64,000 nt of DNA, taken from contig NZ_JBFNQN010000010.1 of NCBI RefSeq assembly GCF_040796495.1, positions 124,001 to 188,000 of the forward strand, written 5' to 3'. Positions 1 to 64,000 of the stretch are shown here, in pieces. The notes beneath the pieces are model-generated. The model was not told the origin of the DNA. It saw only the letters and a list, made by a program, of their open reading frames with translations, and did not search any database. The DNA comes from Kineococcus endophyticus (lineage in GTDB: Bacteria > Actinomycetota > Actinomycetes > Actinomycetales > Kineococcaceae). A program made the position numbers and the translations under genes. How positions within the stretch are numbered: the stretch's first letter is position 1; the number at the start of each line of letters is the position of its first letter.

Positions 1-261
1 CAGCATCAGGACGAGCGCGGTGTCCACGACGTCCTGGCTCGTCAGCCCGGTGTGCACCTCGACGCCGGGGTTGGCCCGGCGCAGGGCCCGGACCAGCGGG
101 ATGAGGGGGTTGCCGCCCGCCTCGACGTCGAGCGGCTCGTCGGGGGCCGTCAGGTCCGCACCGGCCCACGCCGACTCCACCGCGACCATCGCCGCGGTGA
201 AGGCCTCGTCGGAGAACACGTCGCCGGCCCGGTGGTCACCGGGCCGGAAGAGTTCGCTCAC
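1..261 (-). CDS. pcaB: 3-carboxy-cis,cis-muconate cycloisomerase, N-terminal part
   Basis: The gene runs off the left edge, so only about 87 N-terminal residues are visible. The protein starts VSELFRPGDHRAGDVFSDEA and carries the fumarase/aspartase-superfamily segments GGNPLIPLV and HTGLTSQDVVDTALVLML typical of PcaB, which cyclises 3-carboxymuconate to 4-carboxymuconolactone in the protocatechuate branch of the beta-ketoadipate pathway. The GTG start lies 7 nt after the pcaG stop, so it is the fourth gene of the pobA-pcaH-pcaG-pcaB transcript. Identity is supported by the segments seen and by context; the catalytic C-terminal regions are outside the window. Confidence 0.88.
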   Translation of the reverse strand, partial: MSELFRPGDHRAGDVFSDEAFTAAMVAVESAWAGADLTAPDEPLDVEAGGNPLIPLVRALRRANPGVEVHTGLTSQDVVDTALVLML

Positions 262-268
262 CGGTGGC

Positions 269-823
269 TCACGCGGGGGTTTCCCCCGGTGCGACGAGGA
301 AGACGGTCTCCTCCGGACCCTGCAGGTGCACGTTGAAACGGTAGCCGTCCGGGTCGGCCGTCGCGACGAGGGTGCGGGCCCGCGGGCCGGCCGCGGTGAG
401 CAGCGGATCCGTCGCGCCGTCGGCGAGGGGGAGGTAAGCGCGGGTGGTGAGGCGGTGCAGCAGCCCGCGGGCGAAGACCGTGACGGCGAAGAACGGCAGC
501 CCGCCGTCGACCGCGCCGGGGGTGAGGGTCGTGAAGGAGTAGTGGCCCGCCCCGTCGGTGGCGCAGCGGCCGAACCCCGTGAACGTCCAGCCGTCGCGGT
601 GCAGGGACCCGTGCCGCTGGACGACGGCGCCGTCGGGGTCGGCCTGCCAGACCTCCAGCAGGGCGTCGGAGACGGGGGTGCCCGCACCGTCGAAGACCGT
701 GCCGTGCAGCCGGACGGCCCCGGGGGTCCCCCTCGGCACGAGCTCGGAGTCGCCGGGGTAGGGCATGGCGTAGTGGAAGAACGGGCCCACGGTCTGGCCC
801 GGGGTCGGCGCGAGGCGGGTCAT
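269..823 (-). CDS. pcaG: Protocatechuate 3,4-dioxygenase alpha subunit
   Basis: 184 residues, the usual size for the alpha subunit of intradiol protocatechuate 3,4-dioxygenase, the iron(III) enzyme that cleaves the aromatic ring to 3-carboxy-cis,cis-muconate. The N-terminus TPGQTVGPFFHYAMPYPG is the family signature, and the DALLEVWQADPDGAV segment is the shared intradiol-dioxygenase core. The ATG at 823 was chosen because it overlaps the pcaH stop (ATGA), indicating translational coupling to the partner subunit; longer in-frame extensions read antisense-like sequence. The alpha subunit normally lacks the iron ligands, and the Tyr/His set present in the beta subunit is not seen here. It acts in the cytoplasm as a heteromultimer with PcaH. 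Confidence 0.95.
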   Translation of the reverse strand: MTRLAPTPGQTVGPFFHYAMPYPGDSELVPRGTPGAVRLHGTVFDGAGTPVSDALLEVWQADPDGAVVQRHGSLHRDGWTFTGFGRCATDGAGHYSFTTLTPGAVDGGLPFFAVTVFARGLLHRLTTRAYLPLADGATDPLLTAAGPRARTLVATADPDGYRFNVHLQGPEETVFLVAPGETPA

Positions 824-1605
824 CCGTGGTCCTCCTCTTCCAGGGGCGTGCGGTGGGCGCCGGTGAGGACGATGTCCCACCGGTAGCCCGTCGCCCACTC
901 GTGCGTGGTGACGTCGTGGTCGTAGGTGGCGACGAGGCGTTCGCGCGCCGCCGGGTCGACGATCGACTGGTAGATCGGGTCCAGCGCGAACAGCGGGTCG
1001 CCCGGGAAGTACATCTGGGTCACGAGGCGCTGGGTGAAGTCGGTGCCGAACAGCGAGAAGTGGATGTGCGCCGGGCGCCAGGCGTTGTGGTGGTTCTTCC
1101 AGGGGTAGGGCCCGGGTTTCACCGTCGTGAACCGGTAGACGCCGTCGGCGTCGGTGAGCGTCCGGCCCATGCCCGTGAAGTTCGGGTCCAGGGGGGCGGG
1201 GTGCTGGTCGCGCTGGTGGACGTAGCGCCCGCCCGCGTTCGCCTGCCAGACCTCCACCAGCTGGTGGCGCACGGGCCGGCCGTCGCCGTCGACGACGCGT
1301 CCGGTGACCACCATGCGCTCACCGAGGGGCTCCCCGCCGCGCTGGATCGTCAGGTCCGCTTCGAGCGGGTCGACGTCGCGCTGCCCGAAGGCGGGGGCGA
1401 AGAGTTCCACGCCCTCGGGGTCGACCTGGAACAGGTCCTTGGTCGGGTGCCGCAGCAGCGTCGAGCGGTAGGGCGGGTAGTCGCGGTGGGGTTGGAACTC
1501 CGGCTCGCGGGTCGTGGCCCACTTCGCCGCGGTGTCCTCGATCTCGGCCGACAGTGCGGCCTGGCTCTCCAGGCCCGTGTCCGGCCCGGTCATCGTGTCG
1601 GCCAT
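820..1605 (-). CDS. pcaH: Protocatechuate 3,4-dioxygenase beta subunit
   Basis: 261 residues, carrying the catalytic iron site. The expected ligands are visible: a Tyr in GGRYVHQRDQ, a Tyr in PGPYPWKNHH and the His pair in WRPAHIHFSLFG. The N-terminal HRDYPPYRSTLLRHP stretch is typical of PcaH. The ATG at 1605 has GGAGGG 9 nt upstream; a second ATG at 1593 overlaps the pobA stop as ATGA, so the start may be four codons further in. Its stop overlaps the pcaG start. The product joins PcaG to open the ring of the protocatechuate made by PobA. Confidence 0.95.
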   Translation of the reverse strand: MADTMTGPDTGLESQAALSAEIEDTAAKWATTREPEFQPHRDYPPYRSTLLRHPTKDLFQVDPEGVELFAPAFGQRDVDPLEADLTIQRGGEPLGERMVVTGRVVDGDGRPVRHQLVEVWQANAGGRYVHQRDQHPAPLDPNFTGMGRTLTDADGVYRFTTVKPGPYPWKNHHNAWRPAHIHFSLFGTDFTQRLVTQMYFPGDPLFALDPIYQSIVDPAARERLVATYDHDVTTHEWATGYRWDIVLTGAHRTPLEEEDHG

Positions 1606-2801
1606 CCGGTGTAACCCTCCGCGAGGTAGGTGGACCCGGCCTCGGAGGAGACCAGGGAGTGCAGTTCCCCGAGCTGGCGGAGGTCGTCGAAACCCTCGCT
1701 GCCGGGGCTGCGGTGCAGCATCGTCGTCATCCAGTAGCTGAAGTGCTGGGCCTTCCACACCCGGGCCAGGGCGCGGTCGGTGTACTCGTCGAGCAGGTCG
1801 AGGTCGTCCTTGGTCAGGGCGTCCACCAGGACCTCGGCGAGCACCCGGACGTCGGCCAGGGCGAGGTTCAGGCCCTTCGCGCCCGTCGGCGGGACGGTGT
1901 GCGCGGCGTCTCCGGCCAGGACGAGGCGGCCGTGCCGCATCGGGGTCTGGACGAAGCTGCGGAACGGCAGGACCGAACGGCTGATGACGGGACCCTCGAC
2001 GAGTTCGAACCCGTCCCGGCCGGCGAGCCGTCCCTGGAGCTCGTCCCAGATCCGGGCGTCGGACCAGTCGTCGACGTTCTCCGCCGGGTCGCACTGGAAG
2101 TACATGCGCTGCACCGACTCGGTGCGCTGGCTGATGAGCGCGAACCCCGTCTCGGAGCGGTTGTAGATCAGTTCGTCAGAACTCTTGGGGGCCTCGCAGA
2201 GGATCCCGAACCAGGCGAACGGGTACTCGCGGAACCAGCGCTGGTGGCCGGCGACGAGGTCGCGGCAGACGCTGCGGGACCCGTCGGCGCCGACGACGAC
2301 CTCGGCCTGCACCTCGTGCCGCGACCCGTCGGCCGCGGTGAAGACCACCCGGGGCGATCCGGTGACGTCGTGCACCCCGACGTCGGAGACGCCGTAGTGC
2401 AGGTTCCCGCCGTCGCGGGTGCGGGCGCGGTGCAGGTCGGTGAACACCTCGGTCTGCGGGTAGAGCCAGACGGAGTTCCCGACGAGCCGCTCGAAGTCCA
2501 GGTGGTGGGACGCGCCGTCGAAGCGCAGGAAGATGCCGCCGTGGCGGTCGCCCTCGGTGAGGACGCGCTGGGGTCCGTCGCCGTAGACGCCCGTCTCGGT
2601 GAGCAGGCGCACGCTGTCGGTCTCCAGGATGCCCGCGCGGTGGGTCGTCTCGATCTCGTGGACCGTCCGGTGGTCCACGACCACCGTGTCGATCCCCGCG
2701 CGGTGCAGCAGGTGGGAGGCCATGAGGCCCGCGGGGCCACCCCCGACGACCGCGACCCGCGTGCGGTGGGTCGTGACGGGGGCGTGGGACGGCGTCGTCA
2801 T
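1590..2801 (-). CDS. pobA: 4-hydroxybenzoate 3-monooxygenase
   Basis: 403 residues, close to the length of characterised p-hydroxybenzoate hydroxylases. This FAD- and NAD(P)H-dependent enzyme converts 4-hydroxybenzoate to protocatechuate. The FAD dinucleotide-binding fold is seen at VAVVGGGPAGLMASHLLHRA (about residues 16-35), followed by THRAGILE, the second FAD motif GADGSRSVCRD and the third, VLAGDAAHTVPPTGAKGLNL, near residue 300. First gene of the pobA-pcaH-pcaG-pcaB operon, whose enzyme order matches the pathway order. The divergent IclR regulator and a palindrome sit in its 70 bp upstream region. Confidence 0.96.
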   Translation of the reverse strand: MTTPSHAPVTTHRTRVAVVGGGPAGLMASHLLHRAGIDTVVVDHRTVHEIETTHRAGILETDSVRLLTETGVYGDGPQRVLTEGDRHGGIFLRFDGASHHLDFERLVGNSVWLYPQTEVFTDLHRARTRDGGNLHYGVSDVGVHDVTGSPRVVFTAADGSRHEVQAEVVVGADGSRSVCRDLVAGHQRWFREYPFAWFGILCEAPKSSDELIYNRSETGFALISQRTESVQRMYFQCDPAENVDDWSDARIWDELQGRLAGRDGFELVEGPVISRSVLPFRSFVQTPMRHGRLVLAGDAAHTVPPTGAKGLNLALADVRVLAEVLVDALTKDDLDLLDEYTDRALARVWKAQHFSYWMTTMLHRSPGSEGFDDLRQLGELHSLVSSEAGSTYLAEGYTGWPTR

Positions 2802-2846
2802 GGGGCGAGGCTAGGGCCGGTGCCGGTGAGCGGCCAGGGCGCCGTG

Positions 2847-2857
2847 CCACTGAGTGG
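2847..2857. promoter_or_regulatory. Candidate operator palindrome between pobA and the IclR gene
   Basis: CCACT-G-AGTGG is a perfect 5-1-5 inverted repeat in the 70 bp divergent intergenic region, 15 bp before the regulator start and about 45 bp before pobA. IclR-family regulators of pob/pca genes typically bind short imperfect palindromes in such shared promoters. Function is inferred from position only. Confidence 0.4.
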
Positions 2858-2871
2858 AATAGCCTGGTGGC

Positions 2872-3639
2872 GTGGCCGGTCGTTCCGCTCCCGGCGCCTC
2901 CCTCGTGGACCGCGCCCTCGACGTGCTCGGCGCCTTCGAGCCCGAGCACCGCGTCCTGCGCCTGGCCGACCTCGCGGCCCGCAGCGGGCTCACTCCGTCC
3001 ACGACGCTGCGCATCGTGCGCCGGCTGCAGACCAGGGGTTTCGTCGCCCGGCGCGCGGACGGGTCCTACGTGGTGGGGCGCCGGACGTGGGACCTCGGGC
3101 TGCTGGCGCCGGTGCAGACCGACCTGCGCGACGTCGCCGCGCCGTTCCTGCAGGACCTGCAGGCGGCGACGCGGGCCACGGTGCACCTCGCCCAGCGTGA
3201 CGGCGACCGGGTCCTCTACCTCGACCGGTTGCAGGGGTCGGCGTCGGTGCCCGTCGTGAGCCGCGTCGGCGGGCGGCTGCCCCTGCACACCACCGGGGTG
3301 GGCAAGGTCCTGCTGGCGCACGCCCCCGCGGACGTCGTGGCGCACGTCCTCGCCGGGCTGGACCGCGTGACGCCGTACAGCATCACCTCGCCCGCTCTGC
3401 TGCAGCGTCAGCTCGCCCAGGTCCGCCGGGAGGGCTTCGCCAGCACGAGCGGGGAGATGGACGTCGGGAACGCCTCCGTCGCCGTGCCCGTGCGGGGAGC
3501 CGACGGGCAGGTCGTCGCGGCCCTCGGCCTCGTGGTCGCGACGCTCGGCCGCGACCGGCAGCGGCTCGTGGCGGCGCTCACGGTGGCGGCGGCGGGCATC
3601 GGGCGCGCCCTGCGGGCCGATCTTCGCCTGCCCGGGTGA
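2872..3639 (+). CDS. IclR-family regulator, probably of the pob/pca operon
   Basis: 255 residues with the IclR layout: an N-terminal winged HTH (about residues 10-65, RLADLAARSGLTPSTTLRIV) and a C-terminal effector domain (about 80-250) with TTGVGKVLLAHAP and the GFASTSGEMDVGNASVAVPV stretch. It begins at a GTG 70 bp from divergent pobA. IclR members such as PobR, PcaR and PcaU sense 4-hydroxybenzoate, protocatechuate or beta-ketoadipate and usually control adjacent genes, so activation or repression of pobA-pcaHGB is the natural reading. Which effector it senses, and whether it activates or represses, cannot be told from sequence. Confidence 0.88.
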   Translation: MAGRSAPGASLVDRALDVLGAFEPEHRVLRLADLAARSGLTPSTTLRIVRRLQTRGFVARRADGSYVVGRRTWDLGLLAPVQTDLRDVAAPFLQDLQAATRATVHLAQRDGDRVLYLDRLQGSASVPVVSRVGGRLPLHTTGVGKVLLAHAPADVVAHVLAGLDRVTPYSITSPALLQRQLAQVRREGFASTSGEMDVGNASVAVPVRGADGQVVAALGLVVATLGRDRQRLVAALTVAAAGIGRALRADLRLPG

Positions 3640-3682
3640 CAGTGCTGGTTGAGAGTTGTACTTGTCTAGAAGCAGACCCACC

Positions 3683-4096
3683 ATGGACCTCGTGACCAGC
3701 ACGAGCTCCACGGTGAGCCAGACCCTCGAGGGTCCCGACTTCTTCTCCCGCCTCCTGGCGACGGTGGCCGACGGCGACCGCCGCATGACGGTGGAGGACG
3801 CCGACGGCCGCCGCTTCGTGCTCGTCTCCGAGGAGCGCTACCGGGCGCTGGAGGAGTTCGAGCGCCGCCACGGCGGTCTGGCGCCGGCGGCGGGGCGGAC
3901 GCCGTCGCTGACCGCCCGCGAGCGGGAGATCCTCCAGCTGACCGCCGACGGGAACCCCGGCGCCGTCGTGGCCGAACGCCTGGGCCTGGCGCCGAACACC
4001 GTCGCCCAGCACTTGGCCTCGGTGCGTCGCAAGTACGGCGTCCGGTCCTCCGCCGCGGCCGCGGCCCTGGCGCGGCAGGCCGGTCTGGTCGACTGA
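3683..4096 (+). CDS. Small LuxR-type HTH regulator with an antitoxin-like N-terminal segment
   Basis: 137 residues from the ATG at 3683; no strong Shine-Dalgarno is visible, so the start is uncertain. The C-terminal 60 residues form a LuxR/FixJ HTH: SLTAREREILQLTADG, AERLGLAPNTVAQHLASVRR and a closing KYGVRSSAAAAALAR. The N-terminal half has no receiver domain. Residues around 40-65 (EDADGRRFVLVSEERYRALE) resemble the C-terminal part of Phd/YefM-type antitoxins. No toxin gene is adjacent. Target genes are unknown. The HTH is solid; the antitoxin resemblance is an impression from a short stretch. Confidence 0.75.
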   Translation: MDLVTSTSSTVSQTLEGPDFFSRLLATVADGDRRMTVEDADGRRFVLVSEERYRALEEFERRHGGLAPAAGRTPSLTAREREILQLTADGNPGAVVAERLGLAPNTVAQHLASVRRKYGVRSSAAAAALARQAGLVD

Positions 4097-4116
4097 GGGG
4101 CAGGCCGACGGGGCGG

Positions 4117-4192
4117 TGGAGCCCCTGGTCGGAATCGAGCCGACGACCTACCGCTTACAAGGCGGTTGCTCTGGCCACTGAGCTACAGGGGC
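4117..4192 (-). tRNA. tRNA-Thr (anticodon TGT)
   Basis: Read on the minus strand, a full cloverleaf folds: acceptor GCCCCTG paired with CAGGGGC, D-arm GCTC/GAGC, anticodon stem ACCGC/GCGGT with loop CTTGTAA (anticodon TGT), variable loop, T-arm GTCGG/CCGAC with loop CTCGATT, discriminator T and encoded CCA at 4119-4117. It is 76 nt including CCA. It lies between a convergent regulator gene and the isochorismatase-family gene; no flanking attachment-site repeat was noticed. Confidence 0.96.
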
Positions 4193-4214
4193 GCGCTCGC
4201 GCGCGGGACCGAGC

Positions 4215-4772
4215 TTAGCCGAGCTCTCCCGTCAGCTCGTCGCTGGTCACGACCCGCGCGAACCCGTCCCCGAGCGCCGCGAGGAACGCGGTGTGGGCCA
4301 CGGCCCCGGGCACCTGCACCCCGGCGAGTTCGAGATCCGGTGCGGCGCAGGCGTCGGCGACGACGGTGACGGCGAAACCCCGCTCGGCCGCCGAGCGGAC
4401 CGTGGAGTCGACGCACATGCTCGTCATCATCCCGAGGACGACGAGGTCCTCCACGCCGCGCTCGCGCAGCAGCTCCTCCAGCCCGGTGTCCAGGAACGAG
4501 TTCGGCGCGTGCTTGACCACGAGCGCCTCGCCCGGCCCCGGGGCCACGGCCGGGTGGATCTGCACACCGGGAGTGCCGGGCCGCAGGAAGGGGGTCCCGT
4601 CCACGCTGTGGTGCTGGACGTGGACCACGACGAGGCCGGCCCCCCGCGCCGCGGCGAGCACCCGGCCGGCGGCCTGCGCGGCCTCCTCCGGCCCGACGAG
4701 GGGGAACGCCCCACCCGGGAAGTAGTCCTGCTGGACGTCGACGACGACGAGGGCTGCGGTCACGGGCGACAT
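4215..4772 (-). CDS. Isochorismatase-family cysteine hydrolase
   Basis: 185 residues from the ATG at 4772 (MSPVTAALVVVDVQQDYFPGG); an upstream in-frame GTG at 4823 would add a non-conserved tail. The triad of the family is visible: Asp in VVVDVQQDYF, Lys in VVKHAPNSFLDTGL and Cys in LGMMTSMCVDSTVRSA. Members hydrolyse nicotinamide, isochorismate, N-carbamoyl compounds and others; nothing here fixes the substrate. Closest in outline to short stand-alone hydrolases often annotated as nicotinamidase-like. The gene is divergent from a keto acid decarboxylase with a 118 bp shared upstream region. Confidence 0.88.
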   Translation of the reverse strand: MSPVTAALVVVDVQQDYFPGGAFPLVGPEEAAQAAGRVLAAARGAGLVVVHVQHHSVDGTPFLRPGTPGVQIHPAVAPGPGEALVVKHAPNSFLDTGLEELLRERGVEDLVVLGMMTSMCVDSTVRSAAERGFAVTVVADACAAPDLELAGVQVPGAVAHTAFLAALGDGFARVVTSDELTGELG

Positions 4773-4890
4773 CCTGCCGCACTGGGCAGACTGCCCGTCG
4801 TCGACCAGTTCCACGCCGCACAACTGGGCAATGTGTCCACCCGAGCGGTCGCGTCTGGACAGACTGACGACCGTACGGCGTCATGGGTCC
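4773..4890. promoter_or_regulatory. Divergent promoter region with palindrome and direct repeat
   Basis: The spacer between the hydrolase and the decarboxylase contains GGGCAG-A-CTGCCC (4784-4796), a perfect 6-1-6 inverted repeat, and the octamer ACTGGGCA twice (4781-4788 and 4823-4830), 42 bp apart or four helical turns. This suggests binding of a dimeric regulator at two sites. No regulator is encoded next to it, and no clear -35/-10 pair could be assigned. Confidence 0.35.
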
Positions 4891-6609
4891 ATGACGTCTC
4901 GCTCCACGCCCGCGGTGCCCACGGTGACCGTCGGCGCGTACCTGGCCCGCCGCCTCGTCGAACTGGGGGGAGCGCACCTGTTCGGCCTCCCCGGCGACTT
5001 CAACCTCAGCCTCCTCGACGAGATGCTCGAGGTGCCCGGGATCGAGTGGGTCGGCAACACCAACGAGCTCAACGCGGCGTACGCGGCCGACGCCTACGCC
5101 CGCACGACCCGCGGGGTCGCCGCCCTCGTCACCACCTACGGGGTCGGGGAGCTGTCCGCCGTCAACGGCATCGCCGGCAGCTACGCCGAGGACGTCCCCG
5201 TCGTGCAGGTCACCGGGATGCCCGAGACGGGGGCCTGCCAGCGCGGCGCCCTGCTGCACCACTCCCTCGCCGACGGCGACCACGAGCACTTCGCGCGCGC
5301 CTACCGCGAGGTCACCGCCACCGGGTCCGTGCTGCGCGCCGCCGACGCCGCGCTGGAGATCGACCGCGTCCTGCGCGTCGCCCTCGAACGCTCCAAGCCC
5401 GTCTACCTCGGGATCCCCGCCGACGTCGCCGTCGCCCGCGTCTCCAGCGCCCCGCTGCGCCGGCCGCTGCGCCCGGCCCCCAGCGACCCCGTCGCCCTCG
5501 ACGACCTGCGCGTCGCCCTCGCCGAGGTCCTCGCCGACGTCCCCGCCCTGACGGTGCTGGCCGGCACCCAGGTGCACCGCCGCCGCGCCGAGGGCGGGCT
5601 GGCGGCGCTCGCGGGCCGGGACGGGGTGCGCGTGGCGACCCTCGTCGGGGCCAAGGCGATGCTGCCCGAGCAGCACCCGGCGAGCCTGGGCACCTACCAG
5701 GGCGCCATGACCATCTCGCCCGACGTGCGCCGCGCCGTCGACGAGGCCGACCTGCTCGTCCTGGCCGGCGCCGTCCTGTCCGACGTCATGACGGGGTTGT
5801 TCAGCCACGGTTTCGACCCCTCCCGCGCGGTCCGGCTCGGCATCGCCGAGGCCGTGGTCGACGGCGTGACGTTCCACGACGTGCGGCTGGAGGACACCCT
5901 CCCGCTGCTGGCCGAGGTCGTGCGGGACCGGGAGTTCGCCGCGCTGCCGCCCGTCGAAGGGGTGTGGCCGCACGTCACCGCGCCCTCGGCGCAGGCGGAG
6001 GCGGGGGACGGCCCGCTGACGCAGCACGCCCTGTGGCGCACCGTGCAGGGGTGGCTGCCGGAGGACGCGATCGTCGTCGCGGACGCGGGCACGTCCCTCT
6101 ACGGGAGCCTGGAACTGCGCCTGCCGCCGGGGGCCGAACTCCTCGTGCAGCCCATCTGGTCCTCCATCGGGTTCACGCTGCCCGCCGTCCTGGGGACCTG
6201 CCTGGCCGCCCCGCACCGGCGTTCGATCCTCTTCGTCGGCGACGGCGCCGCGCAGCTCACGGTGCAGGAGATCGCGACCGTCCTGCAGCGGGAGCGTTCG
6301 GCTGGTCAGCCCGCTCCCGTCGTCGTCGTGGTCGACAACTCCGGCTACACCATCGAACGCGTGCTGCAGAGCCCCAAGGCCGTCTACCAGGACGTCACGT
6401 CCTGGGACTGGCTCGCGGTGCCCGCCCTGTTCGCCCCCGGCCGCGACGTCCTCACCGCCCGCGCCGGCACCCGCGCCGAGCTCGAGGACGCCCTGGACCG
6501 CATCGCGGCCGCTCCGGAGCGGCCGGCGGTCGTGCACGCGGTCCTCGACGCCCACGACGTGCCGCCGCTGCTGGCGCGGCTGGGGGAGGCCGTGCACGGG
6601 ACGCGCTGA
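4891..6609 (+). CDS. Thiamine-diphosphate 2-keto acid decarboxylase (indolepyruvate/pyruvate decarboxylase type)
   Basis: 572 residues, the size of the pyruvate/indolepyruvate/branched-chain keto acid decarboxylase family. The N-terminal pyrimidine-binding domain contains the catalytic Glu in NTNELNAAYAADAYA (about residue 59) and the tandem His in LLHHSLADGD (123-124), which distinguishes these decarboxylases from acetolactate synthase. The C-terminal diphosphate-binding motif runs from GDGAAQLTVQEI to VVVVDNSGYTIE, with the Glu expected in this subfamily. The ATG at 4891 puts the usual start just before TVTVGAYLARRLVELG. The reaction is non-oxidative decarboxylation of a 2-keto acid to an aldehyde. 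Substrate could be indolepyruvate, phenylpyruvate, pyruvate or a branched-chain keto acid; no neighbouring aminotransferase or aldehyde dehydrogenase helps to choose. Confidence 0.9.
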   Translation: MTSRSTPAVPTVTVGAYLARRLVELGGAHLFGLPGDFNLSLLDEMLEVPGIEWVGNTNELNAAYAADAYARTTRGVAALVTTYGVGELSAVNGIAGSYAEDVPVVQVTGMPETGACQRGALLHHSLADGDHEHFARAYREVTATGSVLRAADAALEIDRVLRVALERSKPVYLGIPADVAVARVSSAPLRRPLRPAPSDPVALDDLRVALAEVLADVPALTVLAGTQVHRRRAEGGLAALAGRDGVRVATLVGAKAMLPEQHPASLGTYQGAMTISPDVRRAVDEADLLVLAGAVLSDVMTGLFSHGFDPSRAVRLGIAEAVVDGVTFHDVRLEDTLPLLAEVVRDREFAALPPVEGVWPHVTAPSAQAEAGDGPLTQHALWRTVQGWLPEDAIVVADAGTSLYGSLELRLPPGAELLVQPIWSSIGFTLPAVLGTCLAAPHRRSILFVGDGAAQLTVQEIATVLQRERSAGQPAPVVVVVDNSGYTIERVLQSPKAVYQDVTSWDWLAVPALFAPGRDVLTARAGTRAELEDALDRIAAAPERPAVVHAVLDAHDVPPLLARLGEAVHGTR

Positions 6610-6619
6610 GTCCCACGTT

Positions 6620-6646
6620 TCAGGTGGCGGGTGCCGCGTCCGATGA
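6620..6646 (+). promoter_or_regulatory. Sigma-28-like promoter of the chemoreceptor gene
   Basis: TCAG, then 15 bp, then TCCGATGA, 46 bp before the chemoreceptor start. The flagellar/chemotaxis sigma-28 consensus is TAAA-N15-GCCGATAA, so the spacing is exact, with 2 of 4 bases at -35 and 6 of 8 at -10. A similar element precedes the second chemoreceptor in the window. Confidence 0.45.
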
Positions 6647-6691
6647 GCAGAGGACGAGGCACCACGCCATCCGGACCCGGGGACGACAGCG

Positions 6692-8293
6692 ATGACCCGC
6701 ACCAACCACAGCTCCGCCACCGCCAGCATCGCCGCTCGGCTCGTCCTGCTGTCCACGGTCGGCGTCCTCGGCGTCGTCACCGTCGGCGGCATCGGGGTCG
6801 TCAGCTCCCAGCGCCAGGACACCGCGCAGACGGCGCTCGTGGCCGCCGACCGCGCCTCCGGGCTCGCCGAGCGCGTCGACGCGGCCCAGGCGCGCATCCG
6901 CGGCGACGTCATGACGTCGCTGGTCACCACCGACACCACCCAGCGCCAGTCGGCCATCGCCGCCCTCGGCGCGGACGCGACGACGCTGCGCACGACGCTG
7001 CGCGAGCTGGCCGCGTCCTCCAGCGGGGACGTCCGCACGCAGGCGAGCCAGCTGCTCGCGCAGACCGAGACGGTCGTGACGCTCGGCCAGCGCGTCGTGT
7101 CCCTGTCGAACTACGAGATCACCGACCCCAGCCAGTCGGCCGCCCGCGCCGCCATGCCCGCCTTCGCCAAGGAGGCCGACGTCCTGTCGGCGGCCGTCCC
7201 GGGCATCGTGGGCGCCGCCGCGACCGCGCAGAGGGCGGCCGTGGCCGACGCCGCCGACGCCCGCACGCAGGGGTTGTGGTTGACCCTGTCGGCCAGCGTC
7301 GCGGTCACCGCGGTCCTGGCGCTGGTCGCCGCGGCCATCACGCGGGCGTTGCGCCGGCGGATGCGCACCACCGTGGAGATCCTGCAGGAGGTGGCCGGTG
7401 GCCGTCTCGACAAGCGCGGGGAGGTCGGCCGGCCCGACGAGATCGGGCAGATGGTCGCGGCCCTGAACAGCGCCCTCGACAAGCTGGCGCAGATGTTCGC
7501 CGAGGTCGGCCGCGTCAGCCGGGAGATGTCCGTCTCGGCCGACGACCTGACGTCGGTCTCCGGGTCGCTGCACGCCCGTGCGTCGGGTTCCGCGGCGCAG
7601 GCCACGGCGGGCTCGGCGGCCGCCGAGGAGATCTCGGTGACGATCCGCAGCGTCGCCGACTCCAGCGGGGAGATGTCCAGCGCCATCGAGCAGATCGCCT
7701 CCGCCACGAACGAGGCGAGCCAGGTCGCCGCCGACGCCGTCGCCGCCGTCGAGGAGGCCGTCGGCACCGTCCGCGGCCTGGCGCAGTCCTCGGCCGAGAT
7801 CGGCGACATCGTCAAGGTCATCACCTCCATCGCCGAGCAGACGAACCTGCTGGCGCTCAACGCCACGATCGAGGCCGCCCGGGCCGGTGAGTTCGGCAAG
7901 GGTTTCGCCGTGGTCGCCAGCGAGGTCAAGGAACTCGCGTCGGAGTCGGCCCGCACGTCCGAGGGAATCATCGCCAAGGTGGCTGCGGCGCAACGGGACG
8001 CGGCTGCGGCCGACACGGCCATCCGCACCATCCGCGGTGTCGTGGAGCGCATCAGCGACCTGCAGGCCACCGTCGCCAGCGCCGTCGAGGAGCAGACCGC
8101 GACGACCCGCGAGATGGTCCGCAACGTCGACGAGATCGCGTCGGGCTCCGCGGACGTCACCCGGTCGATCGCCTCCATGGCCCACGACGTCACCCTCACG
8201 ACCGAGGTCGCCGAGCAGACCTCGGGGACGGCGGGGCGGGTGGCCGCGGCCGCCACCGCCCTGGAGCAGGAACTGCGCAAGTTCACCGTCTGA
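6692..8293 (+). CDS. Methyl-accepting chemotaxis protein
   Basis: 533 residues. A transmembrane segment (about 12-38) is followed by a roughly 150-residue helical periplasmic region of the four-helix-bundle kind, a second transmembrane segment (about 192-215), a HAMP domain ([20 protein letters not shown]) and a cytoplasmic signalling coil. The hairpin tip [20 protein letters not shown] is the invariant kinase/CheW contact and is followed by [20 protein letters not shown]. No C-terminal CheR/CheB-tethering pentapeptide is evident (ends ELRKFTV). No ligand pocket can be named. A solute-binding lipoprotein gene follows after 27 bp, probably on the same transcript. Confidence 0.95.
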
Positions 8294-8320
8294 CCCCACC
8301 ACCGGAACAGGAGAGCCGCC

Positions 8321-9187
8321 GTGCGTCGTCGCCGTCCCCTCGCCGTCCTGGCGGCCGCCGCTGCCGTCACCGCCCTGGCCGCCGGTTGCGGGAGCCAGGC
8401 CGGCACCACCACCACCGCGGGTTCCGCCGCCGGCGCTCCCGCGGGGCTGTCCCTCGTGGCCGACGGCGTGCTGACGATCGGCACCGACCCCACGTACCCG
8501 CCCATGGAGTACGAGGAGGGCGGCACCCTCAAGGGCGCCAACGTCGAGATCCTCACCGACGTCGCCCGCCGCCTGGGCCTGCGACCGCAGTTCCAGACGG
8601 TCGCGTTCGCCGACCTGCGCCCCGCCGCGGCCGCCCACACCATCGACGTCGTCGGGGCGTCGGTCACCGACAAGGCCGTCCGCCAGAAGGACGTCGACTT
8701 CGTCGACGTGTTCTACGCCGGTGAGCAGATCATCGCCGGCACCGGTGACCACAGCGCCTGGACCACCCCCGGGAACTGGTGCGGCCTGCGGATCGCCGCG
8801 ACGGCCGGCACCTCGACCTCCGACATCGTCACGGGGCAGTCGGCCCTGTGCACCGCGGTCGGCAAACCTCCCGTCACCCTCGTCGACGTGCCGTACCTCA
8901 AGAGCGTCGAGGAGGTGCGCGCCGGCCGCGCCGACCTGGGCGCCGAGGGCCTGCCCGCCGCGGCCAAGCTCATCGCCGACTCCGGCGGCACCCTGCAGGC
9001 CGTCGGCAAACCCTGGCAGGCCCAGCCGTGGGGCTACGGCTTCGCCAAGGACCGCACCGCGTTGCGCGACGCCGTCCAGCAGGCGCTGCAGGCGGCGATC
9101 GCCGACGGCACCTACGACGCGATCCTGGAGGAGTACGGCGTCTCCGACGGCGCGCTGCACACCACGGCGGTCAACGGGGGCGCGTGA
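8321..9187 (+). CDS. Amino-acid-type ABC solute-binding lipoprotein
   Basis: 288 residues starting with a GTG behind GGAGAG. The N-terminal lipoprotein signal ends in VTALAAGC, so the mature protein is anchored by Cys23. The body is a family 3 (amino acid/polar) binding protein: LTIGTDPTYPPMEYEEGGTL, GANVEILTDVARRLGL, and late repeats of the hinge fold. No permease or ATPase gene is adjacent, unlike a normal ABC operon; the upstream neighbour is a chemoreceptor. It may feed an importer encoded elsewhere or present ligand to that receptor. The gene converges on the sugar operon, overlapping the last 17 bp of the Gfo/Idh gene. Confidence 0.88.
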   Translation: MRRRRPLAVLAAAAAVTALAAGCGSQAGTTTTAGSAAGAPAGLSLVADGVLTIGTDPTYPPMEYEEGGTLKGANVEILTDVARRLGLRPQFQTVAFADLRPAAAAHTIDVVGASVTDKAVRQKDVDFVDVFYAGEQIIAGTGDHSAWTTPGNWCGLRIAATAGTSTSDIVTGQSALCTAVGKPPVTLVDVPYLKSVEEVRAGRADLGAEGLPAAAKLIADSGGTLQAVGKPWQAQPWGYGFAKDRTALRDAVQQALQAAIADGTYDAILEEYGVSDGALHTTAVNGGA

Positions 9188-10340
9188 ACCACGCCAGGAC
9201 GTCGTCGGCGGGTTCCGGGACGTCCAGCGGGACCGACCCCGAGCGCAACGAGGCCGTCGCCAGCGCACCCGTGGCGACCGCCTCGCGCGCGGCGAGGGGG
9301 GAGACGAGCGTCGGGGCCCCGTCGGCGACGTGGGCCAGGAACTCCGCCATCGTCGCCAGGTCCGCGTCGGCGTGGCCGGAGGGATCGCCCGTGATCGGGT
9401 GCTCCCGGTCGCCGGTCACCGACCAGTCCCGGCGGCGGTTCCAGACGCGCACCACCCCGCCGGCCGTGTCGCCGACGTTCTCCAGGCGCCCCTCGGTGCC
9501 GATGACGGTGTAGTTGCGCCAGTAGTCCGGCGTGAAGTGGCACTGCTGGTAGCTGGCGAGGACGCCGTTGCCCAGCGTCATGAGGACCATCGAGACGTCC
9601 TCCACGTCGACGACGGGGTTCAGCCCCGTCTGGGTCGCCGGGGGCCAGTTGTCCGTGGAGAACCAGTCGGGCATCGTCTCGCCGGTGCGTTCCCGGCGGT
9701 CGGCGATCCCGCCGTACACCAGCAGGTCGCCCATGCCGACGACCCGGCGGGTGTACGCGCCCGCGAGGTGGTGCACGACGTCGAGGTCGTGGCTCGCCTT
9801 CTGCAGCAGCAGGGAACCGGTGCGGCGGCGGTCGGCGTGCCAGTCCTTGAAGTAGTAGTCGCCGCCGTGGCCGACGAAGTGGCGCACCCAGACGGCGCGC
9901 ACCTCACCGATCTCGCCCCGGTCCACAGCGGCCTTCATCGTCCGCACGACCGCGGCGTGCCGGAAGTTGTGGCCGACGTACAGGGGAGTTCCCGTCTCCG
10001 CGGCGCAGGCCAGCACGCGGTCGGCGTCCTCCAGCGTCGTCGCCAGGGGTTTCTCCAGGTACACCGCGACGCCGGCGCGCAGCAGGTCGACGGCGATGTC
10101 GGCGTGGGTGTGGTCGGGCGTCGTGACGACCGCCGCGTCGACCTGCGCGCCCGCGAGCAGGGCCGTGTGGTCGCCGAAGACCTCCGCGGACGGGAACAGC
10201 GCGGCGGCCCGGGCGCGGCCGGCCTCCGTCGTGTCGGCCACCGCGCTGACGCGCGCACCCTCCCGCGCCTGCGCGACCCGGGCGCCGATCTCGGCGCGGG
10301 CCCCGCAGCCGACGACGGCGACGGTGAGCGCCCCGGTCAC
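9171..10340 (-). CDS. Gfo/Idh/MocA-family oxidoreductase
   Basis: 389 residues. The Rossmann motif VAVVGCGARAEIGARVAQA lies at the N-terminus, followed by the family's TTPDHTHADIAVDLLRAG and YLEKPLA (Lys of the EKP motif). The C-terminal alpha/beta domain contains KASHDLDVVHHLAG. Members are NAD(P)-dependent sugar or inositol dehydrogenases; one branch (GH109) uses the same fold as an NAD-dependent alpha-N-acetylgalactosaminidase, which would suit this operon, but no feature seen decides between them. The GTG start overlaps the aldolase stop (GTGA). Last gene of the sugar operon. Confidence 0.85.
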   Translation of the reverse strand: MTGALTVAVVGCGARAEIGARVAQAREGARVSAVADTTEAGRARAAALFPSAEVFGDHTALLAGAQVDAAVVTTPDHTHADIAVDLLRAGVAVYLEKPLATTLEDADRVLACAAETGTPLYVGHNFRHAAVVRTMKAAVDRGEIGEVRAVWVRHFVGHGGDYYFKDWHADRRRTGSLLLQKASHDLDVVHHLAGAYTRRVVGMGDLLVYGGIADRRERTGETMPDWFSTDNWPPATQTGLNPVVDVEDVSMVLMTLGNGVLASYQQCHFTPDYWRNYTVIGTEGRLENVGDTAGGVVRVWNRRRDWSVTGDREHPITGDPSGHADADLATMAEFLAHVADGAPTLVSPLAAREAVATGALATASLRSGSVPLDVPEPADDVLAWFTRPR

Positions 10341-11179
10341 CGGTCGGTCCCGGCCAGCAGGGACAGCAGCCGGGCCGTCTCGTCCCGCACCGCGGTGCGC
10401 CCGGCGGCGACGTACTTCCGGGGGTCGGTGACCGCCGGCTGCTCGGTCAGCACCTGCCGCACCGCGGCGGTGAAGACGCCGTTGAGGTGCGTCGCGATGT
10501 TGACCTTCGTCATCCCGGCCGCCGTCGCGGCCCGCAACTGCTCGTCGGACAACCCCGAGGACCCGTGCAGCACGAGGGGGACGGGCACGGCGGCGGCCAG
10601 TTCCCCGACGAGGTCCAGGTCGACGCTGGCGTCCCGGGTCTGCATGGCGTGCGACGTCCCCACGGCGACGGCGAGGGCGTCGACACCCGTCGCCGCCACG
10701 AACTCGGCCGCCTCGGCGGGCACCGTGCGGGCGCCGGGGGCGTGCACACCGTCCTTGCCGCCGACCTCCCCGAGTTCGGCCTCGCACCCGACTCCCGCGG
10801 CGCGGCAACGGTCCGCGACCTCCCGCGTGCGGGCGACGTTCTCGGCGAAGGGCAGCGCGGAGGCGTCGAACATGACCGACGACACCCCCAGGTCCAGGCC
10901 CCGGGTGACGAGGTCCTCGTCCGTCACGTGGTCGAGGTGGACCAGGACGGGGACGTCCGCCGACCGCGCCAGCGCCAGGGTCGCGGTGGTGATCGGCGTG
11001 AGGTCGCCGTGGTAGCGGACGCAGTTCTCGCTGATCTGCAGGACGACGGGCAGGCCGGCGCGCTCGGCCCCGGCGACCATCGCCTCCGCGTGCTCGAGCA
11101 GCACCACGTTGAACGCACCCACGGCGCGGCCGGCGGAGCGGGCACCGGTGACGAGTTCGGCGAAGGGGGTCGGGCTCAT
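10337..11179 (-). CDS. Class II ketose-bisphosphate aldolase (tagatose/fructose-1,6-bisphosphate type)
   Basis: 280 residues, matching GatY/KbaY/FbaA-type zinc aldolases. Visible features are AFNVVLLEHAEAMVAGAERA, the zinc/active-site LVHLDHVTDEDLV, GEVGGKDGVH, the phosphate-binding LVLHGSSGLSDEQL and GMTKVNIATHLNGVF. The reaction splits tagatose- or fructose-1,6-bisphosphate into dihydroxyacetone phosphate and glyceraldehyde 3-phosphate. The ATG at 11179 overlaps the PfkB stop (ATGA). With the upstream PfkB kinase and AgaS-like protein it forms a tagatose-6-phosphate route; the stereochemical preference itself cannot be read from the sequence. Confidence 0.9.
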   Translation of the reverse strand: MSPTPFAELVTGARSAGRAVGAFNVVLLEHAEAMVAGAERAGLPVVLQISENCVRYHGDLTPITTATLALARSADVPVLVHLDHVTDEDLVTRGLDLGVSSVMFDASALPFAENVARTREVADRCRAAGVGCEAELGEVGGKDGVHAPGARTVPAEAAEFVAATGVDALAVAVGTSHAMQTRDASVDLDLVGELAAAVPVPLVLHGSSGLSDEQLRAATAAGMTKVNIATHLNGVFTAAVRQVLTEQPAVTDPRKYVAAGRTAVRDETARLLSLLAGTDR

Positions 11180-12090
11180 GCGGGGCTCCTGTCCAGAGGG
11201 GGTTCGAGGTCGGGGAGGAACCGGGCGAGGGCGTCGTGGTCCACCTCGCCGGCCGTGGGGCGCAGGACGGCCGCCGCGCCGAACGCGGCCGCCCACCGCA
11301 GGGCACCGGCCGTCGGGAGTCCCCGCACGAGGGCGAGGACGAGACCGGCCGTGGCGGCGTCGCCGGCGCCGGTGGGGTTCCCCGACACCCCGTCCACGGC
11401 GGGGACGTGGACCTCGCCGTCGGGGGAGTGCCCCGTCAGACCCGCTGCGCCGCGGGACACCACGACCAGGGGTGCGCCCAGGCCGAGGAGGGCGTGCGCA
11501 CCGGCGCCGACGTCGGCGGTGCCGGTGGCCTCCAGAAGTTCCTCGGTGTTCGGCGCGCAGACGGCGCCGGCCGCGGCCGCCGCGAGCAGCGCCGGTCCGC
11601 TCACGTCGGCGACGGCGAGGCCTCCCGCCGCGCGGACCCAGACGCCGACGAGGTCCGGGTCGGTCCCCGGGGGCAGGGAACCGGCCACGACGAAGGCGGC
11701 GCTGGTGACCTCCCGCGTCACCCGCTCCGTCACCTCGTCCCACTCGTCACCCGTGACCGCGGGGCCCGGTTCGCCGAACATCGTCGGGTGCTGCTCGCCG
11801 TCGACGACGGTGACCGTCGAGCGGGTCTGACCGGCGAGCGGGACGACCGTCGCCGGCACGTCCAGGGCCTCCGCCAGCCACGCGCCGGAGGCGCCGCCGA
11901 GGGGCAGGACGCACCGGGCCCGCGCCCCGACCGACTGCAGGACGCGGGCGACGTTGACCCCCTTCCCGCCCGGGCGGCGGGCGACGTCGAGGACCCGCTG
12001 GGTGGTGCCGATCCGCTGCTCGGCCACCCGGTAGGTGAGGTCGACGGCGGGGTTCGGGGTGAGCACCGTCACGACCGGCGGCCCGGTCAC
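11176..12090 (-). CDS. PfkB-family hexose-phosphate kinase (1-phosphofructokinase/tagatose-6-phosphate kinase type)
   Basis: 304 residues of the ribokinase/PfkB fold. It starts VTVLTPNPAVDLTYRV, has GGKGVNVARVLQSVG near residue 45, and ends with the catalytic anion-hole signature GNPTGAGDAATAGLVLAL containing the base Asp. These are the hallmarks of the LacC/FruK/PfkB branch. Placed between a GlcNAc-kinase-like gene and a class II aldolase, it most likely phosphorylates tagatose 6-phosphate to the bisphosphate, though fructose phosphates are possible. The GTG at 12090 overlaps the upstream stop (GTGA). Confidence 0.9.
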   Translation of the reverse strand: MTGPPVVTVLTPNPAVDLTYRVAEQRIGTTQRVLDVARRPGGKGVNVARVLQSVGARARCVLPLGGASGAWLAEALDVPATVVPLAGQTRSTVTVVDGEQHPTMFGEPGPAVTGDEWDEVTERVTREVTSAAFVVAGSLPPGTDPDLVGVWVRAAGGLAVADVSGPALLAAAAAGAVCAPNTEELLEATGTADVGAGAHALLGLGAPLVVVSRGAAGLTGHSPDGEVHVPAVDGVSGNPTGAGDAATAGLVLALVRGLPTAGALRWAAAFGAAAVLRPTAGEVDHDALARFLPDLEPPLDRSPA

Positions 12091-13028
12091 GGGGCGACCC
12101 GACGGCCGGCGAGCGTCCGGGCGTACAGGGCGCTGCCGTGGCCCGGGTCGTGCCGCGGTTCCACGAGGTCGACGGCGAACCGGCTGCGGCGCAGCGCCTG
12201 CTCGAAGGCGTCCCGGACGACGGCCGCCGCGAACAACCCACCCGTCCGGGAGACGGTGACCCGGTCCCCGGGGGCGTGGCCGAGGCCCAGCGCGGTGCTC
12301 TCGACGAGGTCGGCGAGCTCGGTGGCGGCCGCCCGGACGATCGCCCCGGCCGTCGCGTCGCCCTCCGCGGCGGCGCCGGTGACGACGGGGGCCAGCCGGG
12401 CGACGTCGGCGCGTCGCGCGCCCCAGCCGTCCAGGACGACCCCGACGACGTCGTGCGGGTGCCGCACCCCGACGGCGGCCAGCACCGCGTCGTGCAGGGG
12501 AGTCCGCGGGACGCGACCGTCGGCCATCCGGGAGAACGCGCGCAACCCCTCCACGGCCACCCAGTGCGCGGAACCCTCGTCGCCGAACAGCTCGCCCCAG
12601 CCGCCCGTGCGCCGGGTCCGCCCGGCCCGTTCGCCGTAGGCGATGGACCCGGTGCCGGCCACGACGTTCACGCCGTCCCGGGCCCCCAGCGCACCGGCCC
12701 ACCCGCTGACCATGTCGTTGCCGCAGGCGTAGCGGTCGTGGCCGAGGACGCGGGCCGGGAGCGCGTCGAGGGCGGCGACGTCGCCGCTGACCTCCCCGTA
12801 CCCGGGGAAGGCGAAGAACGAGAACTCCACGGACCCAGGATCCGTCACCCCGTCCGTGACCGCCCGCACGCCGTCGGCGACGATCCGCTCGACGGCCGCG
12901 AGCCCTCCCGGTGCGCCGAAGTAGTAGCAGGACGGCTGCGTGCTGCGCGCCACGACGTCGCCCGCGCCGTCGAGGAGGACGAACGCGGTCTTCGTCCCGC
13001 CCCCGTCCATCCCGAGGAACCACGTCAC
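12087..13028 (-). CDS. BadF/BcrA-family sugar kinase (N-acetylhexosamine kinase-like)
   Basis: 313 residues of the ASKHA ATPase fold. ATP-binding motifs are GMDGGGTKTAFVLLDGAGD (phosphate 1), NVVAGTGSIAYGERAGR (phosphate 2) and the family-specific GGWGELFGDEGSAHWVA, which is typical of bacterial N-acetylglucosamine kinases. It would phosphorylate an imported amino sugar at C6 before AgaS/PfkB/aldolase processing. A GlcNAc, GalNAc or free hexosamine substrate is possible. Both ends overlap neighbouring genes by GTGA. Confidence 0.85.
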   Translation of the reverse strand: MTWFLGMDGGGTKTAFVLLDGAGDVVARSTQPSCYYFGAPGGLAAVERIVADGVRAVTDGVTDPGSVEFSFFAFPGYGEVSGDVAALDALPARVLGHDRYACGNDMVSGWAGALGARDGVNVVAGTGSIAYGERAGRTRRTGGWGELFGDEGSAHWVAVEGLRAFSRMADGRVPRTPLHDAVLAAVGVRHPHDVVGVVLDGWGARRADVARLAPVVTGAAAEGDATAGAIVRAAATELADLVESTALGLGHAPGDRVTVSRTGGLFAAAVVRDAFEQALRRSRFAVDLVEPRHDPGHGSALYARTLAGRRVAP

Positions 13029-14140
13029 CGCCCGCCACCTCCACCCTCGACGAGGGGGTGGACGAGGGGGTGGATGCGGACCCCCCGGACGACGCGGTTC
13101 ACCGTGCCCCCGGGGAACGGGTCGTCGGGCGTGCACCCGTGGCGCAGCGACGCGCCCAGGGCCAGCAGTTGGACCGGCACGGCCAGCACGGCGGCGCGCA
13201 GCCCGTCCGGCAGACCGGTCAGTCCCGGCGGGTCGACGTGCACGACGCGGGCCGTGGCGTCGCCCCGCAGCTCGGTGAGGATGTCGGCGTCGTAGCGCGC
13301 CGTGTACGGGTCCGCCGAGCCGAGGACGACGACGAGCGTGCGGTCGTCGACGAGCGCCTTGGGTCCGTGCCGGAACCCCAGCGGACTGTCGTGGAAGGCC
13401 GCGGTGCGGCCGGCGGTGAGTTCGAGCACCTTCAGCGCCGCCTCCTGCGCCAGGCCCTGCAGGGGGCCGCTGCCCAGGAACACCGTGCGGTGCGGCAGCG
13501 GGTCCAGCAGGTCCTCGACGTCCCCGGCCCGGTCCAGCACCGCCGTGGCCGCCGTCGCGAGCTGCTCGACGGCGTCGAGGTGCTGCGGCTCGAAGGCGCA
13601 GAGCACGGCGAGCAGCATGGTCGTGAAGCTCGACGTCATGGCGAACCCGGAGTCGTGGGTCTGCTCCGGCAGGAGCAGGACGAAGGACCGCTCCGCCCCG
13701 GCGCGGTCGAGCGCCAGCCGTCCCTGCGCGTGGCAGGTGACCACGAGGTGGTGGACGCCGGGGGAGAGCTCGTCGGCCAGCTGCACCGCGGCGAGCGACT
13801 CCGGGCTGTTCCCGGACCGGGCGAAGGAGACGAGCAGGACGGGCGCGGGGTCGGCGAACGCGCTGCGGGGGTCGGCCACGAGGTCGGTCGTGGGGACGCT
13901 GTCCAGCCGCCGGCCCAGCGGCCGGCGCAGCGCCGCCGCGGCGATGTCGCCGACGAACGCCGACGTGCCCGCGCCGGTGAGGACGATGCGCAGGTCGGGG
14001 CGCGCCAGCAGCGGGTCGAGGAAGGCGCGCAGCGCGGGACCGCGGTCGTGCAGGAGCCGGCGCAGGTCGCGCCACGCCTGCGGTTGCTGCCGGACCTCGC
14101 CGTGCGTGGCGCTGCTGGGAGTGCTGGTGGGGGTGCTCAC
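13025..14140 (-). CDS. agaS: AgaS-like SIS-domain sugar-phosphate isomerase/deaminase
   Basis: 371 residues with two sugar isomerase (SIS) domains. The first has IVLTGAGTSAFVGDIAAAA and VSFARSGNSPESLAAVQLAD, which are the AgaS signatures; the second has VFLGSGPLQGLAQEAALKVLE and FRHGPKALVDD. No glutaminase domain precedes them, so this is not a GlmS. AgaS converts galactosamine 6-phosphate to tagatose 6-phosphate with loss of ammonia. The GTG start at 14140 has GGAG 4 nt upstream. It sits between the ABC importer genes and the sugar kinase, consistent with an amino-sugar route. The assignment to AgaS rather than another SIS deaminase is from motifs and context. Confidence 0.82.
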   Translation of the reverse strand: MSTPTSTPSSATHGEVRQQPQAWRDLRRLLHDRGPALRAFLDPLLARPDLRIVLTGAGTSAFVGDIAAAALRRPLGRRLDSVPTTDLVADPRSAFADPAPVLLVSFARSGNSPESLAAVQLADELSPGVHHLVVTCHAQGRLALDRAGAERSFVLLLPEQTHDSGFAMTSSFTTMLLAVLCAFEPQHLDAVEQLATAATAVLDRAGDVEDLLDPLPHRTVFLGSGPLQGLAQEAALKVLELTAGRTAAFHDSPLGFRHGPKALVDDRTLVVVLGSADPYTARYDADILTELRGDATARVVHVDPPGLTGLPDGLRAAVLAVPVQLLALGASLRHGCTPDDPFPGGTVNRVVRGVRIHPLVHPLVEGGGGGR

Positions 14141-14163
14141 GGTTCTCCAGGGGTGGTGGGGTC

Positions 14164-15057
14164 TCAGCCCTTGAGGCCGGCCGAGGCCATGGTGGCGACG
14201 AACTGCTTCTGGGCCAGGAGGAAGAGGAGGACGAGGGGCAGGGTCGCCACGACGTTGCCGGCCATGAGCAGGGACCAGTCGGTCCGTCGGGTGCCCTGGA
14301 ACGTCGTCAGCCCGAGCTGCAGCGTGAAGGCGTCCTCGTCGTTGATGGCGACCAGCGGCCAGACCAGGTCGTTCCACGACCCGAGCAGCGTGAAGATCGC
14401 CAGGGTGGCGAGCGCCGGTCGCGCCAGCGGGAGCACGACGAACCAGAACACCTGCAGCCGGGAGCAGCCGTCGATGCGTCCGGACTCCTCGAGCTCGGCG
14501 GGCAGTGAGAGGAAGAACTGCCGCATGAGGAAGATGCCGAACGCGGACGCCAGCCAGGGGACGATCGCGGCGCCGAGGTCGTTGACGAGTCCCAGCTTCG
14601 CGAACATGACGTACGTCGGGATCATGAGCAGCTGCGAGGGGACCATGATCGTGGCGAGGATGCCCAGGAACCCCAGCTCCCGACCCGGGAACCGCAGCCG
14701 GGCGAACCCGTACCCGGCCAGGGAGCACAGCACCAGGTGGGAGGCGATGGCGACGGCGGAGACGACGACCGTGTTGAGCAGCCAGCGCACGACCTCCGAC
14801 TCCGCGAACAGACGCGCGTACCCGTCCACGGTGAACCGCGACGGCCAGAAACCGGGCGGGATCCGGTTGATGTCCGAGGCCGGGGTCACCGACGCCAGGA
14901 ACATCTCCACGAACGGCAGGAGGAACACGGCGGCCACGGGCAGCAGCAGGAGGTGCCAGGCGCTGAAGGGCAGGCGTCGGCGACGGCGGGGCCGGTGCAG
15001 GGAGCTCGCCGGGGGCCGGACCCGCGGGGCGGAGGTGGGAGCGGCGGGGCTCGTCAT
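14164..15057 (-). CDS. Carbohydrate ABC transporter permease (MalG type)
   Basis: 297 residues with about six membrane segments, the first at LLLLPVAAVFLLPFVEMFLA. The EAA loop that contacts the ATPase is seen as ELEESGRIDGCSRLQVFWFV, followed by VLPLARPALATLAIFTLLGSW. It ends KQFVATMASAGLKG, the usual MalG-type terminus. The ATG at 15057 overlaps the stop of the partner permease (ATGA). No ATP-binding subunit is encoded in the operon, so a shared MsmK/MalK-type ATPase elsewhere probably energises it. Confidence 0.93.
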   Translation of the reverse strand: MTSPAAPTSAPRVRPPASSLHRPRRRRRLPFSAWHLLLLPVAAVFLLPFVEMFLASVTPASDINRIPPGFWPSRFTVDGYARLFAESEVVRWLLNTVVVSAVAIASHLVLCSLAGYGFARLRFPGRELGFLGILATIMVPSQLLMIPTYVMFAKLGLVNDLGAAIVPWLASAFGIFLMRQFFLSLPAELEESGRIDGCSRLQVFWFVVLPLARPALATLAIFTLLGSWNDLVWPLVAINDEDAFTLQLGLTTFQGTRRTDWSLLMAGNVVATLPLVLLFLLAQKQFVATMASAGLKG

Positions 15058-15971
15058 CGGGTCCTCCGGGCGGCACGGCGTTGGGTCACGGTCACGGCGA
15101 CCGTCACGGCGAGGGTGAGCACGAACAGGCCGTAGGCGATGGCCGAGCCGTACCCGAACTGCAGCTTCTGGAACGCCGTGGTCCACACGAGGTAGACGAT
15201 GGTCTGCGTCGCGTCCAGCGGACCGCCCCGCGTCGTGGCGTAGACGAGGTCGAACAACTGCAGGGCCTGCAGCGTCAGGTAGACGCCGACGAACGTCGTC
15301 ACGGGGCGCAGCTGCGGCCAGACGACCCGCCAGGTCACCTGGAGGGAACCGGCGCCGTCGATGCGGGCGGCCTCGACCGTCTCGTGGGGCACGTCCTGCA
15401 GCGCCGCGAGGTAGATGACCGTCGTGAACGCGGCCTGGCCCCACAGCGACATGAGGGTGATGACGACGAGCGCCTGGCCGCTGTCCTCCAGCCACCCCTG
15501 CTGGGGCAGGTGCAGGACCCGCAGGACGTTGTTGACGAGACCGAACTGCGGGCTGAAGAGGTAGGTCGTGAGGATGCCGGTCGCGGCCGCCGACACGACG
15601 AACGGCACGAACACGGCCGTCCGGTAGAAGCCGATGAACCGGATGCGGCGGTTCAGCGCCGTCGCCAGGAGCAGGCCGAGGAGCAGGGAGGCCGGGACGA
15701 ACATCGCCGTGTACAGGAGCGTGTGCCAGGCCGCGCTCAGCACGGCGGGGTCGCTCAGGAGGTCGCGGTAGTTCTGCGTCCCGACCCCGACCTGCGGGCT
15801 GAACCCGTCCCACTTCCGGAACGACAGGACCAGCGCCCACGCGGCGGGGAACAGCGTCAGGCCGCCCACGACCAGGAGTGCGGGGGCGACGAAGCCCCAG
15901 CCGGCGAGGGCCTCGCCGGGGGTCCACCGGCGGCGGACGGACCGGCGCCGGGCGTTCTCGTACGTCGTCAC
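15054..15971 (-). CDS. Carbohydrate ABC transporter permease (MalF/UgpA type)
   Basis: 305 residues, about six membrane segments, opening with GWGFVAPALLVVGGLTLFPA. The EAA loop is HETVEAARIDGAGSLQVTWR before VVWPQLRPVTTF. The GTG at 15971 follows AGGAG by 6 nt. It pairs with the downstream MalG-type permease and the upstream binding lipoprotein as the importer of the amino-sugar operon. Confidence 0.93.
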   Translation of the reverse strand: MTTYENARRRSVRRRWTPGEALAGWGFVAPALLVVGGLTLFPAAWALVLSFRKWDGFSPQVGVGTQNYRDLLSDPAVLSAAWHTLLYTAMFVPASLLLGLLLATALNRRIRFIGFYRTAVFVPFVVSAAATGILTTYLFSPQFGLVNNVLRVLHLPQQGWLEDSGQALVVITLMSLWGQAAFTTVIYLAALQDVPHETVEAARIDGAGSLQVTWRVVWPQLRPVTTFVGVYLTLQALQLFDLVYATTRGGPLDATQTIVYLVWTTAFQKLQFGYGSAIAYGLFVLTLAVTVAVTVTQRRAARRTR

Positions 15972-15980
15972 CGTGGACTC

Positions 15981-17285
15981 CTAACCTTGTCGCAGAGCTC
16001 GGTCGGCCGCCTCGGCGGCGTCCTGCAGGGCTGTCCGCGCGGACCCCTGGCCCTGCAGGACGTGGGCCACGGCGTTCCCGACGGCCTCGGACAGGCCGTT
16101 GTAGCCGGGGACGGTGGGCCGGGAGGTCCGGGCGTTGGCCGCGTTGGCCTGGATGACGTCCAGGCCGGGCAGTTCACGCGCCTGGGCGAGGAAGGCGGGG
16201 CTGGTGGCCTCGCTGGACCGCAGGGGCAGGTTCCCGACGGCGACGTTGAACCGTTCGTCCTGCTCGGCCGACGTCAGCCACCGCGCGAACTCCGTCGCCC
16301 AGTGCGCGCGGTTGACGTCGCGGTTGTCGAACAACGTCCACAGGTCCGGGCCCGACACCGTCTCGTGGTTGCCTCCCGTCCCCGGCAGCGGGACGACCCC
16401 GTAGGCGGTCCCCGCGGTCTTCAGCGCCGAGAGCTCCCACGGGCCCGACGTCATCATGGCCACGCGGTCGCTCGCGAACAGCTGCGCGAACTTCGTGTCG
16501 GTCTGGTCCAGGTAGACGCTGCGGTCGTCCACGGCCATGGCGCGCAGGAACTCCAGCGCCTCCACGCCGGCGTCGGACTGGAAGGCCGACCGGCCGGTGG
16601 TCCCGTCGAGGACCGCCCCGCCGTTCTGCCACAGGTGCGGCCACAGCTGCCAGGTCGTCTCCTCGCTGCCCGAGACCGAGTAGGCGTACCCGAAGGTGTT
16701 CGTCGCCGGGTCGGTGAGGGCCTTGGCCGCGGTGCGGAAGTCCTGCCAGCTCCAGTCGGGCGTGGGGTGCGCCACGCCGGCCCGGTCGAAGACCGTGGTG
16801 TTGAAGAACAGCGAGACGTTGTCGACGACGGCGGGGAACCCGATCGTGCGCCGGCCTGTGGGGCGGGCGGTGTCGCGGGCGGCCTGGGTGAACTCCTCCC
16901 ACCGGACCTCCGGGTCGGCGACGACGGCGGTGACGTCGAGGGTCCGTCCGGAGCGTTCGAGCTGGCTGGCCCAGGAACCGAAGGTGTAGGAGATGTCCGG
17001 GGCCTCGTCGGCGGCGAAGGACGCGGCGAGCTTCTGCAGCAGTTCCTCCGTCGAGGACGCACCGGGGGACATGTCCAGGTGCACGTTGGGGTGCAGCCGC
17101 TGGAACTCGTCCACGAGGCCCTGCAGGACGGTGGCGGCGTCGTCGCTCTGGCCGGACCAGAACACGAGCTGCACCTCGGCGTCCGTGTCCAGGACGGTGA
17201 CCTCCTCCCGTCCGCAGCCGCCGAGCACGGGGAGGAACCCGAGGGTGGCGGCGGCGGACAGGACGGTTCTGCGGGTGGGGCGCAC
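15981..17285 (-). CDS. Extracellular sugar-binding lipoprotein of the amino-sugar ABC importer
   Basis: 434 residues, family 1 carbohydrate-binding protein. The signal peptide carries a twin-arginine-like start (MRPTRRTVLSAAATLGF) and a lipobox PVLGGC, so the mature protein is lipid-anchored at about Cys24. Conserved features include VQLVFWSGQSDD, LFFNTTVFDRAGV, WSWQDFRTAAKALTDPA and MTSGPWELSAL. The GTG start at 17285 has AAGGAG upstream. First transport gene after the GH4 enzyme; the cargo is probably a galactosaminide or related glycoside released or hydrolysed by the operon's enzymes. Confidence 0.92.
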   Translation of the reverse strand: MRPTRRTVLSAAATLGFLPVLGGCGREEVTVLDTDAEVQLVFWSGQSDDAATVLQGLVDEFQRLHPNVHLDMSPGASSTEELLQKLAASFAADEAPDISYTFGSWASQLERSGRTLDVTAVVADPEVRWEEFTQAARDTARPTGRRTIGFPAVVDNVSLFFNTTVFDRAGVAHPTPDWSWQDFRTAAKALTDPATNTFGYAYSVSGSEETTWQLWPHLWQNGGAVLDGTTGRSAFQSDAGVEALEFLRAMAVDDRSVYLDQTDTKFAQLFASDRVAMMTSGPWELSALKTAGTAYGVVPLPGTGGNHETVSGPDLWTLFDNRDVNRAHWATEFARWLTSAEQDERFNVAVGNLPLRSSEATSPAFLAQARELPGLDVIQANAANARTSRPTVPGYNGLSEAVGNAVAHVLQGQGSARTALQDAAEAADRALRQG

Positions 17286-17309
17286 GGTGAGCTCCTTCGC
17301 TCTCGCGGG

Positions 17310-18635
17310 TCACAGCGCGGTCGGGGACACCGTCGCGCGCAGGGGTTCGGGCAGCAGGTCCCCGTGGGCCAGGACGAGGTCGTCGCACATCCGCCAGACC
17401 TGCTCCGGGGTCAGGGTCGAGGAGGCGTTGGGGTCCACGAGCACCGCCTGGCGAACCAGGCGCGGGTCTCCGGTCCGGGCGGCCTCGACGGTGAGTTCGG
17501 CGACCGAGACGTAGGGGCGGTTGAGCGCGGCGGCCTGCACCGGCAGGGACCCCACCGGCACCGGGTGGACGCCGTTCCCGTCGACCAGGGTGGGGACCTC
17601 GACGACGCAGCCGGCGGGCAGGTTGTCCACCAGGCCGTGGTTCACGACGTTGGCGTGCACCTCCCGCGGGGTCCCGGTGACCAGGGAGTGGATGACCTGC
17701 GGGGCGTACTCCGTGGCGCCGTCCTCCAGCGCCAGGGTGCCGCCGGCGGCCAGCGTCCGTTCGGCCTCCTCGAACTCGCGGACGTTCTCCTCGGAGATCT
17801 GCAGGTACTCCGAGGGCCGCAGGCGGAACCGCTCGACCTGCTCGTCCGAGCGCAGGAACCAGGGGAGGTACTCCGAGGAGTGCTCGCTCGTCTCCGTCGG
17901 GTAGTACCCGATCCGGCGGAACACCTCGACGCGGACCCGGCGCTCGAGCTCGGGGTCGGCGGCGATGCGCGCGCGCAGGGCCGGGTACAGGTCGCGGCCC
18001 TCGTGCGTCCACTCCAGCAGCCACGACTGGTGGTTCACCCCCGCGGCGCGGAAGCGGGTCCGCTCGACCGGGACGCCGACGAGCTCGGCGAGGTCGTGCG
18101 CGGTCCAGTACACGCTGTGGCACAGGCCGAGGGTCGTCAGGTCGGGGGCGACGACGTGCAGCCACCACACGTTCATCGCCATCGGGTTCGTGTAGTTCAG
18201 GACGACGGCCCCGGGGGCGACGTCGCGCACGTCCGCCGCGAGGGCGGACAGGAACGGGAAGGTGCGCAGGGCCCGGAACACCCCGCCCACCCCGGTCGTG
18301 TCACCGATGGTCTGCCGCAGGCCGTACCGCGCCGGGATCTCCAGGTCCCGCCGGGTGGCCTCGATGCCGCCGACCTGCACCATGTCCACGACGAAGTCGG
18401 TGTCCGCGAGCGCCCGCCGGCGGTCGGTGGTGGAGGTCACGGACACCTTGCTCCGCCGGGCGCCGCCGAGTCGTTCGGCGACCTGCCGGGCGGTGCCGTC
18501 GGCGACCCGCAGTCGCCGCTCGTCGACGTCGAACAGGACGAGGTCGAGGTCGAGGTCGTCGAACCGGACGAGGTCGGCGACGAGCTGCCGGGTGAAGACG
18601 ACGCTGCCGGCCCCGACGAAGGTCACTCGTGTCAT
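17310..18635 (-). CDS. Glycoside hydrolase family 4 (alpha-galactosidase/phospho-glycosidase type)
   Basis: 441 residues. GH4 enzymes use NAD and a divalent metal and work by transient oxidation at C3. Visible: the NAD fold VTFVGAGSVVFTRQLVADL at the N-terminus, VLNYTNPMAMN, the metal-binding Cys in GLCHSVYWTAHDL and His in AGVNHQSWLLEW. The MelA-like CHS motif and length fit alpha-galactosidases, but GH4 substrate type is hard to predict. No signal peptide is seen, so it acts in the cytoplasm on an imported glycoside. It is the first gene of the nine-gene operon, and its upstream region holds two palindromes shared with the divergent DeoR gene. Confidence 0.9.
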   Translation of the reverse strand: MTRVTFVGAGSVVFTRQLVADLVRFDDLDLDLVLFDVDERRLRVADGTARQVAERLGGARRSKVSVTSTTDRRRALADTDFVVDMVQVGGIEATRRDLEIPARYGLRQTIGDTTGVGGVFRALRTFPFLSALAADVRDVAPGAVVLNYTNPMAMNVWWLHVVAPDLTTLGLCHSVYWTAHDLAELVGVPVERTRFRAAGVNHQSWLLEWTHEGRDLYPALRARIAADPELERRVRVEVFRRIGYYPTETSEHSSEYLPWFLRSDEQVERFRLRPSEYLQISEENVREFEEAERTLAAGGTLALEDGATEYAPQVIHSLVTGTPREVHANVVNHGLVDNLPAGCVVEVPTLVDGNGVHPVPVGSLPVQAAALNRPYVSVAELTVEAARTGDPRLVRQAVLVDPNASSTLTPEQVWRMCDDLVLAHGDLLPEPLRATVSPTAL

Positions 18636-18645
18636 GGCCCGATGG

Positions 18646-18701
18646 TGAGCGCGGCGCTCAGCCGTGTGCAACGATCTGCGCGAAGCGCTCAGAAGTTCTG
18701 A
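18646..18701. promoter_or_regulatory. Two palindromes in the divergent GH4/DeoR promoter region
   Basis: TGAGCGC-G-GCGCTCA (18646-18660) is a perfect 7-1-7 inverted repeat 11 bp from the GH4 start. TCAGAA-G-TTCTGA (18689-18701) is a perfect 6-1-6 repeat 24 bp from the DeoR start. A third GCGCTCA copy lies at 18685-18691. The placement suits autoregulation and operon control by the adjacent DeoR-type protein; binding is inferred. Confidence 0.5.
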
Positions 18702-18732
18702 TCGGATCGGCGACGACGGCAACCATGACCCC

Positions 18733-18772
18733 GACCACGACCACGACCACGACCACGACGACGACCACGACC
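18733..18772 (+). repeat. GACCAC microsatellite coding poly-threonine
   Basis: About 40 bp of nearly perfect GACCAC hexamer units, with one GACGAC interruption, at the 5' end of the DeoR gene. It encodes a run of 13 Thr in the gene frame and His-Asp repeats in another frame. Such tracts are prone to slippage in units of 6 bp, which would change the length without shifting the frame. Confidence 0.85.
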
Positions 18773-19545
18773 CTGGGGCCGGGCAAGCGCGCCCGTCGGC
18801 TGCGTGCCGAACTGCAGCTGCTCGCCGCGTCGGGAGCCTCCGGTGCGCCGGTCCCGCTGCAGCGGCTGACGCAGGAGTTGTCGGTCTCGGTGGCCACCGT
18901 GCGCCGGGACCTGGCCGACCTGGAGGCGCAGGGCCTCGTCGTCCGCACCCACGGCGGTGCGCGCATCTCGTCCACGGCCGCGGACTCCCGGTCCGCCTGC
19001 GGGCCGGGAGTTCCGCGGAGGTGAAACGCCTCATCGCCCGCCGTGCGGCGACGTTCCTCCCCGAGGGGCCGTTCGCGGTGGCCATCGGCGGGGGGACGAC
19101 GGCGGCCGAGGTGGCGCGGGCCCTGGTGTTCCGCACCGAGCTGACGATCCTCACGAACTCCCTCACGACGGCCGCCGAGATCGGGGCACGGCAGAACCTG
19201 CGTGTCCTGGTGACGGGCGGGATCGTCCGGCCGAGTTCCTTCGAGATCGTCGGTGCGCTGGCCGAGAGCTCGTTCGCAGCGCTGAACATCGGGATCGCGT
19301 TCCTCGGGGCCGACGGTGTCAGCGCAGAGGGCGGGGTCACCACCCACGACGAGGTCGAGGCCCGCACCAACGCGGCGATGGTGGCGGGCGCCCAGCGCTC
19401 GGTCCTCGTCGTGGACTCCTCCAAGATCGGCCGCGTCACGCTGGCGCGGGTGGTCGACCTGGCCGCGGTCGACGACGTCGTCACCGACGACGGGGCGTCG
19501 GTGACGGACCTGCGCGCCGTCGAGCGGGCCGGGCCCCGGGTCCAC

Positions 19546-19581
19546 GTCGTGCAGCGGGTCGTGCAGCGGGTCGTCCAGCGG
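19546..19581 (+). repeat. Three 12-bp tandem repeats at the end of the DeoR gene
   Basis: The unit GTCGTGCAGCGG occurs three times head to tail, the last with one change, encoding VVQR repeats just before the TAG stop. This adds a short basic tail not expected in DeoR proteins. Confidence 0.85.
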
Positions 19582-19655
19582 GTCGGTCACCGCGCTTAGG
19601 GTGGTCGTGGACGACGGCCCGGCCCGGACCGCCGCCACGTCGACCGAGGAGCCCG

Positions 19656-21956
19656 GTGTCCCAGCCGCAGGAGCACGTCCCCGCCTACGGCGAGGTCGAC
19701 CTGACGACCTGCGAGAGCGAACCCATCCACGTCCCGGGGGCGATCCAGCCGCACGGGCTCCTGCTCGGCCTGGAACGGCCCTCGCACCGCGTGGTCGTGG
19801 CCTCGCAGAACGCGGCCGCGCTGCTCGGTCGCGCACCGGGGTCGGTGCTCGGCGCCGACCTGGCCGACCTCCTGGGGGACGACGTCGCCGGGCGGGTGCG
19901 CACCGCGCTGGAGGACGACACCCGCGACGAGGCCCTGCACGCGCGGCTGGTGCTGGACGGGGACGAGGTCGACGTGGACGTCGTGGTCCACCTCAGCGGC
20001 GAACGCCTCGTCGTGGAGGTGGAACGGTCCACCGGCGTGGAGGGTCCCGTCAGCCCGGTCTCCTACCGCGCCACCCGCGGTGCCGTCGCCCGGCTGGCGG
20101 GCACGACCGACGTCGACGCGTTGTGCCGCCGGCTGGCGCGGGAGGTCCGCGGCGTCCTGGGGTTCGACCGGGTGATGGTCTACCGGTTCGACGCGCAGTG
20201 GAACGGCGAGGTCGTCGCCGAGGAGCACCGCGCGGGCCTCGAACCGTTCTTCGGGCTGCGCTACCCGGCCAGCGACATCCCGGCGCAGGCCCGCCGGCTC
20301 TACACGCTGAACTGGACGCGGCTCATCGCCGACGTCGACTACCGCCCCGTGCGCCTGGAACCCCTCGTCGACCCCGGCACCGGTGCCCCGCTGGACCTGT
20401 CGCACTCGGTGCTGCGCAGCGTCTCGCCGATCCACCTCGAGTACCTGCACAACATGGGCGTCACCGCCTCGATGTCCATCTCGCTCATCGTCGACGGCCG
20501 GTTGTGGGGGCTCGTCGCCTGCCACCACTACTCCGGCCCGCACCGCCCCGGGTACGACGCCCGGTCGGCGGCGGAGTTCCTGGGGCAGACGACGTCCCAG
20601 CTCGTCGGGGAACGAGCGCGCTCGCGCGAGCGCGACGAGGCGCTGGCGGCCCAGGAACTCATGTCCGACGTCCTGGCCGGGGTCTCGGGGCAGGGCCGGG
20701 ACCCGCTGACGGCGCTCGTGGAGGACGGCCGCGTCGCCGACCTCCTCGGCGCCGGCGGCGTCGCGGTGTGGGACGGGCACCGGCTGCTGACCTGCGGGCA
20801 GGTGCCCGCCTGGGCGCAGGTGCAGCGGGCGTCCCGGCTGCTGGGACGGGCCGACGGGGCGGTCACGTTCACCGACCACCTCTCGACCCTGGACCCGCGC
20901 CTGGGTGAGGTCACCGGCACGGCGGCCGGCGCGCTGCGGATCGGGCTGGACCGGGAGGGCTGGCTGCTGTGGTTCCGCCCGGAGCAGCCCGAACTCGTCT
21001 CCTGGGGCGGGGACCCGCAGAACGCCGAGGTGCACGAGCTGTCCGCCGACGGCGCGCAGGTGCGGATCAGTCCGCGCAAGAGCTTCGAGAAGTGGCAGGA
21101 GGTCGTGCGCGGCCGCAGCCTGCCGTGGCGGCCCTGGCACGCGGCGACGGCCGAACGCCTGCGCGGCCAGCTCACCGCGATCATGCTGGGCCGCTCCCGG
21201 GGCCAGATCGCCATCGCCGAGTCGCTGCAGCGGGCCGTGGTCCTCGACGAGGCGCCCGAGGTGCCGGGGCTGGACGTGCACGCCCGCTACCGCCCGGCCG
21301 CGGGCGGGCAGCTCGGCGGCGACTGGTGGGACCTGCTGCCGCTGGCGGGGGACCGCGTGGCCGTCGTGGTCGGTGACGTCGCCGGGCACGGGGTGCACGC
21401 GGCCGCGGCGATGGCGCAGCTGCGGACGGCCCTGCGGGCCTACCTGCTGGAGGGGCACAGCCCGGCGGCCGCGCTGGACCGGCTCGACGCGCTGGTCGCC
21501 ACCCTCAACGGCAACCACACGGCGACGGCGGTCGTCGGGATCGTCAGCCCGGCCGCGGAGGGAGCCTCCGGGGCGCCGTCGGTGGACCTCGCCAGCGCCG
21601 GGCACCCCGCCCCGCTGCTCGTCACCGCGCAGGGTGCCGTCGCCCTGCAGGTGCCGACCCGTCCGATGCTCGGGCTGGGGTTCGGGCCCACGAGCGGCAC
21701 GGTCGACGAGGTCGCGACCACGCCCCTCCCCGCGGACGCCGTGCTGCTGTTCTTCAGCGACGGACTGGTCGAGCGGCGCGGGACGAGCCTGTCCGAGACG
21801 ACCCGGCAGCTCGGGGAGAACGCCGCGCACGCCGTGGGAGAGGGCCTGGACGTGGCGGCCGTCGCCGACCGCCTCCTGACCGCCGTCCCCGGCCGCGGCG
21901 ACGACGACACGACCCTCGTGCTGGCCCGGCTCGCTCGTCACCGCTCCGTGACCTAG
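19656..21956 (+). CDS. Bacteriophytochrome with PP2C/SpoIIE phosphatase output
   Basis: 766 residues: PAS (about 10-120), GAF (140-310), PHY (330-500) and a C-terminal SpoIIE-type PP2C phosphatase (530-760). Chromophore features are complete: the biliverdin-binding Cys19 in TTCESEPIHVPGAIQPHG, the PASDIP motif (204-209), the GAF CHHYSG stretch (289-294) and the PHY tongue PRKSFEKWQ. Phosphatase metal motifs are LGGDWWDLLPL, VVVGDVAGHG, LLFFSDGLVERRG and DDDTTLVL. Most bacteriophytochromes signal through histidine kinases; here red/far-red light would instead control Ser/Thr dephosphorylation, as RsbU does on an anti-anti-sigma factor. GTG start chosen 4 nt after GAGGAGCCC. No haem oxygenase for biliverdin is in view. 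A LOV-PP2C gene follows. Confidence 0.93.
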   Translation: MSQPQEHVPAYGEVDLTTCESEPIHVPGAIQPHGLLLGLERPSHRVVVASQNAAALLGRAPGSVLGADLADLLGDDVAGRVRTALEDDTRDEALHARLVLDGDEVDVDVVVHLSGERLVVEVERSTGVEGPVSPVSYRATRGAVARLAGTTDVDALCRRLAREVRGVLGFDRVMVYRFDAQWNGEVVAEEHRAGLEPFFGLRYPASDIPAQARRLYTLNWTRLIADVDYRPVRLEPLVDPGTGAPLDLSHSVLRSVSPIHLEYLHNMGVTASMSISLIVDGRLWGLVACHHYSGPHRPGYDARSAAEFLGQTTSQLVGERARSRERDEALAAQELMSDVLAGVSGQGRDPLTALVEDGRVADLLGAGGVAVWDGHRLLTCGQVPAWAQVQRASRLLGRADGAVTFTDHLSTLDPRLGEVTGTAAGALRIGLDREGWLLWFRPEQPELVSWGGDPQNAEVHELSADGAQVRISPRKSFEKWQEVVRGRSLPWRPWHAATAERLRGQLTAIMLGRSRGQIAIAESLQRAVVLDEAPEVPGLDVHARYRPAAGGQLGGDWWDLLPLAGDRVAVVVGDVAGHGVHAAAAMAQLRTALRAYLLEGHSPAAALDRLDALVATLNGNHTATAVVGIVSPAAEGASGAPSVDLASAGHPAPLLVTAQGAVALQVPTRPMLGLGFGPTSGTVDEVATTPLPADAVLLFFSDGLVERRGTSLSETTRQLGENAAHAVGEGLDVAAVADRLLTAVPGRGDDDTTLVLARLARHRSVT

Positions 21957-22048
21957 GCTCGCAGCCGGTGTCGAGACCAGGCCCCGCCCGTCGTGCTGCC
22001 CTCGTCCGGGGGTGAGAGGCGGTCGCAGGGTCGAGGAGAGGGGACACC

Positions 22049-24217
22049 GTGCCAGGAACCGGACGTGGACGTGACGCGTCCTCGGACGTCCCAGACGTCT
22101 CGGCCGTCACCGGGGACGCCCCGGCCGCCGTCCTCCTCGTGCACCTGTCGGACCGCTCCGTGGTGCACGTCAACCCCGTCGCCCGCCAGCTCGCGCCGCA
22201 GGCGCAGCTCCCGCTGAGCGTCGACGCCTGGTCCGACGCGGCGGGACTGCTGGACCTCGACGGTGCCGAGCTGTCCGACACCGAACACCCGCTGTCCAAG
22301 GTCGCGCGGTCCGAACCGGTGGTGGGACAGGCGGTCTCGGCGGCCGCCGGCAGCGACCTCGGCGGCCGGCGCGAACCCCTGTGGGTCGTGGCGCTGCCGA
22401 TGGCCGACGCCCCGATGCTCGACGACCACGCGCTCGTCGTGTTCCTGCCGCTGCGCGACAGCCGCGCCGCCCGCGCCGCGATGGACGCCGCGACCGAGCA
22501 GGCCGCGCTGCGGGACCGCGCCGTCCTGGCCACGGGGCTGTCCTTCACGGTCGCCGACGCCCGTGACCCCGAGTTCCCGCTGGTCTGGGTGAACCCCGCG
22601 TTCACGGCGACGACCGGGTACACCCTCGAGGAGGTGGTCGGCCGGAACTGCCGCTTCCTGCAGGGCCCGGGCACCGACCCCGCTGCGCGGCAGGCGCTGC
22701 ACGACGCCCTGGACGCCCGCGAACCCGTCACCGTGACGCTCCTGAACTACCGCAAGGACGGACTGGCCTTCTGGAACCAGGTGGCCATGAGCCCGATCTT
22801 CGGGGCCGACGGCACGCTCACGCACTACGTCGGCATCCAGACCGACGTCAGCGGGCGGGTCGCGGCCGACCGGGCCCGCGACGAGGCCCTGGCCGCCGAG
22901 CGCGCGGCCCGCGCCGAGGCCGAGGAGGCCCGGCACCGCGCCGAGGAGCACCGCGCCCGGCTCGACCTGCTCGCCGAGGCCACCCACAGCCTGTCAGGGA
23001 CCCTCGACGTCGCCGAGTGCCGACGCCGGCTGCTGCAGCTCGTCGTGCCGCAGCTCGCGGACTGGGCCGTCGTCCTCAGCCCCGACGACAAGGGGCAGAT
23101 CGGGCAGGTCACCGCGCTGCACGCCGACCCCGCGGACGACGAACGCTTCGACGCCTACCTCGACGCCCTGCGCAGCACGCCCTTGCGCGGCCGGCTGCAG
23201 GACCTGCTGCTGGACGGCGCCTCGGCACGCCGCATCGGCGGCTACTCCTCCCCGGCGGTGCGGGAGGTGCGCCGGACTTGGGTGGAGGACGAGTCGGTGC
23301 TGGACCTGTCCGACGAGATGGGTGTCGCCTCCGTCCTCGTCGTGCCGCTGCCGGGACGGCGCCGCGTCGACGACCTCATGGTCCTCGTCCGCACCGCGAG
23401 CACCCCCGAGCACCCCGCCCCCGAGCACACCGACGACGACCTCGGGATCGCCGTCGACCTCGGCCGCCGGGCGGGGTTGCTGCTGGACAACGCCCGCCTC
23501 TACGAGGAGCAGCACCACATCGCCACCGAGCTGCAGCGCAGCCTGCTGCCGGACCTGCCCGAGGTCCCCGGCCTGCAGGTCGCGGCGCGGTACCACGCGG
23601 GCCAGGACGGCAACGACGTCGGCGGCGACTTCTACGAGCTCATCGACGTCCCCGGCGACGGGATCGCCGTCGTGATCGGCGACGTCGCCGGGCACGACGT
23701 CTACGCGGCGGCGGCGATGGGCCACCTCAAGGGGTTGCTGCGCGCCTGCGCGTGGGACCGGACGCTCGACACCCCGGCCGCCGTGCTGACGCGGGTGGAC
23801 GAGCTCATCGCCGCCCTCGGCATGACGACGATGGCCACGGTCAGCTACGTCCGGCTGACCCCGGACGGGCCGGACCACTGGTCGGTGGAGCACTCCTCGG
23901 CCGGGCACCCGCCGCTGCTCGTGCGCTGCCCGGACGGCAGCGTGCGCTACCTGCCGGAGGCCCGGGGCATCCCCCTCGGTGTCGAACCGTCGCTGGCGCG
24001 CGAGACGCTGCGCGAACGGCTGCCCACGGGGTCGCTGCTGCTCTGCTACACCGACGGCCTCATCGAGCGGCGCGGGGAGGTGCTCAACGAGGGGCTCGAC
24101 CGCCTGGCCGGCGTCGTGGCCGCCGGACCGCACGAGCCCGAGGCCCTGTGCGAGCACCTGCTCGAGGAGCTCGGCGACAGCCACGACGACATCGCCCTGC
24201 TCGCCGTCCGCCTCTGA
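22049..24217 (+). CDS. LOV blue-light sensor with GAF and PP2C/SpoIIE phosphatase
   Basis: 722 residues: a PAS-like N-terminus (25-135), a LOV domain (165-275), a charged helical linker, a GAF-like domain (about 300-470) and a SpoIIE PP2C phosphatase (490-722). The LOV core is canonical: GRNCRFLQG with the photoactive Cys201, LLNYRKDGLAFWNQ and HYVGIQTDV, so flavin binding and a blue-light cysteinyl adduct are expected. Phosphatase motifs VGGDFYELID, VIGDVAGHD, LLCYTDGLIERRG and HDDIALLAV are intact. It lies 92 bp after the phytochrome phosphatase and 48 bp before an RsbW-like kinase, resembling YtvA- and RsbP-type inputs to general stress control. GTG start behind GAGGAGAGGGG. Confidence 0.94.
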   Translation: MPGTGRGRDASSDVPDVSAVTGDAPAAVLLVHLSDRSVVHVNPVARQLAPQAQLPLSVDAWSDAAGLLDLDGAELSDTEHPLSKVARSEPVVGQAVSAAAGSDLGGRREPLWVVALPMADAPMLDDHALVVFLPLRDSRAARAAMDAATEQAALRDRAVLATGLSFTVADARDPEFPLVWVNPAFTATTGYTLEEVVGRNCRFLQGPGTDPAARQALHDALDAREPVTVTLLNYRKDGLAFWNQVAMSPIFGADGTLTHYVGIQTDVSGRVAADRARDEALAAERAARAEAEEARHRAEEHRARLDLLAEATHSLSGTLDVAECRRRLLQLVVPQLADWAVVLSPDDKGQIGQVTALHADPADDERFDAYLDALRSTPLRGRLQDLLLDGASARRIGGYSSPAVREVRRTWVEDESVLDLSDEMGVASVLVVPLPGRRRVDDLMVLVRTASTPEHPAPEHTDDDLGIAVDLGRRAGLLLDNARLYEEQHHIATELQRSLLPDLPEVPGLQVAARYHAGQDGNDVGGDFYELIDVPGDGIAVVIGDVAGHDVYAAAAMGHLKGLLRACAWDRTLDTPAAVLTRVDELIAALGMTTMATVSYVRLTPDGPDHWSVEHSSAGHPPLLVRCPDGSVRYLPEARGIPLGVEPSLARETLRERLPTGSLLLCYTDGLIERRGEVLNEGLDRLAGVVAAGPHEPEALCEHLLEELGDSHDDIALLAVRL

Positions 24218-24265
24218 ACCTCCTCCCGGTCGCCCGCCCACGGTTTCCGGGAGAGGGTTCAGGCG

Positions 24266-24649
24266 ATGTGCCAGTACACCCCGCCCGCCGAGCTCGTCCT
24301 CGTCATGGACGACACGGCGGGGCGCCACGCGCGACGTTTCCTCGACGAGCACTGGTGCCGCCCGCACGCAGCGGACCTGCGGCCGCAGGGCGACCTGGTG
24401 GTGACCGAACTCGTCACCAACGCCGTCCGGCACGGCGCGCCGCCGGCGGCCCTCACGCTGGACTGCGCGGGCGAGGCCGGGGTCACGGTCCGGGTCCGCG
24501 ACGCCGGCACCGAGCTCCCGCGGCTGCGGCAGGCCGACCCGGGAGCCCTCGGGGGACGGGGCATCGCCCTCGTCGACGTCCTCAGCGCCCAGTGGGGCGT
24601 GGACCCCGGACCGGACGGCAAGACGGTGTGGAGCCGCCTCGTCGCCTGA
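24266..24649 (+). CDS. RsbW-like anti-sigma factor serine kinase (HATPase)
   Basis: 127 residues, essentially a single GHKL/HATPase domain. The N-box ELVTNAVRHG with Asn52 is intact, as are the G1-like VRVRDAGTELP and the G2-like GGRGIALVDVL, and it ends DGKTVWSRLV. RsbW/SpoIIAB-type proteins bind a sigma factor and phosphorylate a STAS antagonist. It directly follows two light-sensing PP2C phosphatases, which would oppose its kinase activity. No sigma factor or STAS gene is adjacent, but two STAS genes lie near 53 kb. A degenerate paralogue with the same CxxxxP...RHARRFLD opening is at 53470. Confidence 0.85.
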   Translation: MCQYTPPAELVLVMDDTAGRHARRFLDEHWCRPHAADLRPQGDLVVTELVTNAVRHGAPPAALTLDCAGEAGVTVRVRDAGTELPRLRQADPGALGGRGIALVDVLSAQWGVDPGPDGKTVWSRLVA

Positions 24650-24770
24650 GTTCCGACGGGCTGATCCGGCACCACGTGGCTAGTTTGGTGCCACCTTTCC
24701 CAGAGGTGCCCGTCCCGCGCACGACACCAGCAGGTGCAGACCCCCGCCTGCGTGGACATCGGAGTTCCCC
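24650..24770. promoter_or_regulatory. Upstream region of the second sugar importer with an inverted repeat
   Basis: GGCACCA (24668-24674) and TGGTGCC (24686-24692) form a perfect 7-bp inverted repeat with an 11-nt spacer; overlapping GTGGC/GCCAC arms give an alternative fold. It may be a terminator for the RsbW-like gene or, more likely given its symmetry and location, an operator for the importer operon. No -35/-10 pair is assigned. Confidence 0.4.
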
Positions 24771-26087
24771 ATGGTCACCCCTGCCCAGAACACCCCCACC
24801 CGCCGCCGCGTCCTCGGCGCCGCCGGTGCCGCGGCCGCCACCGGCGCCCTGTCGGCCTGCAGCGGTTTCTCCACCCCCGACTCCGGCGGGTCCGGCGGTT
24901 CGTCCTCCGGCGACGACACGATCACGATGATCACCTGGGCCTCGGACGTCGAGGCGAGCGCGTTCAAGAAGCTCGCCGACGGCTTCGAGGCCCAGTCCGG
25001 AACCACCGTGCGGATGCAGGTCGTCCCGTACTCGGAGGTCCTCACGGCCGTCGACACCGGGTTGCGGACGGACTCCCCGCCGGACCTGTTCCGCGTCAGC
25101 TACACCGATGTCGCCGCCTACCGGGGGCAGAAGGTCCTCGCGAACCTCACCGACGCGGACACGCTCAAGAGCTCGTTCCTGCCTGCGTTCTGGGCCGCCG
25201 TCACCGACAGCGAGGGCACGTTCGGCATCCCGCACCACACCGACACCTCGATGGTGCTGCTGAACACCGCGGCCGTCGCCTCCGCGGGCCTGGGCACGCT
25301 GCCCACGACGCTGGACAGCGCGTGGACGTGGGAGCAGTTCGCCGACGCCCTCGGGCGCATCCAGCCGTCCCGGGCCGACACGTACGCGTTCGCGGCGAAC
25401 TGGCAGAACGCCGGCGCCTACCGCTGGCTGAACTTCGTCGACCAGGCCGGGGGCCGGCTGCTCAGCGAGGACCTGACGAGCGTCGCGACCGACGACGCCG
25501 GGGCCCTGAAGGCGCTCACCTTCACGCGCGACCTGTTCCGCAAGCAGCTCACGCCGCAGAACGCCTCGGCGCGCGGCCAGGCGGCCAGCGACCTGTTCCT
25601 CAACCAGACCGTGGCCACGGCGTTCGCGGGCGACTTCCTGCTGAGCGAGATCGAGGGCGGCGGGTTCGAGTACTCCGCCACCTTCCTGCCGCGCGACGTC
25701 AACGCCTCGGCCGACCTCGGCGGCAACGCCCTCGTGGCGGTGGAGGCGAGCTCGCGCAAGGAGAAGGCGCTGGAGTTCCTCACCTACTGCGCCCAGGCCG
25801 AGCAGATGTCCGCGTTCTGCACCGAGGCGTCCGTGCTGCCGACCCGCGAGGACATCGACGCCTCCACGCTGCAGTACCCCGTGCGCCCCGACCTCATGGC
25901 GCTGTACGTGGAGCAGGCCAAGGCCATCCGCGAACCCCTCGTCCAGCAGGTCGTCGTGCCGAGCTTCAGCGCGGTCAACGCGCAGCTGCGCGACCGCCTC
26001 GACGAGGTGTTCCTCGGTTCCGACGACGACGCGACCGCCCTGAAGCGGATCACCGACGGCGTCGCGTCGGTGCTGCAGACGTCGTGA
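24771..26087 (+). CDS. Sugar-binding lipoprotein of the second ABC importer
   Basis: 438 residues, family 1 extracellular binding protein. The signal has a twin-arginine-like TRRRVLGAAGAAAATG and lipobox GALSAC, then a Ser/Gly-rich linker. The body includes ITMITWASDVEASAFKKLAD, PPDLFRVSYTDVAAYRGQ and WTWEQFADALGRIQ. Its stop overlaps the start of the first permease (GTGA). Cargo is presumably a sugar or oligosaccharide, but nothing in the operon encodes a glycosidase or sugar kinase; instead a YcaO gene ends the transcript. Confidence 0.92.
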   Translation: MVTPAQNTPTRRRVLGAAGAAAATGALSACSGFSTPDSGGSGGSSSGDDTITMITWASDVEASAFKKLADGFEAQSGTTVRMQVVPYSEVLTAVDTGLRTDSPPDLFRVSYTDVAAYRGQKVLANLTDADTLKSSFLPAFWAAVTDSEGTFGIPHHTDTSMVLLNTAAVASAGLGTLPTTLDSAWTWEQFADALGRIQPSRADTYAFAANWQNAGAYRWLNFVDQAGGRLLSEDLTSVATDDAGALKALTFTRDLFRKQLTPQNASARGQAASDLFLNQTVATAFAGDFLLSEIEGGGFEYSATFLPRDVNASADLGGNALVAVEASSRKEKALEFLTYCAQAEQMSAFCTEASVLPTREDIDASTLQYPVRPDLMALYVEQAKAIREPLVQQVVVPSFSAVNAQLRDRLDEVFLGSDDDATALKRITDGVASVLQTS

Positions 26088-27007
26088 GCACGGCCACGAC
26101 CACGCGGGGGGTGGCCCGGGGGGCGACCTCGCGGCGACCGGCGGTCCGTCGCTGGGCGACGTCCTACGTGATGCTGGCCCCGGCGCTGCTGCTGTTCGGC
26201 GTCTTCGTGCTGTACCCGCTCGTCGGGGCCGTCCGGATCTCCCTGACCAACTCGACGGGGATCGGCCAGGCGCAGTTCGTCGGGCTGGCCAACTACCGGG
26301 CGATGCTGTCGGACGACACGTTCTGGCAGGCGGCCGGGAACACGGCGCTGCTGGCCGTGGTGTCCGTCCCCGTCAGCCTGGCCCTCGGCCTCGCGGTGGC
26401 GGTGCTGCTGCGCGACCGCATCCCCGGTGGCGGCCTGTTCCGGGCGGTGTTCCTCGCGCCCTACGTCATCTCCGGGGTCGTCGTCGCGATGGCGGGCCGG
26501 TGGGTGTTCGACCAGAACGTCGGCATCGTCGACCGCGTCCTGGCGGGGGTCGGGCTGCCGCAACCGGACTGGCAGTCGGACGGCACGGCCGCCGCGGTCT
26601 CGGTCGTGCTGGTCCTGCTGTGGGCGCGCACGGGCCTGGCCGTCATCCTCTACCTCAGCGCGCTGCAGGGCGTCGACCGCGACGTGCTCGAGGCCGCCGA
26701 GCTCGACGGCGCCTCGTCCTGGCAGCGGCTCAAGGACGTCGTGTGGCCGCTCATGCGCCCCACCACGTTCTTCCTCACCGTGATGATGGTCATCGAGACG
26801 TTCCAGGTCTTCGACATCGTCTGGGTCATGACGAAGGGGGGACCCGCGGGGTCCACCGAACTCCTCGTCACGTACGCCTACAGCCAGGGCTTCGCCGCCC
26901 GCCGCGAGGGCTACGGGTCGGCCATCGGCGTCGTCGTGTTCGTCGTCGTGCTCGCGGCCACCGTCCTGTGGTGGCGGGCCCAGCGGTCGAGCGAGGACGA
27001 CCAGTGA
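26084..27007 (+). CDS. ABC transporter permease (MalF/UgpA type), second importer
   Basis: 307 residues, about six membrane helices starting at SYVMLAPALLLFGVFVLYPL. The EAA loop is DVLEAAELDGASSWQRLKDV before VWPLMRPTTFFL. Translationally coupled at both ends by GTGA overlaps. Confidence 0.93.
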   Translation: MSTATTTRGVARGATSRRPAVRRWATSYVMLAPALLLFGVFVLYPLVGAVRISLTNSTGIGQAQFVGLANYRAMLSDDTFWQAAGNTALLAVVSVPVSLALGLAVAVLLRDRIPGGGLFRAVFLAPYVISGVVVAMAGRWVFDQNVGIVDRVLAGVGLPQPDWQSDGTAAAVSVVLVLLWARTGLAVILYLSALQGVDRDVLEAAELDGASSWQRLKDVVWPLMRPTTFFLTVMMVIETFQVFDIVWVMTKGGPAGSTELLVTYAYSQGFAARREGYGSAIGVVVFVVVLAATVLWWRAQRSSEDDQ

Positions 27008-27882
27008 GCGGTGTCCGCGCGCCCGAACGGGCGCGGACCGACGTCGGGGTGAGCCGTGGCCCCCGCGAGCGGCGGGGCGCCCGGCGCGGCAAGGTCCTCG
27101 TCCTCGTCGTGCTCAGCCTGGTCTGGCTGTTCCCGCTGTACTGGATGCTCGTCACGGCGGTCTCGCCCCGCGACGACCTGGCCTCCGGCCGGATCGGGAT
27201 CGTCCCGACGACGTTCGACCCCGGCGGTTTCACGCGGGCCCTCACCCAGTTCCCCGTGCTGCAGTGGGCGCAGAACTCCCTGGCCATCGCCGTCGTCGCC
27301 GTCGTCATCACGGTCGTCGTCGACGTCACGGCGGGGTACGTGCTGGCCAAGCACCGGTTCCCGGGGCGGGCGGTGGTGTTCTTCCTCATCATCGCCACCC
27401 TGATGATCCCCGTGCAGGTGCTGCTCATCCCGCAGTTCGACCTCGTCAACTCCCTCGGGTGGATCAACTCCTACTGGGCCGTGATCATCCCGCGGTCGGC
27501 GGAGGCGTTCGGGGTGTTCCTGGCGCGCCAGTACTTCCTGTCGCTGCCCGACGAGCTGCTCGAGGCCGCCCAGCTCGACGGGGCCGGGCAGCTGCGGACG
27601 CTGTGGTCGATCGTGCTGCCCCTGTCGCGACCGCTCGTCGCCGTGCTCGTGGTCATGACGTTCATGTACCGGTGGAACGAGTTCGCCTGGCCCCTGGTGG
27701 CACTGCGCAACCCCGACCTCTACACGCTCCCGGTCGGGTTGTCGTTCCTGCAGAGCCAGTACACGACGGACTACCCGGCCCTCATGGCCGGGGCGCTCGT
27801 CTCGGTGCTGCCCGTCCTCGTCCTGTTCGGCATCGCCCAGCGGCAGTTCGTCGCCGGCATCGCGCGCAGCGGGCTGAAGTGA
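27004..27882 (+). CDS. ABC transporter permease (MalG type), second importer
   Basis: 292 residues, first membrane helix at VLVLVVLSLVWLFPLYWMLV. The EAA loop is DELLEAAQLDGAGQLRTLWS and it ends RQFVAGIARSGLK as MalG-type permeases do. Overlaps the upstream permease and the downstream YcaO gene by GTGA. As in the first importer, no ATPase gene is present. Confidence 0.93.
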   Translation: MSGVRAPERARTDVGVSRGPRERRGARRGKVLVLVVLSLVWLFPLYWMLVTAVSPRDDLASGRIGIVPTTFDPGGFTRALTQFPVLQWAQNSLAIAVVAVVITVVVDVTAGYVLAKHRFPGRAVVFFLIIATLMIPVQVLLIPQFDLVNSLGWINSYWAVIIPRSAEAFGVFLARQYFLSLPDELLEAAQLDGAGQLRTLWSIVLPLSRPLVAVLVVMTFMYRWNEFAWPLVALRNPDLYTLPVGLSFLQSQYTTDYPALMAGALVSVLPVLVLFGIAQRQFVAGIARSGLK

Positions 27883-29348
27883 ACGCCCCCGTCACCCCGC
27901 ACCAGATGGCCGACCGGTACGCCGAGGCCTTGGGGGCGGACGCCGGCGCAGAACTCCTGGAGTTCGACCTCACCGGGTTCGACCGGACCGGGATCCCGGT
28001 GACGGGCACCGTCTGGCGCCCCCACCCGGGGGCCCCGGGCTCCGGTCACGGCGTCGGCTACGGCGCGGACCCGGCGGCCGCCCGCCGGGGCGCCCACGGC
28101 GAACTGGCCGAGCAGGTGCTGCTGGACCGGCACCTCCTGACCTGCGCGCCCGTGGTGGCGACGTTCGCCGAACTGCTCGCCGCCCGCGGACCGGGCGGGG
28201 TCGTCGACCCGGTCGAGCTCGTCCTGCCCGCGGGGAGCCGCTACACCCCGGACCTGCCGCTGCGCTGGCTGCCGACGCGGCGCTGGCGCACGGGGGAGGA
28301 GGTGCTCGTCCCCGCCGAGTTCGTCGCCCCGCACGCCGGCGGGGTCCGCGGCGGGCCCCCGCCCGGGGGTTTCCTCACCACGCCCATCACGAACGGCATG
28401 GGCGCCGGGGACACCCTCGAACGGGCCGTGGCCCACGGCATCGGCGAACTGCTGCAGCGCGACGGGGACACCGTCTCGTTCCGGGCCCTGGAGGAGGGCG
28501 TCCTCGTCGACGGGGTGGCCGACCACCCCGCGACGGCGGACGTCTGGGCCGCGCTGGTGGCCGCGGGCCTGGAACCCCAGGTCAAGCTCGACAGCACCGA
28601 GTTCGCCGTCGTCGTGCACGCCGTCGCCCGCGACGCCGACCCCGAGGCGGCGCCGATGGCCGTCACGGCCGTGGGGGAGGCCGCCGCGCTCGACGCCGCG
28701 GGGGCGGCCCGCAAGGCGTTGCTGGAACTGGCCAGTTCCCGCGCGCGGCGCGCGTTCGCCTTCGGGCCGCTGGACCCGGTGCGGACCCGGTTGCGGCCCT
28801 ACTGGGCGGCCGAGGAACGTGCGCCGCTGCCGGAGTCCGAACCCCGGGCGCTGGAGGCGATGGCGGACTGGACGCACCGCTCGGGGGCCGAGCTGTCCCG
28901 GCTCGTGGAGCCGCTCCTGCGGGTCACCTCCCACGTCGCGCTGGGGGAGCTGCCCACCGCCCCGGACCGGGAACCGGCCGACGAGCTGACGGAGCTGCTG
29001 CGGCGGCTGGACGGCTTCGACGTCCTCGTGCACGCCGTCGCGGTCGAGACGTCCCGCGGCCCCGTCCACGTCGCGAAGGTGCTCGTGCCGGGGCTGGAGG
29101 TGGAGACGCTGTCCTACCACCGCATCGGCGAGCGGGTGCTGCGACGGCTGCTGGACCGCGGGTCCCCCCTCGTCGGGCTCGGCGAGCCGGCCGGGGCGCG
29201 CCGGCCGGTCCTGCTGAGCGCGGCGGCGCGCGAACGGATCGGCGGGCCGGCGTGGTTCGACGTCGAGGTCGCCGACGCGACCGTGGGGGAGCTGTACCCG
29301 CTGTACCGCGAACCCGTCCGGCACGCCCCCCAGCGGCTGGACCTCTGA
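27879..29348 (+). CDS. Stand-alone YcaO-domain protein coupled to a sugar ABC importer
   Basis: 489 residues. The YcaO core is recognised from TNGMGAGDTLERAVAHGIGE-LLQRDGD, matching the A-x-x-x-G-x-x-E-x-x-x-RD ATP-binding stretch, and ARKALLELASSRARRAF, which aligns with the second helix, where canonical enzymes have a Gln that is not seen here. The C-terminal proline-rich tail of azoline-forming YcaOs is absent (ends PQRLDL). YcaO proteins activate amide carbonyls with ATP, making azoles, thioamides or amidines, or assist RimO. The GTG start overlaps the stop of the permease, so it is translationally tied to transport. No precursor peptide, TfuA, ocin-ThiF or dehydrogenase gene is nearby. 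Role unknown. Confidence 0.82.
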   Translation: MNAPVTPHQMADRYAEALGADAGAELLEFDLTGFDRTGIPVTGTVWRPHPGAPGSGHGVGYGADPAAARRGAHGELAEQVLLDRHLLTCAPVVATFAELLAARGPGGVVDPVELVLPAGSRYTPDLPLRWLPTRRWRTGEEVLVPAEFVAPHAGGVRGGPPPGGFLTTPITNGMGAGDTLERAVAHGIGELLQRDGDTVSFRALEEGVLVDGVADHPATADVWAALVAAGLEPQVKLDSTEFAVVVHAVARDADPEAAPMAVTAVGEAAALDAAGAARKALLELASSRARRAFAFGPLDPVRTRLRPYWAAEERAPLPESEPRALEAMADWTHRSGAELSRLVEPLLRVTSHVALGELPTAPDREPADELTELLRRLDGFDVLVHAVAVETSRGPVHVAKVLVPGLEVETLSYHRIGERVLRRLLDRGSPLVGLGEPAGARRPVLLSAAARERIGGPAWFDVEVADATVGELYPLYREPVRHAPQRLDL

Positions 29349-29360
29349 CGGGTCAGGGGT
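29341..29360. terminator. Bidirectional hairpin between convergent genes
   Basis: ACCTCTGAC-GG-GTCAGGGGT forms a 9-bp stem with one T-G pair and spans the stop codons of the YcaO gene and the convergent histidine kinase gene, which are only 4 bp apart. No U-tract. Confidence 0.5.
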
Positions 29361-30435
29361 CGGGGATCGTCACGACGAGGGCGAACCCGCCGTCCTGCGT
29401 CGGAGCGGCGTCGACCTGCCCGTCGAGCAGGGCCGCCCGCTCGCGCAGACCGAGCAACCCGTGCCGGGCGCTGGGCAGCTCCTGGGCGGGTTCGGTCGCG
29501 GGGCCGTTGCGGACCTCCACCCGCGTCCGCTCCCCGTCGTGGGCCACGACGACGGCGACCTGCGCGCCGGGGGCGTGCTTGCGGACGTTCGTCAGCCCCT
29601 CCTGGACGGCGCGGAACACGGCGCGCTGCACCGGCGCCGGGAGGTCGTCGGGGACCTGCAGCGAGCTGCGGACCGCGAGCCCGCACCCGGCGGTCAGCCC
29701 GTCGAGGTCGCGCACCCCGGGCTGGGGGGCGTCCTCGCGCACGCACCCCCCGGCCGTGCGCAGGACCTCGACCATCGACCGCAGCTCGTCGAGGGTCCGG
29801 ACGCTGAGCTCGCGGATCGTCCGGGCCGCCGAGCGCGTCGGGTCGTCCGTCGAGGTCACCTGCAGCGCACCGGCCTGCACCGCGATGAGGCTCACCTGGT
29901 GGGAGACCACGTCGTGCATCTCGCGGGCCAGCACGGCCCGCTCGCGTTCCAGCGCCTCCCGGGCGGCGCGCTCGTCGATCTCGGCCAGCCGCCGCGACAG
30001 CTCGCGGCGGGTGACGACGAGCTCCCCCAGGGCCCACGGGGCGGTCGCGAAGATCAACCCGTAGAGGACGGCGCTGACCCAGTCGTCGAGGTCCTGCGGC
30101 AGTTCCGTCGCCACGAGGTTCCCGACGAACACGCTGAGCGCCGCGACGACACCGATGCGTCGCCGGGCCCCGGTGACGACGGCCAGCGAGAACACGACCA
30201 CCATCGCCGCCAGCAGCGCGTAGCCCCAGAACAGGCCCACCGCCACGACGACGGCGCACACCCAGGGCAGGCGGCGGCGCAGCGGCAGGACCGCGGCGGC
30301 CAGCAGGGCGGAGACGAGGGCGCCCGTGGAGGAGTAGGGCAGGCCGATGAGCGCGTCGACGACGGCCAGCACCACCAGGCCCGCCTCGACGAGGACGGTC
30401 CGGCCGCTCGTCCGGCCGTGCGTCCCGGTGGTCAC
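29353..30435 (-). CDS. NarL-type sensor histidine kinase without adjacent response regulator
   Basis: 360 residues. Several N-terminal membrane helices (about residues 12-140) are followed by a HisKA_3 dimerisation domain with the phospho-acceptor His in LAREMHDVVSHQVSLIAVQ and a HATPase with QEGLTNVRKHAPG (N-box) and SARHGLLGLRERAALL (G-box). Such kinases normally pair with LuxR-type response regulators, usually encoded next door; none is present here. The GTG start overlaps the stop of the PP2C phosphatase gene (GTGA), so both come from one message. Confidence 0.92.
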   Translation of the reverse strand: MTTGTHGRTSGRTVLVEAGLVVLAVVDALIGLPYSSTGALVSALLAAAVLPLRRRLPWVCAVVVAVGLFWGYALLAAMVVVFSLAVVTGARRRIGVVAALSVFVGNLVATELPQDLDDWVSAVLYGLIFATAPWALGELVVTRRELSRRLAEIDERAAREALERERAVLAREMHDVVSHQVSLIAVQAGALQVTSTDDPTRSAARTIRELSVRTLDELRSMVEVLRTAGGCVREDAPQPGVRDLDGLTAGCGLAVRSSLQVPDDLPAPVQRAVFRAVQEGLTNVRKHAPGAQVAVVVAHDGERTRVEVRNGPATEPAQELPSARHGLLGLRERAALLDGQVDAAPTQDGGFALVVTIPDP

Positions 30436-32870
30436 GTCGCCGTCCCCGCGGCCGGGAGCACGTCGGGTTCGCCGGGCACGTCCGGCGGGAGCCGGCGCGG
30501 ACCGGCGCTCGCGGGGCGGGGCCGGTCCTGGCGGTGCAGGCGGATGGCGACCAGCGCGACGTCGTCGCCGGGGTGCTCCGGCAGGAGGTCGCGCAGCACC
30601 GCGTCGCACGTGGCGTCGACGTCCAGCGGGTACCCGTCCTCGTCGCGCGGTTCGCGTGCAACGGCTGCGCCCACCGCCTCGAGCAGACGGTCCAGGCCGA
30701 CCTGCAGGGACTCTCCCCGGCGTTCGACGAGGCCGTCGGTGTACAGGAGCAGGGTGCTGCCGCGTTCGACGTCCACGGTGGACTCGTGTCGCCGGAGGTC
30801 GGGGTCGACGCCCAGGAGGAGGTCGCGCTGGCCCGGGCCGTCCAGCAGGCGGGGCACACCGGACCGGGACACCAGGACCGGTGGCGGGTGACCCGCCGTG
30901 GACCAGCGCAGCCGGGTCAGTCCCCGGCGGGTCAGGTCCTCGTCCTGCTCCAGACGGGCCACGACGGAGGTCGCGATCGTGCCGACCCGCAGCGTGCGCA
31001 GGGCCGCGTCCGTGGCGGTCAGCACCTCGGCCGGGCCCCGCCCGGTCCCGTGGCCCGCCATGACAGCGGCTGCGCGCACCAGGGTCCGCACCTGACCCAT
31101 GGCGGCGGTCGAGGTCCGGTCGTGGCCCAGGACGTCCCCGATGACCAGGACGCTGGCGCCGTCCTCCTGCAGGAAGGCGTCGTACCAGTCGCCGCCCACC
31201 TGAGCGGCCTCCGCCGCCGGCAGGTAGCGGGTCACCACGTGGGCGTGGTCCGGCTGCGGCGGTTCGGTGAGCAGCGCGCGCTGCAGCGTCTCGGCGATCT
31301 GCACCTGAGCCCGGACGAGCCGGGCCTCGTCGATCGCGGCGCCGACGCGGTCGGCCACCGTCTGCACGAACGTCAGCACGTCGGCGCCGGGTCCGGCGGG
31401 GCGCCGGGCCGTGCCCGTGACCCGGGGATCGGCGCCGAGCTCGTCGACGGGGCTGGCGGCGGTGCGGGGGTGGACCGAGGCAGGTGCGGTGGAGCAGGAG
31501 CCGTCCCAGCACAGGCTGAGCACGCCGAGGACGCGTCCCCGGGCGCGGACGGCCACGGCGACGGCCGTGCGGGGCCGCAACCGCTCCAGCGCCTCGGCGG
31601 CCGGTCCGGGCAGCATCGTGGCCTGCACGCTGCCGGTGGTCCCGCTCTCGACGACCTGTGCCGCACCGGAGACCAGGGCGCGGACGAGGAACGGTGGGGC
31701 GACGGGCTCGTGCCCGTCCGCGGCGGCGCGCGCGTGGCCGCGGTAGGCCTGCAGGCGGTGGCGCGAGTACGTCTGCACGAGCTCGTCGCGCACGGGGTCG
31801 GCGTGCCGGGCCGCGAGGTCGTCGAGGTGCTCCAGCACGAGGTCCACCGCCTCGGCGTCGGCGGCCTGCAGGTCGCCGCCGCGGACGGCCCGCGCGAGGG
31901 CACCCACCGCGCTGTCGGCCCGCTCGGACTCCTCCAGCACCGTGACGACGCACCAGTCGGCCACGGTGGGCACGAGCAGCCCGGGCACGAGCCGGAGCGC
32001 GTGGTCGGGGTCGCGGTGGGCGCTCAGCTCCTCGCTGACCCGGGCGAGCAGCTGGGCCCGCTCGGCCGCCGTCTCCGCGGCCCGCTGCGCCTCGACCCGG
32101 TCGCTGACGTCGAGGAAGTACAGCGCCAGGGACGTCCCCTCGGGGACCGCGCGGACCTCGTACCAGGCGTCCAGCGGCGGGGGGTAGTAGGCGTCGAAGA
32201 CGAACGGCCCGCCCCCGTCGAGGGCGCGGCGGTACCCGGCCTCGAAGGCCGTCCCGACCGTCGCCGGGAACAGCTCCCAGAGCGAGGCCCCGAGGAGCTC
32301 ACGGCGCGTCAGGCCGAGCGCGACCTCGGCCTGGGTGTTGGTGTAGGTGATGGGCCACCGCTCGTCGCTCGTGTCGAGGACGAGGTAGCCCGCCGCCATG
32401 GACTCGGTGATCTGCTCGACCCTGGCGCGGGTCTCCTCCAGGGAGCGCGCCAGCTCCTCCTCCGCCGTGACGTCGTCGACGATCACGCACAGACCCGTGA
32501 CCTCGGTGTCCGAGCCCGGGCGGTGCACCGGGTGGAAGGACAGCGACCAGTGCCGAGGCCGCCCCGGTCGCGCGCTGACCTCGCCGGACAACCGGACGTC
32601 CCGCATGGGGACGCCCTCGGCGATCACCCGGCGGTAGAGCTCCTCGGCGCGCGCACCGGTCTCCCCGTTGACCTCGCTGGGCGTGCGGCCGACGAGCTCG
32701 GCCACGGGCCGCCCGTTCATCTCCGCGAGCACCGTGTTGACACGGACGTGCCGCAGGTCGAGGTCGAACACGCCGATGCCGAGCGGGGCGCCCTCGAGCA
32801 GCGAGTCGAACTGGGCGGCCGCTGCCGCCTCGGGGTCCTCGGGGGATCGCGAGCCCACGTGAGTGTCCAC
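30432..32870 (-). CDS. PAS-PAS-GAF PP2C/SpoIIE phosphatase
   Basis: 812 residues. Two PAS domains (about 20-150, LLEGAPLGIGVFDLDLRHVR; and 160-280, TNTQAEVALGLTRRELLGAS), a GAF-like region (290-500) and a SpoIIE phosphatase (about 530-780) with VGGDWYDAFLQ, VIGDVLGHDRT, LLLYTDGLVERRG and GDDVALVAI. The proline-rich C-terminal 30 residues are not part of the domain. As an RsbU-like protein it would dephosphorylate a STAS protein in response to a signal sensed by PAS/GAF; no photoactive Cys is seen. Translation of the downstream kinase is coupled to it. Confidence 0.93.
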   Translation of the reverse strand: MDTHVGSRSPEDPEAAAAAQFDSLLEGAPLGIGVFDLDLRHVRVNTVLAEMNGRPVAELVGRTPSEVNGETGARAEELYRRVIAEGVPMRDVRLSGEVSARPGRPRHWSLSFHPVHRPGSDTEVTGLCVIVDDVTAEEELARSLEETRARVEQITESMAAGYLVLDTSDERWPITYTNTQAEVALGLTRRELLGASLWELFPATVGTAFEAGYRRALDGGGPFVFDAYYPPPLDAWYEVRAVPEGTSLALYFLDVSDRVEAQRAAETAAERAQLLARVSEELSAHRDPDHALRLVPGLLVPTVADWCVVTVLEESERADSAVGALARAVRGGDLQAADAEAVDLVLEHLDDLAARHADPVRDELVQTYSRHRLQAYRGHARAAADGHEPVAPPFLVRALVSGAAQVVESGTTGSVQATMLPGPAAEALERLRPRTAVAVAVRARGRVLGVLSLCWDGSCSTAPASVHPRTAASPVDELGADPRVTGTARRPAGPGADVLTFVQTVADRVGAAIDEARLVRAQVQIAETLQRALLTEPPQPDHAHVVTRYLPAAEAAQVGGDWYDAFLQEDGASVLVIGDVLGHDRTSTAAMGQVRTLVRAAAVMAGHGTGRGPAEVLTATDAALRTLRVGTIATSVVARLEQDEDLTRRGLTRLRWSTAGHPPPVLVSRSGVPRLLDGPGQRDLLLGVDPDLRRHESTVDVERGSTLLLYTDGLVERRGESLQVGLDRLLEAVGAAVAREPRDEDGYPLDVDATCDAVLRDLLPEHPGDDVALVAIRLHRQDRPRPASAGPRRLPPDVPGEPDVLPAAGTAT

Positions 32871-32939
32871 CTGCGTCCTGGATCGGGTGCCTGCGCTTCC
32901 GGTCGCCCTCGCCTCGAGCGCACCGAGTATCGCCGACGA

Positions 32940-33953
32940 TCAGGCGTGCAGGCGGCACAACGCCGTGTTGGACGTCCACAACCGGACCCCGGTACCGGTC
33001 AACGCGGCGTCACCGGGCCGTCGCGGGTCGTGGTCGGTCCCCCCGAGCCACGCCCACGACGCCGGCGCCCGGCCGATCGCGGCCGTCAGGCGACGCACCG
33101 GTTCGAGCACCTCCGACACCACCCGCTCGGGGGAGTCCACGGTCGCCGACGCCGCGTGCGTCGCGCTGTGCGCGCACACCTCGTGGCGGGTCGACAGCTC
33201 CGTCAGCTCCTCCCACGTCATCGCCAGCCGGCCGGCCGGGTGCTCGAGCACGCCGTACTCGTGGGCGCGGGCGAAGTCCCGCTGCCGGTCCGGCGGGACG
33301 TCGAGGAAGTCGGTCGGCGGGTAGAACCAGCCCACGAGACCGACCTCCTCCAGGGCGGGGAGGGCGACCTGCACGGCGCTCGCGAACCCGTCGTAGAACG
33401 CGGGCACGATCCCCGGCCGCGAGGCGTCGGGCCAGCGGCCGGTGGCGCAGAAGGCGTGCACGTCCGCGGCCCGCACGGGGGTGAAGCGCTCGGCGTACCA
33501 GTGCAGGTCGCGACGGAACTCCTCGGCCCGGGAGACGGGGGTGTCGTGGTAGTTCACGACCCGCAGCAGACGGCCGGCGACGAACGCGTCGGCGACCCGG
33601 CCCACCTCCGCGTCCCGCACGGCCCGTGGCGGCACGACGCTCCCGGGCGGGCGCCAGGCCGACAGGGCGCGGGGCGGCTGCGCCGGTGCGCGGGCCGGTT
33701 CCGGTCGCAGCTCGAGGTCGCCGAGCACGGCGAGCACGTCCTGCACGGTGACGTCGGCGTCGGCGGCGGTCAGGACGTCCCACACCTCGCGGACGCGGGC
33801 GGCGAGCGCCGGCTCACCGTGCTGGGGTTCGGGGGAGCGGGAGCCCGGGTCGACCCGCAGGTAGGTGGCGACGCCGGCGCGCTCCTCGTCCTCGGCGGCG
33901 ACGGCCTGCGCGGCCCGCAGGTAGGACGGGCGCTGGTCGTCGCCGGAGGTCAC
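32940..33953 (-). CDS. Polysaccharide-deacetylase-like protein with altered catalytic motif
   Basis: 337 residues, cytoplasmic by sequence (no signal peptide). The region from about 135 onward has the NodB fold outline: RVVNYHDTPVSRAEEFRRDL, then PGIVPAFYDGFASAVQVAL in the place of the TFDDG motif, and VCAHSATHAA in the place of the metal-binding HxxxH motif. The first Asp of TFDDG, normally the catalytic base, is Tyr, while the metal Asp and both His remain. The N-terminal 130 residues are not recognised. It is embedded between c-di-GMP genes, and its GTG start overlaps the GGDEF stop, so a role linked to c-di-GMP output is possible. Enzyme activity is doubtful. Confidence 0.7.
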   Translation of the reverse strand: MTSGDDQRPSYLRAAQAVAAEDEERAGVATYLRVDPGSRSPEPQHGEPALAARVREVWDVLTAADADVTVQDVLAVLGDLELRPEPARAPAQPPRALSAWRPPGSVVPPRAVRDAEVGRVADAFVAGRLLRVVNYHDTPVSRAEEFRRDLHWYAERFTPVRAADVHAFCATGRWPDASRPGIVPAFYDGFASAVQVALPALEEVGLVGWFYPPTDFLDVPPDRQRDFARAHEYGVLEHPAGRLAMTWEELTELSTRHEVCAHSATHAASATVDSPERVVSEVLEPVRRLTAAIGRAPASWAWLGGTDHDPRRPGDAALTGTGVRLWTSNTALCRLHA

Positions 33954-35869
33954 GCCCCCGTTCTAGCCGCGGGCACCTGGTCCCGCACCTGGTCCCGCAC
34001 CTGGCCCCGCACGACGGTCCGGTCCCGCCCCAGGCCCTTGCCGCGGTAGAGCGCCTCGTCGCAGTGCCCGAGGACCGCGGCCGCGCTCGCCCCGGGCGTC
34101 CACTGCGCCACCCCCACCGTGGCCGTCTGGGCGTGCGGCACGGCGGCCCGGATGCGGTCGGCGACCTCGGCCGCCGCGGCCGCGGTGCAGCCGGGCAGGA
34201 CGAGGGCGAACTCCTCCCCGCCCCAGCGGCTGATCGAGTCGCCGGGCCGCAGCTGCTCGCCCGCGACCCGTGCGAAGTCGCGCAGCAGGTCGTCGCCGAT
34301 GAGGTGGCCGTAGGCGTCGTTGTAGCGCTTGAAGTGGTCGAGGTCGACGAGGGCGAACGTCAGCGGGGCACCCGTGCGCTCGGCGACGGCCACCTCGTGG
34401 GCGACAACACGGTCGAAGTGGCGGCGGTTGCCGACGCCGGTGAGGGGGTCCCGCTCGACGGCCACGACGAGCTGCTCGAGCAGCGCCGTGCGGGCCAGGG
34501 TGTGCGCGGCCTCCCCGGCCAGCGTCTGCACCATCGAGGCCAGGGGCCCGGGGAGGGCCTCGACGCGACGCTGCCAGACGACGCCGAGGACCCCGACGGG
34601 ACGGCCGTCGGCGCCCAGGACCGGCTGCCACACACCGGACTGCGTGCGCGTGCCCGTGAGCAGGCGACGGTTGGCGTCGGGGTGGGACGGCACGTCGGCG
34701 ACGAACAGCTGCTGCCCGCCGGCCAGCACGGTCAGCGGCAGCGCCCGCTCGGTGGCGGGGTCCAGCACGAGGAAGGAGTCGTCCTCGATGCCCACGCTGG
34801 CCGTCGCGACGAGGCGCTCGCCGTCGGGTCCCGTCCTCGTCTGCAGCAGGTAGACGGCGTCGGCCGCGGTGAGGTCGCGGACCGCCTCGCAGACGGCGGT
34901 GCGGGGGTCGTCGGCGGTGGCGACGGTGCGCGAGGCGCGGGCCAGCGCCCGCATCTGTCCCGCGTACCGGGCCAGTTCCTCGTGCGCGGCCTGCAGCGAG
35001 TCCTGGTGCTCCCGGTCGGCCGTGACGTCCTGCAGGGCCACGACGGCGCCGAGGAGCTCACCGGAGTCGGCGAGCATCCGCCGGCCCGTGCACCGGACCC
35101 GGCGCTCGTCGCCGGACGCGGTGCGCACCAGCAGGTCGACGGCGTCCACGGACCCCTCCGCGAGCACGCGCAGCAACGGGGTCTGCGCGCCGGTCAGCAG
35201 GGTGCGACCGTCCGGGCCGTACAGGCCGTAGCGCTCCGCGTGCGCGTCCGGGCCCAGCGCCGGGTCGGCGTCGCCGAACCAGCGGCGCGCCGTGTCGTTG
35301 AACATCACCAGGTGGCCGGCCGGGTCGGCCACGACGATGGCCACCTCCACGGAGGCCAGGACGGCCCGGGTCAGCTCACCCTGGCGGGCGCTGCGCAGCG
35401 CGTCGCGGCGCCGGGCCAGGAGGGCCACGACGACCGCGCCCAGGTCCTCCAGAGCGCCCAGCCGGGCCGCGGTGAGCGTCCGCGGGGCCTCGTCCATCGT
35501 GCACAACGTCCCGAGGACCCGGCCGTCGGCCGCGGTGAGCGGCACGGAGGCGTAGCCGCGGACCGCGGCCAGCCGGCCGTCCACGAGGGGACTCCTGCGC
35601 AGCACCGGGTCGGCCGCGGCGTTGGCGACGTGGACGGACCGGGCGGAGGTGACGGTCAGCTCGCACGGGGTGTCGACCAGCGCCAGCCGCTCCCACGTCG
35701 GGCGCAGGGGCCCGTCCCCGGTCGAGGCGACCCGCAGGAGGTCGTCGCCGTCCAGGACGGTGACGCACGCGACGGCCATCCCCGTCAGTTCCGCGGCGAC
35801 CCGGGCGACGGCCGTCACCTCGGGGTCGCCCACAGGGCCGCCCACGGGGTCCACCTCACCGGTCCTCAC
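33950..35869 (-). CDS. GAF-PAS-GAF diguanylate cyclase
   Basis: 639 residues: N-terminal GAF (about 20-165; RGYASVPLTAADGRVLGTLC), PAS (175-290), second GAF (310-470) and a C-terminal GGDEF domain with ERDPLTGVGNRRHFDRV and the active site SRWGGEEFALVLPG. An I-site RxxD (RPGD) lies five residues before GGEEF, predicting product inhibition. No membrane segment. The start at 35869 overlaps the stop of the GGDEF/EAL gene (GTGA); a second GTG at 35854 with GAGG upstream is possible. The C-terminus has a 4-residue repeat (RDQV). Confidence 0.93.
   Translation of the reverse strand: MRTGEVDPVGGPVGDPEVTAVARVAAELTGMAVACVTVLDGDDLLRVASTGDGPLRPTWERLALVDTPCELTVTSARSVHVANAAADPVLRRSPLVDGRLAAVRGYASVPLTAADGRVLGTLCTMDEAPRTLTAARLGALEDLGAVVVALLARRRDALRSARQGELTRAVLASVEVAIVVADPAGHLVMFNDTARRWFGDADPALGPDAHAERYGLYGPDGRTLLTGAQTPLLRVLAEGSVDAVDLLVRTASGDERRVRCTGRRMLADSGELLGAVVALQDVTADREHQDSLQAAHEELARYAGQMRALARASRTVATADDPRTAVCEAVRDLTAADAVYLLQTRTGPDGERLVATASVGIEDDSFLVLDPATERALPLTVLAGGQQLFVADVPSHPDANRRLLTGTRTQSGVWQPVLGADGRPVGVLGVVWQRRVEALPGPLASMVQTLAGEAAHTLARTALLEQLVVAVERDPLTGVGNRRHFDRVVAHEVAVAERTGAPLTFALVDLDHFKRYNDAYGHLIGDDLLRDFARVAGEQLRPGDSISRWGGEEFALVLPGCTAAAAAEVADRIRAAVPHAQTATVGVAQWTPGASAAAVLGHCDEALYRGKGLGRDRTVVRGQVRDQVRDQVPAARTGA
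33974..34009 (-). repeat. Three 12-bp tandem repeats at the 3' end of the GGDEF gene
   Basis: CACCTGGTCCCG occurs three times head to tail, the last with one change, coding (V)RDQ/RGQ repeats at the extreme C-terminus of the diguanylate cyclase. Similar in design to the 12-bp triplicate ending the DeoR gene at 19546. Confidence 0.85.
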
Positions 35870-37623
35870 ACGCGTTCGGTTCGGCACGCGGCGGCCCCGG
35901 CTTGAGCAGCGGCGGCCAGGTCGGCGGCGGGGGCGGGCCGGGCGAAGAGGTACCCCTGCGCCAGCGGGCACCCGAGCTCGGCGAGCAGGTCGGCCTGCTC
36001 GGGCGTCTCCACCCCCTCGGCGACGACGAGCAGACCGAGGCTGCTCGACAGCGACAGCAGCGCCTGCAGCAGTGCGGTCCGCCGCTGGGACGTCGTGATC
36101 GCGGCCGTGAACGCGTGGTCGAGCTTGAGGTAGTCGGCGGGCAGGGTGTCGAGGCGGCTGAACGAGGACCAGCCCGTCCCGAAGTCGTCGATGGCCACGG
36201 CGGCACCCGTCGCCCGCAGCCGGCGCAGGGCGTCCAGCGCCGCGGGGGAGGAGGCGTCGACGACGCTCTCGGTGACCTCGACGACGAACTGGTCCAGGGG
36301 CCAGCCCTCCTCGCGCACGGTGGCCACCGTCCGCTCGACCCAGCCGTCGGCGACGATCTCGCGGCCCGAGACGTTGACGGTCAGGAGCAGGTCCGGTCCG
36401 TGGGCTGCGGCCAGCAGGTGCGCGCCCCGGCACGCGGCGGCCAGGACCGCCGCACCGAGCGGGACGACGAGACCCGTGGTCTCCGCGACGGCCACGAACT
36501 CGTCGGGACGGACCGGGCCGCGGGAGGGGTGGGTCCAGCGCGCGAGGGCCTCGGCTCCCACGACCCGGCCGGTGGCCGGTTCGACGACCGGCTGCAGCCA
36601 GGCCTCCACGTCGCCGGCCGCCAGGGCCCGCTCGAGGTCGGCGGCCAGCTCGAGGGAGTCGCCGTCGTCGAGGCGGCACCGACCGCGTCCGGCGAGCTTG
36701 GCGGCGTAGAGGGCGGCGTCCGCGCGGCGCAGCAGGTCCGTCCCCGACTCCCCGGAGACCCGCCCCGCCACCCCGGCCGACCAGCCGACCGCGGTGTGCG
36801 CCCGCACGCTGTCGAGCAGCTCCAGCGCCGCGGTCCCGGTCCGGCCCGGCAGCAGCACGGCGAACTCGTCCCCGCCGAAGCGGGCGACGACGGCGTGGGC
36901 GGGGAGCTCGCGGCGCAGCACGTCGGCGAAGTCCTCCAGCAGCGCATCGCCCGCGGCGTGGCCCTGCCGGTCGTTGACGGCCTTGAAGTGGTCGACGTCG
37001 AGCAGCGCGAGCCCCAGGTCGCCGTCCCGGGTGACGGGCAGGACGGCGTCCAGCGCCGCGTCGAAGCCTCGACGGTTCCGCAGACCCGTGAGGGCGTCGC
37101 GGTGCGCGTCGGAGGCCCGGCGCACGAGCAGGCCGACGGCCGCGGTGACGACGAGGCAGACGACGGCGAGCGCCACGGCCACGCCGGGCGTGACGCCCTC
37201 GCGGCCGCGCAGCGCGACCGTGGCGGCCAGCAGCAGGGCGGTGAGGTGGGCCGCCGCCGGCCGGGTCGCGAAGAAGAAGACGACGTCGATCGCCACGAAG
37301 GCGTAGACGGCGGCCAGCGCCACCGCCGACGCGGTCGTCGGGGCCAGCGGGACCGCCCCCGTGATGAGCAGCGTCCCGGCCCCGACGACGACGTGGAACG
37401 CGGAGCGCCTCAGCCGCCGCCCCCACCGCAGCAGCCCCGCCCCGCAGACCAGGGCGGTGACCGCCAGAGCCAGGAGGGCCGAGCGCCGCCCCGGGGCCGG
37501 GAACGTCGCCGACAGGACCACCGCGAGGGCGGCGGTCCCGCCGGCGGCGTAGAACGCCCCGGCCGTCAGCGCCATGACCCGTGGGGTGGCCAGGGCGGGG
37601 GTGGTCCAGGCGCGCACGGTCAC
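35866..37623 (-). CDS. Membrane GGDEF-EAL c-di-GMP cyclase/phosphodiesterase
   Basis: 585 residues from the GTG at 37623, 1 bp after the chemoreceptor stop. About five to six membrane helices occupy residues 15-165, then GGDEF (RDALTGLRNRRGFDAAL, ARFGGDEFAVLLPG) and EAL. The EAL catalytic set appears complete: GAEALARW, TVNVSG, VVEVTESV, IDDFGTGWSSFSRL, YLKLDHAF, VVAEGVET and QGYLFARP. Both halves look active, so net output depends on regulation. No RxxD I-site is evident. Cotranscribed with the chemoreceptor upstream and the GAF-PAS-GAF cyclase downstream. Confidence 0.92.
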   Translation of the reverse strand: MTVRAWTTPALATPRVMALTAGAFYAAGGTAALAVVLSATFPAPGRRSALLALAVTALVCGAGLLRWGRRLRRSAFHVVVGAGTLLITGAVPLAPTTASAVALAAVYAFVAIDVVFFFATRPAAAHLTALLLAATVALRGREGVTPGVAVALAVVCLVVTAAVGLLVRRASDAHRDALTGLRNRRGFDAALDAVLPVTRDGDLGLALLDVDHFKAVNDRQGHAAGDALLEDFADVLRRELPAHAVVARFGGDEFAVLLPGRTGTAALELLDSVRAHTAVGWSAGVAGRVSGESGTDLLRRADAALYAAKLAGRGRCRLDDGDSLELAADLERALAAGDVEAWLQPVVEPATGRVVGAEALARWTHPSRGPVRPDEFVAVAETTGLVVPLGAAVLAAACRGAHLLAAAHGPDLLLTVNVSGREIVADGWVERTVATVREEGWPLDQFVVEVTESVVDASSPAALDALRRLRATGAAVAIDDFGTGWSSFSRLDTLPADYLKLDHAFTAAITTSQRRTALLQALLSLSSSLGLLVVAEGVETPEQADLLAELGCPLAQGYLFARPAPAADLAAAAQAGAAACRTERV

Positions 37624-37624
37624 C

Positions 37625-39214
37625 TCAGCGGGGGAGGGTGAAGCTGCCGACGAGGGTGTCGAGCTCGGCGGCCGCGGTGGAGACCTCAGCGGCGGTCGCG
37701 GCGGTGCGGGTGGCGCCGGTGGTGGCCTCACCCGCGGCGGCCGCGATGCCCGAGATGTTCAGCGCGATCTCCTGGGAGCCGGTGGAGACCTCGGTGACGT
37801 TGCGGACCATCTCGCTGGTGGTGGCCGACTGCTCTTCGACCGCCGCGGCGATGGTGGCCTGCAGGCCGTCGATGCGGGCGATGACCTCGGTGATCTCGGT
37901 GATCGCCGCGGCGGCGTCGGCGGCGTCGGTCTGCGTGGAACCGATGCGGGCGACGATCTGCTCGGTGGCGCGGGCGGTCTGCCCGGCCAGTTCCTTGACC
38001 TCCCCGGCCACGACGGCGAACCCCTTGCCGGCGTCCCCGGCGCGGGCGGCCTCGATGGTCGCGTTGAGCGCCAGGAGGTTCGTCTGCTCGGCGATGGAGG
38101 TGATGAGCTTGACGACGTCGCCGATCTCGCGGCTGGAGGTGGCGAGGCGGTCGAGGGTCTCCCCGGCGTTGGTCGCCGCGCTCACGGCGCTGGCGGCCGT
38201 GGAACTCGCGTCGGCCGTGGAGGTCGCGATCTCGCGGATGGCCGAGGTCATCTCCTCGCCGGCCGCGGCGACGGTGCCGATGTTCGCGCTGATCTGCTCG
38301 GTGGCCGCGGAGACGACCTGGGCCTGGGTGGAGGACTCCTCGGCGGAGGCCGACAGCTGGGTCGCGACGGTGGTCAGTTCCCCGGAGGCGCCGGCCAGGG
38401 TGGTGGCCGAGGCGGAGATGCGGCGCAGGGTGGTGGCCAAGCGGTCGACGGTGGCGTCCAGGGCGGTGGCCAGGCGGCCGACCTCGTCGGTGGCGTCGTA
38501 GCCGACCTTCTGGTCCAGGCGGCCCTCGGCCAGGCCTTCGACGACGGTGAGCGTGCGGGCCAGCGGACGGGCGATGGAACGGGCGACGAGGACGGCGACG
38601 ACGACGGCGACGGCGACGGCGACGGCGCCGATGAGCAGGAGCAGGGTCACGGCGCTGTGGTAGTCGGACTTCCCCTCCACAGCCATGTCCTGGGCGGCCT
38701 TCTTCTCGATCGCGCTGACGGCGTCGAGCTGGGCGAAGGCGTCCTTGGTGATGGGGGTCGTGACCTCGCTGCGGTAGGCGATGAACTGCGCGGTCTGCCC
38801 GGCCTTGGCGAAGGTGACCAGCTGGCCGCGGGCGTCGCGGTACTTCGCGACCAGCGCCTCGACCTTGGCGCGCTCGGCGGCCGGCGCGGCGGGGGAGGAG
38901 GCCAGGTAGGCCTTCCACGCCTCGTCGTACTTCGCGTCGTCGGCGGCCAGCTGCTGCAGCTGCTTCTCGACGTCGGTGGCGTTCTGCGCCAGCGCGGCGT
39001 TGGCGATGTCCATCCGCATCGCGGCGTACTCGAACTTGACGGCGGCGATGATGTCGACCGAGGCGATGCCGCTGCTCGACATCGTCGTCAGGTTCTCCTG
39101 CGACGTCCCGAGACGGGAGATGCCGAGGGCGACGACGGCGGCGAGGAGGAGGCAGACGACGCCGAAGCCGGCGAAGAGCTTGGAGGCGACGTTGAGGTTG
39201 CGCAGCGCGGTCAC
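37625..39214 (-). CDS. Methyl-accepting chemotaxis protein (4HB type)
   Basis: 529 residues: membrane helix at about 13-33, a four-helix-bundle periplasmic domain (35-185), second helix at [24 protein letters not shown] (about 210-265) and the signalling coil with the tip [20 protein letters not shown]. The GTG at 39214 has AAGG upstream. It heads a long minus-strand transcript with GGDEF/EAL, GGDEF, deacetylase-like, PP2C phosphatase and histidine kinase genes, and has a sigma-28-like promoter about 58 bp upstream. Confidence 0.95.
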
Positions 39215-39412
39215 GACCGGGCCTTTCCGTGGAGAAGGGTGGGGAGCCCGGTGGCTTCAGCTCTGTTCTAGACATCGGCAGCCGGGGGCCCGCGCTTGAG
39301 GTGGGGCGAGGACGCCCCGGACCACGGCCGCTGCGCACGTCGGCCGTCGCGGGAACGGGGGACAGGCTGAGGAGGCGGCGGCGCGGAGGAGTTCCGGAAC
39401 CCCGGGGGACGT
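39215..39412. other. Intergenic region before the chemoreceptor operon
   Basis: A 198-bp gap with no gene. It contains the sigma-28-like promoter (39272-39299) and, nearer the upstream histidine kinase gene, the perfect 10-bp palindrome GTTCCGGAAC (39391-39400) lying 13 bp beyond that gene's stop. Confidence 0.6.
39272..39299 (-). promoter_or_regulatory. Sigma-28-like promoter of the chemoreceptor/c-di-GMP operon
   Basis: On the minus strand: TCAA, 16 bp, GCCGATGT. Sigma-28 promoters read TAAA-N14-16-GCCGATAA/T; here 3 of 4 and 6-7 of 8 bases match. The -10 lies about 58 bp before the chemoreceptor start. Best motif of this type in the window. Confidence 0.55.
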
Positions 39413-42331
39413 TCAGGGGAGTTCGACGGCCCCGCTGAGTTCCGCCCTGGCCCCACCCGGCGCCGGGATCGCGTTGAGCGTCAGCGTGAACCTCGAACCA
39501 CCCCCGCCGGCGGGCTGGTAGACGAGGTCGCCGCCGTTGGCGTTGACGAGTTCCCGGGCGATGAACAACCCGAGCCCGGTGCCCTTCTGCCCGGCCGCGG
39601 TCCCGGTGGTGGCGCGGGCGAAGCGGTCGAACAGGTGCGGCACGAACTCCGGGGGGACTCCCTCCCCGGCGTCGACGACGTCCAGGAGCACGTCGTCACC
39701 GCGACGGCGGGCCGTCACCCGCACCGGCGGCCGGCCGTACTTGAAGGCGTTGCCCACCAGGTTGGTGAGGACCTGCTCGAGGTGGCCGCGGTCGGCGAGC
39801 ACCGTGACGTCCTGCACACCGGTCGTGTCGACCGAACCCGCCCGCACGGCCAGGCGGTCGACGACGTCGGCGACGAGCGCCGGCACGTGCAGCCGCGCGG
39901 TCCGCGGGAGCGGTGGGCCGGCGTCCAGCTGGGCCATCGTGAGGATGTCCTCGAGGAGGTCGTTGGCCCAGCGGCCGGCCTTCTGGATGCGGGTGAGGTG
40001 CCCGCGCCGGTCCTCCTCGCTCAGCCCCTGCCAGTCGTCGAGCAGCAGTTCGGCGAAACCGGTGGTCGTCGACAACGGCTGCCGCAGGTCGTGGCTGAGG
40101 GTGGCCACGAGGTCGTCCTTGAGGCGGTTCGCCTCCAGCAGCTGCTCGTTGGACCGGGCCAGGGCGTCCTGGGCGCGGCGCTGCTGCGACAGGTCCCGCA
40201 CGAGCGTGAGGGTGGCGCGGCCGCCGGCGTCGGGCAGGGGGACGCAGGTCACCTCGACGGGGACGGTCGTCCCGCCGGAGTGCCGCAGGGCGGTGACCGA
40301 GGGGAGCGCGGCGCGGACCTGGCCGGGGACGAAGGTGCGCCGTGCGGCCCAGGCGGCCTGCTCGTCCTCGGGGACGAGCAGCAGCGAGGAGGGCAGGGCG
40401 AGCAGGCTCGCGGTGCCCCGTCCGGTGAGCCGGGCCAGGGCGTCGTTGGCGTAGGTGACCTGGTCGTCGTGCTCGACGAGGACGCCCTCCCCGAGGTCGC
40501 TGAGGGCCTGCAGCAGACGGGTCGAGACGTCGCGCTGGCGGCGGACGCCCTCCTCCGCGGCGACGCGGTCGCTGACGTCCAGCACCTGCGTCGTCAGGTG
40601 CAGGGCCCGGCCGGCGGCGTCCCGGACGACGGCCGTGGAGACGTGGGTGTGGACGACGCCGCCGTCGCGGTGCAGGAGGCGCAGGTCGCCGGCGACGTCC
40701 CGGCCCAGGTCGGCGACGGACCGGTCGTCGGGGTGGACGTGGACGGCCCAGTGCTTGCCCACGAGGTCGGCCGGGCTGCGTCCGAGCATCGCCGCGGCGG
40801 CCGGGTTGGCCCGCAGGACCGTGCCCTCCAGGGTGAGGTCGACGTTCCCGACGAGCGAGGCGTCGAACGCGGCCTGCAGCCGGTCGGCCTGCGCGCCGGC
40901 CTGGCCGCGGGCCTCCTCGAGGTCGCGGCGCAGGGCGCGGTCGGCGCTGACGTCGGCCATGACGACGACGGCGCCGAGCGCGCTGCCGTCCGGTCGCGTC
41001 ATCCGCCGTCCCGAGCACACCACCGTGATCGCCGGTCGCCCGGCCGGGGCGAGGACGATCTCGGCGTCCGCGACGGACCCCTCGCGCAGCACGCGGTGCA
41101 GCGGCACCTCCTCGGGGCTCAGCGGGGTGCGACCGTCGGCGGCGTAGAGGTCGTACCGGCCGGCGTGCTGGGTGGGGTCCAGGCCCGTGTCGGCGTCCAG
41201 ACCGTGCCAGCGCTGGGCGGTGCGGTTGAACATCGTCAGCCGGCCCCGCTCGTCGGCGACGACGATCCCGACGTCGACGGACTCCAGCACCGCGGCGGTC
41301 AGCTCGCCGCGCGCCTCGGCCTCGGCCCGCAGGGCCGCGGCCTCGACGGCCAGCCGCTCGCTGGCGGCCGTCGAGAGCGCCATCGAGGCGAGCAGGACGT
41401 CGCGCTCGTCCCGGCTCATCGCCAGGGCCAGGCCCACCACGGCGAGCATGCTCACGTAGAGCTGGACGACGATCGCGCGGGTCGCGTCGTCGGCGATGAG
41501 GGCGAACGGGCCGTGCCCGGTGAGCGTGAGGACGACCGCGGCCACGCCCAGGGCCACGTCGAGGACGAGGACGACGGTCGTGTCGAAGCGCAGCGCGGCC
41601 CAGACGGCGAGGGCGATGAGCGGGAAAGCGACGGGAAGCCCGTCGTAGACGACGAACACGAGCGCGTACGCCCCGGCCGCGCAGACCGGCAGGGCGAGGA
41701 GTTCGACGCGCTGCCAGCCGCGCGGGAGGCGCACGGGCGCCACCACGTCCTCGTGGCCGCCCGCCGCCCCGCTCCGCGCGCGCCGGGCGTTCAGCAGGCA
41801 GCCCACGCGGAAGGCCGCCGAGGCGAGCAGCAGGATGCTCGCGGTGTTGCGGGTCATCCACACCAGCGTCGTCACCCAGGACCACGTGCCGCTGAGCGCC
41901 CAGACGGCGGTCGGGCCGAGCAGGGCGCCGGCCCCCGTGGCCACCACCGCCGCGGCCAGCAGCCGCATGAGCTGGCCGACACCGGTCAGCGGTTCCCGCC
42001 CGCCCGCACCCCACGCCCGCGGGCACCAGCGCGCGAAGAGGACACCGAACACGAGGACCTGCAGCACGTTCGCCCCGACGAAGCAGACGGCGAGCGCCGG
42101 GGAGGCCCCCGTGACGGCGTTGAGGACGAAGGTGGTCACCGACAGCAGGGCGAGGTCCAGGCGGACCGTGCCGGCCGATCGCTGGGCGGCGAACCAGACG
42201 ACGGCCACACCGGCCGCGGGCCACACCAGGCTCAGGCTCGTGCCGTCCATGACGGTCGCCCGTCCCAGCAGGACGGCGACGGCGAAGACGACGGCGAACG
42301 CCGCGCTGCGCAGCACGGCGGGTGCGCTCAC
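39413..42331 (-). CDS. MASE1 multi-PAS hybrid-free sensor histidine kinase
   Basis: 972 residues. The N-terminal 320 residues form a MASE1-like membrane sensor of about eight to ten helices (VWPAAGVAVVWFAAQRSAG). Three PAS domains follow (about 360-490, 500-620, 630-745), then HisKA with the phospho-His in ATLSHDLRQPLSTTTGFAEL and HATPase with NLVGNAFKYGRPP, DAGEGVPPEF and GTGLGLFIARELVNANGG. There is no receiver domain and no response regulator alongside. The GTG start overlaps the GGDEF stop (GTGA), so kinase and cyclase are coupled. The middle PAS resembles those in the neighbouring cyclases, suggesting local duplication. Confidence 0.92.
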   Translation of the reverse strand: MSAPAVLRSAAFAVVFAVAVLLGRATVMDGTSLSLVWPAAGVAVVWFAAQRSAGTVRLDLALLSVTTFVLNAVTGASPALAVCFVGANVLQVLVFGVLFARWCPRAWGAGGREPLTGVGQLMRLLAAAVVATGAGALLGPTAVWALSGTWSWVTTLVWMTRNTASILLLASAAFRVGCLLNARRARSGAAGGHEDVVAPVRLPRGWQRVELLALPVCAAGAYALVFVVYDGLPVAFPLIALAVWAALRFDTTVVLVLDVALGVAAVVLTLTGHGPFALIADDATRAIVVQLYVSMLAVVGLALAMSRDERDVLLASMALSTAASERLAVEAAALRAEAEARGELTAAVLESVDVGIVVADERGRLTMFNRTAQRWHGLDADTGLDPTQHAGRYDLYAADGRTPLSPEEVPLHRVLREGSVADAEIVLAPAGRPAITVVCSGRRMTRPDGSALGAVVVMADVSADRALRRDLEEARGQAGAQADRLQAAFDASLVGNVDLTLEGTVLRANPAAAAMLGRSPADLVGKHWAVHVHPDDRSVADLGRDVAGDLRLLHRDGGVVHTHVSTAVVRDAAGRALHLTTQVLDVSDRVAAEEGVRRQRDVSTRLLQALSDLGEGVLVEHDDQVTYANDALARLTGRGTASLLALPSSLLLVPEDEQAAWAARRTFVPGQVRAALPSVTALRHSGGTTVPVEVTCVPLPDAGGRATLTLVRDLSQQRRAQDALARSNEQLLEANRLKDDLVATLSHDLRQPLSTTTGFAELLLDDWQGLSEEDRRGHLTRIQKAGRWANDLLEDILTMAQLDAGPPLPRTARLHVPALVADVVDRLAVRAGSVDTTGVQDVTVLADRGHLEQVLTNLVGNAFKYGRPPVRVTARRRGDDVLLDVVDAGEGVPPEFVPHLFDRFARATTGTAAGQKGTGLGLFIARELVNANGGDLVYQPAGGGGSRFTLTLNAIPAPGGARAELSGAVELP

Positions 42332-44292
42332 GGGGCCACCACCGTGCGGTCGCGGCCCTGCTCCTTGCCGGCGTAGAGGGCCGCGTCGGCGCGGGCGACG
42401 ACGTCGTGGGCGAGCAGGCCCGGTCGCCACTGGGCGACGCCGATCGTGCAGCTCTGCCCGCGGGGGACCGCGGCACGGATGCGGTCGGCGACGGTGACGG
42501 CGTCCGGCGCCGCGCACCCGGGCAGCGCGACGACGAACTCCTCCCCGCCCCAGCGGGCGATGACGTCGACCTCGCGCAGGCACTCCTGGGCGGCGGCGGC
42601 GAACTCGCGCAGGAGCGCGTCGCCCCCGAGGTGGCCGTGGCCGTCGTTGTAGCGCTTGAAGTGGTCGAGGTCGATGACGGCGACGCTCAGCGGGGCGCCG
42701 GTGCGCCCGGCCCGCGCCACCTCGGTGGCGATGACGTCGTCCCAGCGGCGGCGGTTGGCCAGGCCGGTCAGCGTGTCCCGCTCGGCCGCGTCGGCGAGGC
42801 GCTGCAGGAGTTCGGCGCGTTCGGCGGCGTGGGCGACCTCGCCGGTCAGGGTCTGCAGGACGGGCAGCACGTGCTCGGGCAGCTCGTGGCGGACCTCGCG
42901 CCAGAACACGCCGAGCACCCCGACGGTGCGCTGTCCGGACGTCTGGCCCGACAGCACGACGGGGTGCCAGGCGCCCGAGGCGACCCCCGTGAGGTTCGCG
43001 AGCCGCTGGGAGGCGCGCGGGTGCGTGCTGACGTCACCGACGAACACGGGGGCCGCCGACGTGAAGGTCAACCCGGCCAGGGAGGGTTCGTCGAGGGGGT
43101 AGACGATGTCGACGTCGGGCAGGCCCGCGGTGGCGACCGGGCGCAGCTCGGGCCCGCGGTCGCCGGGCACGGGGTACAGCAGGTAGGCGGCGTCGGCCCC
43201 GGTCAGCTCCCGGACCAGCCGGCAGACGACCTGCTGCGGGTCCGGCGCCGCGGCCAGCGCCCGCGAGGCGTCGGCCAGGGACTGCACGCGCGCGGAGTGC
43301 TCGGCGAGCGCCGCGTGCGCCGCGGCCAGCGCCTTCTCCCGGTCTCGGGCCTGCGTGACGTCGTGCAGCGCCACGACGGCCCCGAGGGGAGAACCGTCGG
43401 TGCGGCGCATGGCCCGCCCGGAGCAGACGAGGGTCCGGGGTGCCCGGTCGGGGGTCGCGAGGACGAGTTCGACGCCCTCGACCGACCCCTCGCGCAGCGC
43501 ACGCAGCCACGGCAGCTCGCACGGGGCGAGCGGGGTGGTGCCGTCGGCGGCGAAGTGGACGGCGGCGTCGCCGTGCCACTCCCGGGCCGTGCGGTTGAGC
43601 GAGGTCACGTGACCCTCGCCGTCGACGACGACCAGCCCCACGTCGACGGTCTCGGCGACGGCTTCGCTCTGCTCCCAGCGCGCCTCCGCCTCCGACATCG
43701 CCAGGACGGCCAGCTCGCGCGCCTCACCGGCGCGGCGGCCCTGGTCGGCGGCCTCACGGGCCTGCCGGCGCCGTTCGAAGAGGGCGACGAGGACGCCCGC
43801 GAGGTCCTGCAGGACCGCGAGGCGCTCGGCGGCGACGGGGCCGGGGACGGTGTCGAAGACGCAGAGCGAGCCCAGGGCGTGGCCGTCGGCGCTGACCAGC
43901 GGCGAGGAGGCGTAGGTGCGGACGTGGCCGAGCCGGCCGTCGACCCAGGGGTTGCGGGCGAACCGCGGGTCCCGGGAGGCGTCCGGGACGTGGACGAGGA
44001 GGCCCTCCTCGAAGTGCAGCGCGCACATCGAGTCGGCGCGAGCGGAGTCGGCACCCTCGAACCCCACGGTCGTCAGCTGGCACTGCCGGTCCTCGTCGAC
44101 GAGGTTCAGCGTCGCGTGCGGGACGCCGGCGACGAGCGCGGCGGCACGGACGACGGCCGTCAGCTCGTCGTCGGCGGGGGCGTCGAGCAGGCGGTAGTCG
44201 CGCAGGGCGGCCAGCCGCGCCGCCTCACGGGTGCTCGGAGCGGCGTCGGCCCGGTCCGCCTGCGCGAGCGCGATCCAGTCCTTCCGGTCCAC
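42328..44292 (-). CDS. GAF-PAS-GAF diguanylate cyclase, second copy
   Basis: 654 residues with the same architecture as the cyclase at 33950: N-terminal GAF with VRTYASSPLVSADGHALGSL, PAS (about 210-320), GAF (340-490), and GGDEF with ERDTLTGLANRRRWDDV and ARWGGEEFVVALPG. The I-site RxxD (REVD) is five residues before GGEEF. GTG at 44292 with AGGGA upstream. Strong similarity along the whole length to the other cyclase points to a duplication. Encoded between a degenerate HATPase and the MASE1 kinase. Confidence 0.93.
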   Translation of the reverse strand: MDRKDWIALAQADRADAAPSTREAARLAALRDYRLLDAPADDELTAVVRAAALVAGVPHATLNLVDEDRQCQLTTVGFEGADSARADSMCALHFEEGLLVHVPDASRDPRFARNPWVDGRLGHVRTYASSPLVSADGHALGSLCVFDTVPGPVAAERLAVLQDLAGVLVALFERRRQAREAADQGRRAGEARELAVLAMSEAEARWEQSEAVAETVDVGLVVVDGEGHVTSLNRTAREWHGDAAVHFAADGTTPLAPCELPWLRALREGSVEGVELVLATPDRAPRTLVCSGRAMRRTDGSPLGAVVALHDVTQARDREKALAAAHAALAEHSARVQSLADASRALAAAPDPQQVVCRLVRELTGADAAYLLYPVPGDRGPELRPVATAGLPDVDIVYPLDEPSLAGLTFTSAAPVFVGDVSTHPRASQRLANLTGVASGAWHPVVLSGQTSGQRTVGVLGVFWREVRHELPEHVLPVLQTLTGEVAHAAERAELLQRLADAAERDTLTGLANRRRWDDVIATEVARAGRTGAPLSVAVIDLDHFKRYNDGHGHLGGDALLREFAAAAQECLREVDVIARWGGEEFVVALPGCAAPDAVTVADRIRAAVPRGQSCTIGVAQWRPGLLAHDVVARADAALYAGKEQGRDRTVVAP

Positions 44293-44329
44293 CCGTTCCC
44301 TGTCGGCGGAACGGGCCCGGGGCTTGAGG

Positions 44330-44725
44330 TCAGGGCACGCGGCACCACAGCTGGGCGCCGCCGTCGGTGGGCGACCACCCCGTCTCGCCCGACAGCTGCC
44401 GCAGCAGGTCCCGCGTGTGGCCGGACAGCACCGGCCGCGTGCGCCCGTCGGCGAACCGGACGTCCACGCCGACGACGAGCGCGCCGGCGGCCTCCCCCAC
44501 GCGCAGGACGGTGGGGCTGGACCCGGCGCCGAGACCGCCGAGCAGTTCGGCGGTGACCTGGACCGCGTCGTCGGCGGCGTCCTCCAGACCGAGCTGCTCG
44601 GCCTGCAGGCGCACGAAGCGCCGCGCCTGGCGCAGGGGTTCGTCGTCGCCCAGCAGGTCCAGCCGCAGCACGTGCGGCAGGACGGGTGGCCGGCTCGCGG
44701 GGGCAGGGGTGGGGTCGGTGTCCAC
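44330..44725 (-). CDS. Degenerate RsbW-like HATPase protein
   Basis: 131 residues, start GTG behind GAGGAGGAG. The layout follows an RsbW-type domain: LRQARRFVRLQAEQL, then VTAELLGGLG at the N-box, and a closing WSPTDGGAQLWCRVP that parallels the WGVxPxxGGKTVWxRL end of intact members. The N-box Asn is Gly (residue 64) and no G1 or G2 glycine motif remains, so ATP binding is unlikely. It may still bind a sigma factor or STAS partner. First gene of the operon with the second cyclase and the MASE1 kinase. The family placement is from fold outline only. Confidence 0.6.
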   Translation of the reverse strand: MDTDPTPAPASRPPVLPHVLRLDLLGDDEPLRQARRFVRLQAEQLGLEDAADDAVQVTAELLGGLGAGSSPTVLRVGEAAGALVVGVDVRFADGRTRPVLSGHTRDLLRQLSGETGWSPTDGGAQLWCRVP

Positions 44726-44837
44726 GGGCTCCTCCTCGTTCTCGTCGCTGCTCTCGGGGACGGCGCTGCTCGTGGACCGTCGGTCCGAGTGTGCCGGGGT
44801 GCACAGGCGAGCGCCACCCGCCGAACGTCGGGGTTGT

Positions 44838-44849
44838 TTGTCAAGACAA
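44838..44849. promoter_or_regulatory. GntR-like operator TTGTC-AA-GACAA
   Basis: A perfect 5-2-5 inverted repeat upstream of the TIM-barrel gene, of the kind bound by GntR-family regulators. TTGTCA can serve as a -35 with CGTAAG 17 bp downstream as a -10, which would put the operator on the promoter. No GntR gene is in the window. Confidence 0.45.
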
Positions 44850-44922
44850 TCTGATCTGGTCGTAAGGTGGGACCCGGCGAGGACGCCCCTCGCTGCCGAC
44901 GCGACAGGGAGGCCCGTCCCGC

Positions 44923-45795
44923 ATGGTCAAGATCGCCCTCGACCCCACGCCGTTCCACCCGGACCACGACCTGCTCGAGCTGCCGGACCTCGTGGCCCGC
45001 GCCGGCTTCGAGCACCTGCAGCTCGCCCCGCACCCGGACGTGGCGCCCTTCTTCCGCCACCCCACGGCCGACGACGCGCTCGTCGCGGCCTTCGCCAAGC
45101 GCGCCGCCGACGCCGGGGTCGGGATCACCTCCCTGCTGCCGGTCCAGCGCATCTCCTGGCCCGAGGAACTCCAGCGCCAGGCGGCCGTGAAGAACTTCCG
45201 CCGGGTCCTGCAGATCGCCGTCGACCTCGGCGTGCGCGTCGTCAACACCGAGTTCTCCGGCCGCCCCGAACGGGCCGAGGACTCCGAGGCGGCGTTCCAC
45301 AAGTCCATGGAGGAACTGCTGCCCGTCCTCGAACGCGAGGGCCTCACGCTCAACATCGACCCCCACCCGGACGACTTCGTCGAGGACGGCCTGGAGGCGT
45401 GGCGGATCGTGCGGGGGCTGAACTCCTCCCACGTGGGCATGGTCTACGTCGCCTCCCACACGTTCCACTACGGGGACCGGGCCACGACGCTGCTGCCGGC
45501 GGTGGGCGACCGGCTCGGGGCGGTCTACGCCGCCGACACCTTCGACCACCGCCGGTCGCACGGTCTGCGCTACATCAGCAACCCGCCCGGGAACTCCGCG
45601 CGCATCCACCAGCACCTGCGGGTCGGCGACGGCGACGTGGACTGGAAGGAACTGTTCGACACGTTGCGCGGCACGGGGTTCCTCGACCGCGAGGACGCGG
45701 TCCTCGTGTCCAACGTGTTCGCCGAGGACGAGACGGCGCTGGAGACGTCGAGGTTCCAGCTCGAGCGGTTGACCGAGCTCACCGCCCCGCGCTGA
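44923..45795 (+). CDS. Xylose-isomerase-like TIM-barrel sugar isomerase/epimerase
   Basis: 290 residues of the AP_endonuc_2/xylose isomerase-like family. Metal-site segments seen: RVVNTEFSGRP (Glu), LNIDPHPDDFVEDG (Asp/His), SHVGMVYVASHTFHYG (His) and VGDGDVDWKELFDTLRGTGF near the end. Homologues are inositol (IolE/IolI), hydroxypyruvate or ketose epimerases/isomerases. It stands alone, with a GntR-like operator upstream, and converges on the malic enzyme gene with a 17-bp overlap. Substrate not determinable. Confidence 0.85.
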   Translation: MVKIALDPTPFHPDHDLLELPDLVARAGFEHLQLAPHPDVAPFFRHPTADDALVAAFAKRAADAGVGITSLLPVQRISWPEELQRQAAVKNFRRVLQIAVDLGVRVVNTEFSGRPERAEDSEAAFHKSMEELLPVLEREGLTLNIDPHPDDFVEDGLEAWRIVRGLNSSHVGMVYVASHTFHYGDRATTLLPAVGDRLGAVYAADTFDHRRSHGLRYISNPPGNSARIHQHLRVGDGDVDWKELFDTLRGTGFLDREDAVLVSNVFAEDETALETSRFQLERLTELTAPR

Positions 45796-46959
45796 CCTGC
45801 GGGTCGCGGCGCGCCGCCTGCGCGACGGCCGCCGCGACCGCCGGGCCCACCCGGGGGTCGAACGGGCTCGGGACGATCCGGTCGACCGACACCGCGCCGC
45901 CGTCCGCGGCGACGGCGGCGATCGCCTCCGCGGCCGCGAGCTTCATCCCCTCGGTGATCCGGCGGGCACCCGCGTCCAGCGCCCCGGCGAACACCCCCGG
46001 GAACGCCAGCACGTCGTTGATCTGGTGGGGGAAGTCGCTGCGGCCCGTCGAGACGACCGAGGCGTACCGCGCCGCGACGTCGGGGTGGACCTCGGGGTCG
46101 GGGTTGGACAGGGCGAACACGAACGGCCCGGGCGCCATCGTCGCCAGGAGCCCCTCCGGCAGCTGCGCGCTGGACAGGCCGACGAACACGTCGGCACCGG
46201 CCAGGGCCTCGGCCAGGCCCCCGCGGACCCCGCGGGGGTTCGTCTGCGCCGCCGGCAGCGCCTTCTCCCCGCCGCGGTCGGCGTCCACGACGCCGCGCGA
46301 GTCCAGGACGACGACGTCGCGCACCCCGGCCGCGACGAGGAACCGGGCGCAGGCGATCCCCGCCGCACCCGCCCCGGACACGACGACGCGCAGGGCCGGC
46401 AGGTCGCGACCCGTCGCGGCGCAGGCCCCGTGCAGGGCGGCGAGCAGGACGACGGCCGTCCCGTGCTGGTCGTCGTGCATCACAGGGCAGTCCAGCGCCT
46501 CGACGAGGCGGCGTTCGAGCTCGAAGCAGCGCGGCGCGGAGACGTCCTCCAGGTTCACGGCGCCGAAGCTCGGCCGCAGCCGGACGAGGGTCTCGACGAT
46601 CTCGTCCACGTCGGTGGTGTCGAGCACCAGCGGGATCGAGTCCAGGCCGCCGAACTGCTTGAACAGCGCGGACTTGCCCTCCATGACCGGCAGCGACGCC
46701 CGCGGCCCGATGTCGCCGAGCCCCAGCACCGCGGTCCCGTCGCTGACGACCGCCACCAGCCGGTCCGTCCACGTGTACCGGCGCACGAGGGCCGGATCCG
46801 CGGCGATCGCGCGGCACACGCTGGCCGACGCCCGCGACCTGTCGATCGCCTACACCCCGGGCGTCGCGCAGGTGGCGTCGTCAGCGCCGTCCCGAGCTTG
46901 CCGCCCTCGTGGGCGGCCAGGACCTCGGTGTCGCTGGGCTGGGTCGTCGTGGTGGTCAC
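45779..46959 (-). pseudogene. NAD(P)-dependent malic enzyme disrupted by a small internal inversion
   Basis: Translation begins at the GTG at 46959 behind an ideal GAGGAG and gives the normal N-terminus VTTTTQPSDTEVLAAHEGGK-LGTALTTP. The frame then breaks. The expected next segment LADARDLSIAYTPGVAQ is present at the right place but on the opposite strand (46821-46871). Afterwards normal sequence resumes, VCRAIAADPALVRRYTWTDRL, and continues to the stop: MEGKSALFKQFGG, CPVMHDDQHGTAVV, VVSGAGAAGIACARFL, FALSNPDPEV. The lost segment holds the YTPGV motif with the catalytic Tyr. Re-inverting 51 bp restores all residues but leaves one extra base at each junction. A truncated protein of 346 residues could start at GTG 46819 but would lack the Tyr. 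Malic enzyme converts malate to pyruvate. Confidence 0.9.
46821..46871 (+). other. Inverted 17-codon segment inside the malic enzyme gene
   Basis: Read on the plus strand this gives LADARDLSIAYTPGVAQ, the malic-enzyme active-site segment, while the gene lies on the minus strand. Its two ends form an imperfect 14-bp inverted repeat (46821-46834 and 46858-46871, two mismatches) with a perfect 9-bp core CGACGCCCG/CGGGCGTCG, so the segment can fold into a hairpin with a 23-nt loop. Confidence 0.9.
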
Positions 46960-47239
46960 GCGGTCTCCTCGCAGGGTTCGACCGCCGGCGCTCCGGCGGC
47001 GGTCGCCCCAGCCTGGCGCCGGCCGGCCGGCCCGCGCCCTCCCCGGCGCAGTGCAAGGAAGATCCGCGGTTCTTCCGCGGTGGGTGAAGAACGCACCGGT
47101 CCTCGGGCACGCGGGGGCGCTGCGGACGTGGGTACGGTGGTCGGACGGCCCCCGGACCCCGGGCCCACCGCGGCTCGAAGCACCGGGCGGCGCACGCGTC
47201 GCCTGGTGCAGCCGGCGGCGACCGCGAAGGGGAGACGAC
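46960..47239. other. Divergent intergenic region, malic enzyme / ANTAR gene
   Basis: 280 bp without a gene. Contains the malic enzyme Shine-Dalgarno and the hairpin CCGCGG-TTCTT-CCGCGG (47064-47080). A GGGTAC element occurs near 47128 but no matching -35 was found. Confidence 0.5.
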
Positions 47240-47851
47240 ATGTCGGACACGGACACGCAGGACACGCTGGCCGACCACCTGCGGACGGTGCTCGCCGGTC
47301 CGGACGCCCACGGGGACGAGGCGGTGGCGGCCCTGCGCGTCCTGCTCGACCTCGGCTGGGTCGAACCCGACCGCGTCGAGGCGCGGTTGGGGCGCGAGCC
47401 CGCCGTCCGCTCCCTGGCCGAGGACCTCGCGGTCGCCCGCCTCCGGGCCCGCACCGCCGCCGAGCGCAGCCGCGACCTGCAGCGACGCACCGACGCCGTC
47501 CTGGCCCGCGCGCAGGAGCTGCGCCGGCAGACGCCTCCACGCGCGGAGGCCGGTGGGGAGGCGGACCGCGTGGCCGCGCTGGAGCGGGAGGTGGCGCAGC
47601 TGCGGACCGCGCTGGAGAACCGGCCCCGCATCGAGCACGCCGTCGGCATCGTCATGCAGCTCGTGGGCTGCGACGAGACGCTCGCCTGGGACCTGCTGAG
47701 CCGGCTGTCCCAGCACACGAACGTCAAGGTCCGTGTCATGGCCGACGCCCTCGCCTCCCGGGTGGGGGACGGTCACGGGGTGCCGGCCGATGTCGCCGCG
47801 GGTCTGCGGGCCCTGGCGGAACAGGAGTGGTCCGGACGCTCTAGAACATGA
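47240..47851 (+). CDS. ANTAR-domain RNA-binding regulator
   Basis: 203 residues. The N-terminal half is helical and charged without a recognised sensor domain; a coiled coil (about 75-135) leads into a C-terminal ANTAR domain, RPRIEHAVGIVMQLVGCDET followed by AWDLLSRLSQHTNVKVRVMADAL. ANTAR domains bind paired RNA hairpins and act as antiterminators, usually when a linked sensor is activated. ATG behind GGGGAG. Its stop overlaps a possible ATG of the next gene (ATGA), and a second ANTAR protein follows. Confidence 0.88.
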   Translation: MSDTDTQDTLADHLRTVLAGPDAHGDEAVAALRVLLDLGWVEPDRVEARLGREPAVRSLAEDLAVARLRARTAAERSRDLQRRTDAVLARAQELRRQTPPRAEAGGEADRVAALEREVAQLRTALENRPRIEHAVGIVMQLVGCDETLAWDLLSRLSQHTNVKVRVMADALASRVGDGHGVPADVAAGLRALAEQEWSGRSRT

Positions 47852-47904
47852 CAGGATGTGGGGCCACATCGAACAGCCGGTGTCCGTCGTCAGAGGGAGC
47901 CGAG

Positions 47905-49224
47905 ATGGGCGCCGACCGGGCCCTGCAGCGCGAGCACACCGTCGTGGACGACGACCTCTCCCTCCAGTTGCAGGTCGTCACGGAGGAGCTCGCCGTCGCC
48001 GACGACGAGCTGGCCGCGCAGCAGCGGGAGATCGACGAGCTCCTCGCCCGCGAGCTCGACGCCCGGAGGACCGCGAGCGCCGTCGTCCGCAGCGTGCCCG
48101 TCCCGGTCCTCGTGACCGACGCGGCCGGGGCGATCGTCGAGGCGAACCTCGCCGCCGCCACCCTCCTCGGCGTGCCCGCCGCGCGGCTGGTGCGCAAACC
48201 GGTGCAGGCCCTCGTCCCCGCGCCGGCGCGCTCGGCGGTCCGCGACCTCGTCTCGGCCGCCGCCGGGTCCCGGACGGTGGGAGGGACCGTCGACGTGAGT
48301 CCGCGGTCTGGTCCCGACCGCAGCGTCCGGATCGTCATCACGGGCGGGGCCCGCCGCCTCGACGGTCGCTCCGTCCTGACCTGGGTGCTCGCGGACGCGA
48401 CGCCGGCGCAGGGCACGGCGGACTCCGAGTCCCCGGCCGCCCTGCACGCCGTCGCCGCCCTCACCGCACTGCCCGTGGGGGACCTGTCACCGCACGAACT
48501 CCTCACCCGGGTCGCGGCCCTGGCGACGCAGGCCGTGGCGGGGGCGTCGTGGACGAGCGTCGTGCTCGGCGACCCGGCCGAACCGGCGGAGCTGGCCGCG
48601 GACTCCGAGGAGGCGCAGCGGATCGACGGCGCCCAGTGGCGAGCGGGGGAGGGCCCCGCGGCGACGGCCTACCGCGACGGGGTCGCGGTGGTCAGCGCCG
48701 ACCTGCGGCAGGACGCGCGGTGGCCGGTGCTCGCGGGGCCGGCCGGGCAGACCCCCGTGCGCAGCGCGCTCGCGCTGCCCATCCGCTCACGCGACCTGTC
48801 CGCGCCGTCGGACGTTCGCGGCGTCCTGACCGTCTACGGCCCCGAACCCGGTGCCTTCGCGGGCGAGGTGCAGGTCGACCGTGCGCTGGTCTTCGCCGAG
48901 GCGGCCTCGGCCCTGCTGCACGACCTCGACCGCATCGCCGAGCTGCGCACCACCGCGGAGAACCTCACCCTGGCGATGCGGTCCCGCGCGACGATCGAGC
49001 AGGCCAAGGGCCTCGTCGCCGGGTGGCTGGGGTGCAGCGTCGAGGAGGCCTTCGAGGTGCTCACCCGCCTGAGCCAGGACCGCAACGTCAAGCTGCGCGA
49101 CCTCGCCGCGCTCGCGGTCGCCGACCCCTCCCGCCACGACCTGCGCCCCGTCCTGGCGCACGCCCACGAGCGGATGCAGTCGCGGCGGGCCCAGGAGTCA
49201 GCTCAGGAGGGGTCGTCGAGCTGA
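47905..49224 (+). CDS. PAS-GAF-ANTAR regulator
   Basis: 439 residues from the ATG at 47905, behind GAGGGAG; an in-frame ATG at 47848 overlapping the previous stop would add 19 residues. Order: coiled coil (10-55), PAS (60-180; SVPVPVLVTDAAGAIVEANL), GAF (205-365; WRAGEGPAATAYRDGVAVVS) and ANTAR (370-430; SRATIEQAKGLVAGWLGCSV, TRLSQDRNVKLRDLA). Probable signal-dependent antiterminator. The 3' end overlaps the convergent CheR gene by 22 bp, so the two messages are antisense at their tails. Confidence 0.92.
   Translation: MGADRALQREHTVVDDDLSLQLQVVTEELAVADDELAAQQREIDELLARELDARRTASAVVRSVPVPVLVTDAAGAIVEANLAAATLLGVPAARLVRKPVQALVPAPARSAVRDLVSAAAGSRTVGGTVDVSPRSGPDRSVRIVITGGARRLDGRSVLTWVLADATPAQGTADSESPAALHAVAALTALPVGDLSPHELLTRVAALATQAVAGASWTSVVLGDPAEPAELAADSEEAQRIDGAQWRAGEGPAATAYRDGVAVVSADLRQDARWPVLAGPAGQTPVRSALALPIRSRDLSAPSDVRGVLTVYGPEPGAFAGEVQVDRALVFAEAASALLHDLDRIAELRTTAENLTLAMRSRATIEQAKGLVAGWLGCSVEEAFEVLTRLSQDRNVKLRDLAALAVADPSRHDLRPVLAHAHERMQSRRAQESAQEGSSS
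49198..49224. terminator. Hairpin in the overlap of convergent ANTAR and CheR genes
   Basis: TCAGCTC (49198-49204) and GAGCTGA (49218-49224) form a perfect 7-bp stem with a 13-nt loop spanning both stop codons. No U-tract; weak terminator candidate. Confidence 0.35.
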
Positions 49225-51101
49225 TCCATGACGACGAGGGCCCCGGCGCTGCCGTGGGTCCCCGCCAGTGAGCTGACGGTCACCTGGACCCGGACGGGTC
49301 GCCCGCGCCGATTGACCGCGGCGAGTTCGAGGACGGCGTCATCGGTGGCGAGGTGCTCACCGGCCAGGACCGTCCGCACGGCGGGGCCGATCTCGTGCAG
49401 CGGCAGGCCGATGTCGAGGTTCAGCAGGTGCTCGCCGGCGGCCTCGTCGGCGCGCACGCCCCACAGGTCCGCGGCCCACGCGTTCCACACCGTGATCCGC
49501 ATGTCGGCGTCGACGACGGCGACCCCGACACGCAGGCTGGCGAAGACGCCCTCCATGTACCCGTTGAGGGCGCTGACCTCGTCGGTGCGCAGCCGCAGCT
49601 CGTGGTTGGAGTTCTGCAGCTCGTCGTTCATCGACTGCAGCTCCTCGTTCATCGTCTCGAGTTCCTCGTTCGTGGAGTGCAGCTCCTCGTTGGTGGTCTC
49701 CAGCTCCTCGACGGTGGACTGCAGCTCCTCGTTGGTCGTCTCGAGTTCCTCGTTCGTGGACTGCAGTTCCTCGTAGGCGGTCTCCAGCTGGCGGTGCGCG
49801 TCCTCCAGCTCGTCCTGCAGCTGCCGCGACCGACTGACGTCGATGAACACGACGGCCGTTCCGAGGACGTGTCCCAGGGGGGTGCGCAGCGGCACGACCT
49901 GCACGTCGAAGAACGTCCGGTCCGTGCGGGGGCGGGTGAACTCCACGTCCCGGATCCACACGGTGCGGCGCTGGGTGTGGGCCTGCTCCACGGCCGAGCG
50001 CAGCTCGACCGGCCGGTAGCTGACCTCGAGGTCCTGGAACGGGCGGCCGGCGTCCGACGCCGAGAGGTTGAAGAGCGTGTCCGCGCGGTGGTTGGACAGC
50101 ACGACCTCACCGGTCTGGTTCAGGACGATCTGCGCGACGGGGCTGGCCGCGAGGGCCTCGGCCCGGAGCGTCACCGCGTCGTCGCCGGTGGGCGGGTAGA
50201 CCGCAGGCGGGACCGTCGCGGTGATGCGCGGCCGGGTGCGCGTACCGCCCACGCGGCGGAAGAACCGGTTCTTCAGGTCGACGGGGGAGAACAGCGAGGA
50301 CTGGCTGAGCAGCATCTCCGCCTTGCCCAGGAACAGGAGCCCGTCGGGTTCCAGGGAGTAGTGCAGCCGTTCGGCGATGCGCGCCTGCGTCTCGGCCGTC
50401 AGGTACATCAGGGTGTTGCGGCACGTCAACAGGTCGACGTGGGAGATCGGGGCGTCCTGCACGAGGTCGGCCCGCCCGAAGATGACCGACCGCCGCAGGT
50501 CCTGCCGGAACGTGTAGCGGGTGCCGTGCTGCTCGAAGTACTTCTCGAGCATCTCGGGAGGCAGGCTGCGCACCTCGCGATCGGTGTACGTCGCCGTCCG
50601 GGCCTGCGTCAGGGCGTCCTCGTCGGCGTCGGTGGCGTAGATCTTGACCCGCCGGCGGAACTCCTCCGGTCCCAGGGCCTCGGCGAGGCAGATCGCCACG
50701 GTGTACGCCTCCTGGCCCGAGGCGCACCCCGCGCTCCACGCGCGGATGGGCCCGGTGGGCCGACGGGCGAGGACCTGCGGCAGCAGGTCCGACCGCAGCC
50801 GGTCCCACGCGTCGAGGTCGCGGAAGAACGACGTGACGTTGATGAGGATCGTGTTGAACAACGCCGTGAACTCTTCGGCGTCGACCTCGAGCCGGTCGCG
50901 GTACTCCTCGTACCGGGCGACGCCCACGTCGTCCATGCGCCGGTGCACCCGCCGCAGCAGGCTCGCCCGCTTGTACCCCGTGAAGTCGAAACCCCGGGCC
51001 TCCTTGAGGTGCTCGAGCAGGCTCTCGAACTCCTCCGCCGTCCCGTAGGACGTCCCCGGCGCGGTGCCGCCGTCGCCCGTCCCGTCCACCGTCTCGTCCA
51101 C
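49203..51101 (-). CDS. cheR: CheR-type methyltransferase with PAS domains and long coiled coil
   Basis: 632 residues. CheR N-domain (about 25-90, YKRASLLRRVHRRMDDVGV) and SAM-binding domain (95-285) with NTILINVTSFFRD, WSAGCASGQEAYTVAI, and CRNTLMYL, then PAS (about 310-420), a heptad coiled coil (425-500) built of repeated S/TNEELET/QS units, and a second PAS (505-625). This resembles the CheB-CheR-PAS sensors seen in many bacteria, here split into two genes with cheB 4 bp upstream. It probably methylates Glu side chains of a receptor-like partner; a role in classical chemotaxis is not assured because no cheA or cheW is nearby. Confidence 0.92.
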   Translation of the reverse strand: MDETVDGTGDGGTAPGTSYGTAEEFESLLEHLKEARGFDFTGYKRASLLRRVHRRMDDVGVARYEEYRDRLEVDAEEFTALFNTILINVTSFFRDLDAWDRLRSDLLPQVLARRPTGPIRAWSAGCASGQEAYTVAICLAEALGPEEFRRRVKIYATDADEDALTQARTATYTDREVRSLPPEMLEKYFEQHGTRYTFRQDLRRSVIFGRADLVQDAPISHVDLLTCRNTLMYLTAETQARIAERLHYSLEPDGLLFLGKAEMLLSQSSLFSPVDLKNRFFRRVGGTRTRPRITATVPPAVYPPTGDDAVTLRAEALAASPVAQIVLNQTGEVVLSNHRADTLFNLSASDAGRPFQDLEVSYRPVELRSAVEQAHTQRRTVWIRDVEFTRPRTDRTFFDVQVVPLRTPLGHVLGTAVVFIDVSRSRQLQDELEDAHRQLETAYEELQSTNEELETTNEELQSTVEELETTNEELHSTNEELETMNEELQSMNDELQNSNHELRLRTDEVSALNGYMEGVFASLRVGVAVVDADMRITVWNAWAADLWGVRADEAAGEHLLNLDIGLPLHEIGPAVRTVLAGEHLATDDAVLELAAVNRRGRPVRVQVTVSSLAGTHGSAGALVVMDQLDDPS

Positions 51102-51105
51102 GCCC

Positions 51106-52140
51106 TCAGCCGTCCGTCTCGTCCTGTGCCCGTTCCGTCCCCGCCGGTCCCCGCAGTGTCCCCGACGTCAGCAGCCGGCGGATGGTGCGGGCCGCGTCAC
51201 CGGTCTCGACGGCGCGGTCGGTGTACCGGCTCGCCGTCAACCCGTGCCCGGACTCGCGTGCTCGGTCGGCCATCTCCCGGGCCAGCGCGGCCCGTTCCTC
51301 CAGGCTGCGCAGGGCCATCCACAGGGCGCCGTCGAGTTCGGAGGTCTGCTGGTCCTGCAGGCTCCCCGGGCTCCAGGCGTGCCCGACCCGGCAGCGGAAC
51401 CGCAGCAGCCCGTGGTCCTCGATCCGCCACAGCACGCCCGAGCAGTCGGGGCAGGAGTACCCCGACGGCTCACCGGGGTGGTCGTCGCCCGCCAGGGGAC
51501 GCAGGTCGAACTCCGCCATCGCGACCTCCTCGCGCATCCGGTCGTCGCCGGCCGAGGACGGCCGGGCTGGGGCCTGCTCGTGGACGAGCCGGACCAGGAG
51601 CCCCGGCAGGTCCGCGAGCGGCACGACGTGCTCGGGCCGGGCCGCCTCCAGGGCCGCCCGGGGCATGCCGTCGTAGAGGGCGTCGGCGGGGTCCTGCACG
51701 ACCCCGGTGCCGCCCTGGGCGCGCAGGGCCACGAGGCCCGCGGCGCCGTCGTCGAGGGCGCCGGTCAGGACCACGCCGATCGCTCGGGGGCCGACCGCGC
51801 GCGCCGCCGACCGGAAGAGGGTGTCGACGGCGGGACGGTGCCCGTTCTCCCGCGGTCCGCTCGTCAGGGCGACGTGGTCGTCGGTCAGCAGCAGGTGCCG
51901 GTCGGGCACGGCGACGACGACCTCGCCGTGACGCAGGGCCCCGCCGTGCTCGGCGGCGCGGGCCGGGAGCGGGCCGGAGCGGTCCAGGATGGCCGCGAGG
52001 GCGTTCGACCCCGTCGGCGGCACGTGCAGGACGACGAGGACGGTGGCGGGCAGGTCGGCCGGCAGGCCGGCGACGAGGGTGCGCAGCGCCTCGACCCCAC
52101 CCGCGCTCGCGCCCACGAGGACGACGTCTCGGGTGGTCAC
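51106..52140 (-). CDS. cheB: CheB-type protein-glutamate methylesterase without receiver domain
   Basis: 344 residues. The catalytic domain (1-185) has Ser in LVGASAGGVEALRTLVAGL, His in VVLHVPPTGSNALAAIL and Asp in GVVLTGALDDGAAGLVAL, the full triad. There is no N-terminal receiver domain. The C-terminal part has YSCPDCSGVLW and FRCRVGHAWS, a zinc-ribbon-like CxxC/C...H stretch often found after such CheB domains. GTG at 52140 was chosen for the AGGG 8 nt upstream; 52149 is an alternative. Acts with the CheR-PAS protein encoded directly downstream. Confidence 0.92.
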   Translation of the reverse strand: MTTRDVVLVGASAGGVEALRTLVAGLPADLPATVLVVLHVPPTGSNALAAILDRSGPLPARAAEHGGALRHGEVVVAVPDRHLLLTDDHVALTSGPRENGHRPAVDTLFRSAARAVGPRAIGVVLTGALDDGAAGLVALRAQGGTGVVQDPADALYDGMPRAALEAARPEHVVPLADLPGLLVRLVHEQAPARPSSAGDDRMREEVAMAEFDLRPLAGDDHPGEPSGYSCPDCSGVLWRIEDHGLLRFRCRVGHAWSPGSLQDQQTSELDGALWMALRSLEERAALAREMADRARESGHGLTASRYTDRAVETGDAARTIRRLLTSGTLRGPAGTERAQDETDG

Positions 52141-52150
52141 GGGGCTCACC

Positions 52151-52471
52151 CTAGTGACCGCCGTGGACGCGACGGACGACCTCGGCGGTGCTGGAACAGT
52201 CGTGGTCCCGGCGCAGGGCCACGAGTTCCTCGCGCAGCCGGTCGACGGGCACGGCGAGCCGGTCGGCGGCTTCGTGGACGCTCCACCCTCGGGCGAGCAG
52301 GTCCAGCAGGTCACCCGCGGTGGGCAGCCGTGGCCGGGGCCGCGGCGGCGGGGTCCACCCCAGGTCCTGCAGCAGCCGGTGCAGGGGCCCGCCGGTCCTC
52401 GTGGGGTCGGAGAGCTCGTCCCGGATCCGGGCGGTCAGGTCGTCGGGCGGGAACACGCGATCACCACGCAC
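52151..52471 (-). CDS. Small LuxR-like HTH protein
   Basis: 106 residues, start uncertain (GTG 52471, or GTG 52456 six codons in). The C-terminal half AGDLLDLLARGWSVHEAADR-LAVPVDRLREELVALRR ending STAEVVRRV follows the LuxR HTH pattern (LL..LA.G.S..E.A..L.V....V...V..L). No receiver or other domain. It sits 10 bp upstream of cheB on the same strand and is probably cotranscribed. Confidence 0.6.
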   Translation of the reverse strand: MRGDRVFPPDDLTARIRDELSDPTRTGGPLHRLLQDLGWTPPPRPRPRLPTAGDLLDLLARGWSVHEAADRLAVPVDRLREELVALRRDHDCSSTAEVVRRVHGGH

Positions 52472-52612
52472 GTCGTCGAGTGCCGCGCCCGTTGCTTCGA
52501 GCCCGGTCAGTCAACCACGCGGGATGGCCCCGCCGCCCGGACGGACCTGGGATTCGAGTCGGTTGTAGGGACAGCCGCAGCACTCGCGAGAGTCCGACGA
52601 AGGAAGCGCGCT

Positions 52613-52951
52613 GTGTCCACAGCCCCCCTCGACGACGTCTTGACCACCCACCTCCACCGCTGCGGCGGCCGCTGCGTCGTGCGCCTGCGCGGCGAGCTCG
52701 ACACCGTCTCCGGCCCGCGGGTGGCCGCGGCCCTCGACGAGGTCCTGGCCTGCCCCTGCGCAGGAGCCGCCGTCCTCGTCGACCTGCGCGCCGTCTCCTT
52801 CTGCGACCTCGACGGGCTGCGGACGCTGCGGGCGGCGCGAGCCCGTGCCGCCCAGCGCGGTGTGGACCTGACCTGCGAGGGGTGCTCCCCGTTGCTGCTC
52901 CGCGTCGCGGCCATCGTGGGGTACCGGGAGCTGCTGGCCGCGCAGGAGTGA
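52613..52951 (+). CDS. STAS-domain anti-anti-sigma-like protein lacking the phospho-serine
   Basis: 112 residues, a single STAS domain: VVRLRGELDTVSGPRVAAAL, AVLVDLRAVSFCDLDGLRTL. In RsbV/SpoIIAA the motif is D-S-S/T-G, with the first Ser phosphorylated by the anti-sigma kinase; here it reads D-L-D-G (65-68), so the phosphosite is Leu. A protein that cannot be phosphorylated would stay in its active, anti-sigma-binding state. GTG with AAGGA 9 nt upstream. Divergent from the cheB cluster; a second STAS gene follows after 100 bp. Confidence 0.85.
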   Translation: MSTAPLDDVLTTHLHRCGGRCVVRLRGELDTVSGPRVAAALDEVLACPCAGAAVLVDLRAVSFCDLDGLRTLRAARARAAQRGVDLTCEGCSPLLLRVAAIVGYRELLAAQE

Positions 52952-53051
52952 GCGGTGAGCGGGGCCGGAGGGGCGGGGGAGTACCGTCGGGGGTCCGGCT
53001 CGAGCACAGGGCGGGAGACCGCACGTCGACGGCCGAGCAGGAGGGACCAGC

Positions 53052-53408
53052 GTGGCCACACCCTTTCCCGTCCCCCCGCTGGGCGACGACGAACCCGTCG
53101 GAGCCGTGGAGCTGCTGCACGCCGAGGACGCCCTGACCGTCGTCCTCACGGGTGAGATCGACGACGAGCTCCGTCCGGCGCTGGACGCCGTGACCGCCGA
53201 CGTCGACCGCGAGGTCCGCGCCGCGGCCCGTCCCGTCGTCGTCGACGCCACCGCCGTCTCCTTCATGGACTCCGCCGGCGCCGCCTTCCTGGCCAAGCTC
53301 GCCGTCGCCGTCCGGCCGGCGCGCATCGCGGTGCGCCCCAGCGAACCCGTCGGGTTCCTGCTCGAGGTGACGCGGTTGTCCGAGGTCGTGGACGTGCGCA
53401 AGCCCTGA
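53052..53408 (+). CDS. STAS-domain anti-anti-sigma factor (RsbV-like)
   Basis: 118 residues with the canonical phosphosite: VVVDATAVSFMDSAGAAFLA, Ser74 following Asp73. N-terminal LTVVLTGEIDDELRPALDAV fits the STAS beta1-alpha1. GTG behind GGAGGGACCAGC. Likely substrate of an RsbW-like kinase and of the PP2C phosphatases encoded at 19.6, 22.0 and 30.4 kb. An RsbW-like gene follows after 61 bp, but it lacks the kinase N-box Asn. Confidence 0.88.
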   Translation: MATPFPVPPLGDDEPVGAVELLHAEDALTVVLTGEIDDELRPALDAVTADVDREVRAAARPVVVDATAVSFMDSAGAAFLAKLAVAVRPARIAVRPSEPVGFLLEVTRLSEVVDVRKP

Positions 53409-53444
53409 CGGACCCCTCCTGCGGTTCCTGACGAGCGCGTGCGC

Positions 53445-53463
53445 CGATCGTCGGCGACGATCG
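53445..53463. promoter_or_regulatory. Hairpin just upstream of the degenerate RsbW-like gene
   Basis: CGATCGTC-GGC-GACGATCG, a perfect 8-3-8 inverted repeat ending 6 bp before the ATG at 53470. It would sequester the translation start region or act as a terminator after the STAS gene. No Shine-Dalgarno is visible before that ATG. Confidence 0.5.
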
Positions 53464-53469
53464 ACCTCC

Positions 53470-53847
53470 ATGTGCGAGTGGTCTCCGAGCGCCGAGTCCG
53501 CCGTCGTGGTGGACCGGTCCGCCGCCCGCCACGCGCGGCGCTTCCTCGACGACCACTGGTGCGTCGAGCACGCGGCCCTGCTGCGCGGCCACGCCGACCT
53601 CGTCGTCAGCGAACTGGTCACCGAGGCCGTGTCCCACGGCACGCCCCCCGTGACGCTGCGCGTCGAGTGCGAGGGCGCCGACGGGGTCGTCATCGAGGTC
53701 AGCGACCGCGACCCGAACGGCCCCCACTTCCAGGCCGTCGGGCCCGACGAGGCCCACACGACGAACCTCGTCGAGGTCCTCAGCGACGAGTGGGGCGTCC
53801 GCACCCGCCCCGGTGCCAAGACGGTCTGGAGCCGGCTCATCGTCTGA
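53470..53847 (+). CDS. RsbW-like protein with degenerate ATP site
   Basis: 125 residues, a clear paralogue of the kinase at 24266 along its whole length (RHARRFLDDHWC; DLVVSELVTEAVSHG; WGVRTRPGAKTVWSRLIV). The N-box Asn is Glu52 (ELVTE instead of ELVTN), and the GGRG lid motif is replaced by EAHTTNLVEVL. A Mg-ATP site is therefore unlikely, and the protein may act as a binding-only anti-sigma factor or decoy. It follows a normal STAS gene, as rsbW follows rsbV. Confidence 0.82.
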   Translation: MCEWSPSAESAVVVDRSAARHARRFLDDHWCVEHAALLRGHADLVVSELVTEAVSHGTPPVTLRVECEGADGVVIEVSDRDPNGPHFQAVGPDEAHTTNLVEVLSDEWGVRTRPGAKTVWSRLIV

Positions 53848-53903
53848 GCGGCTCCGGGGTGCCGGACGCTCCTGCCGCGCCTAGCGTGCGGAGCAGTCCC
53901 TCC

Positions 53904-54908
53904 GTGCAGACCGTCGCGGGCGACGTCCCCGTCGCCGTCCGCCCTCGTCCGCCGCTGGAGACCCTCGTGCCCGCACCCCTCGTCGAGGCCGCCCTCGCGC
54001 TCTGCCGTCGCCTGACCACCGAGGTGCCGCTGCCCGGTGCCGGGGCCACGCGTGCGCGGTGGGACGTCCTGTCCACGCTCGCCGAGCAGGACCTCACCCT
54101 CGCCCGGGTCGTCGAGGCGCACCTCGACGCCGTCGCCGTGCTCGCCGAGGCCGGTGCGGAGCCGGCCCCCGGCAGCACGTGGGGGGTCTTCGCGGCCGAG
54201 GCCGCCGACGCCCACCTCTTCGCCTGGCAGACCTCCCGGGGACAGTGGCGGCTGGACGGGACGAAACCCTGGTGCTCCCTCGCCGGTGTCCTCACGCACG
54301 CGCTCGTCACCGCCCACACCGAGGCCGGACGACGGTTGTTCGCCGTCGACCTCGCGGCGGCCCGCGCCGACGGCCGGCTGGAGGTCCTGCCCGACCGCTG
54401 GCACAGCCGCGGCCTCGTCGACGTCCCCAGCGGCCCGCTCGTCCTGCACGACGTCCCGACCGACCCCGTCGGGGAGACCGGTTGGTACCTGCAGCGGGCC
54501 GGGTTCGCCCACGGGGGGATCGGGGTCGCGGCCTGCTGGTACGGCGGTGCCGTCGGCGTCGCCCGGCCGCTCGTGCAGTCCGGCCGCGACGACCAGCTCA
54601 CGCTGCGCTCCCGCGGTCTCGTCGACCTGCGGCTGTGGGCGGCCCGCACCGCCCTCGACGCCGCGGCCGAGGTCGTCGACGCCGGCCACGCCACCGGGGT
54701 GGAGGGTGAGCTGCTGGCCGCTCGCGTCCGGGCGCTCGTCGCCGAGGCCGCCGAGGTGGTGCTCAGCGAGGTGGGGCACGCCCTCGGCCCCCGACCCCTC
54801 ACCGCCGACGCGGCGCACGCGGCCCGCGTCGCCGACCTCACCGTCTACGTCCGCCAGCACCACGCCGACCACGACCTCGTGGCCCTGGCGGAACTGGCCG
54901 CGAAGTGA
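53904..54908 (+). CDS. Acyl-CoA dehydrogenase-like protein
   Basis: 334 residues, shorter than the 380 of ordinary acyl-CoA dehydrogenases. Recognisable parts: ARVVEAHLDAVAVLAEAG, the flavin/substrate region WGVFAAEAADAHLFAWQTSR, RLDGTKPWCSLAGVLTHALV, and the C-terminal helical bundle with ARTALDAAAEVVDAG. No clear catalytic Glu could be placed. Start taken as GTG 53904; GTG 53886 is possible. Its stop overlaps the start of the PIG-L/methyltransferase gene (GTGA). This trio with GT2 recurs in bacteria without a defined product, as far as I recall. Confidence 0.78.
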   Translation: MQTVAGDVPVAVRPRPPLETLVPAPLVEAALALCRRLTTEVPLPGAGATRARWDVLSTLAEQDLTLARVVEAHLDAVAVLAEAGAEPAPGSTWGVFAAEAADAHLFAWQTSRGQWRLDGTKPWCSLAGVLTHALVTAHTEAGRRLFAVDLAAARADGRLEVLPDRWHSRGLVDVPSGPLVLHDVPTDPVGETGWYLQRAGFAHGGIGVAACWYGGAVGVARPLVQSGRDDQLTLRSRGLVDLRLWAARTALDAAAEVVDAGHATGVEGELLAARVRALVAEAAEVVLSEVGHALGPRPLTADAAHAARVADLTVYVRQHHADHDLVALAELAAK

Positions 54909-56281
54909 GCCCCGAGTTCACCCACGACGGACCGGGCACCGCCGAGGACGAGTGGCGGCGCTGGCCGGGGTTGCGCGACGTGCCGGAACTGGACTGGTCC
55001 GGCGTCGGGCACGTGCTCGTCGTCGCGGCCCACCCCGACGACGAGACGCTCGGGGCGGGCGGGTTGCTCGCCACCGCGGCCGCCCGGGGTGTCGCCGTCG
55101 ACGTCGTCGTCGCCACCGACGGGGAGGGGTCGCACCCCGACTCGCCCACGACGACCCCGCAGGCGCTCGCGGTCGTCCGCGCCCGCGAGGTGCGCGACGC
55201 CGTCGCCGCCCTGGCTCCGGACGCGCGGGTGCACCGCCTCGCGCTGCCCGACGGCGGGGTCACGGCGGCCGCCGAGGCGCTGGCGGAGACCCTGCGGGGC
55301 CTCGTCGGCCCGGCGACCCTCCTCGTCGCCCCGTGGACGGCGGACGGCCACCCCGACCACGACGCGGCCGGGGAGGTGGCCGCGCGGGTGGCCGTCGAGG
55401 CCGGTGCCACGTGCCTGCACTACCCGGTGTGGTTGTGGCACTGGGCCCACCCGGGGGACGTCCGCGTCCCGTGGCAGCGGGGCACGCGCCTGGACCTCGA
55501 CGACGTCGCACGCCGGCGCAAGTCCGTGGCCATGGCGCGGCACGCGTCGCAGACGGCGCCGCTGTCCGCGCGGCCTGGGGACGAGGTGCTGCTGCCGGCG
55601 GGGGTGCTGGCGCACTTCGAGCGCGGGTCGGAGTTCTTCCTGCGCTCGGGTGACGCCACCACCACGACCAGCCTCGGGGCCGAGTTCTTCGAGGAGTTCT
55701 ACGCTGCGAACGGGGAAGACCCGTGGGGTTTCGAGGACCGGTGGTACGAGGCACGCAAGCGTGCCCTGACGCTCGCGGTCCTGCCCCGGCCTGAGTTCCG
55801 GTCGGGTCTGGAGATCGGCTGCAGCACAGGCGTGCTGACCGTGGAACTGGCGGCCCGCACCGAGCGTCTGCTGGCGGTCGACGTCGCGGCCTCCGCACTG
55901 GACCGGGCCCGGCAGCGACTGGACGCGGCCGGTGCGGGGGACCGGGTGGAGACGCGCGTGGCGCGGGTTCCGCAGGAGTACCCCACGGGCACGTTCGACC
56001 TCGTCGTGCTGTCCGAGGTCGCCTACTACTGCGACCCCGACGACCTGGCCGTCCTCGTGGAACGGTTGCGGGGGTGCCTGGCGCCGGACGGTGTCCTCGT
56101 CGCGTGCCACTGGCGGCACCTCGTCGAGGGGTACCCGCTGACGGGCGACGAGGTGCACCGCGCCCTGCGCGGTCTTCCGGGCCTGGACGTCCTGGTGCGG
56201 CACGAGGAGGAGGACTTCCTGCTCGACGTCCTGGTCCCCGCCCCCGCGGTCTCGGTGGCTCGGGCGGGAGGGTTGGCGTGA
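54905..56281 (+). CDS. PIG-L deacetylase fused to SAM-dependent methyltransferase
   Basis: 458 residues. N-terminal PIG-L (LmbE) zinc deacetylase, about 30-240, with the metal motif VVAAHPDDETLGAGG and APWTADGHPDHDAAG (second His). C-terminal class I methyltransferase, about 260-450, with the SAM loop SGLEIGCSTGVLTVELA and FDLVVLSEVAYYCDPDDL, similar to NodS-type enzymes. PIG-L enzymes remove N-acetyl groups from amino sugars; the methyltransferase may modify the freed amine. Coupled by GTGA overlaps to the acyl-CoA-dehydrogenase-like gene and to the GT2 gene. Confidence 0.9.
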   Translation: MSPEFTHDGPGTAEDEWRRWPGLRDVPELDWSGVGHVLVVAAHPDDETLGAGGLLATAAARGVAVDVVVATDGEGSHPDSPTTTPQALAVVRAREVRDAVAALAPDARVHRLALPDGGVTAAAEALAETLRGLVGPATLLVAPWTADGHPDHDAAGEVAARVAVEAGATCLHYPVWLWHWAHPGDVRVPWQRGTRLDLDDVARRRKSVAMARHASQTAPLSARPGDEVLLPAGVLAHFERGSEFFLRSGDATTTTSLGAEFFEEFYAANGEDPWGFEDRWYEARKRALTLAVLPRPEFRSGLEIGCSTGVLTVELAARTERLLAVDVAASALDRARQRLDAAGAGDRVETRVARVPQEYPTGTFDLVVLSEVAYYCDPDDLAVLVERLRGCLAPDGVLVACHWRHLVEGYPLTGDEVHRALRGLPGLDVLVRHEEEDFLLDVLVPAPAVSVARAGGLA

Positions 56282-56985
56282 GGTCCCGTGGCGGGCCTGT
56301 TGCGGGGCTGGACCGGATCGTCGTGGTGGTGCCCGCCCGGGACGAGGCCGCGACCGTCGCGGCCTGCGTGACGTCGGTGCTGGTCGCCGCCCAACGGGCC
56401 ACCGCCGCCGTGGACGTGCTGGTCGTCGCGGACCGCTGCTCCGACGCGACCGCTGAACTGGCGCTGGCGGCGGGGGCCCGGGTCGTGCCGAGCGCGGCGG
56501 GCAGTGTGGGCGCCGCCCGTGCCGCGGGCGTCGCCGCCGGCCTGGCCGAGGAACCTCCCGGTGGGTGGTCGCGCTGCTGGATCGCCTGCACGGACGCCGA
56601 TTCCGTCGTCCCGCAGGAGTGGTTGCAGCACCACGCGCAGGCGGCCGCCGCGGGGATCGACCTGCTGCTGGGCACGGTCCAGCTGCCCGGCCCCACCGCC
56701 CGGCACGCCGCGTGGCGCCGGCGGTACGCGGCCGGCCGGGACCACGTCCACGGGGCCAACCTCGGCGTCCGGGCCTCGGTGTACCGGGCGGCCGGGGGTT
56801 TCCCGCCGGTCCCGGCGCACGAGGACCGCCTCCTGGTGGACCGGGTGCGCACCCTGTCCGGGGTCCGCGTCGCGTCGTCGTGGGCGTACCCCGTCCTCAC
56901 GAGCGACCGGACGCAGGGGCGCACCCCCGCCGGGGTCGCCCACGACCTGGGGTCGGGGCTGGCGGGAGTTCGCGACTGCGCCTGA
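56278..56985 (+). CDS. Family 2 glycosyltransferase
   Basis: 235 residues of the GT-A fold: IVVVVPARDEAATVAACVTS, VLVVADRCSDATAELA, and the DxD-like CTDADSVVPQEWL. HGANLGVRASVYRAAGGFPP and AHEDRLLVDRV are typical acceptor-side motifs. No membrane segment. The GTG start overlaps the preceding stop. Likely adds a sugar to a carrier or metabolite that the PIG-L/methyltransferase protein processes. Confidence 0.88.
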   Translation: MRSRGGPVAGLDRIVVVVPARDEAATVAACVTSVLVAAQRATAAVDVLVVADRCSDATAELALAAGARVVPSAAGSVGAARAAGVAAGLAEEPPGGWSRCWIACTDADSVVPQEWLQHHAQAAAAGIDLLLGTVQLPGPTARHAAWRRRYAAGRDHVHGANLGVRASVYRAAGGFPPVPAHEDRLLVDRVRTLSGVRVASSWAYPVLTSDRTQGRTPAGVAHDLGSGLAGVRDCA

Positions 56986-57000
56986 CGGCACTGCCGTCAG
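56982..57000. terminator. Bidirectional hairpin between GT2 and DUF222 genes
   Basis: CTGACGGC-ACT-GCCGTCAG, a perfect 8-bp stem with a 3-nt loop covering the stop codons of both convergent genes (11 bp apart). No U-tract. Confidence 0.6.
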
Positions 57001-58442
57001 ACGGCGGTGCGGTCGCGTGGGTCGTCGCGCTGCAGGGCGTGGGCGAGTTCCCGCGTCCTCTGCAGGAGGGCGGGGTGGTCGTTGCGCGTCCAGGGTCCGG
57101 GGGTCATGAGCTGGCCCAGGTCGCGTTGAAGGCGTCTGGTTTCCGGTAACCCGTCCTCGCCGAACCGGGCTTCCAGCCGGCCGGCGTGCAGGGCTCGGTG
57201 GTCCCGGCCGCAGAGGAGGACGAGGTTGTCGACGCTGGTGGGTCCGCCGTCGGCCCAGTGGACGACGTGGTGCAGGTGGCAGGCCCAGGCCGGGGCCCCG
57301 CAGCCGGGGGCGATGCAGCCGCGGTCGCGTTCGGCGACGATGAGGCGCTGGTTGTCGCTGGCGTGCCGGTCCAGGGTGTGCAGGGAGCGGGGTCGGCCGA
57401 GGCGGTCCATGACGGCGACGGTGACGTCGCCGTCGCAGGAGGCGGCGCGCAGGGTGGCGTCGGTGACGGGGCCGTGGGTGTCGGCGATGGCGGTGCCGGG
57501 CTTCACGGCGCCGGTGTCGTCGAGGGTTGCGCGCAGGACGACGGTGGCCTTGTGCGCGACGACGGGGTCGGTGCTGCTGGCGGGGTGGTGGGCACCGGTG
57601 GTGACGAGGTCGACGAGGCCGTCGTGGCGGCGTTGCCCGACCGAGCGGGTGTCGTCACCGGATGCCGAGGGCAGGGGTTTGGCGGCGGCTTCGACGGCGG
57701 AGCGGACGACGACGGCGGCGGCCTCGTCGAGGTCGACGGTCATCCGCATCATCCCGTGGCGGCGGGTGAAGGTGAGGGTGCGGCGGCTGGCGGAGTCCGG
57801 TTCGAGGTCGCGGACGTGCCGGTCGACGCGTTCGGGGTCCAGGCGGGTGAGCAGTTCTTCGCTCAGGTGGGTCGCGGTGCCCAGCGGTTGAGTGCCGGTG
57901 ACGGTGGCGAAGTGCCCGTCGATGAGGTCGGCGCGGCGTTGCGTGGTCCACACCCGCTCCCCGGTGTCCATCTGCACGTCGATGTCGACGGTGCCGCGTC
58001 GCAGGGGGGTGGGGATGGACTGCAGTGCGGTGACGGCGCCGTGGACGTGGGCCAGGGTGGTGTTCCCTGCCGCTAGCTGCTCACCGGTGCGGGCGAGGGA
58101 ACCGCGGTCGCCGTCGAGCCCACCGATCCTCCCGTCCCAGTGAACCGTCGGGTCGGTGTGCCGGGCGGCGGCGACGTCCTTGCGGGCCAGGGTGCGGGAC
58201 AGGTTGACGGGGTTGGTGGCGAGCAGGTCGACGACGGCGCTCTCGGGGGCGTGCTCCAGGGCGCGGCGCACCGCGTGGAGTTTGGCGGCGTCGAGGCGGT
58301 TTCCGAGGGCGTAGAGCGAGCGGGTGAGGTGGTCGACGTCGTCGCGGTCGAGGGTTCCCAACGGCAGGGCGTTGAGGTCGTCCAGGACGGAACTCAGGCG
58401 CGCGAGGGCGTCCTGGGCTGCGTGCTGGGCGGTGGTGGTCAC
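56997..58442 (-). CDS. DUF222 / HNH endonuclease-domain protein
   Basis: 481 residues. The long N-terminal region (about 10-330) is DUF222 (13E12-repeat type) and the C-terminal HNH nuclease motif is CIAPGCGAPAWACHLHHVVH followed by WADGGPTSVDNLVLLCGRDH. Such proteins are multicopy in many actinobacterial genomes; their role is undefined, possibly linked to mobile DNA or DNA processing. GTG start with GGA 6 nt upstream. A single-gene unit, convergent with the GT2 gene. Confidence 0.9.
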   Translation of the reverse strand: MTTTAQHAAQDALARLSSVLDDLNALPLGTLDRDDVDHLTRSLYALGNRLDAAKLHAVRRALEHAPESAVVDLLATNPVNLSRTLARKDVAAARHTDPTVHWDGRIGGLDGDRGSLARTGEQLAAGNTTLAHVHGAVTALQSIPTPLRRGTVDIDVQMDTGERVWTTQRRADLIDGHFATVTGTQPLGTATHLSEELLTRLDPERVDRHVRDLEPDSASRRTLTFTRRHGMMRMTVDLDEAAAVVVRSAVEAAAKPLPSASGDDTRSVGQRRHDGLVDLVTTGAHHPASSTDPVVAHKATVVLRATLDDTGAVKPGTAIADTHGPVTDATLRAASCDGDVTVAVMDRLGRPRSLHTLDRHASDNQRLIVAERDRGCIAPGCGAPAWACHLHHVVHWADGGPTSVDNLVLLCGRDHRALHAGRLEARFGEDGLPETRRLQRDLGQLMTPGPWTRNDHPALLQRTRELAHALQRDDPRDRTAV

Positions 58443-58743
58443 GTGTTCCAGGGTAGTCGAACAAACCCTGTAGGGCTAGGTTCTGGGCCTCCTAACTTGG
58501 TGTGCGGCAATGGTTCACGCGCTGTCCCCGCGGACGACGAGATGGGGATGGTCATCGGCGTCGCCCTTCGGCCCGCGGCGTCGGCGTCGCATCCCGTCGT
58601 CCGACGACCTGGGCCGCGTCGCCCACCCTCGCCGCGCGGAACCCCGTGCGGGGAACCTCGAGCACCGGTGACCGGCCTCCGTCGAGCGCTGCCGTCGACG
58701 GGGTGCTGACGCGCGCCGCGTCAGCACCCCGTCGCGACCGACC
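58443..58743. other. Intergenic region with hairpins
   Basis: 301 bp without a gene. It holds the DUF222 upstream region, a small hairpin CCCCG-TG-CGGGG (58642-58653) and the strong hairpin listed separately. A lone TCGAAC half-site near 58459 is not a full LexA box. Confidence 0.6.
58696..58734 (-). terminator. Strong hairpin after the manganese catalase gene
   Basis: A perfect 18-bp stem (58696-58713 with 58717-58734) and a 3-nt loop, starting 10 bp after the catalase stop. No U-tract, as is common in high-GC actinobacteria. Probable end of the four-gene operon. Confidence 0.8.
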
Positions 58744-59670
58744 TCAGTGGTCGTCGCCCGTGAGCGCGTCCTCCACCTTCGTCACCACGTTCTGCGCCCC
58801 CTGCAGGTGCGCGCCGGCTCCCGTGCCGGGCTTGCCCGGTCCGGCGTTGCCGTCGTAGGTGACGAACTGCAACGGGTCGGGGGCGGGGAGGGTTCCGTCG
58901 TCGTCGGTCAGCGGCCGGAGTTCCTCGGCCCGGAACGGCTCACCGTCGACGAGGCTGTTTCCCGTGACCCACAGCCCCTCGCCTGCGGCGCTGCCGTTGG
59001 TCGAGGTGTAGAAGACGTGGGCGGCGTCCTTGTCCTCCCAGTCCCCGTTGGACTGCTCGATCTCGGTCTCGACGTACCCGTCCGCGATGAGCATCTGGAT
59101 GCCGAGCAACCACTGCTGCTGGTGGTAGGTGTCGCGGGCCAGGTTGAAGGCCAGCATCTCCTTGACGCCCCGGTCGTCCGTCATGTTCGCGATGCGGCTC
59201 GTCATGAGCCGGCTCTGCGCCTCGGCGGCCACGTTGGAGCGGAAGTCGGTGAGCAGGTTCCCGCTCGCGGCGATGTAGCCGGCGTTCCACGGGTTCCCCA
59301 GGCTGTCCGTCGGGCGAGCCCCGCCGCCGGAGACGATGGCGTGCTGGACGTTCTGGCCGCCGAGCACAGCCGCGAGGGCCGGGTTCGCCGCGGCGGCCTT
59401 GTCGGTCGCCTCGCCGGGAGCGCCCTCGAGCAGGCGGGCGAGCATGACGGTGAGCATCTCGACGTGCGAGATCTCCTCCGTCCCGATGTCCATGATCATG
59501 TCCTTGTACTTGCCGGGGACGCGGCAGTTCCAGCCCTGGAACAGGTACTGCATCATGACGGTCATCTCGCCGAACTGACCGCCGAGGATCTCCTGGAACT
59601 TCGCGGCGAACAGGGCGTCCGGCTTCTCGGGCCTGGCCGTGAACTGGAGTTCTCGGGTGTGCCGGTACAC
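58744..59670 (-). CDS. Manganese (non-haem) catalase
   Basis: 308 residues, matching bacterial manganese catalases from start to end. The N-terminus MYRHTRELQF and GGQFGEMTVMMQYLFQGWNC are family signatures. Dimanganese ligands are visible: Glu in FGEMTVM, Glu and His in IGTEEISHVEML, Glu in NVAAEAQSR and His in ARDTYHQQQWL. It decomposes hydrogen peroxide in the cytoplasm. GTG behind GAGAGAGGTG. It ends an operon with a Rieske protein, a zinc alcohol dehydrogenase and a FUSC membrane protein, and is followed by a strong terminator. Confidence 0.96.
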   Translation of the reverse strand: MYRHTRELQFTARPEKPDALFAAKFQEILGGQFGEMTVMMQYLFQGWNCRVPGKYKDMIMDIGTEEISHVEMLTVMLARLLEGAPGEATDKAAAANPALAAVLGGQNVQHAIVSGGGARPTDSLGNPWNAGYIAASGNLLTDFRSNVAAEAQSRLMTSRIANMTDDRGVKEMLAFNLARDTYHQQQWLLGIQMLIADGYVETEIEQSNGDWEDKDAAHVFYTSTNGSAAGEGLWVTGNSLVDGEPFRAEELRPLTDDDGTLPAPDPLQFVTYDGNAGPGKPGTGAGAHLQGAQNVVTKVEDALTGDDH

Positions 59671-59682
59671 GGGGCACCTCTC

Positions 59683-60825
59683 TCAGTCGCGGGAACGACG
59701 GTTCCGTCGTGCCCGCCACCTACCCGGGGTCGGTAGACGCAAACCGCTGCGGCGCGGGAGGTCGGGGTCCGGTCGCAGCCAGGGGGTGGGGGCCACGACC
59801 TCCGCGTCGTCGGTGTCGGCGGGTGTGCGCACGTCCAGCGCACCGAGGCACCGGCGCAACGCGGTCACGACCGCCCCGGCGCTCTGGCGGTCGCGCTCCG
59901 TCGAGAACTTCGCGGTCGACTCGGCGGCCGACAGGCGCTGCAACGCGGTGCGCAGAGCGGTGCGCGTCGCGTCGTCGTCCTCCCGCTCGCGCAGGACCGC
60001 CGCCAGCGCACCGAGGACGTCGGCCGTCGGCCACCGCAGGCCGGCCGGCAGCGCGACCTCCGCGTCCCGCGGGGTGAGCGACTCCACGAGGAGTTCGGTG
60101 AGTTCCTCGACGCGGACGGCGAGGTTCTCCAGGGCGACGCCCGTGACGTGCTGCTGCCGCACGGTCTCCACGTGGCGCAGCGCCCGGACGTTCCCCGCGA
60201 CGGACTCCTCGGTCTCCTCCCGGCTGCGGCGCAGCGACTCCCGCACGGGTGCCACGGAGCGCAGCCGCTCGGCCCACTCCTGCGGTCCCGGCGGGTCGTC
60301 CCGGCGCAGACCCTCGGCGAGGTCCTCGAGCTGGTCGGCGAGCGTGGTGGCCAGGCGCTGCACGGCGTCCTGCGACTGCGCGAGCGGCAGCGACGGCAGG
60401 ACCGTGTTCACCGCCACGGCCACGCAGCCCCCGAGCAGGGTGAGCACCGTGTACCCGACGGCGTACTGGACGGGGTGCTGCACGCCGACGACGAGGACGA
60501 ACAACCCGACGGTGAGCACCCAGCTGCCCTGGTCGGCGAAGAGCCGCCACCCGGCGAGCAGGGTGGCGAGGAACACCACGAGGGGGACGACGAGCAGGTC
60601 GCGTCCCAGCAGTTCGGCGACGACGAGCGAGACCAGCGCACCGCAGACGATGGCGGCGACGGCCCGGGCGGAGTTGCGGACGGAACTGCGGACGGTCGAG
60701 TACGAGCCGACGACCGCCCCCAGGGGCGCGAAGTACGGGTACGTCTGCGCGATCTCCCAGGGCAGCGCCAACGCGATGAGCCAGGCCAGGGTGGCGGCGA
60801 GCGCGGTGCGCGCCGCCAACCCCAC
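59683..60825 (-). CDS. FUSC-family membrane protein
   Basis: 380 residues from GTG 60825. About six membrane helices lie in the first 150 residues (ALAATLAWLIALALPWEIAQ, YFAPLGAVVGSYSTVRSSVR, FVLVVGVQHPVQYAVGYTVL), then a long cytoplasmic helical region. This is the layout of FUSC/aromatic-acid-exporter-like proteins, here a half-size single module. A CTG at 60852, overlapping the upstream stop, would add nine residues and is a possible start. No transport substrate can be assigned. The gene lies 12 bp before the catalase. Confidence 0.82.
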   Translation of the reverse strand: MGLAARTALAATLAWLIALALPWEIAQTYPYFAPLGAVVGSYSTVRSSVRNSARAVAAIVCGALVSLVVAELLGRDLLVVPLVVFLATLLAGWRLFADQGSWVLTVGLFVLVVGVQHPVQYAVGYTVLTLLGGCVAVAVNTVLPSLPLAQSQDAVQRLATTLADQLEDLAEGLRRDDPPGPQEWAERLRSVAPVRESLRRSREETEESVAGNVRALRHVETVRQQHVTGVALENLAVRVEELTELLVESLTPRDAEVALPAGLRWPTADVLGALAAVLREREDDDATRTALRTALQRLSAAESTAKFSTERDRQSAGAVVTALRRCLGALDVRTPADTDDAEVVAPTPWLRPDPDLPRRSGLRLPTPGRWRARRNRRSRD

Positions 60826-60848
60826 CCGGGGACGGCGGGCCAGGAATC

Positions 60849-62045
60849 TCAGGGCTCGAGCACGACCTTGATGCAGTCGTCGTCCTTGGCCTGGAACATG
60901 GCGTAGGCGTCCGGCGCGTCCTCCAGCGGGACGCGGTGCGTCGTGAGGTCCATCACTCCCAGCGGGTCGGACGGGTCCTCCACCAGCGGCAGGAGGTCGT
61001 CGATCCACGCCTTGACGTTGCACTGGCCCATGCGCAGCTGCAACTGCTTGTCGAACATCGTCATCATCGGCATCGGGTCCGCCTCGCCGCCGTAGACGCC
61101 GGACAGGGAGATGGTGCCGCCGCGGCGGACGGCGTCCACGGCCGTGCGGACGGCCCACAGCCGGTCGATCCCACCGGTCTCCATGACCTTCTGCGCGACC
61201 TTGTCCGGCAGCAGGCCGACCGCGGTCTGCGCGGCCTTGGCGATCGCGCCCTCGGCTCCGCCGTGCGCCTCCATGCCCACCGCGTCGAGCACCGCGTCGG
61301 GGCCGCGGCCGTCGGTGCGGTCGCGCAGCTGGGCCGGCACGTCGGCGCCGCTGGCGTCGGTGAGGTCGATCGCGGTGACACCGTGGCGCTCGGCCATCGC
61401 CCGGCGCTCCGGGACGGGGTCGACGGCCACGACCTCGTAGCCGAGGTGCCGGCCGATGCGGGCGGCGAACTGGCCGACGGGTCCGAGCCCGAGGACGGCC
61501 AGCGTCCCGCCCTCGGGGACGTCTGCGTACCGGACGCCCTGCCAGGCCGTCGGCAGGATGTCGGACAGGAACAGGTAGCGGTCGTCGGGCAGGTCGTTCC
61601 CGACCCGGACCGGGTTGTAGTCGGCGTGGCGGACCCGCAGGTACTGCGCCTGCCCGCCGGGCACCGACCCGTAGAGCGACGTGTACCCGTACAGGGCGGC
61701 ACCGCTGCCCTTCTCGCGGACCTGGGTGGTCTCGCACTGCGTCGTCAGCCCGCGCTCGCACATCCAGCAGTGCCCGCAGGAGATCGTGAACGGGATGACG
61801 ACGCGGTCGCCGACGGTGAGGTTCGTCACCTCCGGGCCGACGGCCTCGACGATCCCCATGGGTTCGTGGCCCAGGACGTCCCCCTTCGCCAGGTAGGGGG
61901 CCAGGACCTCGTACAGGTGCAGGTCGGACCCGCAGATGGCGGTCGACGTGATCCGCACGACCGCGTCGGTGGGTTCGACGACCTCGGGGTCGGGCACGTC
62001 CTCGACGCGCACCGACCGCTTCCCCTGCCACGTCAGCGCTCTCAC
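60849..62045 (-). CDS. Zinc-dependent alcohol dehydrogenase (glutathione-independent formaldehyde dehydrogenase-like)
   Basis: 398 residues, medium-chain dehydrogenase family. Catalytic zinc: STAICGSDLHLYE and LGHEPMGIVE; structural zinc CGHCWMCERGLTTQC; Rossmann motif VLGLGPVGQFAARIGRHLG. The 398 length and SDLHLYEVLAPYL are typical of the formaldehyde-dehydrogenase-like branch found in actinobacteria. The GTG start at 62045 has AGGGG 6 nt upstream. Substrate could be formaldehyde or another small aldehyde or alcohol. Operon partner of a manganese catalase. Confidence 0.9.
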   Translation of the reverse strand: MRALTWQGKRSVRVEDVPDPEVVEPTDAVVRITSTAICGSDLHLYEVLAPYLAKGDVLGHEPMGIVEAVGPEVTNLTVGDRVVIPFTISCGHCWMCERGLTTQCETTQVREKGSGAALYGYTSLYGSVPGGQAQYLRVRHADYNPVRVGNDLPDDRYLFLSDILPTAWQGVRYADVPEGGTLAVLGLGPVGQFAARIGRHLGYEVVAVDPVPERRAMAERHGVTAIDLTDASGADVPAQLRDRTDGRGPDAVLDAVGMEAHGGAEGAIAKAAQTAVGLLPDKVAQKVMETGGIDRLWAVRTAVDAVRRGGTISLSGVYGGEADPMPMMTMFDKQLQLRMGQCNVKAWIDDLLPLVEDPSDPLGVMDLTTHRVPLEDAPDAYAMFQAKDDDCIKVVLEP

Positions 62046-62082
62046 GCGGTGCCCCTGCCCGCTGGGCCCGGTGCGAAACCCC

Positions 62083-62964
62083 TCACAGCGGGGGACCGAC
62101 GACGCGGGCCTGCACGCGGCCGTCGGCGACGCGGGTGCGCACGGTGGGCTGCGGCGCCGTCGCCGGCCCGTCCAGGACGTCGCCGTCGGCGAACCGGAAG
62201 CGGCTGGCGTGCCAGGGGCAGGTGATCGTCGTGGCGCCGCCCTCGCCGGAGACCTCGCCCTCGTGCAGGGCCGCACCGAGGTGCGTGCAGGTGTCGGTGA
62301 GGGCGAGGACGTCGTCGCCGCGGCGCAGGACGCACAGCGGTGCGTCGCCGATCCACCGCTGCACCGGCCGGCCCTCCGGCAGCTCCGCCAGGGCGCCGAT
62401 GTCGGAGAACTCCTGACCGTCCCCCGCGAGGTGGACGAGGTGCTCGGCGTGGTTCGGCCCCGCGGCCCACCGGTAGGCGAGGTGTCCGCCCAGGGCGCCG
62501 GCCGCGCCCGCTGCCACCGTGCCGGCCGTCCGCAGCAGCCGGGCGTGCCGGCGCGCGAACAGCGACGCGGTCCAGAGGGTGGCGGCCACGGCATTCCCGG
62601 CCGCGTGCACGATCGCCGTGCGCTGCTGGTCGGGGTGCAGGTCCACGTAGTCGGCCCAGCCCGCCAGGGCCGTCGGCGCGACGGTCGCCACGCTCACGGC
62701 GGCCAGGCCGCGGGCGGGCACGTCCAGGGCCCGGCCCCCGGGCAGCAGGGAGGCGACGTCGAGCAGCAGGGCCGACACGGACGTGCCGACGGGGACCATG
62801 GCCAGCGCGGGATGGGCCGGGTGGCCCGCCGGGCGGCCGTGCAGCAGGCCGCGCACGGCCCCACCGGGCAGCAGGCGGTCGGCGGTGTCCTTGGCGCGCT
62901 CGGCCACCGGGTCGAGGACGGTCCACCGCGAGGGGGCGTCGAAGAGGGAGCTCAGGAGGGGCAT
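62083..62964 (-). CDS. DUF2231 membrane protein with C-terminal Rieske domain
   Basis: 293 residues. A DUF2231-like membrane part (about 45-165; HPAHPALAMVPVGTSVSALLL) is followed by a Rieske [2Fe-2S] domain (about 190-285) with both ligand pairs: CTHLGAALHEGE and CPWHASRF. Such fusions are probably electron-transfer proteins at the membrane. First gene of the operon, 37 bp before the dehydrogenase. ATG start at 62964. Confidence 0.88.
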   Translation of the reverse strand: MPLLSSLFDAPSRWTVLDPVAERAKDTADRLLPGGAVRGLLHGRPAGHPAHPALAMVPVGTSVSALLLDVASLLPGGRALDVPARGLAAVSVATVAPTALAGWADYVDLHPDQQRTAIVHAAGNAVAATLWTASLFARRHARLLRTAGTVAAGAAGALGGHLAYRWAAGPNHAEHLVHLAGDGQEFSDIGALAELPEGRPVQRWIGDAPLCVLRRGDDVLALTDTCTHLGAALHEGEVSGEGGATTITCPWHASRFRFADGDVLDGPATAPQPTVRTRVADGRVQARVVGPPL

Positions 62965-63013
62965 GGGTCCGTGCTACGCCCCCGGTCGCGAGCCCGCGCG
63001 GTGGAAGCCCGGT

Positions 63014-63038
63014 GTTTCCGAGCGGTGCCGCGGGGTAG
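63014..63038 (+). promoter_or_regulatory. Sigma-B/F-like promoter before the epimerase gene
   Basis: GTTT, 15 bp, GGGTAG, with the -10 about 35 bp before the ATG. The general-stress sigma consensus in actinobacteria and bacilli is close to GTTT-N14-17-GGGTAT. One mismatch in the -10. Confidence 0.5.
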
Positions 63039-63072
63039 GCGCCCCGGGAACCGCTGAGAGGGGAGTGCCGGC

Positions 63073-64000
63073 ATGAAGGTCGCCGTGACGGGTGCGACGG
63101 GGAACGTGGGGACCGCGCTGCTGCGCCGTCTCGACGGGACGGACACCGAGGTGGTGGGCGTCTGCCGCAGGCTGCCGGAACCCACCGGAGCCTGGGCCGA
63201 CGTGCGCTGGGTCCAGCAGGACGTCGCCGGCCCGGACGCCGTGCAACGGCTCACGGACGCGTTCGCGGGGGTCGACGCCGTCGTGCACACCGCGTGGCTC
63301 ATCCAGCCGGCCCGCGACCCGGGCGAGATGGCGCGGGTGAACCTCACGGGCAGCGAGAACGTCGTTCGGGCCGCGCTCGCCGCGGGTGTCCCGCACGTGG
63401 TGCACCTGTCCTCGGTCGGGGCCTACGCCACCCACCCCGTCGACGACGCACGGGTCGACGAGTCCTGGCCGACGGACGGGATCTCCCCCTCGCAGTACTC
63501 CCGGGAGAAGGCCGCCGTCGAGTCGCACCTGGACGTGGTGGAACGCGACCACCCCGAACTCCTCGTCACGCGGGTCCGTCCGGCGCTGGTGTTCCAGCGC
63601 GACGCCGGCAGCGAGATCGCCCGGTACTTCCTCGGACCGTTCGTGCCGACCCGGTTGCTCCGGCGCGTCCCGTTGCCGGTGCTCCCGCTGCCCGAACGCC
63701 TGCGGTTCCAGGTGGTGCACGCCGACGACCTCGCCGACGCCTTGGCCCGCATCCTGGAACGGGCGCCGGGTGGTGCGTTCAACGTGGCCGACGAGCCCGT
63801 CCTGCGGGGCAGGGACCTGGCGCTGTCGCTGAACGCGCCGCGCTGGTTCCCGGTGAACCGCCGGGTGGTGCGGGCCGCCGCCGACCTGACGTACCGGGCG
63901 CACGTCCACCCGGTCCAGCCGGGCTGGCTGGACCTGGGTTTCGGGGTCCCCGTCATGGACACCACCCGGGCGCGGGAGGAACTCGGGTGGCGCCCGGTTC
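63073..64000 (+). CDS. NAD-dependent epimerase/dehydratase, 5' part
   Basis: Runs off the right edge after 309 codons. Extended short-chain dehydrogenase: VTGATGNVGTALLRRL (NAD loop), LSSVGAY (Ser) and YSREKAAVE (catalytic Tyr and Lys). ATG behind GAGAGGGGAG. Substrate unknown; atypical SDR members near oxidative-stress genes often act on sugar nucleotides or quinones. Divergent from the Rieske/catalase operon. Confidence 0.88.
   Translation, partial: MKVAVTGATGNVGTALLRRLDGTDTEVVGVCRRLPEPTGAWADVRWVQQDVAGPDAVQRLTDAFAGVDAVVHTAWLIQPARDPGEMARVNLTGSENVVRAALAAGVPHVVHLSSVGAYATHPVDDARVDESWPTDGISPSQYSREKAAVESHLDVVERDHPELLVTRVRPALVFQRDAGSEIARYFLGPFVPTRLLRRVPLPVLPLPERLRFQVVHADDLADALARILERAPGGAFNVADEPVLRGRDLALSLNAPRWFPVNRRVVRAAADLTYRAHVHPVQPGWLDLGFGVPVMDTTRAREELGWRPV

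Follow-up and report, generated by a model that had tools for sequence, protein, structure and literature searches.

How does a gene come to carry its own catalytic motif on the wrong strand, and has such a gene been lost? The question is raised by a malic enzyme gene on the minus strand of the Kineococcus endophyticus contig NZ_JBFNQN010000010.1. It lies in a stretch of 64,000 nucleotides (contig positions 124,001 to 188,000; hereafter the window, whose numbering we use throughout). The gene opens with a GTG codon at 46959, and an AGGAG ribosome-binding-like sequence was read directly from the DNA immediately upstream of it. The N-terminal part reads VTTTTTQPSDTEVLAAHEGGKLGTALTTP on the minus strand and then loses its frame. 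From 46819 another minus-strand frame starts with VCRAIAADPALVRRYTWTDR; it differs from the frame of the N-terminal fragment and is open to 45779. The pieces are as follows:

46874–46959, minus strand: N-terminal malic enzyme fragment, from the GTG start to ...GGKLGTALTTP.
46820–46873, plus strand: inverted segment of about 54 nt that carries LADARDLSIAYTPGVAQ with the catalytic tyrosine motif, delimited by profile score and by enumeration of inversions.
45779–46819, minus strand: remaining malic enzyme frame, open over 346 codons, with the lysine motif VMEGK and the metal motif HDDQHG kept.

Both the tyrosine motif and the reading frame of the gene are broken. The preliminary description expected about 392 codons for an uninterrupted gene, and the span from 46959 to 45779 minus two bases agrees with this. 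It had also placed the missing segment, in plus orientation, exactly in the gap, with the YTPGV motif and its catalytic tyrosine inside it. The plus strand at 46821–46871 does translate to LADARDLSIAYTPGVAQ, and the motif, which malic enzymes of the short bacterial type have on the coding strand, is present here only on the strand opposite to it. If one ambiguous base per end is counted, the inverted stretch becomes 46819–46874.

Against a profile of 33 distinct segments from 41 orthologous loci, LADARDLSIAYTPGVAQ scores 56.7 bits; the orthologues, which are those that built the profile, score 42.9 to 67.3 bits (median, 58.1). The runner-up among the 111,195 stop-free 17-mers in the six frames of the window reaches 11.3 bits (mean, −35.5; s.d., 7.1), and because of this gap a chance resemblance to the tyrosine segment is excluded. 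Comparison with orthologues, proposed as a check, places the segment on the coding strand with the same neighbours in all 41 loci (22 of the 80 in one orthologue set and 19 of 19 in another, out of 99 malic-enzyme loci); the pattern used required PGVA and is therefore no test of the conservation of that motif. With a looser pattern applied to all 99 loci, the tyrosine motif is followed by the lysine motif in a single open frame in 97, the two unmatched loci being L032 and L084. In the prokaryote-like malic enzyme of Entamoeba, the catalytic residues include the tyrosine of YTPGV and the lysine of VMEGKA, according to the excerpted text of PMC11944484.

Judged from its sequence, the protein is a malic enzyme by descent, of the short bacterial type. 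Its closest orthologues are 70–75% identical, PF00390 and PF03949 match above their cut-offs, and the C-terminal part matches a putative malic enzyme in the PDB (2a9f, E = 1.8e-94); three NCBIfam models also match, each under its curated cut-off. An earlier suggestion was to look for a second malic enzyme; none turned up when the genome was searched with PF03949, PF00390 and the protein sequence. A match to PF00390 is missing from 8 of 10 congeners. The other two (G001 and G005) encode a different malic enzyme, within a longer open frame, and the present protein matches it only piecewise, at 34–44% identity. A close copy of the gene is absent from all ten, and the original orientation is read from orthologues that are at most 75% identical. 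At the family level, the search covered one genome beyond the genus set, which had no match; among 198 genomes sampled in the order, that of the window being one of them, 113 have a match to the protein at E 1e-40 or better.

Three congeners were examined at this locus (G001, G003 and G005); all lack the gene there, so that they offer no syntenic copy from which its ancestral state could be read. In G003, the isomerase-like gene and the malic enzyme gene together make up a missing stretch of 2.3 kb (44834–47117), the flanks of which are about 32 bp apart in that genome. G001 and G005 have kept the neighbouring isomerase-like gene, with no malic enzyme beside it. It is likely that the gene was either acquired by this lineage or lost in the others. 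Malic enzyme is thus dispensable in the genus and its loss tolerable, because no second copy was found in this genome and most of the congeners have none. Elsewhere in the window, a tRNA-Thr (TGT) lies on the minus strand at 4117–4192.

What event could have produced the arrangement? The preliminary description counted one surplus base at each junction and held that a simple flip would not restore the frame. The count is right (net +2), and a plain flip of the 51 bp gives no joint frame. We enumerated single inversions of at least 10 nt, allowing up to six bases to be reused at either end, and found no pure inversion that joins the flanking frames. The two flanks do not share a frame and pure inversion leaves the length unchanged, so that such an inversion cannot by itself account for the event. 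With base reuse, a single inversion can reach 385 distinct in-frame ancestral peptides. These were scored against a profile of 38 distinct orthologous segments, which are also the source of the profile and have a median of 121.4 bits and a lowest score of 91.8 bits. The top ancestor scores 121.5 bits, has the codon count of the orthologues and requires the inversion of 46820–46873 (54 nt) with two reused bases:

46818–46819, minus strand: bases GT of a GTG codon, copied twice in the one-event model found by enumeration, inverted once and direct once.

The second-best ancestor, for which 42 nt are inverted and again two bases reused, scores 109.6 bits, inside the orthologue range, and is less likely than the 54-nt model. 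The third, from a 28-nt inversion, scores 90.4 bits, slightly below the lowest orthologue. The inverted segment, its frame arithmetic and the failure of the searches to find another malic enzyme are direct results; because these two inversions give competing ancestors, we infer the exact breakpoints, as we do the template-switch mechanism and the biological origin of the event. An inversion of about 54 nt with GT used twice accounts for every base, both surplus ones included: one inversion with two reused bases yields the two junction bases at once, and they are no separate problem. We also considered an inversion of the spacer followed by two separate single-base insertions at the junctions and rejected it as needless, since it takes three events instead of one.

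The segment ends had been described as an imperfect 14-bp inverted repeat with a 9-bp perfect core, and this is what we find:

46821–46834, plus strand: left arm of the imperfect inverted repeat, core 46826–46834, 12 of 14 positions paired.
46858–46871, plus strand: right arm, core 46858–46866, 12 of 14 positions paired.

The repeat is only modestly unusual. A perfect repeat of at least 9 arises in 5.4% of 5,000 synonymous recodings of the 17 codons, and the longest perfect repeat is at most 7 in all 41 orthologous segments. When the folding of the strand is compared with that of shuffled sequences, z is −1.03, and 27 of 200 shuffles fold equally well or better; with a folding energy ordinary for such DNA, the strength of the hairpin is unsupported as proof of mechanism. 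In the preferred model, the breaks fall immediately beyond the repeat arms, as if copying had crossed the base of a cruciform.

We propose that the single malic enzyme gene found in this genome is probably a real pseudogene, inactivated by one replication slip. The copying strand would have left its template at the small imperfect inverted repeat and then followed the opposite strand for about 54 nt, inverting the segment with the catalytic tyrosine. After a return to the template two bases early, GT would be found twice, in inverted and in direct orientation. As expected of a template switch, a single excursion onto the opposite strand explains all bases. A hairpin-guided switch is a plausible cause, and the earlier proposal that template switching was a likely one holds up, given the inverted repeat at the site and the single-excursion model, with a hairpin energy that is unexceptional. 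More speculatively, and we think doubtfully, copying across the base of an extruded cruciform, which would invert the whole cruciform with a 2-nt overlap, may be a distinct outcome that recurs as a way of killing genes in very G+C-rich genomes.

The remaining frame contains changes of another kind, identified by alignment with orthologues and by reading the codons directly:

46025–46027, minus strand: His codon where relatives have Asn (GRSDFP-N-Q).
46013–46015, minus strand: Asp codon where relatives have Asn (IN-N-VLAFPG).

The motif is GRSDFPNQINNVLAFPG in most aligned relatives and GRSDFPHQINDVLAFPG in this copy; an Asn of the GRSDFPNQINNVLAFPG motif binds malate. The two altered positions hold Asn in 99 of 99 related loci (87 read by a strict pattern, 6 by a looser one and the last 6 in a later check), and this Asn/Asn pair of malic enzymes is absent here. 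The His and Asp at two constant positions suggest real decay, independent of the inversion. Overall, the C-terminal part keeps 109 of 111 invariant columns and deviates at 2. When each orthologue was left out in turn, 2 or 3 such deviations were seen in 7 of 28 (28 loci were read out of 40 supplied); a count of 2 is not exceptional on its own.

The preliminary description left a choice among a real loss, a locus with mixed orientations and an assembly error. Useful mixed orientations find no support, as a pure flip cannot join the frames, and the indirect evidence leans towards a real loss. An artefact would mean that a fold-back, or a template switch during PCR, took place at the hairpin and was carried into the consensus, and that the gene of the living strain is intact. 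Such an error would fit a draft assembly of 46 contigs with a G+C content of 74% (in the 204 kb examined), the 346 codons that are still open and the near-complete retention of invariant columns. However, single-read artefacts are normally averaged out by the consensus, the site is interior to a contig of 230,291 bases, the nearer end of which is about 59 kb away, and the same gene is altered at the two otherwise constant Asn positions. Moreover, a scan for micro-inversions against G003, in which 134,678 bases aligned at 86% within 204,000 bases of the contig, revealed no convincing second inversion in the 134.7 kb aligned. Spiked inversions were recovered in 90 of 150 cases, having been placed regardless of the aligned part when only about 66% of the stretch aligned; the malic enzyme region is missing in the G003 stretch and hence lies outside the scan. 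The near-absence of other inversions speaks against a systematic assembly fault. The sole weak candidate, one 40-base interval at 41751–41791 (contig position 165751), has a reverse identity of 0.725 versus a forward identity of 0.55 and is probably due to chance. A check of the frames of neighbouring genes against G003 is noisy, since in DNA so rich in G+C matches also come from open frames on the antisense strand. On balance, the event is quite likely biological, and an artefact seems unlikely.

Two further readings accept the sequence as it stands. In one, the segment is reversibly flipped by site-specific recombination and switches the enzyme on and off; its ends do form an inverted repeat, and intragenic invertons have been reported (Chanin et al. 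2024, as cited in the available part of PMC11868660). We reject a reversible switch, and rate it as very improbable, as no pure inversion joins the flanking frames and the 51-bp flip, which should restore the frame in such a system, gives no joint one. An argument in the excerpts of PMC8755829 holds site-specific recombination across microinversions of less than 33 bp to be physically impossible, the DNA being too stiff; stretched to 51–54 bp, it may also weigh against a switch here. In the other reading, the 346-codon C-terminal frame yields a truncated but functional protein that has taken on a new role. Its first codon is a GTG exactly at the junction, it is open and retains the cofactor-binding part, and the two Asn changes could mirror new constraints. 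Yet no ribosome-binding-like sequence was found upstream of the junction GTG when the DNA was read directly, and the catalytic tyrosine has been lost together with the N-terminal part, a part that contributes to dimerization and to a shared active site in the Entamoeba enzyme (PMC11944484, in excerpt). We therefore give this reading hardly any credence and retain that of a pseudogene made by one replication slip.

A pseudogene of this origin has relatives among known systems. The intragenic invertons of Chanin and colleagues reportedly are short inversions with inverted repeats inside bacterial coding genes. The word microinversion is also used in a paper on genome rearrangement in bacterial populations (PMC2483231). 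The present case shares with invertons a short inversion in a coding gene, but here a flip cannot restore the frame. The relevant class is that of quasipalindrome template-switch mutations, known from thyA, rpsL and lacZ reporters in E. coli, from CYC1 in yeast and from rII in phage T4. In the available portions of PMC7202029 and PMC8604942, these combine a short imperfect inverted repeat, a templated multi-base change and a loss of gene function, all three of which recur here. In the outcomes that the same portions describe, a repeat arm is corrected or the spacer inverted, whereas here about 54 nt are inverted with both arms and two bases are reused. Human and chimpanzee microinversions resemble the present case as short inversions associated with inverted repeats, and template switching or microhomology-mediated break-induced replication has been proposed for them (PMC8755829, in part). 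Those events, as the same excerpts describe them, span 17–33 nt, are mostly pure and have repeats that lie beyond the inverted part; in the present case the inverted part has the repeats as its own ends and the inversion is impure (+2). The event belongs with known template-switch mutations and is longer and less pure than the examples in the cited literature, as far as the excerpts go. In the portions available of the literature on microinversions, template switches and intragenic or quasipalindrome inversions in bacterial genomes, we found no comparable case, which does not establish novelty in print.

What the locus offers is a natural template switch of rare legibility, one that seems to have put an end to a bacterial gene. 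The inverted segment encodes a constant motif, and the sequence alone therefore reveals which way it once faced and how many bases were used twice. For annotators, the lesson is that a motif absent from a gene may lie on the opposite strand. If real, the event would give a long bacterial case, of about 54 nt, to a class of mutation known, in the excerpted literature, mostly through shorter events.
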